Assembly (NCBI GenBank): GCA_903953895.1 | Contig: CAJBLH010000116.1 | Location: 1-37,793 of the forward strand | Origin: an uncultured Desulfobacteraceae bacterium | GTDB lineage: Bacteria > Desulfobacterota > Desulfobacteria > Desulfobacterales > Desulfatirhabdiaceae | Reading direction: 5' to 3' | Length of the DNA: 37,793 nt | Shown: positions 1 to 37,793 of the stretch, piece after piece | Position numbering within the stretch: position 1 is the stretch's first letter | How the letters are laid out: every line of letters begins with the position of its first letter | Made by a program: the position numbers and the translations under genes | The notes under the pieces: generated by a model | The model's input: the letters and a program-made list of their open reading frames with translations, nothing else | The model's database searches: none | Told to the model about the DNA's origin: nothing

Positions 1-98
1 AGGAAAAAGTTTAACATACTGATTGATTTAGAAAATTGCAGCGATACTTGCACATAAAAGCAGAACGCCTATGTTCCATCGCAGCAAATATCATGCCA

Positions 99-344
99 TT
101 AAGTTAATTTATTGAGAATTATTTTTCGAAAACTCAAGTAGTTAGTGACCACCCTGCCGGATGCAATCAAGACCCCACTGCCTTGTTTTTGAATTTGTCC
201 TTTTATATCAAGCGCCTTCACCACAACAACGGCACCTTTGACTTTATCGAAGATTTGACTATGAGTGAGAGCATAACCCGGTATGGGAAGCATTGCCAGG
301 AAAAGAAACGTAGCGATCAGTCTTGTAACTGAAATTGTTTTCAT
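99..344 (-). pseudogene. Truncated trypsin-like (S1C/HtrA-type) serine protease fragment
   Basis: This 81-residue frame begins with a clear signal peptide: MKT, a hydrophobic run, then a PGYALT-type cleavage region near residue 25. The segment that follows (IFDKVKGAVVVVKA, then GSGVLIASGRVVTN at about residues 55-69) matches the start of periplasmic trypsin-like proteases of the HtrA/DegP group. In that family the next residues are YHV with the catalytic His. Here the frame diverges right after VVTNY and stops about 12 residues later. No Asp or Ser of the triad is present, and I see no continuation in positions 1-98. I read it as a decayed or truncated gene. A short secreted protein of its own is possible but less likely. 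Confidence 0.55.
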
Positions 345-716
345 TTTTATCCTTTTATTGTTCCGTATCAGATTTTTCGGCCTTGATCATCGTTTCGGCC
401 ATATCGCTATACCCCCACCCTGACCCTCCTTCGCTGGGGGGCCAAACGACAAACAAGGCCAAGATTACGATAAGTGTAGGTCGGATGCAACCGCTAATCC
501 GGTCTGGAAAATGTTGTCTTGAAGGAAATCGCTTCATCTCATACAAGACGGACACCTGTTCTTTAGCCGGATATGCAAGGCAAGAGGAGTAAATCAATTT
601 ATGGAGAAGTGAAAAAAGACTGGTTTTTTGAAGAATTTCTGGTAAAATTTTTCTGTCTTTTTTCTTTATGGCAGTGGGGCAGGCGTTCCTTTATTGATCT
701 CTTGCGAGGTTAACCG
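345..716. other. Intergenic stretch without a supported gene
   Basis: No frame here has both a ribosome binding site and recognisable protein content; the two roughly 80-residue open frames on opposite strands look like chance. Positions 411-441 hold a C-rich then G-rich stretch around CGCTGGGGGG that resembles the palindromic element at 34984-35004. The 3' end carries the GAGG ribosome binding site (705-708) of the next gene. Confidence 0.5.
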
Positions 717-1109
717 ATGAAGTTGATTTTTGTTTATGTACTGGCCTGGATAGGTCTGGCGATTGTGGCGATACTGAACGGTGCGCTCCGGGTCAAAGGA
801 TATTCCCCATATATGAGCGAACTGGCGGCCCATCAATTATCGACTGTGATCGGTCTTTGTGTATTTGGAGTGTTTTTCTGGTATCTGACCGGTTTCTTTC
901 CTCTGGAATCATCCGGGCAGGCATTGGGGATTGGGGTAATGTGGCTTGTTTTTACGATTCTGTTTGAATTTGTTTTCGGCCATTTCGTTATGGGGCATTC
1001 ATGGCATAAGCTTTTTGCCGATTATAACATTTTTGAAGGCAGGCTGTGGTCTCTGGTTCTGGTGTGGACATTTATCGGACCCTATATTTTTTTCAATATC
1101 CGCCAGTGA
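717..1109 (+). CDS. Small integral membrane protein, function unknown
   Basis: The 130-residue product is very hydrophobic, with about four predicted transmembrane helices (roughly residues 2-22, 41-60, 70-92 and 107-126). A short polar segment with several His, Phe and Trp residues (GHSWHKLFADYNIFEGR) lies before the last helix. The start is supported by GAGG eight bases upstream of the ATG. It converges on the next gene with no gap: its TGA ends at 1109 and the opposing stop begins at 1110. I do not recognise a named family, so the role is left open. Confidence 0.65.
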   Translation: MKLIFVYVLAWIGLAIVAILNGALRVKGYSPYMSELAAHQLSTVIGLCVFGVFFWYLTGFFPLESSGQALGIGVMWLVFTILFEFVFGHFVMGHSWHKLFADYNIFEGRLWSLVLVWTFIGPYIFFNIRQ

Positions 1110-1451
1110 TTAGGATCTAAATATAAAATAAACAGCCCCCATGAGACATAACCCCGCCCAGAGAAAGTCCAGTTTAAGGGGTTGATTCATATAGAGAACG
1201 GTAAAAGGTACAAAAATAGACAGGGTGATGACTTCCTGCATGATTTTCAATTGTGGCAAGCTGAGGGCTGTATAGCCGATACGATTGGCCGGAACTTGAA
1301 TGAGGTATTCAAAGAGCGCAATCCCCCAGCTTGCCAGCGCGGCGATATACCATTTGTTGCCAGAGAAATTTTTCAAGTGCCCATACCAGGCAAAGGTCAT
1401 GAAAAGATTCGATAGCACCAATAATGATGTCGTTTGAATCAAAATTGTCAT
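1110..1451 (-). CDS. DUF486 / DMT-superfamily small membrane protein
   Basis: The product (about 113 residues) carries the hallmark pattern of DUF486 proteins: SNLFMTFAWYGHLK in the first helix, SWGIALFEYLIQVPANRIGY in the second, then LPQLKIMQEVITL and a final helix ending GAVYFIFRS. These are four-helix proteins related to small drug/metabolite transporters; no substrate is established. The open frame extends 14 codons further upstream to 1493. I prefer the ATG at 1451 because family members begin at MxxIL and there is a GGAAC stretch just upstream, whereas 1493 has no ribosome binding site. Confidence 0.8.
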   Translation of the reverse strand: MTILIQTTSLLVLSNLFMTFAWYGHLKNFSGNKWYIAALASWGIALFEYLIQVPANRIGYTALSLPQLKIMQEVITLSIFVPFTVLYMNQPLKLDFLWAGLCLMGAVYFIFRS

Positions 1452-1511
1452 AAGTAGTTCCGCTTTGATTCTTTGATGAATTGCTTTTGTCATCTGATTG
1501 TGATTATTATA

Positions 1512-1552
1512 GCAATAAAAAAGGGGTTCATCAAGAACCCCTTTTTTATTGC
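1512..1552. terminator. Bidirectional intrinsic terminator
   Basis: There is a perfect 18-bp inverted repeat with arms 1512-1529 and 1535-1552 and a 5-base loop. The core is GGGGTTC/GAACCCC flanked by A6 and T6 runs, so it has a U-tract on either strand. It lies just past the end of the Hsp20 gene, whose transcription runs leftward. Confidence 0.9.
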
Positions 1553-1572
1553 CGGTTTTTCAGATCGATGTG

Positions 1573-2019
1573 TTATTCGATCTTGATTTGAACCTGTTTG
1601 GGTTTTTGTTCTTCAGGCTTGGGAATTTCAATTTCAAGAACGCCGTCTTTAAAAGTGGCCTTGATGTTGTCCGGATTGATGGATGAAGGCAGGGTAAAAG
1701 CCCGGTAAAATGAGCCGAAACTTCGTTCTTTTCTGAAATATTTGTCTTCGTTCACTTCTTTGATTTCAACCCGTTCGCCCTTAAGGGTCAAGACGTTATC
1801 CTTGACTTCTATGGAAACATCATCTTTTGTAACCCCGGGAAGTTCGGCATGGATGACGATCGCCTCATCTTTGTCATAAATATCCACCACAGGCTTCCAG
1901 GCGCTCAAAGAAAAATCCTCATCCGCTAATGAACGGGGGAAAGCATCGTGAAACAGCCGATTGATGCTGTCCTGCAAACTAGCCACAGCTCCATAAGGTT
2001 GCCATCTGACAAGTGCCAT
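1573..2019 (-). CDS. Hsp20/alpha-crystallin family small heat shock protein
   Basis: The 148-residue protein has the family layout. A short N-terminal region (SINRLFHDAF) is followed by an alpha-crystallin domain at about residues 42-140 with the signatures PVVDIYDKDEAIVIHAELPGV, VKDNVLTLKGER, FYRAFTLP and, near the end, ATFKDGVLEIEIPK (the GVLxI motif). Such proteins are ATP-independent holdases that bind unfolding proteins in the cytoplasm. A consensus AGGAGGTG lies just upstream of the ATG. The gene is monocistronic, with its own terminator downstream and an AT-rich promoter region upstream. Confidence 0.95.
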   Translation of the reverse strand: MALVRWQPYGAVASLQDSINRLFHDAFPRSLADEDFSLSAWKPVVDIYDKDEAIVIHAELPGVTKDDVSIEVKDNVLTLKGERVEIKEVNEDKYFRKERSFGSFYRAFTLPSSINPDNIKATFKDGVLEIEIPKPEEQKPKQVQIKIE

Positions 2020-2118
2020 AATTCCACCTCCTATGATTGATGTGTTATTGTGTCAACTGCATATGAACTGGCTGTAATCAAATTTAATGTCATTAATTCA
2101 AAAACTTACTTTTTAAAT

Positions 2119-2147
2119 AACACTAATCACACTTTTTTTCATGTCAA
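2119..2147 (-). promoter_or_regulatory. Candidate promoter of the hsp20 gene
   Basis: On the minus strand, TTGACA (2142-2147) is followed after 17 bases by AGTGTT (2119-2124), with TTATTT overlapping just downstream. The -35 box is perfect but the -10 box is weak. I see no CIRCE element. The distance to the start codon is about 100 bases, leaving an AT-rich 5' leader. Confidence 0.4.
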
Positions 2148-2287
2148 GTGGAAATTTTTTCAATTGATTACCGGGGCATCCCTACGGGTGCGATGACCTG
2201 TTAACTCACCATCCCTCTGATGGTCGGGGGGAGGGTAACGAATATTCAGACCGAAACGATTCAGAGTATATGAAAAGGAGGAAAAAA

Positions 2288-3139
2288 ATGGCGTTGAATC
2301 TGGACGCGGTGGGGCAACCCATCGGCCCTGTCAGCAAGGACTATACCTGGAAAGACGTTGTGTTGTATGCCCTTGGGGTCGGTTCCGGATCATCCGAGCT
2401 GGCGTACTGTTATGAAAAACAACTGAAAGTTCTGCCAAGCTTCTCCATAGCGGCCATTTTCGATTTCCTGGCCCGTATCGGTGTAACCTCCAATGTCAAT
2501 CTGGCCGGAGTTCTTCATGGGGAGCAGCGCCTGATCTTTCATCAGTCTATTCCTACCAAAGGCAGGTTGACCACTCAGGGAAAAATAACGCACTACTATG
2601 ACAAGGGCGCAGGAAAAGGCGCGCTTGTCATTGCGGAAAGCGATACCTATCATTCCAACGGACAAAAACTCTTTACCAGTATCCTGACCATTTTTTCGCG
2701 ACTGGACGGTGGGTTTGGGGGCGAAAATGCGCCCAAGCTGGAAGTCGCATTTCCGGACAGGGCGCCGGACTTTATCGTCGATGCCCACCCGTCTGAAAAT
2801 CAACCTCTCATTTACCGCCTTTCCGGTGATATTTTCGATCTTCACATCGATCCGGATTTTGCGAAAATGGCAGGGTTCGAAAAACCCATCATGCACGGAC
2901 TCTGCACCCACGGTTATGCATGCCGGGCACTGATTCAAAGCCTGGCTCCGGAAGAACCCGAAAAAGTCCGGCGGTTGGACTGCCGGTTTACCAAACACCT
3001 CTATCCTGGCGTCCCTATTCAAACACTTATCTGGAAGACAGGGGAAGGACAGGCCGTGTGGCGGACCGTCAATGCCCGAACCGGCGACGTGGTCATGGAT
3101 AACGGGCTGTTTGAATATGGGGATATTCCGGAGGCGTGA
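2288..3139 (+). CDS. MaoC-domain enoyl-CoA hydratase-like protein (hydratase 2 type)
   Basis: The 283-residue protein has the double hot-dog layout of R-specific 2-enoyl-CoA hydratases. The N-terminal half contains VLYALGVGSG and FPSF-like segments, and the C-terminal half has the hydratase-2 motif at about residues 180-215: YRLSGD, LHIDPDFAKMAGF, then PIMHGLCTHG. The catalytic Asp (SGD) and His (LHID) are present, but the usual NP between them is replaced by FD. By family it would hydrate trans-2-enoyl-CoA in fatty or aromatic acid degradation; the altered motif makes activity uncertain. The start at 2288 is chosen because AAGGAGG ends seven bases upstream; an ATG at 2270 would overlap that site. 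It is a single gene with no beta-oxidation partners next to it. Confidence 0.8.
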   Translation: MALNLDAVGQPIGPVSKDYTWKDVVLYALGVGSGSSELAYCYEKQLKVLPSFSIAAIFDFLARIGVTSNVNLAGVLHGEQRLIFHQSIPTKGRLTTQGKITHYYDKGAGKGALVIAESDTYHSNGQKLFTSILTIFSRLDGGFGGENAPKLEVAFPDRAPDFIVDAHPSENQPLIYRLSGDIFDLHIDPDFAKMAGFEKPIMHGLCTHGYACRALIQSLAPEEPEKVRRLDCRFTKHLYPGVPIQTLIWKTGEGQAVWRTVNARTGDVVMDNGLFEYGDIPEA

Positions 3140-3222
3140 ATCCGGTTTAACAATAATACTGATTTTGGTTGATCTGAATATTTTATCAGTTGCTTTATCT
3201 GAAAATTCAGAATGTTATTGTT

Positions 3223-3237
3223 GACCAGTGGTTGGTC
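3223..3237. promoter_or_regulatory. Short palindrome upstream of purC (possible operator)
   Basis: GACCA, a 5-base spacer and TGGTC form a small inverted repeat, followed directly by a second GGTC. It lies about 70 bases before the purC start and just after the MaoC gene. TetR-type repressors of acyl-CoA metabolism often bind GACC/GGTC palindromes, but no regulator is adjacent and the arms are short. Confidence 0.25.
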
Positions 3238-3304
3238 GGTCTAAAAAACTTGAATATCGAGTGAAACAGTCATATGATTAATCATTTTTTAGGGGCATAA
3301 AATT

Positions 3305-4204
3305 ATGAAAACTGCTGTAATCGAGACCAATTTTGCCGGATTGCCGCTCCGTCAGCGGGGAAAAGTCCGGGATATTTACGATTTGGGAGACAACCTGCTG
3401 ATGATAGCTACCGACAGGATCTCGGCTTTTGATGTCGTCATGCCGGACCCGGTTCCGGACAAGGGAAAGGTTTTGACCCAGATATCTTTGTTCTGGTTTG
3501 ATGCGATGAAGGATATGGTTGCCAATCATATCCTTTCCAGCAATGTGGATGTGTATCCGGAAGCCTGTATTCCATATGCAGACGATCTTCGGGGAAGGAG
3601 CATGCTGGTAAAGAAAGCGTCCCCGCTACCGGTCGAGTGTGTGGTCAGAGGCTATCTGTCCGGCTCTGGCTGGAAATCATATCGACAGACACGGACGCTT
3701 TGCGGGATTCGGCTTCCGGATGGTCTGGTGGAATCCGACAGACTTCCTGAACCCATTTTTACCCCATCTACAAAGGCAGAAATGGGGTTGCACGACGAGA
3801 ACATCGACTTTGAGCAGACGGTAAAGCTGATCGGCAGACCCCTTGCCGAGCAGGTGAAGGCGCTGAGTCTGGCCATTTATCGGAAAGGTGTCGAGATTGC
3901 CGACAGCAAAGGCATTATCATCGCCGATACCAAGTTTGAGTTTGGGTTGTTGAACAACGAGCTGATACTGATCGACGAGGTGCTGACTCCGGATTCATCC
4001 CGGTTCTGGCCCAAGGCGACGTATCAGCCCGGTGGATCGCAGGAAAGCTTCGACAAGCAGTTTGTGCGCGATTATCTGCTGTCCATTCAGTGGGATCAGA
4101 AACCGCCGGCGCCAAGACTTCCGGAGTACGTCATAGAAGGCACGCGCAAAAAATATCTGGAAGCCCTTGATCTTCTCGCCGGTCCCGGCTATGCCGTCAA
4201 CTGA
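3305..4204 (+). CDS. purC: Phosphoribosylaminoimidazole-succinocarboxamide synthase (SAICAR synthase)
   Basis: The 299-residue product is SAICAR synthase, which joins aspartate to CAIR using ATP in purine biosynthesis. The family signatures are easy to read: [28 protein letters not shown] near residues 17-43, [17 protein letters not shown] around 110-126, and the C-terminal [14 protein letters not shown] at about 223-236. The length fits the longer (about 300-residue) bacterial and fungal form rather than the 240-residue E. coli form. Its last 14 bases overlap the start of the ParB-domain gene, so the two are probably co-transcribed. No other pur genes are nearby. Confidence 0.96.
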
Positions 4205-5165
4205 TCATACCGTACTCATAGAGCGGATCAATCTGGAAGATAGAACCTTCCAGGTAACCACGGAAACCGCCGTCGAAACACTTGCCGCCTCCATTGCCCG
4301 GCTGGGGGTGATGCATCCTCCTGTGCTTCTGGGTGATAATACGCAATCTATCGTCATCTCCGGATTCAGAAGAATCGCCGCATGCAGGTTTATGGGCATA
4401 TCCGAAATTCCTGTTAAATTGCTGCCGCCAGAAACGGATAAAAAAACCTGTGCCCAGATGGCGATAGCCGACAATTCGCTGCAGCGTCCGCTGAATCTGA
4501 TCGAAATATCCCGTGCGCTGGTACTGCTGTCCGGCGTATATCCTGATTCCGATGATCTTCGCAGGGCGGCAGGGGATATGGGACTGCCGGACAATTTCTC
4601 AGCCATTCACAAGCTCCGGCAACTATCCTGCCTTGCAGAGGAAATTCAGGAAGGGGTGCTGTCGAATGTTCTTTCGTTGGCCATGGCGCTGGAGCTCGGG
4701 CACATGGAAAAACCCTGCGGTGTTGCGATGGCGACACTTTTCGGATACTTGAAACTTGGCTTGAACAAGCAGCGGGAAATTCTGACGATGATTCAGGAAA
4801 TCGCTTTTCGGGAACATGTGAGTGTTCAGGACATCTTGAATACGTCTGACCTTCAGCAGATTATGATGCATGAAAAATGGGACAGATCTCAGAAAACCGT
4901 TCATCTCAGGCAATATTTAAAGCGACGTCGATATCCCTCGATTACTGCCTTTGAAAGTGATTTTGAAGCCAATGTTCGATCCCTTGATCTTGAATCTGGT
5001 ATAGTACTAAGCCCCCCCCGATATTTTGAAGGAACCACATACTGTTTTCAACTCACTTTCAATAATCTTGCCCAACTACAGCAACGAATTTCGTGCCTTG
5101 CAAAAGCTTCCACCAGCCATAGCCTGAACGAAATCCTGAATGGGTGCAGGTTCGCCAACCATTGA
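4191..5165 (+). CDS. ParB/Spo0J-domain protein (orphan, chromosomal)
   Basis: The 324-residue protein begins with a ParB-like N-terminal domain (about residues 5-100). It includes the family box [13 protein letters not shown] and the following stretch [23 protein letters not shown], which matches the segment leading into the ParB helix-turn-helix. ParB-domain proteins bind DNA and in some cases CTP. No ParA-type gene or obvious parS site adjoins it, so a role in partition is not supported; a regulatory or nucleoid role is possible. I chose the ATG at 4191, inside the end of purC, over a TTG at 4167, because the ParB homology starts right after it. The last roughly 100 residues have no motif I recognise. 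Confidence 0.7.
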
Positions 5166-5467
5166 TGAGTCTGAAAAAGTTCAGACAATCGCTATTCCGG
5201 TGAAAGCCAGAATCTTGAATTGAGCCGTTTGCTGGCTTTTTACGAACCCGTCAGCCTTTAATCCGCATTTGTTTTTCTCCCGCCATATTCATCTTTTCCT
5301 GATTCCATTGCTTCTGGCCTTGATCAGCCTTTCATCCATATCCCCCTGGCGGGAGGGAAATATTGTGAATTTGTTCTCTAAAGAATCCATAAGTTTCAAT
5401 ACATTTGATAATAAATAAAATTCATATTATGTTTTTTAAAAAAACATAAAGAATGAATAAAAAAATC

Positions 5468-5495
5468 TTGACAAACAAAATATAAAGAATATAAA
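5468..5495 (+). promoter_or_regulatory. Predicted sigma-70 promoter of the OFA transporter region
   Basis: TTGACA (5468-5473) and TATAAA (5490-5495) are separated by 16 bases in a strongly AT-rich stretch. This would start transcription near 5502, giving a leader of about 115 bases before the short frame at 5619. The rest of 5166-5467 holds no gene that I can support. Confidence 0.55.
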
Positions 5496-5508
5496 GTAAC
5501 ACAAATTG

Positions 5509-5523
5509 ATGAATATAATTCAT
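5509..5523. promoter_or_regulatory. Palindrome at the predicted transcription start (candidate operator)
   Basis: ATGAAT and ATTCAT flank a 3-base centre (ATA), giving a 15-base perfect palindrome 14 bases past the predicted -10 box. A repressor bound here would block initiation or early elongation. A TetR-family gene lies downstream at 7577, but there is no direct evidence linking them. Confidence 0.4.
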
Positions 5524-5618
5524 TTATTCTTGAATCAAAATTTGATGATTTATAGTTATGATTCCTAATAAAATAATTGATGTTTGCAATCATTGGGTTG
5601 CAGGAAGGAGGAAAAGCA

Positions 5619-5735
5619 ATGAAACAATCACATGCCATCTCCTGATATGCTGCATGTGGCGGCCTCCTGCTTCGGGCCATGAAGGCGATGCAGAAAAATC
5701 TCTCGGATACTGTCTATAATGATCAGGTAGCTTAA
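5619..5735 (+). other. 38-codon short frame with in-frame TGA, upstream of the OFA transporter
   Basis: A very strong ribosome binding site (GGAAGGAGG) lies seven bases before an ATG that opens MKQSHAIS followed by TGA (5643-5645). The same frame then continues as YAACGGLLLRAMKAMQKNL and on to a TAA at 5733-5735, ending 23 bases before the transporter gene. Small single-helix partner proteins are annotated next to some OFA/MFS transporters; whether this is one is inference. The TGA could be a selenocysteine codon, a Trp-to-stop mutation in a decayed gene, a sequence error, or the real end of an 8-residue leader peptide. A weak hairpin (about 5654-5682) follows the TGA but has no clear bacterial SECIS loop. 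Confidence 0.4.
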
Positions 5736-5758
5736 TCTTTGGTGAAAGGAGATAAGAT

Positions 5759-7297
5759 ATGTCGGATACTTACGAAAAGGAACCTACTCAGGCCTGGATT
5801 ACGACTTTCGCAGGCACAGCCATCAATCTCTGTCTGGGAATTTTATATGCCTGGAGCATGTGGGGAGCCGCTCTTGTCAGCGAAGTCACTCTGGCCACCG
5901 GAGATGTGGTAAGCAAAACAGCGGTCATTGTAGCCGCAAAGGCAACTGAAGCAGATAAAACGGCAGCCGGGAACATTGTGGTCAAGGCAAAAGAAGCAGT
6001 TGCCCGACCCGATGCGTTGAAAGTCAAATTCGGAACCAATCCAAAGGAAGGATACATTCTGCTGAGTGAAATTAAAGGCGATCTCAGAGCAGGCGATATC
6101 ATTACAAAAGCCGGTGAACTCATGACCGATCCTAAAAATGCGGGCTGGATATATCTGAACAACGCAGAAGCAGCCACGCCTTTTTCGCTTTGTGTCATCA
6201 TGTTTGCCCTTCTGATGATCCCCGGCGGAAAAATTCAAGATAAAATCAGTCCCAAATTCGGCGCCACCCTTGGCGGATTGTTTCTGGCAGTTGGGTGCAT
6301 CATTGCGGGTATGATGAAAAGCTATACCGGCCTGGTTATTGGGTTTGGTATTTTCGGCGGTATCGGCATGGGAATCGGATATGCAGCCCCGACGCCGGCG
6401 GCCCTTAAGTGGTTCGGCCCCCACCGCCGCGGTCTTATTGCGGGCCTTGTGGTCGGTGGATACGGTGGTGCAGCGCTCTATATAGGCCCCCTGTCGAAAT
6501 ACCTGATTAGTGATTTTGGTATTACGCAAAGCTTCGTCATCCTGGGAATTGCTTTTGCCACAGTGGTCGTGGTTGCCGGACAGCTCATCAAGATTCCTGC
6601 ACCGGGTTATGTACCCGCTCCGCCCAGGGTTGCACAAACTGCCAAACAGCTTGCCGCATCGACCAAGCATAACTGGGAAGCTGGTGAAATGGTTAAAACC
6701 TGGCAGTTTTATGCGCTGGTCTTCATGTTTATTCTCACCACACAGTCCGGCCTTCTGATCATTGCCAATGCCGCCGGACTGCTGAGCAAAACGGGCGCCA
6801 AGATACCCTTCTTTGCCGCCAACGCGTGGTTGCTGGTTTCCTTCGGTGGGCTGGTCAATGCCGCCGGCCGCGTTGGAACCGGATTGTATTCCGACAAGAT
6901 CGGAAGATTGAACGCCTACTGTCTGAATTGCGGCATCTCCGCCCTTTGTCTCTTTACCCTTCCTTATATTATTGAATCCGCGAATATTTTTCTGCTGTTT
7001 CTTGCCGTCGGTGTCGCCTACTGGCAGTATGGCGGCGGACTGGCGCTGATGCCCTCATTCGTCGGAGATTTTTATGGCCCAAAAAACCTGGGATTCAATT
7101 ACGGTTTGGTTTTCATCGGCTGGGGTCTTGGATTTTTTATGGCCAGACTCGGCGGGACCATCAAAGACATCACCGGCAGCCTCAATTATGCGTTTTACAT
7201 ATCAGGCGCACTGCTGGTCGTCAGTGTTATTCTGGCATTCAGCACCAGCCGGCCGCTCTGGGCGGAAATGCAGGATAAAGTAAAGGTGAATGCTTAG
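5759..7297 (+). CDS. OFA-family major facilitator transporter with a large insertion
   Basis: The 512-residue protein is an MFS carrier of the oxalate/formate antiporter (OFA) group: GTAINLCLGILYAWSMWG in helix 1, PGGKIQDKISPKFGA after helix 2, a glycine-rich GIFGGIGMGIGYAAPTPAALKWF segment, and RRGLIAGLVVGGYGG. Family members exchange small carboxylates across the inner membrane. The neighbouring acyl-CoA synthetases suggest a short-chain monocarboxylate as substrate here, which is inference. Between helices 1 and 2, where the family normally has a short loop, there are about 98 soluble residues (41-138) rich in Ala, Lys, Val and Asp. AAAGGAG precedes the ATG. Confidence 0.85.
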   Translation: MSDTYEKEPTQAWITTFAGTAINLCLGILYAWSMWGAALVSEVTLATGDVVSKTAVIVAAKATEADKTAAGNIVVKAKEAVARPDALKVKFGTNPKEGYILLSEIKGDLRAGDIITKAGELMTDPKNAGWIYLNNAEAATPFSLCVIMFALLMIPGGKIQDKISPKFGATLGGLFLAVGCIIAGMMKSYTGLVIGFGIFGGIGMGIGYAAPTPAALKWFGPHRRGLIAGLVVGGYGGAALYIGPLSKYLISDFGITQSFVILGIAFATVVVVAGQLIKIPAPGYVPAPPRVAQTAKQLAASTKHNWEAGEMVKTWQFYALVFMFILTTQSGLLIIANAAGLLSKTGAKIPFFAANAWLLVSFGGLVNAAGRVGTGLYSDKIGRLNAYCLNCGISALCLFTLPYIIESANIFLLFLAVGVAYWQYGGGLALMPSFVGDFYGPKNLGFNYGLVFIGWGLGFFMARLGGTIKDITGSLNYAFYISGALLVVSVILAFSTSRPLWAEMQDKVKVNA

Positions 7298-7327
7298 TGC
7301 ATCAAGAAAGGGGGGATTTGAAAACGG

Positions 7328-7351
7328 GAATGCATTTAAGTAAATGCATTC
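7328..7351. promoter_or_regulatory. 24-base perfect palindrome (candidate operator)
   Basis: GAATGCATTTA (7328-7338) is followed by AG and then its exact reverse complement (7341-7351). It lies between the OFA transporter stop and the TetR gene. It has no U-tract, so it looks more like a repressor site than a terminator. Size and symmetry fit a TetR-family operator, which would allow autoregulation of the downstream gene. A GGGA/TCCC pair (7326-7329 and 7359-7362) flanks it. Confidence 0.5.
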
Positions 7352-7507
7352 ATTAAATTCCCCTATCTTTCTATCAAAGGGAGGAAATTGTTCTCCACCC
7401 GCAAGGCCAACACGTAACTTATTACAGATTTACTTAAGAATAGATATACCGTTCTATGGTCCCTCTGATTTCGTATAGATGAACAGAATAAATATTTGAT
7501 TTGAATG

Positions 7508-7535
7508 ATTAAGCTATGATTATTTATTAAGCTAT
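7508..7535 (+). promoter_or_regulatory. Direct repeat upstream of the TetR gene
   Basis: ATTAAGCTAT occurs twice (7508-7517 and 7526-7535) with an 18-base period, ending about 40 bases before the TetR start codon. It lies within AT-rich sequence that probably contains the promoter. It could be a regulator binding site; no partner is identified. Confidence 0.35.
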
Positions 7536-7576
7536 AGTTTATAAATGATTTACCAAATAAATAAGGTTCATTAATT

Positions 7577-8206
7577 ATGGGGATCCAGGAAAGGAAAGAA
7601 CGGGAAAAAGAGCGCAGGCGTCAACAGATCATGGTTGCCGCAAAACGGGTCTTTTCAGTGAGTGGTTTTAGCAAATCAACCATGGAAGATATCGCGAGGG
7701 AAGCGGAACTGAGCCCGGGAACCATTTATTTGTACTTCAAAAACAAAGATGAATTGTATGCGTCCCTGTCTGTCAGAATTCTTCAATATCTGAGTATTCG
7801 GCTCAAACATGTTATCGAGAATAAGGATTTGCAGCCCGAGCAGTATATCGAAGCCTTGAAACAGGCCATGCTTGATGTCTATGATTTTGATCCGCTAATT
7901 GTCATCAATTTATTTCAGCTTCAATCCAGTGAAACGCTTAAGAATTTAACAACGGAACTTCTGGATGAAATAATGGAATTGTCCCGAAATTCTCTTGAGG
8001 CCATGGCGAATATTTTTCAGTTGGGAATAAGTCAAGGGGTATTTATCGACCGGCATCCTTTTGCTCTGGCAGACACGTTATGGGCGTTATTTTCTGGAAT
8101 TATATTATGGGAAGAGAGCAAGAAAATTCTCAACGAAGACAAAGATTATCTCAAGTCAACGCTGAATCTAGCATTTGAGGTCTTTTCACGCGGAATAGCG
8201 CGTTAA
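7577..8206 (+). CDS. TetR/AcrR family transcriptional regulator
   Basis: The 209-residue protein has a typical TetR N-terminal DNA-binding domain at about residues 15-62. It reads [48 protein letters not shown], with the characteristic [13 protein letters not shown] recognition-helix end. The rest is helical and would hold the ligand pocket and dimer interface. It sits between the OFA transporter and two acyl-CoA synthetase genes, so a carboxylate or its CoA ester is a reasonable guess for the ligand. The ribosome binding site is weak. The palindrome at 7328 and the direct repeat at 7508 are candidate autoregulatory sites. Confidence 0.92.
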
Positions 8207-8272
8207 TTGCAGCCGGAGAGAAATAGATAAATCTAAACAACCATTAACTCGATCATGGGGAGGAAATGACCA

Positions 8273-10315
8273 ATGGCAGAAAAAGTAGAAAGATCAGAAG
8301 CTGTTGAAACATCAGAAGCGCAGATTGCGGTACATTGGCAGGAAGAAGAGTATTACTATGCGTCCAAAAAGTTCATTGCCCAGGCCAACATGACGGATGA
8401 AGGTATCTATGATCGGTTCAGCCTGGAAAATTTTCCGAACTGCTACAAGGAATATGCGGATCTTTTAACCTGGTATGAATACTGGCATACCCTTCTGGAC
8501 ACCAGTGATGCACCGTGCTGGAAATGGTTTGTGGGCGGAAAAATCAATGCCAGTTATAACTGTATCGACCGGCATCTTCCCCTGAACAAAAACAAGACGG
8601 CCATCCATTTCGTGCCGGAACTGGAAACCGATAAAGTCGAACATATCACCTATCAGGAGCTCTATGTCCGGGTGAATGAATTTGCAGCGGTCTTACAGGA
8701 TTTCTGCGGATTGAAGGCAGGAGATCGGGTAACCCTTCATATGCCCATGACCGCTGAGCTTCCCATTACCATGCTGGCCTGCGCCCGCCTGGGTATCATC
8801 CATTCAGAGGTGTTCGGCGGGTTCAGCGGCAAGGCTGCAGCAGACCGGGTTCAGGACTCGCAAAGTGAAGTCTTGATCACCATTGACGGTTACTTTCGCG
8901 GCGGCTCCATGATCGACCACAAGGAAAAAGCCGATATCGCTTTTGATGAAGCCAAGAAACAGGGTCAGATCTTGAAAAAAATTCTGGTCTGGCAGCGATA
9001 TCCCGGCAAATATTCCAGCCCCACCCCGATGGTCGAAGGCCGCGACTTTATCGTCAATGATCTGTTGAAAAACTATTACGGCAAACGCATCGCCCCGGTA
9101 CCCATGCCTGCGGAAGCTCCGCTCTTTTTGATGTACACCAGCGGCACAACCGGAAAACCCAAGGGCTGCCAGCACAGCACAGGCGGCTATCTGGCTTATG
9201 TTACTGGAACATCTAAATATGTTCAGGACATCCATCCGGAAGATGTTTACTGGTGCATGGCCGACATCGGCTGGATCACCGGACATTCCTACATTGTTTA
9301 CGGTCCTCTGGCGCTTTGCGCCTCATCGGTCATCTATGAAGGCATTCCCACCTATCCGGATGCAGGCAGGACCTGGAGAATAGCCCAGGATCTGGATGTC
9401 AATATTTTCCACACAGCCCCAACGACCATCCGCGGCTTAAGAAAAGTCGGCCCGGATGAACCCGCAAAGTATAACTATCATTTCAAGCACATGACGACCG
9501 TGGGCGAGCCTATCGAGCCGGCTGTATGGAAGTGGTATCATAAAGAAGTCGGAAAAGGCGAGGCCATTATCGTGGACACCTGGTGGCAGACGGAAACCGG
9601 CGGATTTCTCTGCAGCACCCTGCCGGCCCTCAGACCCATGAAACCGGGAAGCGCAGGACCTGGCATGCCCGGCATTCACCCCATCATTTATGATGAGGAT
9701 GGCAATGAACTGCCATCCGGATGCGGCAAGGCCGGCAATATCTGTATTCAGAACCCATGGCCGGGCGGATTCCAGACAATTTGGGGAGATCGCGAACGCT
9801 TTGTCCGCCAGTATTATCAGCGGTATTGCAAAGACCCGAACAGCAAGGATTGGAGGGACTGGCCGTATCTTACCGGAGATGCAGCGGTTCAAGCCCCGGA
9901 CGGATATTATCGAATCCTGGGCAGAATCGATGATGTTATCAATGTGTCCGGACATCGTCTGGGAACAAAAGAACTGGAATCCGCAGCCATGACGGTGAAT
10001 GAAGTTGCGGAAGCCGCGGTTGTGCCGGTTTCGGATGAAATCAAGGGCAAGGTTCCGGATCTTTATGTGTCCTTGAAACCCGGATTTACAGCAAGCAAGG
10101 AACTTGAGGACAAAATCATCAAGGCCCTAGTGGTGGAGATCGGTCCCATTGCCAAACCCAGAAAGGTCTGGATTGTGCCCGATATGCCCAAAACCAGATC
10201 CGGCAAGATCATGCGTCGGGTACTGGGCGCTCTTTCCAATAAGACGGATGTGGGCGACGTCATGACTCTGGCCAATCCGGAAATCGTTGACGCCATTCAT
10301 AAGATGGTTGGCTGA
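8273..10315 (+). CDS. acs: AMP-forming acetyl-CoA synthetase-type acyl-CoA ligase
   Basis: The 680-residue protein contains the complete set of adenylate-forming enzyme motifs. These are the P-loop YTSGTTGKPKG (288-298), WWQTETGG (437-444), GRIDDVINVSGHR (550-562) and PKTRSGKIMRR with the reactive, acetylatable Lys at residue 645. The Trp of WWQTETGG is the residue that limits the pocket to acetate or propionate in characterised Acs enzymes. It would make acetyl-CoA from acetate, CoA and ATP in the cytoplasm. The N-terminal extension of about 40 residues is acidic and polar. GGGGAGG lies 11 bases upstream of the ATG. A terminator follows. Confidence 0.9.
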   Translation: MAEKVERSEAVETSEAQIAVHWQEEEYYYASKKFIAQANMTDEGIYDRFSLENFPNCYKEYADLLTWYEYWHTLLDTSDAPCWKWFVGGKINASYNCIDRHLPLNKNKTAIHFVPELETDKVEHITYQELYVRVNEFAAVLQDFCGLKAGDRVTLHMPMTAELPITMLACARLGIIHSEVFGGFSGKAAADRVQDSQSEVLITIDGYFRGGSMIDHKEKADIAFDEAKKQGQILKKILVWQRYPGKYSSPTPMVEGRDFIVNDLLKNYYGKRIAPVPMPAEAPLFLMYTSGTTGKPKGCQHSTGGYLAYVTGTSKYVQDIHPEDVYWCMADIGWITGHSYIVYGPLALCASSVIYEGIPTYPDAGRTWRIAQDLDVNIFHTAPTTIRGLRKVGPDEPAKYNYHFKHMTTVGEPIEPAVWKWYHKEVGKGEAIIVDTWWQTETGGFLCSTLPALRPMKPGSAGPGMPGIHPIIYDEDGNELPSGCGKAGNICIQNPWPGGFQTIWGDRERFVRQYYQRYCKDPNSKDWRDWPYLTGDAAVQAPDGYYRILGRIDDVINVSGHRLGTKELESAAMTVNEVAEAAVVPVSDEIKGKVPDLYVSLKPGFTASKELEDKIIKALVVEIGPIAKPRKVWIVPDMPKTRSGKIMRRVLGALSNKTDVGDVMTLANPEIVDAIHKMVG

Positions 10316-10353
10316 TGATGATATCGGGTCTGTAACTGTCCAATGAAAAGCCG

Positions 10354-10389
10354 GAGCCGGAAGAATTTGAGGATTCATCCGGCTCTTTT
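10354..10389 (+). terminator. Intrinsic terminator after acs
   Basis: GAGCCGGA (10354-10361) pairs with TCCGGCTC (10378-10385). An inner GAAT/ATTC stem extends the hairpin and a short T run follows. It separates the two acyl-CoA synthetase genes into distinct transcripts. Confidence 0.8.
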
Positions 10390-10474
10390 ATTCGGTGTTT
10401 CATGGTTACGATTCATGATGAACTATCATAACAATTTGTTCAAATGAACGCTTTTTCAGAAAGGAGAATCGAAC

Positions 10475-12379
10475 ATGAGTAATCCGTATGTCGAGGCATT
10501 TGAATCGTCCGTTAAAACTCCGGATATTTTCTGGGCAAAGGCAGCAGAAGATCTGCACTGGTACAAGAAGTGGGATAAAGTGCTGGATGACTCGAAGAAG
10601 CCTTTTTACCGCTGGTTTACGGGCGGAATCGTCAATACCTGCTACAATGCGCTGGACTATCATGTTGAAAATGGCAGGGCCGATCAGGTCGCCCTGATTT
10701 ACGACAGCCCCGTGACAGACACCATCAAGAAATATACATATGCAGAGCTTCGGGATGAGGTTGCGATATTTGCCGGAGCCCTGGCAGCCCGCGGGGTCGT
10801 AAAAGGAGACAGGGTGCTGATCTACATGCCTATGATTGCGGAAGCAGCCATCGCCATGCTGGCCTGCGCACGTCTCGGCGCGGTTCATTCCGTTGTTTTC
10901 GGCGGGTTTGCGGCCAATGAGCTGGCCACCCGTATCAATGACGCCAAGCCCAGGGTGATTGTCACGGCCTCCTGCGGCATTGAAATCAAAAGAGTGATTC
11001 CCTATAAAACCCTGCTGGACGGCGCCATTGAAATGGCCGATTCAAAACCGGAGACCTGCATCATCTTTCAGCGCCCCATGGAAACCGCCACGCTGATTGC
11101 CGGCCGCGACATCGACTGGACGACCGCCATCCAGGGCGTCAAACCCCATGACTGTGTGCCGGTTGCCGCAACAGATCCGCTGTATATTCTGTATACTTCC
11201 GGCACTACAGGCATTCCTAAAGGCGTTGTCCGCGATAACGGCGGCCATATGGTGGCGCTGAAATGGACCATGAAAGCGGTTTACAACGTGGATGCCGGAG
11301 ACGTGTACTGGGCGGCCTCGGATGTGGGATGGGTCGTTGGGCACTCCTATATCGTTTACGGACCGCTGCTAAAGGGTTGTACAACAATCCTGTATGAAGG
11401 CAAGCCTGTGGGAACACCCGATGCCGGTGCGTTTTGGCGCGTGATTTCCCAGCACAAGGTCAAGGCCCTCTTTACCGCGCCCACGGCTTTCCGGGCGATT
11501 AAACGAGAAGACCCGGAAGGGAAGTTGCTGAAGAATTATGATATATCCAAATTTGTGACGCTTTTCCTAGCAGGGGAAAGATCCGATCCCGATACATTGA
11601 AATGGGCGGAAAACAATATCGGTACTCCAGTCATCGACCACTGGTGGCAGACAGAGACTGGATGGGCCATTGCTGCCAACTGCATGGGGCTTCATCACTA
11701 TCCGGTTGTCTACGGTTCGCCCACTAAACCGGTTCCGGGGTGGAATGTTCAGGTCGTGAATCCGGAAAATGAGGTCGTAAAAGCCGGAGATATTGGCGCG
11801 CTGGTGGTAAAACTGCCGCTTCCGCCCGGAAGCCTGCCCACCCTGTGGAACAATGATGAGGGATATGTGAAGTCTTATCTCGATGAATTTCCCGGATATT
11901 ACAAGACGGCGGACGCCGGTTATATGGATGAAAACGGCTATGTCTTTGTCATGTCCCGAACCGATGACATCATCAATGTGGCCGGTCACAGACTTTCAAC
12001 GGGCGCCATGGAAGAAATTCTTGCGGATCATCCCCAGGTTGCTGAATGCGCCGTTCTGGGCGTGGAGGACGATTTGAAAGGTCAGGTTCCCATCGGATTT
12101 CTTGTCCTGAACGCCGGTGTGACCCGTGACCATAGCGAAATTGTTAAAGAAGTTGTTCAGATGGTCAGAGACCGTATCGGGCCGGTGGCGTCATTTAAGA
12201 CAGCTACGGTGGTAAAACGGCTGCCCAAGACCCGCTCCGGAAAAATTCTGAGAGGCACCATTCAGAAGATAGCCGACAACAAAGAGTACAAGCTGCCGGC
12301 GACCATCGATGATCCGGCCACTCTCGATGAAATGGCGGTGGCATTGACATCTATTGGTTATGCTAAGGGCAGAAAATAG
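10475..12379 (+). CDS. Acetyl/propionyl-CoA synthetase (PrpE/ACSS3-like)
   Basis: The 634-residue protein is a second AMP-forming acyl-CoA synthetase with its P-loop YTSGTTGIPKG at 240-250, HWWQTETGW at 389-397, SRTDDIINVAGHR at 494-506 and PKTRSGK with reactive Lys590. GSPTKPVPGWNVQVV and the shorter N-terminus without an acidic extension resemble propionyl-CoA synthetases (PrpE, ACSS3) more than Acs, so propionate is a likely substrate; substrate choice cannot be proved from sequence. AAAGGAG precedes the ATG. A 12-base palindrome, GTTCA-AA-TGAAC (10438-10449), lies just upstream and may be an operator. It has its own terminator downstream. Confidence 0.87.
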   Translation: MSNPYVEAFESSVKTPDIFWAKAAEDLHWYKKWDKVLDDSKKPFYRWFTGGIVNTCYNALDYHVENGRADQVALIYDSPVTDTIKKYTYAELRDEVAIFAGALAARGVVKGDRVLIYMPMIAEAAIAMLACARLGAVHSVVFGGFAANELATRINDAKPRVIVTASCGIEIKRVIPYKTLLDGAIEMADSKPETCIIFQRPMETATLIAGRDIDWTTAIQGVKPHDCVPVAATDPLYILYTSGTTGIPKGVVRDNGGHMVALKWTMKAVYNVDAGDVYWAASDVGWVVGHSYIVYGPLLKGCTTILYEGKPVGTPDAGAFWRVISQHKVKALFTAPTAFRAIKREDPEGKLLKNYDISKFVTLFLAGERSDPDTLKWAENNIGTPVIDHWWQTETGWAIAANCMGLHHYPVVYGSPTKPVPGWNVQVVNPENEVVKAGDIGALVVKLPLPPGSLPTLWNNDEGYVKSYLDEFPGYYKTADAGYMDENGYVFVMSRTDDIINVAGHRLSTGAMEEILADHPQVAECAVLGVEDDLKGQVPIGFLVLNAGVTRDHSEIVKEVVQMVRDRIGPVASFKTATVVKRLPKTRSGKILRGTIQKIADNKEYKLPATIDDPATLDEMAVALTSIGYAKGRK

Positions 12380-12423
12380 TTTAAGTACTTGATGAAGTGA
12401 TCCTTCCGTAATTCTTATGTCAG

Positions 12424-12466
12424 ATCGGTCGGTGTGGATTTTTATCCATACCGACCGATTTTTTTT
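12424..12466 (+). terminator. Strong intrinsic terminator
   Basis: A 16-bp stem with one G-U pair (arms 12424-12439 and 12444-12459, core CGGTCGGT) is followed by a run of eight T. It ends the second acyl-CoA synthetase transcript. Confidence 0.92.
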
Positions 12467-12585
12467 GTCGATCCCCTGGCTTTTCATTCGATCCCATCGT
12501 TTTTTATTGTTTAATCCACTGCTGATATAGTATTTAAAAGTTTATTTCATCATGACACTTTTCCCTATATTCCATAGGAGGCTAT

Positions 12586-13197
12586 ATGGCAGTGATCACT
12601 ATATCCAGGCTTTTTGGCGCAGGCGGAAAAACCCTTGGGAATATGGTTGCAAAAAAACTGAGCTATTGCTTTCTGGATGATGAAATCATCAGGCTGATTG
12701 CTGAAAAAGCGCAATCCATCGACTGGATGACTGCGATTAAAAAAGAATTGGGTGAAAAACTGGCGCCCTGTATTTCCGGACTTGTTCCCAAAGGGCGTAT
12801 GGAAATGATTCTGGACGATAAAAAAGGGGGTGCTGGAGACACCATCTCCATGGACATCCTGCAGCAGATAATGCTGCTGATTGCTGAGGAAGGCAATGCA
12901 GTCATCGTAGGCAGGGGAGGGCAGTACCTGCTTCGGGATCATAAAGATGCCTTTCATGTCCTGCTGGTGGCCGACCTCGAAGATCGCGTTCAGTTTATGG
13001 AAGAGCGCTACCATCTGTCTTTAAAAAAAGCCCTTCATGTGGTGAATCGACAGGATAAACAGAGACAGAATTTCTACCGGGTTCTGGGAAAAGTGGATTA
13101 CGATCAGCCGGATATCTATCACATGGTGCTGAACATGAGCAGGCTAACCCTGGATAAGGCATGTGAACTCCTGACCGTTCTGGTGAATGGGTTGTAA
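12586..13197 (+). CDS. Cytidylate kinase-like family protein
   Basis: The 203-residue protein begins MAVITISRLFGAGGKTLGNMVAKKL, a P-loop variant (GAGGKT, about residues 11-16) typical of the cytidylate-kinase-like family, followed by FLDDEIIRLIAEKA and VIVGRGGQYLL with VLLVADLEDRVQF. These proteins resemble Cmk but are not the essential CMP kinase, and their substrate is generally unknown. TAGGAGG precedes the ATG. Only seven bases separate its stop from the radical SAM gene, so the two are very likely co-transcribed. Confidence 0.8.
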   Translation: MAVITISRLFGAGGKTLGNMVAKKLSYCFLDDEIIRLIAEKAQSIDWMTAIKKELGEKLAPCISGLVPKGRMEMILDDKKGGAGDTISMDILQQIMLLIAEEGNAVIVGRGGQYLLRDHKDAFHVLLVADLEDRVQFMEERYHLSLKKALHVVNRQDKQRQNFYRVLGKVDYDQPDIYHMVLNMSRLTLDKACELLTVLVNGL

Positions 13198-13204
13198 GGT
13201 ATTC

Positions 13205-14302
13205 ATGAAAATTTCCGATCTTTTTATCGATGAACTGGTGCAGGATTCTTCGGTTGTGGCGGATTTCGAGTCTCGGCTGGGCATTTCAGGCAGGATCGTC
13301 AGCGACCCCGGCCAGGTATTTCAAATTGTTTCAAATGCCGTCGATCCGATACAGAAGGGAAAGGAAGTTCTGTACCTCACGAGAAACAAGGGCGCTTTTA
13401 TTCGGGATTGTCCGGGAACCCGTTCCTATATCTGCTGCGGTTATAAAATTCTGCACATCGGCACTTTTTGCACCATGGATTGTTCCTATTGCATTTTACA
13501 AGCTTATTTTCATCCGCCGGTTCTTCAGTTTTTCGTCAACCAAGAAGACATGGTTCGTGAACTGAATCAAGCATTTTTAAAACCCGGTATCAGCAGAATC
13601 GGTACCGGTGAGTTTACAGACAGCATGATCTGGGAATACGGAACAGCACTGTCATCGCTTCTGGTTCCCCTTTTTGGTACACAGACCCGAGCTGTTCTGG
13701 AACTGAAAACCAAAACAACAAACATTCAGCAATTAAAACATCTCCCCCATAATCGCAAGACAATTTGCGCCTGGTCTCTGAATACCGAAAGGGTCATTCA
13801 GGAGCAGGAGCGGCGTACGGCATCGCTGAATGCGCGGCTTCAGGCAGCAGAAACCTGCCAATCCTGGGGATATCCCCTCGCATTTCATTTTGATCCGATC
13901 GTTTTGTATGACGGTTGTGAGGCAGAATACCACCAGGTCATTGAAAAACTGTTTGCCCGGATATCCGCAGATAACATCGTTTGGATCAGCATCGGCACAT
14001 TCCGGTTTATTCCGGAGTTAAAAACCATCGTTGAAAACCGCTTCAGTGATTCCACCCTTGCTTACGGCGAGTTTATCACGGGTATGGATGGCAAGATGCG
14101 GTATTTCAAACCGCTGCGCCTTGATTTCTATCAAAAAATGGTTTCCTGGATCAGGAAACTGGCTCCGAAGGTATTGGTTTATTTTTGCATGGAAAGCGAA
14201 GAAATATGGGAAAAAACCATGGGTTTCACGCCTGAAAAATACGGTGGCTTATCCCGAATGCTGGATAACAGCGCTGAAGCGCATTGCGGACTTATCAGAT
14301 AA
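13205..14302 (+). CDS. SPL-like radical SAM protein (spore photoproduct lyase family)
   Basis: The 365-residue protein has the radical SAM cluster motif CTMDCSYC (C89, C93, C96; CxxxCxxC) followed directly by ILQAYFHPP. That is the arrangement found in spore photoproduct lyase and its relatives. Other family segments are RIGTGEFTDSMIW, LELKTKT and the FHFDPIV region. True SPL repairs thymine dimers in spores; non-spore-forming bacteria carry homologues of unproven function. The start at 13205 is preferred over 13187 because the latter lies inside the preceding gene and lacks a site. The next gene begins 14 bases downstream, so this is the middle of a three-gene unit. Confidence 0.82.
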   Translation: MKISDLFIDELVQDSSVVADFESRLGISGRIVSDPGQVFQIVSNAVDPIQKGKEVLYLTRNKGAFIRDCPGTRSYICCGYKILHIGTFCTMDCSYCILQAYFHPPVLQFFVNQEDMVRELNQAFLKPGISRIGTGEFTDSMIWEYGTALSSLLVPLFGTQTRAVLELKTKTTNIQQLKHLPHNRKTICAWSLNTERVIQEQERRTASLNARLQAAETCQSWGYPLAFHFDPIVLYDGCEAEYHQVIEKLFARISADNIVWISIGTFRFIPELKTIVENRFSDSTLAYGEFITGMDGKMRYFKPLRLDFYQKMVSWIRKLAPKVLVYFCMESEEIWEKTMGFTPEKYGGLSRMLDNSAEAHCGLIR

Positions 14303-14316
14303 ACGAGGCGGTTCAT

Positions 14317-14964
14317 ATGATGCAGATAATTAAGAAGTTATGGATAGTGCTGTTTATTTGGGCGTTTTTTTCGGGTGTAATGCCGGCATTAGCGGAAGAG
14401 TTTTTATCCGTTCGAAAAGTTTATGACGGTGATACTATCGAGCTTCAAAATGGTGTGCATGTGCGTTATATCGGTATCAATGCACCGGAAATTTCTCATG
14501 AGAATCTCCCTGCGGAACCATTTGCGCTGGAAGCACTGGCATTCAATGAAACAATGGTGTCGTCCAGGCTGGTCCGATTGCAGACCGATCAGGAGACATC
14601 GGATCAGTATCATCGGATGCTGGGATATGTCTTTTTAAAGGACGGCACATTTGTCAATCAGGAAATGGTCCGCAGCGGACTGGCCTATGTTCTGTATAAA
14701 GCGCCCAACACAACTTATGACAATGTCTTGCTGAAAGCCCAGCAGGAGGCCATGAAATCCGGAAAGGGGATGTGGGGAAACTGGAAGGAAAAAAATACCA
14801 GTTACAGCGGGAATCGAAGTTCAAGGCGGTTTCATTTGAAAACATGTGCGCTGGGTCAGCGGATATCGACACAAAACCGAATTCAGTTCGGCCGGAAATG
14901 GGATGCATTCTGGGCTGGATATTCGCCTTGTAAAAAATGTATGGGGCAGGGGCCGATTGAATAG
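14317..14964 (+). CDS. Exported SNase-family nuclease with C-terminal Cys-rich domain
   Basis: The 215-residue product has a signal peptide (residues 1-26, cleavage after PALA) and a staphylococcal-nuclease domain at about 28-145. VYDGDT (35-40), RYIGINAPE (Arg50, Glu58) and YHRMLGYVF (Arg100) supply the calcium-binding and catalytic residues. After a Ser/Asn/Arg linker comes a small domain, RRFHLKTCALGQRI then FWAGYSPCKKC, whose His and three Cys resemble a metal-binding module found at the end of some SNases. It would cleave nucleic acid outside the cytoplasm. I start it at the double ATG (14317) after GAGG rather than at 14284, which lies inside the preceding gene. Confidence 0.85.
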   Translation: MMQIIKKLWIVLFIWAFFSGVMPALAEEFLSVRKVYDGDTIELQNGVHVRYIGINAPEISHENLPAEPFALEALAFNETMVSSRLVRLQTDQETSDQYHRMLGYVFLKDGTFVNQEMVRSGLAYVLYKAPNTTYDNVLLKAQQEAMKSGKGMWGNWKEKNTSYSGNRSSRRFHLKTCALGQRISTQNRIQFGRKWDAFWAGYSPCKKCMGQGPIE

Positions 14965-14989
14965 AAAAAACCGAATCAAGTTTTTGATT

Positions 14990-15065
14990 CACCGCAAAGG
15001 CGCAAAGGACACAAAGATAAAGCCGATTTTTTATTGGATGCTCTTGCATCCTTTGCGCCTTGCGG
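14990..15065. repeat. Dispersed repeat forming a hairpin between convergent genes
   Basis: CCGCAAAGGCGCAAAGGA (14992-15009) faces a near-perfect inverted copy (15049-15065, one base shorter), so the region folds into a long stem. The left arm with its flank matches 20339-20366 with one mismatch in 28 bases. It lies between the ends of the SNase and EF-G2 genes and may serve as a bidirectional transcription stop. Confidence 0.75.
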
Positions 15066-15094
15066 AGAATACAACCCTATTGAACCTGTCTACA

Positions 15095-17167
15095 TTATTC
15101 TTTGTCTTTATTGAGTTCCACCAGCAGTTTTTCGGAAATTAATGCCGGTACTTCGTCATAATGAGAAAACGCCATGCTGTAGACGCCTCTGCCACCGGTC
15201 ATGGACGTTAAATCCGGCGCATAGGATAAAAACTCAGACATTGGTACATTGGCCTTGATCACCTGATATTTGCCTTCGGAATCCATACCCAGTACTCTGC
15301 CGCGGCGACTGTTCAAATCCCCCATGATATCGCCCATGAATTCTTCCGGTGTCGTGATTTCTACGCTCAGAATCGGCTCCAGAAGAACCGGTTTGGCTTC
15401 CATCACAGCCTTTTTGAAGGCCAATGAACCTGCGATTTTAAACGCCATTTCAGATGAATCGACAGCGTGGTAAGATCCGTCATCCAGCGTTACCCTGAAA
15501 TCTACACAGGGATAGCCCGCCAAAACCCCTTTCTGTGAAGCATCGATAACACCTTTTTCGACTGCCGGGATGTAGGATCTGGGAACAGAACCGCCGACAA
15601 TGGCATCCACAAATTCAAATCCGGAACCTCTGGGCAGCGGCTCCATTTGAATCCAGCAATCGCCGAACTGGCCATGTCCGCCGGATTGCTTTTTATGCCT
15701 GCCCTGAACACGGACTTTTTTCTTGATGGTTTCCCGATAGGGAACTTTCGGGGTTTTCAGATGAACTTCCACATTGTATTTGCGTTTGAGCTTTTCGACG
15801 GCAGCTTCGATATGAACCTGACCCCTTCCGGACAAGAGGATTTCTTTGGTTTCGGCGGTTCTTTCAAGCTTCAGCGCAGAGTCTTCTTCCAGCATTTTGG
15901 TGAGGGAGATGTATATTTTATCTTCATCCCCGGATCCTTTGGTGGTGATGGCAAATGTGATCAGTGTGGGAAGGGGTTCCGGAAAGGGGAATTTGATTTT
16001 ATTGGCTTCGTCGCAAAGGGTGTCTCCGGTAAAGGTTTCTTTGAGTTTGGCGACGGCGACGATCGCGCCCGGGCCCGCACTTTTGACTTGTTTCTGTTCT
16101 TTTCCGGCAATTGTCAGGAGCTGATTGAAGCGTTCTTTGACATCCTTGTTGACATTGAAAAAACTGCCGTCTGATCCCAATTTTCCGGATATGACCCGAA
16201 ATATTGAGAGCCTTCCGGCATAAGGATCTGCAACGGTCTTGAAAATAAAAGCTGAAAACGGCGCATCCGGGTCCGGCGCCCGTTCGATTTCATTTCCCAC
16301 CACCGGATCTATCCCGACTTTAGGCATCCGGTCCAAGGGTGAAGGCATGCTGTTGACAATGAAATCCGTCAACAGATCGATGCCGACGGCTTTAATCGCT
16401 GAAGCACATAAAACAGGGGAGAAGATGCGGGAAATGGTTCCTTTCTTCAAGGCTGCTTTGAGTTCGTCATCTGAAATGGGGTCTCCTTCAAGATACCGTT
16501 CCAGTAACACATCATCTGCTTCAGCAATATTTTCTACCAGCTTTTCGCGTTCTTCTGCAACAAGGGATTGCATATCCGATGGGATATCGATGGCAGTTGC
16601 CTTGCCATTGGCATCATAGGTATAAGCTTTTAAGGCCACCAAATCGACGATTCCCTTGAAATTCGATTCAGAGCCAATGGGCAATTGCAGCATGACGGGC
16701 TTGGGTTCAAAGGATTTTACAGCATCCTGAAATGCTCTGGAAAAATCCGCCCGTTCTCTGTCCAGCTTGTTGATCAGAATCACACAGGGTATTTTCAAGC
16801 TTTGCGCAAAATTCCAGGCCTGGTCAGTTTGAACCTTGACGCCGTCGACGGCATCTATCAGAACAACCGCGCCATCGACGCCCTGCATGCAGAATTTGGT
16901 GTCTGTAAAAAAATTCTGATCACCTGGCGTATCGATCAGGGTAACGGAGTGTTTTTTCCAATTAAATTGATGGAAGCCGCTGCTGATACTGACGTTGCGC
17001 TTAAGTTCTTCTGGTTCGAAATCCATGGCTGTATTGCCGTCTTCGACACGTCCAATACGGCTGATGACGCCTGTTTGGAACAGCATGACTTCGGCCAAAG
17101 AAGTTTTTCCGGAATTTCCATGGCCAACAAGCGCAATATTTCTTATTTTATCAACCAATTCAGTCAT
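15095..17167 (-). CDS. Elongation factor G-like GTPase (EF-G2 type)
   Basis: The 690-residue protein has the five-domain EF-G layout. The GTPase motifs are G1 GHGNSGKT (15-22), G3 DTPGD (79-83) and G4 NKLD (133-136). GGHGQFGDCW and YRETIKKK in domain IV follow, then GRGVYSMAFSHYDEVP at the C-terminus. The switch I segment reads EELKRNVSIS rather than the canonical ERGITI, and G1 has GN in place of DH or DA. Both differences point to the EF-G2 paralogue group rather than the main translocase. EF-G2 binds GTP and ribosomes, but its role is not settled. A GGAG lies upstream of the ATG. The gene is convergent with the SNase gene. Confidence 0.88.
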   Translation of the reverse strand: MTELVDKIRNIALVGHGNSGKTSLAEVMLFQTGVISRIGRVEDGNTAMDFEPEELKRNVSISSGFHQFNWKKHSVTLIDTPGDQNFFTDTKFCMQGVDGAVVLIDAVDGVKVQTDQAWNFAQSLKIPCVILINKLDRERADFSRAFQDAVKSFEPKPVMLQLPIGSESNFKGIVDLVALKAYTYDANGKATAIDIPSDMQSLVAEEREKLVENIAEADDVLLERYLEGDPISDDELKAALKKGTISRIFSPVLCASAIKAVGIDLLTDFIVNSMPSPLDRMPKVGIDPVVGNEIERAPDPDAPFSAFIFKTVADPYAGRLSIFRVISGKLGSDGSFFNVNKDVKERFNQLLTIAGKEQKQVKSAGPGAIVAVAKLKETFTGDTLCDEANKIKFPFPEPLPTLITFAITTKGSGDEDKIYISLTKMLEEDSALKLERTAETKEILLSGRGQVHIEAAVEKLKRKYNVEVHLKTPKVPYRETIKKKVRVQGRHKKQSGGHGQFGDCWIQMEPLPRGSGFEFVDAIVGGSVPRSYIPAVEKGVIDASQKGVLAGYPCVDFRVTLDDGSYHAVDSSEMAFKIAGSLAFKKAVMEAKPVLLEPILSVEITTPEEFMGDIMGDLNSRRGRVLGMDSEGKYQVIKANVPMSEFLSYAPDLTSMTGGRGVYSMAFSHYDEVPALISEKLLVELNKDKE

Positions 17168-17394
17168 TTAAACAAAGCTCCTCTCTGTAGAATTGTCCAT
17201 CATGCCGATTCTTTCATGAGCATTTCATAAAATTCTTATATGGTTGACTGAAAAAAATCAAGCTAAAAACAAGGAAACCGGCTCTGGGGTTAAGCGGCTT
17301 TGGAATGAAAAACATCAAAAATGGCACTCACCTGTCTGCACGACAGGGTAAACTGATCGGGATAGAGTGATTGGACGCCTTGACAAGTTGCAAT

Positions 17395-19527
17395 TCAAGC
17401 ATCGATTTCCATCCACACAGGAGCTTTCAGAATCAGTTCAATGGCTAGACCGGCGATTTCCGCAGCCTCCGGAAATGTCTTGATCAGACTCATGATATGG
17501 CGCAGATGGTCGGCGGTTCGAAGCATCAGCATCACAAGATCGCCTTCCGCACCTTCTGAAAGCTCAACGACTTCTTCCCACGGCATGCCACCTGCCCATG
17601 CGTAAACTGTCATGGCAGGCCTCAGATAGAGGGGGCGGATATCAAAATCATGATCGTACAGGTCGCGCATCAATGGCTTTAAAGCGGTATTGACAGTGAT
17701 AAAGGATTCAAACAGTGGTGGCGGAACAGAGCGCCTGTCCACCCGGTCATCCATTTCCCGATCCGACACAAAGAGAGATATCATGGCTGCCATCAGGGCC
17801 GGGTCTGTTTTGGGAAAAATGTCCTTTCGAAATCCCTCGGCGATCAGAAGTGGCTGATCCACACGCAACTGGGAGGCCCATCGTCCGTCCGGGGTCAGGC
17901 TGCCGTCCGGAGCGACAAAACCCGTCAGTTTCAAAAATGTCAGGTGCCGGTTGAAGGCGTGAATCAGCACTTTATGCCGGGTGCCTGATAATGTTCTGGC
18001 TTCGGTTCTTTTACCTTCGGAACGCATTAACAGAAAAGTAGCGAACGAGCGCATCAGAAGATCTTCAATCTGGTCCGGGGTATTGGACAGCAGTAGATTC
18101 AGTACCATGGAGAAATTGATTCGTATCTGACTTTTGACATCCGATGGGGTAGCGGTGACAAGCTGCGCGCAAAGCCGGGTATCCAGGAATTTACCCGGTA
18201 TGGCGATGGCAAAGCCGATGTGATCCATACCCCGTCGTCCGGCCCTGCCGGTCATCTGGTGAAATTCCGTGGGAGTGAGCGGCATGAATTCCCGACCGTT
18301 GAAGCGGTCGGTGTTCAGAAAAACGACGGTTCTGGCCGGAAAATTGACGCCTGCGGCAACAGTAGATGTGGCAAATACCGCCTGAAGCAGCCCCTCGGTC
18401 ATCAGGGTTTCAATGACCTGCTTCCACGCCGGAAGCTGACCGCTATGATGGGCGCCAACGGCCAGGTGTTCCAGATGCCGGAGCTGACGGTGTTTTGCCA
18501 GATGGGGGTTTTTGGAGAGAATCTCATCGACGCGCTGGTGAAGTGTTTGTATCCGATACGGGTCATCCACCCAATGATCCTTACAAAGTTCCAGCGAATG
18601 GTCGCAGTCGGCCCGGGATTTCAGAAAAAAAATGGCCGGCAGCAGATTGAATTTGTCGAGAATTCTGAGGATTTCACCCATCGGGGGTAACTGGCTGTAT
18701 GTGGATGTCAGTCGCTGGGGATTTTCGTCGAACAGGTATTCCCGAACCTTCTTGGAAATGCGGCCCTTTCCCCTGACATCGGTAGCAAGCAGCGGCAGCA
18801 GGGTTCCGGAAGGGTGCAGAAAAAGGGGATAGAGAGGGACCGGCCTTTTGGTTTCTTCGATGACCTTGCAGTCTTTGGATCTGATGGCCATCAGCCACTC
18901 GGCGATTTTACCGGCGTTGCCGATGGTCGCCGACAGAAGGAGCAGGGGAATTCTGGCCGGCAGATAGATCATGGTTTCTTCCCAAACCACCCCGCGATCT
19001 TCATCCCCCAGGAAATGGGCTTCGTCCAGGACCACAAAATCCGTATCCAGCGTTTCACCATGGTGCATGGCGTCGTACAGTTGATTGCGCAGAATTTCAG
19101 TGGTGCCGACAATCACCGATGCATCGGGCCGTTCTTTCCGGTCTCCTGTCAGAATGCCGACCTGATCCGGACCGAATATCTCTGAAAATTCATGAAACTT
19201 TGCGTTTGAAAGTGCCTTTAACGGCGTTGCATACCAGGAACGCCCGCCTTTTTCTCGGATTCTGGAAATTGCCTGAACTGCAATCCATGTTTTGCCGGCG
19301 CCCGTGGGTGCGGTGACCAGGCAATCGGCTTTTCCGATGGCATCGAGTGCTTCGAGTTGAAATGGGTCTGGAGAAAACAAACGATCTTCAGGCACACCGA
19401 TGGTTTTGAACACAGCCTTCAGGCTGGAATCGGCGCCGGCTTTCAGGCGAATGGCCGATGCCGATGCCCGAGATTTTTTGGGCAGGATTTTGGGTCTGAA
19501 ATTCTTGACGCGGCCTCTGGTTTTCAT
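17395..19527 (-). CDS. Ski2-like DEAD/DEAH-box helicase
   Basis: The 710-residue protein shows the superfamily 2 helicase motifs: Walker A APTGAGKT (73-80), TPLKALSNAK (101-110), DEAH (168-171), SAT (199-201), ATSTVAAGVNFPA (386-398) and QMTGRAGRRG (424-433). This set is typical of Ski2/Mtr4-type RNA helicases, with an accessory helical C-terminal region. The first 30 residues are basic (many Lys and Arg). It starts inside the stop codon of the cooC-type gene upstream (ATGA overlap), so translation is probably coupled. The bacterial substrate is unknown; RNA unwinding or processing is the family expectation. Confidence 0.88.
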   Translation of the reverse strand: MKTRGRVKNFRPKILPKKSRASASAIRLKAGADSSLKAVFKTIGVPEDRLFSPDPFQLEALDAIGKADCLVTAPTGAGKTWIAVQAISRIREKGGRSWYATPLKALSNAKFHEFSEIFGPDQVGILTGDRKERPDASVIVGTTEILRNQLYDAMHHGETLDTDFVVLDEAHFLGDEDRGVVWEETMIYLPARIPLLLLSATIGNAGKIAEWLMAIRSKDCKVIEETKRPVPLYPLFLHPSGTLLPLLATDVRGKGRISKKVREYLFDENPQRLTSTYSQLPPMGEILRILDKFNLLPAIFFLKSRADCDHSLELCKDHWVDDPYRIQTLHQRVDEILSKNPHLAKHRQLRHLEHLAVGAHHSGQLPAWKQVIETLMTEGLLQAVFATSTVAAGVNFPARTVVFLNTDRFNGREFMPLTPTEFHQMTGRAGRRGMDHIGFAIAIPGKFLDTRLCAQLVTATPSDVKSQIRINFSMVLNLLLSNTPDQIEDLLMRSFATFLLMRSEGKRTEARTLSGTRHKVLIHAFNRHLTFLKLTGFVAPDGSLTPDGRWASQLRVDQPLLIAEGFRKDIFPKTDPALMAAMISLFVSDREMDDRVDRRSVPPPLFESFITVNTALKPLMRDLYDHDFDIRPLYLRPAMTVYAWAGGMPWEEVVELSEGAEGDLVMLMLRTADHLRHIMSLIKTFPEAAEIAGLAIELILKAPVWMEIDA

Positions 19528-20285
19528 GTCACTAACTGTTGAATGATCGCATCCATCAGGGTTTTGGCGATGGCATTGGTGTCGAAAGGGGATATGCCGT
19601 TTAAATCTGCTTCTATCAGGGTATCGTCATACGGCAGAAATCCCAGAAAATCAAACTGGGGTAGATTTTTTCGGAGAAAGGCGATGTCTGCATCCCCCCG
19701 AATTTTATTTCCCACCACGGCAATGCGCTTCAGCCCGATCTCGGATGCCAGATGCTGAATGTGTTCAGCCGTATCGATACTTCTTCTGCCGGGTTCGACC
19801 ACCACGATGAGTTTGTCCACAGCCTTAGCCGTGGCTCTGCCCAGGTGCTCGATGCCGGCTTCCATATCCATGACAACCACCTCGTCTCTGGCAAGAACAA
19901 TATGCGTAATCAGGGCTCTTAACAGCGTACTCTCCGGGCAGATACATCCGGAACCGCCTTTCTTGATGCCGCCGAGGCGCATCATTTTGATATTGCCTAG
20001 CTTTGCAGACAAGGCATCCGGAAGATCATCCACCCGGGGATTGAGCTTGAAGAACCCGCCGATGCTGCCAGGCTGGGCCTCGGTGCGTTCATAGGCCAGA
20101 TCCTTCATTTCGGAGATCGGAATGATTTTTTCAGCGTCGGCGATACCCAGGGCGCCGGCCAGGTTCGCGTCCGGATCTGCATCGATCGCGAGAACATGCT
20201 TTCCCTGTGCATCGAATGTTCGAATCAGCAAAGCGGAAAATGTGGTTTTGCCCACTCCGCCTTTGCCGCTGACAGCAAGTTTCAT
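19524..20285 (-). CDS. CooC-type nickel-insertion ATPase (CODH maturation family)
   Basis: The 253-residue protein is a MinD-like P-loop ATPase with a deviant Walker A motif GKGGVGKT (7-14) and the Asp-containing loop AIDADPDANLAGALG. It has the CxC pair (Cys114 and Cys116, in GCICPE) that is diagnostic of CooC proteins, which dimerise around a metal at this motif and deliver nickel to carbon monoxide dehydrogenase. No CODH or acetyl-CoA synthase gene lies in the window; the acetate-activating enzymes nearby fit an acetyl-CoA pathway lifestyle, by inference. AAGGA precedes the ATG. Confidence 0.87.
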   Translation of the reverse strand: MKLAVSGKGGVGKTTFSALLIRTFDAQGKHVLAIDADPDANLAGALGIADAEKIIPISEMKDLAYERTEAQPGSIGGFFKLNPRVDDLPDALSAKLGNIKMMRLGGIKKGGSGCICPESTLLRALITHIVLARDEVVVMDMEAGIEHLGRATAKAVDKLIVVVEPGRRSIDTAEHIQHLASEIGLKRIAVVGNKIRGDADIAFLRKNLPQFDFLGFLPYDDTLIEADLNGISPFDTNAIAKTLMDAIIQQLVT

Positions 20286-20338
20286 AACAGAATCCTTATG
20301 GTTCGAATTAGATTATTTAGATTATTCAAGTTATTTTC

Positions 20339-20366
20339 ACCGCAAAGGCGCAAAGGACGCAAAGAC
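20339..20366 (+). repeat. Second copy of the CCGCAAAGGCGCAAAGGA dispersed repeat
   Basis: This copy matches 14990-15017 with one difference in 28 bases, but lacks the inverted partner arm seen there. It lies in the 371-base gap between the divergent cooC and dnaG genes (20286-20656). Apart from it and the dnaG promoter, I see nothing else in that gap. Confidence 0.7.
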
Positions 20367-20564
20367 AGGGAGGAAGCTGTATTGTAATACTACTGATGAC
20401 AGGATAACGCAGCGAAATTTAATATCTGAACGTCTATAGCCCTTCGATCCATTTAATATGCTTCTTTCGTTGGTAAGTCAAGAATGACAAGCTTGCGAGA
20501 AACCAACCTCTTTTTTTAGCGATCGGTTAGTCTGTTCGAAGCATTTTGGGGATAAGTTTTTAAA

Positions 20565-20593
20565 TTGACAATCGACACGATCTGAATTACTTT
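20565..20593 (+). promoter_or_regulatory. Sigma-70 promoter of the dnaG-rpoD operon
   Basis: TTGACA (20565-20570) and TACTTT (20588-20593) are separated by exactly 17 bases. Transcription would start near 20600, about 55 bases before the dnaG start codon. Confidence 0.65.
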
Positions 20594-20656
20594 TTCGGGA
20601 TATGTAAGTCCTATCTCCTACAGATTGCCTTTTCAAAAGATTTTGGAGGCTTGTTC

Positions 20657-22432
20657 TTGTCTTACTCCATCCCGGCGGAAAAAATATCGGAAATCAAACA
20701 TAGCGCCGATATCCTGGAGATCATTTCCGATGCGGTCGTGTTGAAAAAAGCGGGCAGGAACTTTATCGGACTGTGTCCCTTTCATACTGAAAAAACCCCC
20801 TCTTTTACCGTCAGTCCGGACAAACAGATGTTTTACTGTTTTGGCTGCGGAATCGGCGGGAATGTCTTTACCTTTGTCATGAAGCAGGAAGGGATCGCTT
20901 TCCCGGAAGCCGTCAGATTTCTGGCCAAACGGTACGGGGTTGTGATCGTCGATCATATCACTAGCACTGGTGTAAAAAATCAGATGGACGAAAGAGATAT
21001 TCTCTTTCAAATTAACCGCCAGGCCATGGAGTTTTTTCATCATAGCCTTTTGAATCCGCAAACCGGAGAGGCGGCGCTTTCCTATCTCACCCGTCGCGGC
21101 CTGCCTCCCCGAATTCTCACAGACTTCAAACTGGGGTATGCACCGCCTGGCTGGAACCATCTGACAACTTTTTTTTCTCAAAAAGGTGTAGCTCTGTCCT
21201 TGGTGGAAAAGGCCGGCCTGATCAGCCGTCGCCAAAACGGGAACGGCTATTATGACCGTTTTCGTGAACGCATCATCTTTCCGATCTTCAATACCCACCA
21301 GCAGGTGGCGGGCTTCGGGGGAAGGGTAATGGATGACGCGCTGCCCAAATATCTGAACTCTCCGGAAACACCGGTTTACAGTAAGAGCCGCTCGCTTTAC
21401 GGTTTTTTTCAAGCCAAGCCGTTTTGTCGGCAGACCGGTGATGTGTTTATCGCCGAAGGCTATATGGATCTGCTTTCGTTGCATCTGCACGGCATTCAGA
21501 ACGCTGTCGCCACGTTGGGCACGGCCATGACCGAAGAACATATCCGGCTTCTAAAAGGGGTTTCTCAGAAAGCTACATTGGTCTATGATTCGGATCAGGC
21601 CGGCATCAAGGCGGCTCAGCGGTGTATCGAACTCTTCAAGGCCCACCATCAGCTCGAGGATATCCGCATTCTGGTGTTGCCCGAAGGACATGATCCCGAT
21701 ACATACCTGCGGCAATTCGGAGCCGAATCCTTTAGAAATGCCGCAATAGAAGCTTCCGGGGTGTTTTCCTTCCTGATGGATGTGGCCGTGAAAAAACATG
21801 GACTGTCTCTGGAAGGCAAGTTGCGGATCATCCAGGAGATGGAAGCCCCGCTTTTGGCGCTGACAGATGGGCTGGCACGGCTGTCGGCCATCAAGGATCT
21901 TGCCGAAAGAACGGGAATCGATGCCGGCGCGATTCAGGAAAAGTTCCGAAAAACACATGGTTCTTTCAAGGCAGCCCCCGTTAAAACGATGCCGGAAGCC
22001 GGAAATAAATTTGAAAAACACCTGATTGCCATGATGCTTCAGTTTCCGGAAATCATCCCGGATCTGATCGAAAAAAATCTTATCGAATATATTTCAGACC
22101 CTTTGCTAAAATCCACAGGAACTGATATATTGTCCTGCTTTCGCAAAATGGATAATTCATCGGAACAGATCAACGATCTGCCTTCAATCGTTTTGATGGC
22201 TGTGGATACGGACGAAAAAAAACGTCTGATTGCATCGTTTTCCATTCAGAAGGAGGAATGGGGGATCGATGGCTGTCGAAAATTGATCGGTCAAATTGAA
22301 AGAAATCAAAAGCGAGATAACCTCCGGTTGTTGCGACAAAGAATGAAAGCTGCTGAAGAAAGCGGGGAACATGAATTGCTTCGACAACTCACACAAGAAT
22401 GTCTAGACGGTCAGGTGTCCGCAGGAGGCTGA
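20657..22432 (+). CDS. dnaG: DNA primase
   Basis: The 591-residue protein synthesises RNA primers at the replication fork. The N-terminal CHC2 zinc finger is complete (C40, H43, C61, C64, in [13 protein letters not shown] and [12 protein letters not shown]). The core has FPIFN, GFGGRVM and [14 protein letters not shown], and the TOPRIM residues are E267 (FIAEGYMD) and D311/D313 (YDSDQAG). The C-terminal part would bind the DnaB helicase. The start is a TTG at 20657, seven bases after GGAGG; a TTG at 20651 is too close. It yields [10 protein letters not shown], which fits the family's beginning. rpoD starts five bases after the stop, a conserved arrangement. Confidence 0.97.
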
Positions 22433-22437
22433 TAATT

Positions 22438-24201
22438 ATGGCAAAAACACCCGTTATCAAACGGAAACTCGATAAAAAACACACATCAAAAACCATAGCG
22501 GATCTCATTTTAAAGGGGAAGGAAAAAGGATCCCTTACCTATGACGACATTAACCGGGCGCTGCCGGAGGATATGATTACCTCTGAGCAACTAGATGAAA
22601 CACTGATGATATTTGACGAACTGGATATTGACATATTGGAAGAAAAAACCTCCGGCTCAAGTGAAAGCGAAGCTAAGGAAGCGGTAAAACGGGCCCGAAA
22701 AGAAACCGCTATGACGGATTTTGGGGCGGTTACCGATCCGGTCAAGATGTACCTGCGGGAAATGGGATTGGTTACGCTCCTCAGTCGCGAAGGGGAAGTG
22801 GAGATTGCCAAAAAAATCGAGGCCGGCGAACAAGAAGTCCTGAAGGCGCTGATTGACACGACCACTGGCATCGAGTGTCTGCTAAATCTGGGGGTCGATA
22901 TTGAAAACGGCGCATTGCGTCCCAAGTATGTTCTGAAGGACATCGATGAAGGCGATGCTTATGTGGATGAAGTGGTTCAGACAGATAAATTTCTAAACAC
23001 AATACGTCAGATCAAAGCCATTCATGACGAAAACAAGTCATCCCGTGAAAAACTCTTTTCAGCGGAACTGGATTCTGACGAGGTTCGCCGAATCCGACGC
23101 GGCATTGCTAGAAAAAACGCCAAGATATTCGATTTGCTCAAAGATTGGCGGCTCGAGGGGAATGTCGTTGACAAGATCGAGCAGATCATTCGCGATCAGA
23201 CAGACTGGTTCGATGCCATGAACAAGATGCTGTCCTTGGCATCGGATGCGCTGGGCGTGTCGGTGACGGAACTGGTCAGCCATCTGGACATGGTTGATGA
23301 TTTTTGTGTCTGGAGCCAGCCGCACTGCCGATTGAATTCGGGTGAGTCCTGCGTATTATTTGCCGATTTGTCTCGATACTATCTGGCAATTGCCGAAAAA
23401 GAACTGGTTGTAAAATCGAAGTCTCAGGCATTGAAGAGAATTCTTTCGGATGTCGATGAAGGCCGCCATAAAGCCAAAATGGCCAAAAGCGAGCTGACCA
23501 AGGCCAATTTGAGGCTTGTGGTCAGTATCGCGAAGAAATATACCAACCGCGGGCTTCAGTTTCTCGATCTGATACAGGAAGGAAATATCGGCTTGATGAA
23601 AGCCGTGGATAAATTTGAGTACCGCAGAGGCTATAAATTCAGCACATATGCCACCTGGTGGATACGTCAGGCCATTACCCGCGCCATTGCCGATCAGGCC
23701 AGGACCATCCGCATTCCGGTTCACATGATCGAAACCATCAATAAGCTCATTCGGACCTCACGGTATCTGGTTCAGGAACTGGGCCGCGAACCCAGGCCTG
23801 AAGAAATCGCCGAAAAGATGGAGATTCCATTGGACAAGGTTCGAAAAGTATTGAAAATCGCCCGGGAACCGATTTCGCTGGAAACCCCCATCGGAGAGGA
23901 AGAAGACAGCCATCTTGGGGATTTTATCGAAGACAAGAAATTTATGCTGCCTTCGGATGCAGCGGTCAGCCTGAATCTGGCCGAACAAACGCGAAAAGTG
24001 CTGGCCACTTTAACTCCCCGGGAAGAAAAAGTCCTGCGGATGCGGTTTGGCATTGGTGAAAAAGCCGATCATACACTTGAAGAAGTCGGGCAGGATTTTG
24101 CCGTTACGCGCGAGCGTATTCGACAGATTGAAGCCAAAGCGCTCAGAAAGCTTCGACATCCCACAAGGAGTAAGAAGCTGAAAAGTTTTATCGACATGTA
24201 A
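22438..24201 (+). CDS. rpoD: RNA polymerase primary sigma factor (sigma-70)
   Basis: The 587-residue product is the housekeeping sigma factor. It has region 1.1 at the N-terminus ([25 protein letters not shown]), region 1.2 ([11 protein letters not shown]), and a non-conserved insert. Region 2 reads [41 protein letters not shown]. Region 3 and region 4 with the helix-turn-helix [20 protein letters not shown] follow. The ATG at 22438 follows GGAGG; an upstream extension to 22399 overlaps dnaG and is not used. It forms an operon with dnaG and is followed closely by a tRNA gene. Confidence 0.97.
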
Positions 24202-24244
24202 AGCTTGACAAAAATTGATCCGGAAGTTAATAAGGAATTGTATC

Positions 24245-24317
24245 GGGCCCATAGCTCAGCTGGAAGAGCCACCGGCTCATAACCGGTCGGTCCCTGGTTC
24301 GAACCCAGGTGGGCCCA
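24245..24317 (+). tRNA. tRNA with CAU anticodon (tRNA-Met or tRNA-Ile2)
   Basis: The cloverleaf is complete: acceptor GGGCCCA/TGGGCCC, D arm AGCTCAGCTGGAAGAGCC, anticodon stem ACCGG/CCGGT around CTCATAA with anticodon CAT at 24278-24280, and T arm CCTGG-TTCGAAC-CCAGG. The CCA end is not encoded. It lacks the initiator features. Acceptor pairs C4-G69 and C5-G68 and anticodon-stem pair C29-G41 match what is known of E. coli tRNA-Ile2, which is converted to lysidine by TilS, but elongator Met cannot be excluded by eye. Confidence 0.93.
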
Positions 24318-24330
24318 TCACTATGATCGA

Positions 24331-24360
24331 AAAGGCGTGGAATCATTCCACGCCTTTTTT
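24331..24360 (+). terminator. Intrinsic terminator after the tRNA gene
   Basis: AAAGGCGTGGAAT (24331-24343) pairs around a single base with ATTCCACGCCTTT, and the T run continues to 24360. It ends the rpoD-tRNA transcript. Confidence 0.92.
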
Positions 24361-24377
24361 CATTTACAGGAGGTAAC

Positions 24378-25496
24378 ATGGCGTGTGTTCAGGACATTAT
24401 AGACATCATGGAAGAATGGGCGCCGTCCAGCTTGGCGGAATCCTGGGATGCCGTCGGTCTGCAGGTAGGAAGAAAAGACTGGCCGGTCCGCTCGATCTGG
24501 GTGGCGCTGGATCCCTTGCCGGAAGTAGTTGCGGCAGCCTGCGACCAGGATATCGATCTGCTGATCACCCACCATCCGCTTCTGTTTAAACCATTGAAAA
24601 ATATTGACTTTAACTCTACTTCCGGTTCAATCATCTATCAATCCGCTGTGCATCGACTTGCCGTATACTGCGCACATACCAACCTGGATAAAGTATCCGG
24701 AGGCTTGAACGATATCCTGGCACAACGGATCGGGCTCGATCAGGTGAGGGTACTGGCGCCTGAAGAAGATACCGCCGATTCCTGTAAGCTTGTCCTGTAT
24801 GTGCCTGCAGAGCATGAGCAGCGGGTTTTAAACGCACTCTTTGAGACCCCGGCCGGAATCATCGGTGATTATTCCTGTTGTACGTTCACAAACTCAGGGA
24901 AAGGCTCCTTTCTTCCAGGCAGCCAGGCCAAGCCGTTTATCGGAAAATCCGGCGAAATTTCATATGCTGATGAAATCCGGATCGAAACACTGGTTAAGAA
25001 ACAGGACGTTTCCACCGTTGTGTCTCATGTCAGAAGTCATCATCCTTACCAGACCATGGCCTTTGACGTTTACCCGTTATTGCCGGCCCAGAGCCGGCAC
25101 GGTTTTGGACGGACAGGCACAATCACCGGGAGCATGAATCTGTTTCAATTCGCGCAATGCGTCAAAGAAAAACTGTGTCTGCCGAATGTGAAAATTTCCG
25201 GAAACCCGGATATGTCGGTTCAACAGGCCGCAGTATGTTCAGGAAGCGGGTCTGGTCTGCTGAACATATTTTTGGCTTCCACCGCCGATGTCTTTATCAG
25301 CGGGGATCTTCGGTATCACGATGCCAGAGATGTCGAATCAGCAGGCAAGGCATTGCTCGACATCGGTCATTTTTCATCAGAGCGATTGATGATCGAACCG
25401 GTCTGCGACTATCTTCGTCGGCGGATTTCAATCGCTTCTTGGGAAATTCCCGTAACAGCCTATCAACTTGAAAAAGATCCGTTTACCGTGTTATAA
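24378..25496 (+). CDS. Nif3-like dinuclear metal-centre protein (YqfO/YbgI family)
   Basis: The 372-residue protein has the Nif3 metal-binding signatures THHPLLF (His65, His66) and AHTNLD (His100, Asp104) in the N-terminal half. A matching second part includes FISGDLRYHDARD and the terminal GHFSSE. Between them lies an insert domain (about residues 130-230) like the PII-related insert of the longer YqfO form; the length agrees with that form. The hexameric proteins bind two metal ions, but their reaction is unsettled. AGGAGG lies just before the ATG. Confidence 0.92.
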   Translation: MACVQDIIDIMEEWAPSSLAESWDAVGLQVGRKDWPVRSIWVALDPLPEVVAAACDQDIDLLITHHPLLFKPLKNIDFNSTSGSIIYQSAVHRLAVYCAHTNLDKVSGGLNDILAQRIGLDQVRVLAPEEDTADSCKLVLYVPAEHEQRVLNALFETPAGIIGDYSCCTFTNSGKGSFLPGSQAKPFIGKSGEISYADEIRIETLVKKQDVSTVVSHVRSHHPYQTMAFDVYPLLPAQSRHGFGRTGTITGSMNLFQFAQCVKEKLCLPNVKISGNPDMSVQQAAVCSGSGSGLLNIFLASTADVFISGDLRYHDARDVESAGKALLDIGHFSSERLMIEPVCDYLRRRISIASWEIPVTAYQLEKDPFTVL

Positions 25497-25503
25497 AGAA
25501 AAA

Positions 25504-25543
25504 GGGCTGTGGGGTATCGATCAGATTGTCCATAGCCCATTTT
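25504..25543 (+). terminator. Intrinsic terminator
   Basis: GGGCTGTGG (25504-25512) pairs with CCATAGCCC (25530-25538) with one G-U pair, followed by a T run. It lies between the Nif3-like and zinc-ribbon genes. Confidence 0.8.
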
Positions 25544-25592
25544 TCATCATCTACAATCCCAATTTATTAACCCCAACATTGCGGGTAACAAA

Positions 25593-26303
25593 ATGAAAGA
25601 TCAGATAGATATCCTTGTTTCACTGCAGCAGATCGAAATTGAATCTTCAAGTGTTAAATCACACCTGTGTACCATGTCCAAACGACTGGATATTCTCAAT
25701 AACAGCCGGAATGAATTGCAGCAGCACATCACGGATGAAACCGCAAAAGTTGAAGAATTGAGAAAACTGTATCGCTCCCACGAAACAGACATCAAACAGA
25801 ATCAGGTCATGATCAAAAGAAGTCAGGATCGACTCAATTCCATCAAGAACAATCGGGAATATCAGGCGCTGGTAAAAGAAGTTGAAGAGCTGAAGCGAAC
25901 CAATATCGCAACCGAAGATATGATGATCGATTTGCTGAATCAAATCGATGACTGCGAGAAAAAAACGGTGCTGATGCAGGCAGAGCTTCAACAGGTGAAA
26001 GATGATATCTTGCTGGAACAGCAGGTTGTTGGTGCTGCAACTGAAACCGCTGATAACAGGCTGAATGAATTGGATCAGGAACGGCAGAAACTGTCCTGCC
26101 AAATTGAAACGGAGGTGCTGAGTCTGTTTCAGAGGGTTCAGTCGCAGCAAGTCAGGGGTAATGCCGTTGTTCCGGTTCAGGATGCTGTCTGTCATGGATG
26201 CTACGTCAATATCCCGCCGCAGATGTATAATGAACTCCAGCGGTGCGACAAATTGACAATGTGTCCGAACTGTCAGCGGATCATTTACTGGAAACAGAAT
26301 TAA
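25593..26303 (+). CDS. Coiled-coil C4 zinc-ribbon protein (CT398/HP0958 family)
   Basis: The 236-residue protein is mostly a long antiparallel coiled coil (about residues 5-185, with SLQQIEIE, YQALVKEVEELKR and similar heptads). It ends in a zinc ribbon formed by CHGC (200-203) and CPNC (224-227). The layout matches the CT398/FlgZ-type family; related proteins bind RNA or sigma factors in other bacteria, but the role here is unknown. Its place between the Nif3-like gene and the RNase P RNA gene is typical of this lineage, from general knowledge. The ribosome binding site is weak. Confidence 0.88.
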   Translation: MKDQIDILVSLQQIEIESSSVKSHLCTMSKRLDILNNSRNELQQHITDETAKVEELRKLYRSHETDIKQNQVMIKRSQDRLNSIKNNREYQALVKEVEELKRTNIATEDMMIDLLNQIDDCEKKTVLMQAELQQVKDDILLEQQVVGAATETADNRLNELDQERQKLSCQIETEVLSLFQRVQSQQVRGNAVVPVQDAVCHGCYVNIPPQMYNELQRCDKLTMCPNCQRIIYWKQN

Positions 26304-26310
26304 TCGATAT

Positions 26311-26728
26311 ATGGCCGAAGTAGACCAGACGATCGCCGGGTTTTTCATGATCCGGAGGAAAGTCCGAACACCACAGGGCAGGGTGCTCCATAACGTGGAG
26401 TCGTGGCAACGCGAAGGAAAGTGCAACAGAAAATATACCGCCCGGCCGGTTTCATCTTCCTAATGGAAGGCGAAGCTCGCCGGGTAAGGGTGAAATGGTG
26501 CGGTAAGAGCGCACCAGTTCTTCGGGCGACCGGAGAAGCTTGGTAAACCCCACCTGGTGCAAGACCAAATAGAGGAGCGTTTGAGGGCGGCCCGTCCGAG
26601 CTCCCGGGTAGGTTGCAAGAGGCGCCTGGCAACAGGCGTCCACAGAGGAATGATCGTCAGCCGCAGCCGGGTAACCGGCTGCGGACACAGGATTCGGCTT
26701 ACGGGCTGCTTCGGCCATTTTATTTTTT
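26311..26728 (+). ncRNA. rnpB: RNase P RNA (bacterial type A)
   Basis: The RNA is recognised by the conserved P4 strands GGAGGAAAGTCC (26354-26365) and ACAGGATTCGGCTTA (26688-26702). The L15 loop GGTAAACCCC (about 26541-26550) binds the tRNA CCA end. The P1 stem ATGGCCGAAGTAG pairs with GCTGCTTCGGCCAT at the two ends, and a T-rich stretch after the 3' arm probably ends transcription. It is the ribozyme part of the enzyme that matures tRNA 5' ends. It lies directly downstream of the zinc-ribbon gene. Confidence 0.96.
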
Positions 26729-26752
26729 TAAAGATGAAAAAGGATTGATATC

Positions 26753-27511
26753 ATGCTGTTGATCGAGGAACTCAGGGTTGAAGTGGGGGGTAAACCCATC
26801 CTGAAGAATGTAAACATGCATATCCCTGAAGGCGAGACCCACATTCTTTTCGGTCCCAACGGCTCCGGTAAAACCAGCCTGATGATGACACTCATGGGAT
26901 TCTCCGGCTATGTCGTCACACATGGCAAGATTACCTTTAAAAACCAGGATATCACCCATCTGCCGATTTTTGATCGGGCCCGGATGGGCATTGGCATATC
27001 CTTTCAGCGGCCGCCAACCATCAATGGCCTGAAAACCCGCGCCATGGTTGAAATCTGCGCCGGAGAGCGATCCGTGGATGTCGATGCGCTGTCTGCCCAG
27101 TTGAAGTTTCAGGATTTTCTGGAAAGGGATGTGAACCATAATTTTTCCGGAGGCGAAATCAAACGTTCCGAACTGCTCCAGCTTATGGCCCAGCAGCCGG
27201 ACCTGGTGCTTCTTGATGAACCGGAATCCGGCGTAGACTTAGAAAGTATTGTCATGCTGGGCGACACCATCAACAATCTGCTCCGAAGGGGCATTGAACG
27301 TCCGAGTCAAACACCGCATCGGCAGATTGTCGGAGATCGGTCCAAGTCGGCGCTGGTAATTACCCATACGGGTCATATTCTGGATTACATCAATGCCGAC
27401 AAAGGCCAGGTGCTTTACAACGGCGTTCTGTGCTGTTCGCGAAACGCCCGGGAAATCCTGAAATGGATTCGGGAATATGGCTACGAGGAGTGTGTACGAT
27501 GTCAGATGTAG
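26753..27511 (+). CDS. sufC: SufC-like ABC ATPase of iron-sulfur cluster assembly
   Basis: The 252-residue protein has Walker A GPNGSGKT (34-41), the SufC-type Q-loop ISFQRPP, the signature NFSGGEIKRSELLQL, and Walker B LVLLDEPESGVDLES. EPESGVD rather than EPTSGLD is a SufC mark. A polar insert (RGIERPSQTPHRQIVGDRS) precedes ALVITHTG. It would power iron-sulfur cluster assembly with the SufB-like partner, whose gene overlaps its last 13 bases. AAGGA lies upstream of the ATG. Confidence 0.88.
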   Translation: MLLIEELRVEVGGKPILKNVNMHIPEGETHILFGPNGSGKTSLMMTLMGFSGYVVTHGKITFKNQDITHLPIFDRARMGIGISFQRPPTINGLKTRAMVEICAGERSVDVDALSAQLKFQDFLERDVNHNFSGGEIKRSELLQLMAQQPDLVLLDEPESGVDLESIVMLGDTINNLLRRGIERPSQTPHRQIVGDRSKSALVITHTGHILDYINADKGQVLYNGVLCCSRNAREILKWIREYGYEECVRCQM

Positions 27512-28671
27512 AAAAAATAAGGGTAAACCTGAAAAGCTATCGGGATGATGCCGACCCTCACGATTATCTTCCTGAGTTAACCCGGATGGATGCAGAAGAT
27601 GCTCAGCAGTTTTTAAATGTGGGGGTCGATCCATCCGAAAGCGGACGCGGTGGCTCTTTCATTCAAATGGATCGTTCCGTGGTTCATTGTAAATCCTGTC
27701 AGCCAGGGGTTGAGATCATGGGAATCTCACAGGCTCAGAAACAGCATGAATGGCTGGAAGACTATATCTGGAAGAGTGTGTCTCCGGAAAGTGATCCGTT
27801 TACCAGCCGGGTCAAGGAAACGCCCCATGAAGGATATTTTATCCGCTCCCTGCCCGGTGTAAAATCCCACCAGCCGGTTCAAGCCTGTCTGTACATCGCC
27901 AGCGAAAAATTTTCCCAGCATGTTCACAACATCGTCATTGCCGAAGAAGATTCCGAACTTCACATCATCACAGGCTGTGCGACAGCTCCGCATCTGGTTT
28001 CCGGGCTTCATGTCGGCGTTTCGGAATTCTACATCAAAAAAGGGGCAAAGCTTACCTTCACCATGATTCACGACTGGGGGGAAAAGATCAATGTGCGCCC
28101 ACGAACCGTCACCCGTGTGGCGGAAGGCGGCATCTTCATTTCCAACTATATTTCGCTTAGACCCGTCGGTTCGCTCCAGATGTTTCCAACCACCTATCTC
28201 GAAGGCAGGGGGGCGATGGCCCGGTTCAACAGCATTCTGGTCGCCAGCAAAGGAAGTCATCTGGATGTGGGGTCGCGCGTGATCCTGAGCGCTCCGGAAA
28301 CCCGTGCCGAAATCATCTCCCGGGGGATCACCACCGGTGGCACCATCATTGCCAGAGGGGATCTGGTCGGAAAGGTCGCCGGCGTCAAGGCCCATCTCGA
28401 ATGCAAAGGTCTGATTCTGAATAATGGCATTATGCACGCCATCCCGGAGCTATCCGGTCATGTTCCGGGGGTGGAAATGTCTCATGAGGCGGCTGTGGGT
28501 AAAATCGACAAGCGGGAAATTGAATATCTGATGGCCAGGGGGCTCGATGAAGAATCCGCCGTCTCCACGATTGTTCGGGGCTTCTTGAATGTGGATATCG
28601 AAGGACTGCCGCCAGCATTGAAACAGAAGCTGGATCAAACCGTTTCTGAAACCCAGAAAGACATGATGTAG
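27499..28671 (+). CDS. sufB: SufB-like iron-sulfur cluster scaffold (SmsB-type)
   Basis: The 390-residue protein belongs to the SufB/SufD beta-helix family. Residues needed in E. coli SufB are retained: the Cys of GCATAP (C160), a Cys at C302 (ECKGLIL), and His-Glu at 329-330 (EMSHEAAVGKI). It is shorter than classical SufB and has no sufD, sufS or sufU neighbour, which fits the two-component SufBC-like (SMS) scaffold found in many anaerobes. The ATG at 27499 overlaps sufC by 13 bases, so the pair is translationally coupled; the 23-codon upstream extension is not used. Confidence 0.87.
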   Translation: MSDVEKIRVNLKSYRDDADPHDYLPELTRMDAEDAQQFLNVGVDPSESGRGGSFIQMDRSVVHCKSCQPGVEIMGISQAQKQHEWLEDYIWKSVSPESDPFTSRVKETPHEGYFIRSLPGVKSHQPVQACLYIASEKFSQHVHNIVIAEEDSELHIITGCATAPHLVSGLHVGVSEFYIKKGAKLTFTMIHDWGEKINVRPRTVTRVAEGGIFISNYISLRPVGSLQMFPTTYLEGRGAMARFNSILVASKGSHLDVGSRVILSAPETRAEIISRGITTGGTIIARGDLVGKVAGVKAHLECKGLILNNGIMHAIPELSGHVPGVEMSHEAAVGKIDKREIEYLMARGLDEESAVSTIVRGFLNVDIEGLPPALKQKLDQTVSETQKDMM

Positions 28672-28694
28672 CGATAACAAAGGAGATAATAAAC

Positions 28695-29999
28695 TTGTCA
28701 GCACCTGCTTGCGATATTCCTTTTATTGAAAAAACCCAATTTTTCGCGCATGACCTTTTCAAATGCTGTTTGTATATTTCCAGTTATCAGACACAACAGA
28801 ACGTCTTCACCAAGGTGCTGTATTCCAAATTGACGGCAACCACCAAACTGCTGGAAGATTTTCTCGATTTTCATGGCGCCAAGAATAACAAAAACTGGTA
28901 TTATTTCAGAGAGCTTACGGCAACCATCATCCATCTTAGCATCGCCAGTTATTCCCAGAAACATATCTATAACCGCCTAACTTTTTATGGACTGGGAAAT
29001 ACGACTGAATTCGAAGCTCAGGGTCAGGTGACCCAGACATTTTTGAATTCATCGCTGGTCAAACTCGCCCCGGCCATCCTGGAGGAAGCTCAAAGATTAA
29101 ACATCCCCATCCCCGACAAAGGCTATGAACCTTCTGATTTTCCTACGGCAACCACCTGTGAAATGCTGGAATCCGATGTCGATGATCTGGATAAAGATCT
29201 GCAGAAACAGCATATCGTAAAAATCGCAAGCGAGTTTCTCAGTATTGCCGGCAACTTCGATCAATTGGGCTTTTATGAGCCTTATGATATTCACGAAATC
29301 CGAGCCATTGTTCCTGAAAAAATCAATGAAGTTGAAATTCGCCGTTTCGAGATGCTGGTACACAATCTTCAGTCTTCGTTCGACACCTATGTGATTCATG
29401 GGGGATATCGATTCGGGAAGCAAAAACTGACGGATTTGCGCGGTCATTTTTCAGCCGTATTTCATCTGCTTCAGATTACAGGACGCCTTCTTCATCTTTA
29501 TGAGCGGCATCTGCATGAAGCTGGGTATAAAAATACCTATAAACTGGTTCAGGAGCGGCTGTCTTCCCTGGTGGACCCGGAAGTGCTGCTGGACCGGACC
29601 ATCAATTACGGCCTGTATTATGCCTGTCATTTTCTGAATACCGGCAAAAAGCTGGCGCGGGAAATCCTGAATGAGAATATCGAACGATCTGCGATTAAAG
29701 TCGGCATTCCGGTGGCATTGGGCTTTCACAGCCGGCCGAGTCTTCTGGTCGCTAAAATCGTTCAGTATTACGGCGGGCAGGTCGAGCTGTGCATCGGGGC
29801 GGACCGGTTCGACGCCAGCAGTGTGCTGGATATTCAATGGGCCGGCGGGAAAATCCACAAGGAGAACGTTACGGAAGTGGTTTTTGAAGGCGATACCCGC
29901 GCCCTGGTGGATATTGAAATTCTGGCGGGAGTCAATTATGGGGAAGACACGATGGGAAAAGGGGTTCCGCTGCCGAAAGAACTGAAATATCTAAGATAA
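28695..29999 (+). CDS. Unknown protein with C-terminal HPr-like phosphocarrier domain
   Basis: The 434-residue protein starts at TTG, nine bases after AAGGAG. Residues 1-336 are predicted mostly helical and have no motif I recognise. Residues 337-434 match the HPr fold: GIPVALGFHSRPSLLVAK places His345 where HPr carries its phospho-His. FDASSVLDIQWAGGKI aligns Ser376 with the regulatory Ser46 of HPr, and GDTRALVDIEIL is the last helix. In PTS-type systems HPr passes phosphate from enzyme I. Here no enzyme I or HPr kinase lies nearby, and the gene follows the SUF-type pair by 23 bases. The role is unknown; a phosphorylated regulatory switch is inference. Confidence 0.6.
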   Translation: MSAPACDIPFIEKTQFFAHDLFKCCLYISSYQTQQNVFTKVLYSKLTATTKLLEDFLDFHGAKNNKNWYYFRELTATIIHLSIASYSQKHIYNRLTFYGLGNTTEFEAQGQVTQTFLNSSLVKLAPAILEEAQRLNIPIPDKGYEPSDFPTATTCEMLESDVDDLDKDLQKQHIVKIASEFLSIAGNFDQLGFYEPYDIHEIRAIVPEKINEVEIRRFEMLVHNLQSSFDTYVIHGGYRFGKQKLTDLRGHFSAVFHLLQITGRLLHLYERHLHEAGYKNTYKLVQERLSSLVDPEVLLDRTINYGLYYACHFLNTGKKLAREILNENIERSAIKVGIPVALGFHSRPSLLVAKIVQYYGGQVELCIGADRFDASSVLDIQWAGGKIHKENVTEVVFEGDTRALVDIEILAGVNYGEDTMGKGVPLPKELKYLR

Positions 30000-30000
30000 A

Positions 30001-30063
30001 GTAGTCAGTAGTCAGTAGTCAGTAGTCAGTAAGCAGTAAGCAGTAAGCAGTAAGCTGTGGTCA
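30001..30063 (+). repeat. Heptanucleotide tandem repeat
   Basis: Nine consecutive 7-base units: GTAGTCA four times, GTAAGCA three times, then GTAAGCT and GTGGTCA. It begins two bases after the stop of the HPr-tailed gene and ends about 70 bases before ispD. A period of 7 cannot encode a simple repeated peptide in one frame, and the region is not translated. Confidence 0.9.
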
Positions 30064-30132
30064 GTTTTATGGGTGCAGGCATTTTTATGAGAACTGATGA
30101 CAGACAACTGATCCTTTTTTGAGAGTGTGTCG

Positions 30133-30840
30133 ATGACTGTTTCAGCCATAATCGTTGCCGGAGGTAAGGGGATTCGTATGGGGGCAGCGGTCCGCAAGCA
30201 GTATATGCTGCTGGCGGGCAGACCGATCGTCTGTCTGACGGTGGAGGTCTTTGATGCCTGTTCCTGTATCGATGATATTTTTCTGGTGGTTCCGCCGGAT
30301 GATCTGGGTGTCTGCGCTGAAAAATGGATGGCTTCACTGACTTTGTATAAAAGAATTCATCTGGTTGCCGGAGGTGTCGAGCGGCAGGATTCGGTGTATC
30401 GAGGGATCCAGGCTGTCGGTGGCGCCTGCGATGTCGTGGTGATTCATGATGCAGTGCGTCCCTTTGTCAGCCTCCAGATGATCGAATCCTGTGTCGCTGA
30501 AGCCCGTACTTCGGGTGCCTGCATCATCGGAATGCCGGCGATGGAAACGGCAAAACAGGTGAATTCAGGTGAAATAGAGCGTACGCTGGATCGAAATACG
30601 ATCTGGCTGGCTCAGACCCCGCAGGCTTTCAATTTCGATCTGATCCGAGCGGCCCACGAAACGGCCCGATCCGATCTCTTCATGGGAACCGATGACGCCA
30701 TGCTGGTCGAGCGGCTGGGACGAAAGGTCCGGATTCTTCCGGGTTCCCGGCTGAACATCAAGATTACAACACCGGAAGATCTGGCTTTGGCAGAGGGGAT
30801 CATTCATCGAATGCCATCTGATTATTTTCCTGTTCATTAA
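30133..30840 (+). CDS. ispD: 2-C-methyl-D-erythritol 4-phosphate cytidylyltransferase
   Basis: The 235-residue protein catalyses the CTP-dependent step of the methylerythritol phosphate (isoprenoid) pathway. The glycine-rich nucleotide loop is VAGGKGIRMG (8-17) with the Lys of RKQY (22). Further motifs are VAGGVERQDSVYRGI, VVIHDAVRPFV, AMETAKQV, TPQAF, GTDDAMLVER and LNIKITTPEDLALAE. Its ATG follows GAGAG at a good spacing; a GTG six bases upstream is possible. The gene is followed at 31 bases by the flavoprotein gene, probably in one operon. Confidence 0.95.
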   Translation: MTVSAIIVAGGKGIRMGAAVRKQYMLLAGRPIVCLTVEVFDACSCIDDIFLVVPPDDLGVCAEKWMASLTLYKRIHLVAGGVERQDSVYRGIQAVGGACDVVVIHDAVRPFVSLQMIESCVAEARTSGACIIGMPAMETAKQVNSGEIERTLDRNTIWLAQTPQAFNFDLIRAAHETARSDLFMGTDDAMLVERLGRKVRILPGSRLNIKITTPEDLALAEGIIHRMPSDYFPVH

Positions 30841-30871
30841 CCCTGATAACCGGATTTTGGAGGTTTATCTT

Positions 30872-32488
30872 ATGGATCATGCACAACCGGAACCCAGCAG
30901 CCGACAGCAGGCTGACTTTATCAAACAGTTGAAAACAACTTTTGAAAAAATGCCCCATGACATCGAACTGTTGTTGTTTACGCACAAAGGAGGGGAGGAT
31001 GCTTTTGCCGAAGGCGCCAGGCAGGTCGTTCGATCGTTTCGCGAACTGACACCGCGAATCCGGCTGCGTGAATATGGTCTCGATCATGAAATGGCCACAA
31101 AATGGCAGATCGAGTACTCTCCGACGTTGTTGATCGCACCGGACCGATACGGCATCCGCTGGCTGGGCGCGCCCCTGGGCGAGGAGGCCAAAACGTTTCT
31201 GGAGACCATTTTGATGGTGGGGTCCGGCCAGAGCGGTTTAAGCGATCCATCCCGAAAAGTGATTTCAAAAATCGATTCGGTTCGTCAGATCAAGGTGTTT
31301 GTCAGCCCGAGCTGCCCCTATTGTCCACAGCAGGCAGTCAATGCCGTTAAAGCCGTGATTGAAAAACCGGAGCTGATATCGCTTGAAATCATTGATATTC
31401 AGTCTCAGCCGGAAATCGCCCATCAGTATGCCGCACACAGCGTTCCCCAGGCATATGCCAACGACGTATTGATCGGAATGGGTGCGCAGTCCGAGGAAGT
31501 CTTTGCCCTGTCTTTGAGCCGACTGGAACCCCAGACGCTATTTATACCGGACAGCGATGCGGAACTCGTAGATGTTGACCTGTTGATTGTGGGCGGTGGG
31601 CCCGCCGGACTTACGGCCGGTATCTATGCGGTGCGAAGCGGTTTGAAAGCAGCCATTGTCGAGCGCAATGTCCTGGGTGGTCAGGTATCCACCACACCAG
31701 TTGTTGAAAACTATCCGGGATTTACCCAGGTGGGGGGAAAAACCCTGGCGGATATTCTGGTGACCCATGCCCTTGAATATGTTCAGATTTTTCCCGGAGA
31801 AGAAGTGATCGACGTGGTTCCCGGAAAGCCGTTTGAAGTCACCACCGGAAAACGCAGATTCCGTGCCAAAACATTGCTTCTGGCAACCGGCGCCAACCAT
31901 AAGCATTTGAATGTTCCCGGCGAATCGCGATTGTCCGGAAGAGGGGTCAGCTATTGCAGTACCTGTGACGGACCATTGTTCAAGGGCCGAAAAGTCGTTA
32001 TGGTGGGTGGCGGAAACAGTGCGGTCACCGAAGCGCTTCACCTGCATCATATGGGCGTAAGTGTGACGCTGATTCACCGCAAAGACAGTTTGCGGGCTCA
32101 GGAGTTTCTGGTCCGGCAGCTTACGGTCAGTGGAATTCCCATCCTCTGGAATACGGAGATCATGGAAATCGTCGGCAAGGACAGGGTTGAGTCCATTGCT
32201 CTGAAAAACACCCGATCCGGTGAATCTTCATCACTGGCGGTGGATGGTGTTTTTCTTTCCATTGGATATGAACCTGCCGTTGAATTGGCTAAAAAAGTCG
32301 GGGTTGTCCTGACGTCGGACGGCTATATCCAGAAGGACGCCAAGCACCGTACCAGTATTGCCGGGATTTATTCCGCCGGCGATGTCGAAGGCGGATATAA
32401 GCAGATCGTTACGGCCGCAGGTCAGGGCGCCGAAGCCGCGATGTCCATTTTTGAGGATATCATCAATCCTTACTGGCAAAAATCCTGA
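30872..32488 (+). CDS. AhpF/thioredoxin-reductase-like flavoprotein with N-terminal thioredoxin-fold domains
   Basis: The 538-residue protein has two tandem thioredoxin-fold domains followed by a thioredoxin-reductase core. The first fold (to about 120) has no CxxC; the second has CPYC at 148-151. The core has GGGPAG (241-246, FAD), CSTC (362-365, redox-active, usually CATC), GGGNSA (379-384, NAD(P)H) and a terminal GIYSAGDVEGGY. This is the architecture of AhpF or of fused glutaredoxin-like/reductase proteins, so it probably passes electrons from NAD(P)H through CSTC to CPYC. No ahpC lies beside it. GGAGG precedes the chosen ATG. Confidence 0.87.
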   Translation: MDHAQPEPSSRQQADFIKQLKTTFEKMPHDIELLLFTHKGGEDAFAEGARQVVRSFRELTPRIRLREYGLDHEMATKWQIEYSPTLLIAPDRYGIRWLGAPLGEEAKTFLETILMVGSGQSGLSDPSRKVISKIDSVRQIKVFVSPSCPYCPQQAVNAVKAVIEKPELISLEIIDIQSQPEIAHQYAAHSVPQAYANDVLIGMGAQSEEVFALSLSRLEPQTLFIPDSDAELVDVDLLIVGGGPAGLTAGIYAVRSGLKAAIVERNVLGGQVSTTPVVENYPGFTQVGGKTLADILVTHALEYVQIFPGEEVIDVVPGKPFEVTTGKRRFRAKTLLLATGANHKHLNVPGESRLSGRGVSYCSTCDGPLFKGRKVVMVGGGNSAVTEALHLHHMGVSVTLIHRKDSLRAQEFLVRQLTVSGIPILWNTEIMEIVGKDRVESIALKNTRSGESSSLAVDGVFLSIGYEPAVELAKKVGVVLTSDGYIQKDAKHRTSIAGIYSAGDVEGGYKQIVTAAGQGAEAAMSIFEDIINPYWQKS

Positions 32489-33214
32489 ATGACGATCATT
32501 TACGGTTCTCCCCGGTTTTTGCCGTGCGGGGATACGGGTCTCAGCGTTGAATTGGCGGATGGAATCGACCGGCAGGCGAATGACAGGGTTCAGCACCTGT
32601 TCCGGTATTTCAGAGCAAAACGGTTTGCGGGAATCCTGGATTTGAACCCGACCTATCGATCTCTGTTTATTCAGTATCAGCCCTGGAAGTGTTCGTTTGA
32701 AAACCTGGTGATGCTTGTCGAAGATGGTCTGATGGCGCCCGATTCAGGCCAAGTGCAGCAGGCGGCTCCGGTACGGATTCCGGTCTGCTATGGCGGTGTT
32801 TACGGCCCGGATTTGGATGAGGTCGCCGCCTTTCACGGCATGACTGTCGATGAGGTCGTCAGTTTTCACTCTGCGCCGGAATACTACGTCTACATGATTG
32901 GTTTTACGCCCGGATTTCCTTATCTCGGCGGGCTTGACGAGCGGCTTTTTACCCCACGGAAAAAAGAACCCCGGAAATGGGTTTCCGCCGGAAGTGTCGG
33001 AATCGCCGATCGTCAGACCGGAATTTATTCCATCGACAGCCCTGGTGGATGGCAGTTGATCGGAAAAACCCCATTGCGATTGTTTGATCTCAACCAATTG
33101 GAACCGTTTCTGCTGAATCCGGGTGATTTTTTACAGTTTGTTCCCATCACGCAAAATGAATTTAAATGCTATTTGCGTCATTACGAGCTGTGCAGCCGGT
33201 ATCTCTCCCGGTGA
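32489..33214 (+). CDS. pxpB: 5-oxoprolinase subunit B-like protein (PxpB/KipI family)
   Basis: The 241-residue protein has the family signatures PCGDTGLSVELADGID near the start, then YVYMIGFTPGFPYLGGLDERLFTPRK and SVGIADRQTGIYSIDSPGGWQLIGKTPL. PxpB works with PxpC and PxpA to open 5-oxoproline to glutamate with ATP. Neither partner is in the window; downstream lie only oppositely oriented nuclease genes. Its ATG directly follows the stop of the preceding gene (TGAATG), so it is translationally coupled. It is either an orphan or a remnant of a broken operon. Confidence 0.85.
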   Translation: MTIIYGSPRFLPCGDTGLSVELADGIDRQANDRVQHLFRYFRAKRFAGILDLNPTYRSLFIQYQPWKCSFENLVMLVEDGLMAPDSGQVQQAAPVRIPVCYGGVYGPDLDEVAAFHGMTVDEVVSFHSAPEYYVYMIGFTPGFPYLGGLDERLFTPRKKEPRKWVSAGSVGIADRQTGIYSIDSPGGWQLIGKTPLRLFDLNQLEPFLLNPGDFLQFVPITQNEFKCYLRHYELCSRYLSR

Positions 33215-33284
33215 TTTACCTGGAATGTGGAACGATCCTATCCCAAAGGCCGCACTGACCTGGAAAGTGAAACAACCGCATGAC

Positions 33285-34865
33285 TCAACTTACTTCAAGT
33301 TTCCAGTCCGACACCCTTCGCTGACTGGAGTCGAACGATATCCCCAGCAGCAGAAGCTTGCAATTCAGTTCTCTGAAACGGTCCGCATAGCCTCTTTCAT
33401 GTATTTGCCGCAGTCCGGCTTCAGCCGATTGGTTGCACTTGAATTCCATGATCCACACCTTGTCCGGAAACTGCACCACCAGATCGATACGGCCCTGGCT
33501 GGTCAGCACTTCGCTTTGTGCATGGGCACCCGACGCGGACACCATCAGGTAAAACAGCGTGTGAAACCAGGCTTCGTTGGGCTCTCCTTTCAGGGTGTAA
33601 GGAATGGAGGCGAATATGGCGTTGACGGTTTCAAAGAAAGCATCCAGGTCTTCGGATTTCAAATACCCCCACAGGCGCACGAAACGGGATTGCTCCGATC
33701 CCGGCCGGCCTTCTGTGAACGAATGCAGCAGGTGTTTTAAAAAGGCGCATTTGACTTCGAGATTCGGATATCCCAGCCACCAGATATCGCCGTCTTCGGT
33801 AACATCCTTGATGGTGAGATACCCGGTCTGGAACAGCAGGGCTTCCACGCTGAGATGCTCCAGGTCATATACGCTGAAAATGGATTTGACCACCTCCATG
33901 TTCTCCATTTCCGGCAGCGGATAATCACGCTCTCGCAGCAGATTGACCAGAAATGTCGGGGTGCCGGTTTCAAACCAGAAGTTTTCGATCTTGCAGATAT
34001 CCAACGCCCGCAATATCGAAAAAGGGTTGTAAACGTCAATCGCGGCTTCCGAAAAGCGATAGCCGTCGTAATGAGCGCACAACCGGTTGGATAATTGAGA
34101 CAGCGACAAATTCAACCGTTCATGCATCCTTTCCAGATACCAGCCGAAATTCCTGTTCAGTTCCTCTTCCGTATAGCCCAGCATGGCCGCATAGCGTTCG
34201 TCCAGTGTGATATCGATCAGATTGTTCAGATCGGAGAAAATGGAAACCCGGCTGAATTTCGACACCCCGGTGATAAACACGAACCGGGTGTGGCTGGCCA
34301 CATCCGCACCCTTGAGGGTTCCGAAAAAAGTCTTGAGAATATCCCGGTTGGCCCTGGCGGTTTTCATGGCCGCCGCCCCCCTGCCCAGATGATCGATGAT
34401 GGGTTTGTCGTATTCGTCGATCAGGATGACCACGGGCCGGCCGGTTTTCTTTTGGAGCGACAGGATCAACTCCTGAAATTTGCCTTTCAACAAAGGATGG
34501 CGGAGATCGATATCGGCGGAGTGAGCGGACTGTACAAGAGACATTTCCAGGTCGAGCCTGAAGTTTTCCGGCGTGTCGTGACTGATGGCATTGAAATCCA
34601 GCAAAACCACCGGAAAGGCATCCCATGACCAGTTGCCGTGCTGATCGATCCACAAGTCTTTGAACAATTCCCGATTTCCGGCGAACAGATTGCGGAGGGT
34701 CGATACCATCAATGTTTTGCCGAACCGGCGGGGCCGGGCCATGAAATAGTATCGGCCTTCTTCGAGCATCCGGTGGATGTATGGGGTTTTGTCCACATAC
34801 AAAAACCCTTCCCGGCGGATGATTTCAAACGATTGCAGGTCGATCGGCAGTTTGAGCGAGGTCAT
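33285..34865 (-). CDS. AAA-ATPase-like/PD-(D/E)XK nuclease fusion protein
   Basis: The 526-residue protein has the AAA-ATPase-like domain of the DUF1703 group: FLYVDKTPYIHRMLEEGRYYF, Walker A-like RPRRFGKT (44-51), ILIDEYDKP with the Walker B Asp-Glu (150-151), and the FVFITGVSKFSRVS sensor region. The C-terminal PD-(D/E)XK domain has D461 in GRIDLVV and E474-x-K476 in WIMEFKCN. The genes are common and variable in anaerobes; the function is unproven. The start at 34865 (after GAAAGG) is used; the 28-codon upstream extension runs into the G-rich repeat. Confidence 0.85.
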   Translation of the reverse strand: MTSLKLPIDLQSFEIIRREGFLYVDKTPYIHRMLEEGRYYFMARPRRFGKTLMVSTLRNLFAGNRELFKDLWIDQHGNWSWDAFPVVLLDFNAISHDTPENFRLDLEMSLVQSAHSADIDLRHPLLKGKFQELILSLQKKTGRPVVILIDEYDKPIIDHLGRGAAAMKTARANRDILKTFFGTLKGADVASHTRFVFITGVSKFSRVSIFSDLNNLIDITLDERYAAMLGYTEEELNRNFGWYLERMHERLNLSLSQLSNRLCAHYDGYRFSEAAIDVYNPFSILRALDICKIENFWFETGTPTFLVNLLRERDYPLPEMENMEVVKSIFSVYDLEHLSVEALLFQTGYLTIKDVTEDGDIWWLGYPNLEVKCAFLKHLLHSFTEGRPGSEQSRFVRLWGYLKSEDLDAFFETVNAIFASIPYTLKGEPNEAWFHTLFYLMVSASGAHAQSEVLTSQGRIDLVVQFPDKVWIMEFKCNQSAEAGLRQIHERGYADRFRELNCKLLLLGISFDSSQRRVSDWKLEVS

Positions 34866-34916
34866 GGCAGGCCTTTCATATCGATTGTGATTGTTGACAG
34901 GTAACCGTTCACTCCT

Positions 34917-35006
34917 CCTCCCAACGGGAGGGGGCCGGGGGGAGGGCAACTGGTTGGCATGACAGCATTTTCCCCCCTCCCGACCTCCCCCCGCTGGGGG
35001 GAGGGG
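34917..35006. repeat. G/C-rich nested palindromic element
   Basis: It contains CCTCCC-aac-GGGAGG on the left and CCTCCCCCC-gct-GGGGGGAGG (34984-35004) on the right, with pairing also possible between the two parts and flanking CGTTCA/TGAACG copies. It sits between the intact ATPase gene and its decayed paralogue. A related stretch occurs at 411-441. Confidence 0.6.
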
Positions 35007-35090
35007 TCTGAACGATTACGTTGACAGCCATTTGGATCCGATGGTTTTCATTCTTGTTATTGGGCCTGATCCAGAATTTTGAGATAATTT

Positions 35091-36532
35091 CTAAGTTTCC
35101 ACCGCATTGACTTGCAAGCAGCATGTCCGCTCGAATCCCAGCGCCACAACCACAAACCGCTTCAGTCGCAAGGTTCGGCATTTGGCGATGAGGCGGTTTC
35201 CATAGTCCATCACCTGATTTCGGCCTTCGGAGATGGCTTTTTAGCACCGCCGGCAGCGCATGCATCTGCTCCGGTGTCAGGGGGCGAAGTGATTCTCCAC
35301 GCTGATTCAGCTCCTTCAGTCTCAGAAATTTGAACTCGATCAACACATCGAATATGTTCAAATGCCGCTTATCCGGACGAAGGATCATGGTCAAATCCGC
35401 ATAGCGACGCTCCAACTCCGCTTGGCCGCATCCACCCCCTCGATCCCGGATGACGGGATCGGGCAGCATCATCTGCAGCACCCGATCCACATACATCCCC
35501 TGCATGACCAAATTGGGAACCTTCAGGCACAATTCCCCCAGTGCCGTCTCTCCGACCAATGACAGAATTCCGAAATAATACAGAAAAGAGGCGATGAATT
35601 TTTTATCCTTGGAATGATCCGAAAGCATGTTCCGCAAACCGAAACGTTTCTGCATCCGGGGAATATGAATCTGGGCCCCTTTTTCGGCCAGGCGAAAAAT
35701 GATTTCCTCCCCGCCGGACAATCCGGTGATATACTCCAGTTTGCTGTCGTCCGAAGCCAGATTCGCATCGAGCATCTCTTCCGGATACCTGCACCGCTTT
35801 TGAAACTGCTTGAAAAAATACAGGCACAGGGTCGGGTTATAGATGAAACCGGTGCTGCGGGGAATGAAATTGTAGCCGTTATAGTAAATGCACATCATCT
35901 CGAGGGCATCTTCGGCCCTGGATGCGTCCAATTGCGCACACATCCGTGATGTTTCGCAGGGTGGCCGGCACCTCCGCTTCCTGGAACCCGCACAAATCGG
36001 CGAATTCCGGCTTGAAAAACATGTCTTCGGCAATGTCGTAGCCGCTCGTGATGTCACTCATGACCACCGGCGACACCCCCGTGATGAAAACCCGATTGAA
36101 ACCGGTTCCGGAAGAGGACGCCTTGACCACCTTGAACAGGGTGCGCAGCAGACCTTCATCGCGAACCAGGGCGTCGTAGCGCTCTTTGGCATTCTGGATC
36201 GGCAGCATCATGACCGTGTTGGCAAAATTGTCGTATTCGTCGATCAGCAGAAAAATAGGATGCCCAAGCACCTTGACCGATGAAACGATGGACTGGATGG
36301 AATACAAGGCATTGGTCCCGTCCAATACGGCATCCGACAAATCGAATCCGGCTGAGCGGTATGTCCGGATAAAATCTGCGATACAGGCGTTGATATGATC
36401 GTACAAAGAGCGCCTGATTTGATCGGTCGTTCCGGTCGGATCGACACATGAGAAATCCCACCGCAAAATGAAATGGGAATTGCGTAACGGGGTGGGCCGA
36501 TGCAGAATCGGGAATTTCCTTTCCGGAAACAT
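35091..36532 (-). pseudogene. Decayed AAA-ATPase/PD-(D/E)XK gene with frameshifts and missing 5' end
   Basis: Three frames together encode a second member of the AAA-ATPase/PD-(D/E)XK family. Frame 1 (36532 to about 35940) holds LYDHINACIADF, ILIDEYDNF-like Walker B and FNRVFITGVSPVVMSDITSG. Frame 2 (about 35940 to 35242) holds EDALEMMCIYYNGYNF, YITGLSGGEE and FDVLIEFKF. Frame 3 (to the TAG at 35091) holds QVMDYGNRL and FVVVALGFER. The shifts are near 35930-35945, around a GTGTG run, and at the A5 tract 35238-35242. The usual first 100 or so residues, including the Walker A loop, are absent upstream of 36532. Sequence errors cannot be excluded for the shifts, but the missing start makes decay likely. 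Confidence 0.8.
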
Positions 36533-36544
36533 CCCATACCTTGA

Positions 36545-37411
36545 TTACACTGCACACTGTATCTTTTCTAATTGCTTTCTTAGCGGATCGACCATCTTTT
36601 CAAATTGTTCCTTACTCAAAACGGCGGATAGATAGAGGGATTCAAGTATTTTAATTTGACCTTCAATTACACCTTCCATTTTACCTTCCATTTTACCTTC
36701 ATTCCAGATATGCTCGGAGATGGTAGTGGCTGTATAACTCATGTTTACCCCCTTTTTTATTTTCTCAACAGATGTGTGCGGTATGTTGCTATAGGCATTT
36801 ACCCATTGTTCAATGAGCAGTTTTTTATCATTGTTGATAAGATTGGCCATACTCTCAGCGGCACTGTAAATCTCGTAAACAAGGGTTTCATGATCCGTAT
36901 TCCTGTCATCCGCCTTCAACGCCAGAAGCTTGCACATCAGCGAATGTTTGTTGATCAGATCAGCGCTTCTTTCAGATTTGATCTTGATGACATCGAAATG
37001 ACAGAACTGTTGTTTCATCTCACTGCTGAATCCATACCAGAACGTATCAGAAACAGGCTTCCTCCAGATGGCGTCATCAGTATAAATGACAATGCTCCAG
37101 ACAGGCCTTTTTTTTAGTAGCCAGGCATAGCAGAGGTATTCATATATTCGCATGGAAACATCTTCCCGTTCGCTCTTATGCTCAATCTGGATCACAACTT
37201 CATGGAAGGTCTCCTCTATTTCAACTTCCATGACCAGAAACAGGTCATCTTTCAGACTCTCCTTGAGTGCTTCATATTTACTTATGAACTCCTTGTCGCA
37301 GAATTTATGTCTTTTAACATTGATATCCGGAAAATAATGTTCAAAAAAATCTTCTGTAAACGAGGCGATAAGCCATTTAAACAGGGAATCGTGTGTTTTG
37401 GGATTGTGCAT
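36545..37411 (-). CDS. Rpn-family PD-(D/E)XK nuclease/transposase-like protein
   Basis: The 288-residue protein starts MHNPKTHDSLFKWLI, the DxxFK opening of Rpn/PDDEXK-family proteins, and has the catalytic-type segment EVVIQIEHKSE near residue 80. A C-terminal charged repeat (EGKMEGKMEGVIEGQIKILESL) follows. Such proteins cut DNA and promote RecA-independent recombination in E. coli (RpnA); the role here is not shown. GGAAG lies just before the ATG. It abuts the truncated end of the ATPase pseudogene (12 bases), which suggests that a rearrangement joined them. Confidence 0.82.
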   Translation of the reverse strand: MHNPKTHDSLFKWLIASFTEDFFEHYFPDINVKRHKFCDKEFISKYEALKESLKDDLFLVMEVEIEETFHEVVIQIEHKSEREDVSMRIYEYLCYAWLLKKRPVWSIVIYTDDAIWRKPVSDTFWYGFSSEMKQQFCHFDVIKIKSERSADLINKHSLMCKLLALKADDRNTDHETLVYEIYSAAESMANLINNDKKLLIEQWVNAYSNIPHTSVEKIKKGVNMSYTATTISEHIWNEGKMEGKMEGVIEGQIKILESLYLSAVLSKEQFEKMVDPLRKQLEKIQCAV

Positions 37412-37553
37412 GATCTTCCTTGATTCCTTTTGATTTGATCAATCAGCAAGTCGGGATGAAGCCACGAGTGGCTCATCCTATCACCAAATAATCCACTCTG
37501 CAAGGTCGGGTTTGCCAGAACCAGGTGTTTAACGCTGCCTGATGCAGATAATA

Positions 37554-37583
37554 AAAAAGGGCGGACCTTGGTCCACCCTTTTT
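37554..37583. terminator. Bidirectional intrinsic terminator
   Basis: AAAAAGGGCGGAC (37554-37566) pairs with GTCCACCCTTTTT (37571-37583) with one mismatch; there are A and T runs on both sides. It lies in the gene-free stretch 37412-37793. Confidence 0.8.
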
Positions 37584-37740
37584 AAGAGCTTCCATCTATA
37601 TTTCAGAATTTCAGATCGTTTGCTCAGATATACTGCGAATGGGTTTTACATCGCTACGCTATTGTGGGCTCCCAGTTTATTAGAGTAAGGAACAGCAGAA
37701 AATTTCCAAAATAGGTTGACAAGCGGGAATGAATTATCGG

Positions 37741-37780
37741 ATTAAATGGGCCTCTGTTTGAGGCCCATTTAATTTTACAT
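37741..37780. terminator. Bidirectional intrinsic terminator at the window end
   Basis: Perfect 14-bp arms 37741-37754 and 37760-37773 (ATTAAATGGGCCTC and its complement) enclose TGTTT, followed by an AT-rich T run. No gene on the window side needs it, so it probably serves a gene beyond the right edge or is a leftover. I see nothing else in 37412-37793. Confidence 0.8.
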
Positions 37781-37793
37781 GAGGGAAAAACAG

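Follow-up and report, generated by a model that had tools for sequence, protein, structure and literature searches.

The gene at positions 28695-29999 of the window (the whole 37,793-nucleotide stretch of DNA analysed, contig CAJBLH010000116.1 from an uncultured Desulfobacteraceae bacterium) encodes a protein of two parts, an all-helical N-terminal region followed by a divergent but genuine HPr domain that occupies residues 331-415. This helical-HPr gene is a core gene of its order, the Desulfobacterales, and its product is not a SUF component. The protein is best read as a PTS-wired regulator in one chain, in which Enzyme I would phosphorylate His345 and thereby control the helical bundles; we put the probability of this reading at roughly 0.55. 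The gene, its domains and its neighbours in the window are as follows.

25593..26303, forward strand: CdsZ-like coiled-coil/zinc-ribbon gene (PF02591; NF047363 76.2 bits, below the cut-off of 275)
26317..26716, forward strand: RNase P RNA, a conserved upstream neighbour (RF00010, 295.6 bits)
26753..27511, forward strand: sufC-like ATPase (TIGR01978 172.5 bits, below the cut-off of 212.8)
27499..28671, forward strand: sufB-like protein, 390 aa (PF01458 132.5 bits; TIGR01980 164 bits, below the cut-off of 346.4)
28680..28685, forward strand: ribosome-binding site AAGGAG, from the sequence, 9 bases ahead of the TTG start
28695..29999, forward strand: helical-HPr protein gene, 434 aa, TTG start, stop codon included
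28695..29684, forward strand: N-terminal region, residues 1-330, all-helical (models and conservation)
29685..29939, forward strand: HPr domain, residues 331-415 (fold model and profile matches)
29727..29729, forward strand: codon of His345, the expected phospho-histidine (His15 of HPr), in GFHSRP (conservation)
29820..29822, forward strand: codon of Ser376, the equivalent of HPr Ser46, in DASSV (conservation)
29940..29996, forward strand: C-terminal tail beyond the HPr fold, residues 416-434 (segment identities and pLDDT)
30127..30840, forward strand: ispD, a conserved downstream neighbour (TIGR00453 221.6 bits, cut-off 181.3)

An earlier note on this DNA had the reading frame begin 23 bases past the iron-sulfur scaffold genes and end at 29999. 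The sequence agrees, with 23 bases between the sufB stop and the start of the helical-HPr gene. The HPr assignment in that note was based on motif, because the window copy alone lies below the curated HPr cut-offs, scoring 14.4 bits against PF00381 (cut-off 23) and 18 bits against TIGR01003 (cut-off 47.9). All of 24 diverse members of the family match both models at E ≤ 0.1, the best E-values being 1.2e-7 for PF00381 and 1.2e-8 for TIGR01003. Among 85 homologues from relatives, 37 match PF00381 at E ≤ 0.001, 17 of them above the cut-off. A profile of the family also retrieves solved HPr structures (E 1.8e-6). In the AlphaFold model of the full protein (pLDDT 87.8, pTM 0.87), residues 331-411 form the elements beta-alpha-beta-beta-alpha-beta-alpha in the order found in HPr. 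HPr chains superpose on this model, the best of them (1kkl_J) with Z 10.7 over 81 residues at 1.9 Å. The fold model, the 1kkl_J superposition and the 24/24 PF00381 matches thus bear out the proposal of an HPr-like C-terminal tail that folds as HPr.

The phosphorylation sites were compared in 182 rows spanning residues 300-420, which contain some genomes fetched more than once and reduce to 134 distinct sequences, the window copy included. Gly343, Phe344, His345, Arg347 and Pro348 are invariant in all 134 distinct sequences, and the earlier assignment of His345 in GFHSRP to an HPr phospho-His context therefore holds across the family. Ser376 in DASSV, previously named as the Ser46-equivalent, is likewise conserved, being kept in 130 of the 134 and replaced by Asn in the other four. 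Mean identities to the window copy were calculated for four segments from 76 rows inside the order and 13 outside (four genomes counted twice, window copy included). The tail (416-434) is the best conserved segment, at 0.85 in the order and 0.66 outside; the corresponding means are 0.80 and 0.53 for the HPr domain, 0.71 and 0.32 for residues 160-330, and 0.56 and 0.33 for residues 10-145. Residues 417-420 of the tail are modelled with pLDDT below 50.

Homologues are present in 85 of 94 relatives; 86 were reported, and the match in G054 (E 6e-4) was removed as false, being the HPr beside its Enzyme I and not a homologue. Among the nine relatives without the gene, the contig ends inside sufB in G002 and G029, inside the CdsZ-like gene in G040, and within 0.9 kb after the CdsZ-like gene in G005 and G089. 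The contig continues 2.4 and 12 kb beyond the CdsZ-like gene in G018 and G080, respectively, with the helical-HPr gene absent, and the CdsZ-like gene itself was not found in G054 and G085. A class-wide sample gave a match in 144 of 147 genomes, and full-length copies show 48-91% identity. A sample of the phylum reported 24 of 247 genomes, of which nine belong to the order and 13 lie outside it after G184 and G333 were set aside. These 13 outside homologues are full-length and 30-47% identical, the most distant being that of G311 at about 28-30%. At least 478 places were confirmed in the GTDB contig collection, and the titles of the best 80 of these are either unspecific or refer to Desulfobacterales, Desulfobacteraceae, 'Deltaproteobacteria' or similar names. 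No match at E 1e-5 was found in 72,556 plasmid records. The two-part architecture is constant, with the helical and HPr parts both present in all 13 retained homologues outside the order; the helical part was never seen on its own, leaving aside fragments at contig ends or in split frames and a 55-residue match in G184 that was not counted.

The earlier note had remarked on the absence of sugar PTS genes around the gene, and indeed none occurs among the 15 window genes compared with Pfam. Elsewhere, the same genome encodes an Enzyme I (TIGR01417 603 bits, cut-off 341.7) with an HPr just upstream, a second Enzyme-I-type open reading frame, RapZ (344.5 bits, cut-off 244), a PtsN-like protein (93.9 bits, cut-off 138.7), an EIIA-Man-like protein (PF03610, above cut-off) and two PTS_EIIA_2 matches. 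The PtsN-like, RapZ and EIIA-Man-like genes are consecutive, and the open reading frames ahead of them are, judging from their starts, presumably rpoN and hpf. A search for Enzyme I in related genomes found its N-domain in 86 of the 94 relatives, and in 83 of these 86 the best Enzyme I row has an HPr no more than 700 bases away. Neither Enzyme I nor free HPr was detected in two carriers, G008 (96%) and G079 (98% complete), where assembly gaps may be responsible. The N-domain was not found in six further relatives (G005, G025, G038, G053, G081 and G084); five of the six are 65-85% complete, and G053 (97%) has an Enzyme I C-terminal piece. Because the helical-HPr gene and Enzyme I are both near-universal in the order, their co-occurrence there carries little weight.

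A search for HPr(Ser) kinase with PF07475 matched 22 of the 94 genomes, in every case over only 43-56 of the 171 positions of the model and above cut-off in two genomes. The match in the window's own genome scores 24 bits against TIGR00679 (cut-off 240). A bona fide HPr(Ser) kinase is likely to be absent from the 94 relatives, an absence that is not firm because the search control missed B. subtilis. Since the kinase model matches only fragments, control of Ser376 by an HPr kinase is unsupported. A distant HprK-related open reading frame was observed in one genome (L197:4617-5435, on G000:C95), scoring 48 bits against TIGR04352 (cut-off 200).

Of the earlier proposal of a phosphorylation-controlled regulator, the tie to SUF is not supported, whereas the core of it stays the best reading because the tail folds as HPr and His345 is invariant (134/134). 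In this chain of events, Enzyme I would pass a phosphoryl group to His345 of the C-terminal HPr domain, and the phosphorylation of His345 would report the PEP/pyruvate (carbon and energy) state of the cell. Contacts made by the HPr face, and probably by the conserved tail, would then let the phosphorylation state switch the binding or action of the helical module. The HPr fold with its intact active site, the constant fusion to a conserved helical module, the near-universal presence in the order and an Enzyme I gene in nearly all carriers are observed; what we infer is that Enzyme I is the donor, that the N-terminal part is controlled in this way, and what kind of target it acts on. Several points count against a PTS-wired regulator: the two near-complete carriers in which neither Enzyme I nor free HPr was detected, the divergence of the domain from free HPr, the scarcity of PTS-related neighbours outside the order (one of six loci), and the presence in the order of a free HPr next to Enzyme I, which leaves no need there for the helical-HPr protein as a general carrier.

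The N-terminal region is predicted to form two helical bundles, at about residues 10-134 and 167-328, and residues 1-330 modelled alone are again all-helical (pLDDT 90.3). It had been described previously as a 336-residue region of unknown fold: no clear match to a known fold has emerged, whereas the models do show that it is helical throughout. Beyond the HPr families, no Pfam or NCBIfam family is common to more than one of the 24 members. The best PDB match to residues 1-330 by Foldseek is a designed protein (E 0.074, probability 0.30). The best hit of the VIA comparison is a de novo bundle with Z 10.9 over 136 residues, a value in the range often reached by helical models. The matches of both comparisons barely cover residues 1-145. 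In the search with the full model, a polyphosphate-binding CHAD chain with Z 8.2 was discounted, as it too falls within that range.

It is conceivable, though rather unlikely, that the helical region is an enzyme and that the HPr domain hands its phosphate to a residue or substrate there, acting as phosphoryl donor to its own N-terminal part and not as part of a binding switch. PTS-driven dihydroxyacetone kinase provides a parallel. Residues E54, D58, E73, E131, H223, S227, D230, R249, H267, R271 and H272 are invariant in the 24 members in and outside the order, down to 30% identity, as might be expected of such an enzyme, but comparison of these members with Pfam and NCBIfam gave no convincing enzyme family for the N-terminal part, only single-member matches at E 0.003 or worse, and no PDB chain stood apart from the designed bundles.

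Within the helical region, the spacing R-x3-[AS]-x3-H-x9-H-x3-R recurs in two helices, at R72/A76/H80/H90/R94 and at R249/S253/H257/H267/R271. An internal duplication of the N-terminal part was considered and rejected: a profile-profile alignment gave E 0.046 over 21 columns in a different register, the best ungapped diagonal scored 10.4 against maxima of mean 9.3 (sd 1.3) in 100 shuffles, and the expected offset was absent from the top 12 of the diagonal scan.

Still less probable is a role of the HPr domain in docking only, whereby it would bind a partner, as HPr does with Rsd or glycogen phosphorylase, and be phosphorylated by another enzyme or by none. The carriers G008 and G079, in which Enzyme I was not detected, are consistent with this, as are the altered residues after helix 2. 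However, the entire active-site loop is invariant (134/134), for which a pure docking surface would have no need.

Seen beside known systems, the helical-HPr protein joins domains in a new way on a phospho-relay that is already known, and does not amount to a system of a new kind. It shares with HPr and NPr (PF00381, TIGR01003) the fold, the G-x-H-x-R-P phospho-His loop and the Ser46-equivalent in DA-x-S. Unlike free HPr, the domain is the C-terminal part of a 434-residue protein, is followed by a conserved tail of 19 residues, and has 23-28% identity with five free HPrs from the order, differing for example in WAGG after helix 2; free HPr coexists with it in most genomes of the order. An HPr domain inside a larger chain is also a feature of FPr/FruB, DhaM and HPr-Enzyme I fusions. 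These combine HPr with other PTS domains, whereas the partner here is a helical region without a PTS or other named domain. The PtsN-RapZ-EIIA-Man regulatory PTS at the rpoN locus has its counterpart in the PtsN-like, RapZ and EIIA-Man-like genes of the same genome, and in G311 rapZ comes after the helical-HPr gene. In the window genome, by contrast, the helical-HPr protein is encoded outside that block, and it has no EIIA or kinase domain. Rsd is a helical protein. The HPr-Rsd complex (PDB 4xwj) offers a likeness in that HPr acts on a helical partner, but in E. coli the two are separate chains, the helical-HPr family gave no match to Rsd in sequence, and no likeness of the helical module to Rsd is claimed.

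HPr-Rsd in E. coli sets a precedent in which HPr binds another protein and thereby acts on it (PMC8509676), PtsO reportedly inhibits LpxD through a direct interaction (PMC13104625), and a few species, including Desulfotalea psychrophila, are reported to have an incomplete PTS phosphoryl chain or none (PMC2405797). Among the open-licence PMC papers listed, no title or opening of an abstract describes the helical-HPr architecture. A near-universal gene of the order whose larger half has no named domain represents a core function awaiting discovery, and the phospho-relay domain on the same chain gives a direct handle on it through His345. The regulator proposed here would also show PTS use in bacteria that are not known for living on sugars.

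Outside the order, a full-length Enzyme I (45-49% identity) is present in all 13 carriers, with an HPr beside it in five. No HPr was found near Enzyme I in the other eight (G311, G362, G216, G252, G385, G312, G338 and G284), in stretches that reach some 3 kb to each side of it, except that one side covers 1.6 kb in G312; the same HPr profile detects the divergent HPr domain of the helical-HPr protein in all 13 genomes. It is possible, although we hold this tentatively, that in several of these lineages the helical-HPr protein is the only HPr, so that the relay would end on an HPr tethered to its effector, as a one-piece PTS output. If this is true, the protein would replace free HPr in some lineages. 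In G337, HPr and Enzyme I matches fall in a single 699-residue open frame (L233:514-2610), a possible HPr-Enzyme I fusion.

In six of the eight genomes without an adjacent HPr (G362, G216, G252, G385, G312 and G284) Enzyme I adjoins dnaG, and rpoD is next after dnaG in five of these six stretches; in G338 Enzyme I lies near a CdsZ-like gene. (The loci concerned are L225, L230, L231, L232, L234, L235 and L237, and L236; L225 and L232 are from the same genome.) The position of Enzyme I beside or near the dnaG-rpoD-CdsZ-like block, in which the helical-HPr gene sits in the order, in seven of eight hints at an old link between the Enzyme I and helical-HPr genes, and is only a hint because the helical-HPr gene lies elsewhere in those genomes. 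A PTS-related direct neighbour was seen only in G311, among six outside loci whose neighbours were compared with Pfam. There (L195:7860-10974), rapZ starts 26 bases past the stop of the helical-HPr gene on the same strand, followed by a gene for a hexapeptide-repeat protein, and the contig also carries Enzyme I at a distance of about 12 kb.

In the window, the order of genes is dnaG, rpoD, tRNA, nif3, CdsZ-like, RNase P RNA, sufC, sufB, helical-HPr gene and ispD. Neighbours were counted at 100 loci, 20 of them chosen for distance and 80 the nearest. Among the 79 loci with at least 3 kb upstream, the CdsZ-like gene lies within 4 kb upstream in 74 and sufC within 2.5 kb in 29; at 47 loci the CdsZ-like gene occurs upstream but sufC does not. 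On the other side, 84 loci have at least 1.5 kb of downstream sequence, and in 78 of them ispD is no more than 800 bases away. RNase P RNA was found by Rfam between the CdsZ-like and helical-HPr genes in all six tested loci that lack a complete sufCB in that place.

That rpoD lies upstream here, as it does at many loci of the order, might suggest an HPr fused to an Rsd-like anti-sigma factor, in which phosphorylation would release or sequester the housekeeping sigma factor encoded in the same block. We consider this very unlikely. No Rsd/AlgQ family occurs among the matches of the 24 members; the 50 structural rows listed contain no Rsd chain. Moreover, dnaG-rpoD-nif3-CdsZ-like-rnpB is a housekeeping arrangement, and in the 13 outside carriers the stretches fetched around the helical-HPr gene yielded no dnaG, rpoD, nif3, CdsZ-like gene or ispD.

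The earlier note had linked the gene to iron-sulfur assembly by its location. In the window the gene lies 23 bases from sufCB on the same strand, and 30 of the 40 relatives with a SufB match (E ≤ 1e-20, genome-wide) have one within 600 bases of the helical-HPr gene, in one case a remnant; seen from SufB, then, the linkage is strong, which we read as inherited gene order. Adjacency could not be judged in G002, G029 and G070, where the contig is cut, and the remaining SufB matches are on other contigs, far away or weak. However, 54 of the 94 relatives have no SufB match at this threshold, and 47 of these still carry the helical-HPr gene, among them G006, a member of the same genus that is 99% complete. 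A constant association with sufCB is thus not seen (sufC upstream in 29/79 loci), and the position beside the iron-sulfur genes looks incidental. The single contig of G017 retains, between RNase P RNA and the helical-HPr gene, a 74-residue remnant of the SufB C-terminus that is 70% identical (L041, G017:C1:2686261-2686482, minus strand), apparently a relic of sufCB loss. As 47 of 54 SufB-less genomes keep the helical-HPr gene, the simplest reading is that sufCB belongs to the older gene order at this locus and has often been lost while the helical-HPr gene stays. A regulator that tunes iron-sulfur assembly by SufCB is therefore the least probable of the alternatives and was rejected as the main reading, given that the adjacency is not conserved, SufB is often absent and its remnant still sits at the site in G017.

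Some further features lie downstream in the window. Between the helical-HPr gene and ispD, a short imperfect tandem repeat of agtcagt/agcagta units is visible by eye at 30003-30050. Sixteen bases after ispD starts an open reading frame for a thioredoxin reductase-like protein (30857-32488), in which a thioredoxin-type region precedes the reductase part; such a match lies within 2.5 kb downstream of the helical-HPr gene in 12 of the 72 loci with enough sequence. Close to the window's end, at 33285-36532 on the minus strand, two open reading frames match the predicted AAA-ATPase-like family PF09820, one of them with a PD-(D/E)XK nuclease end.
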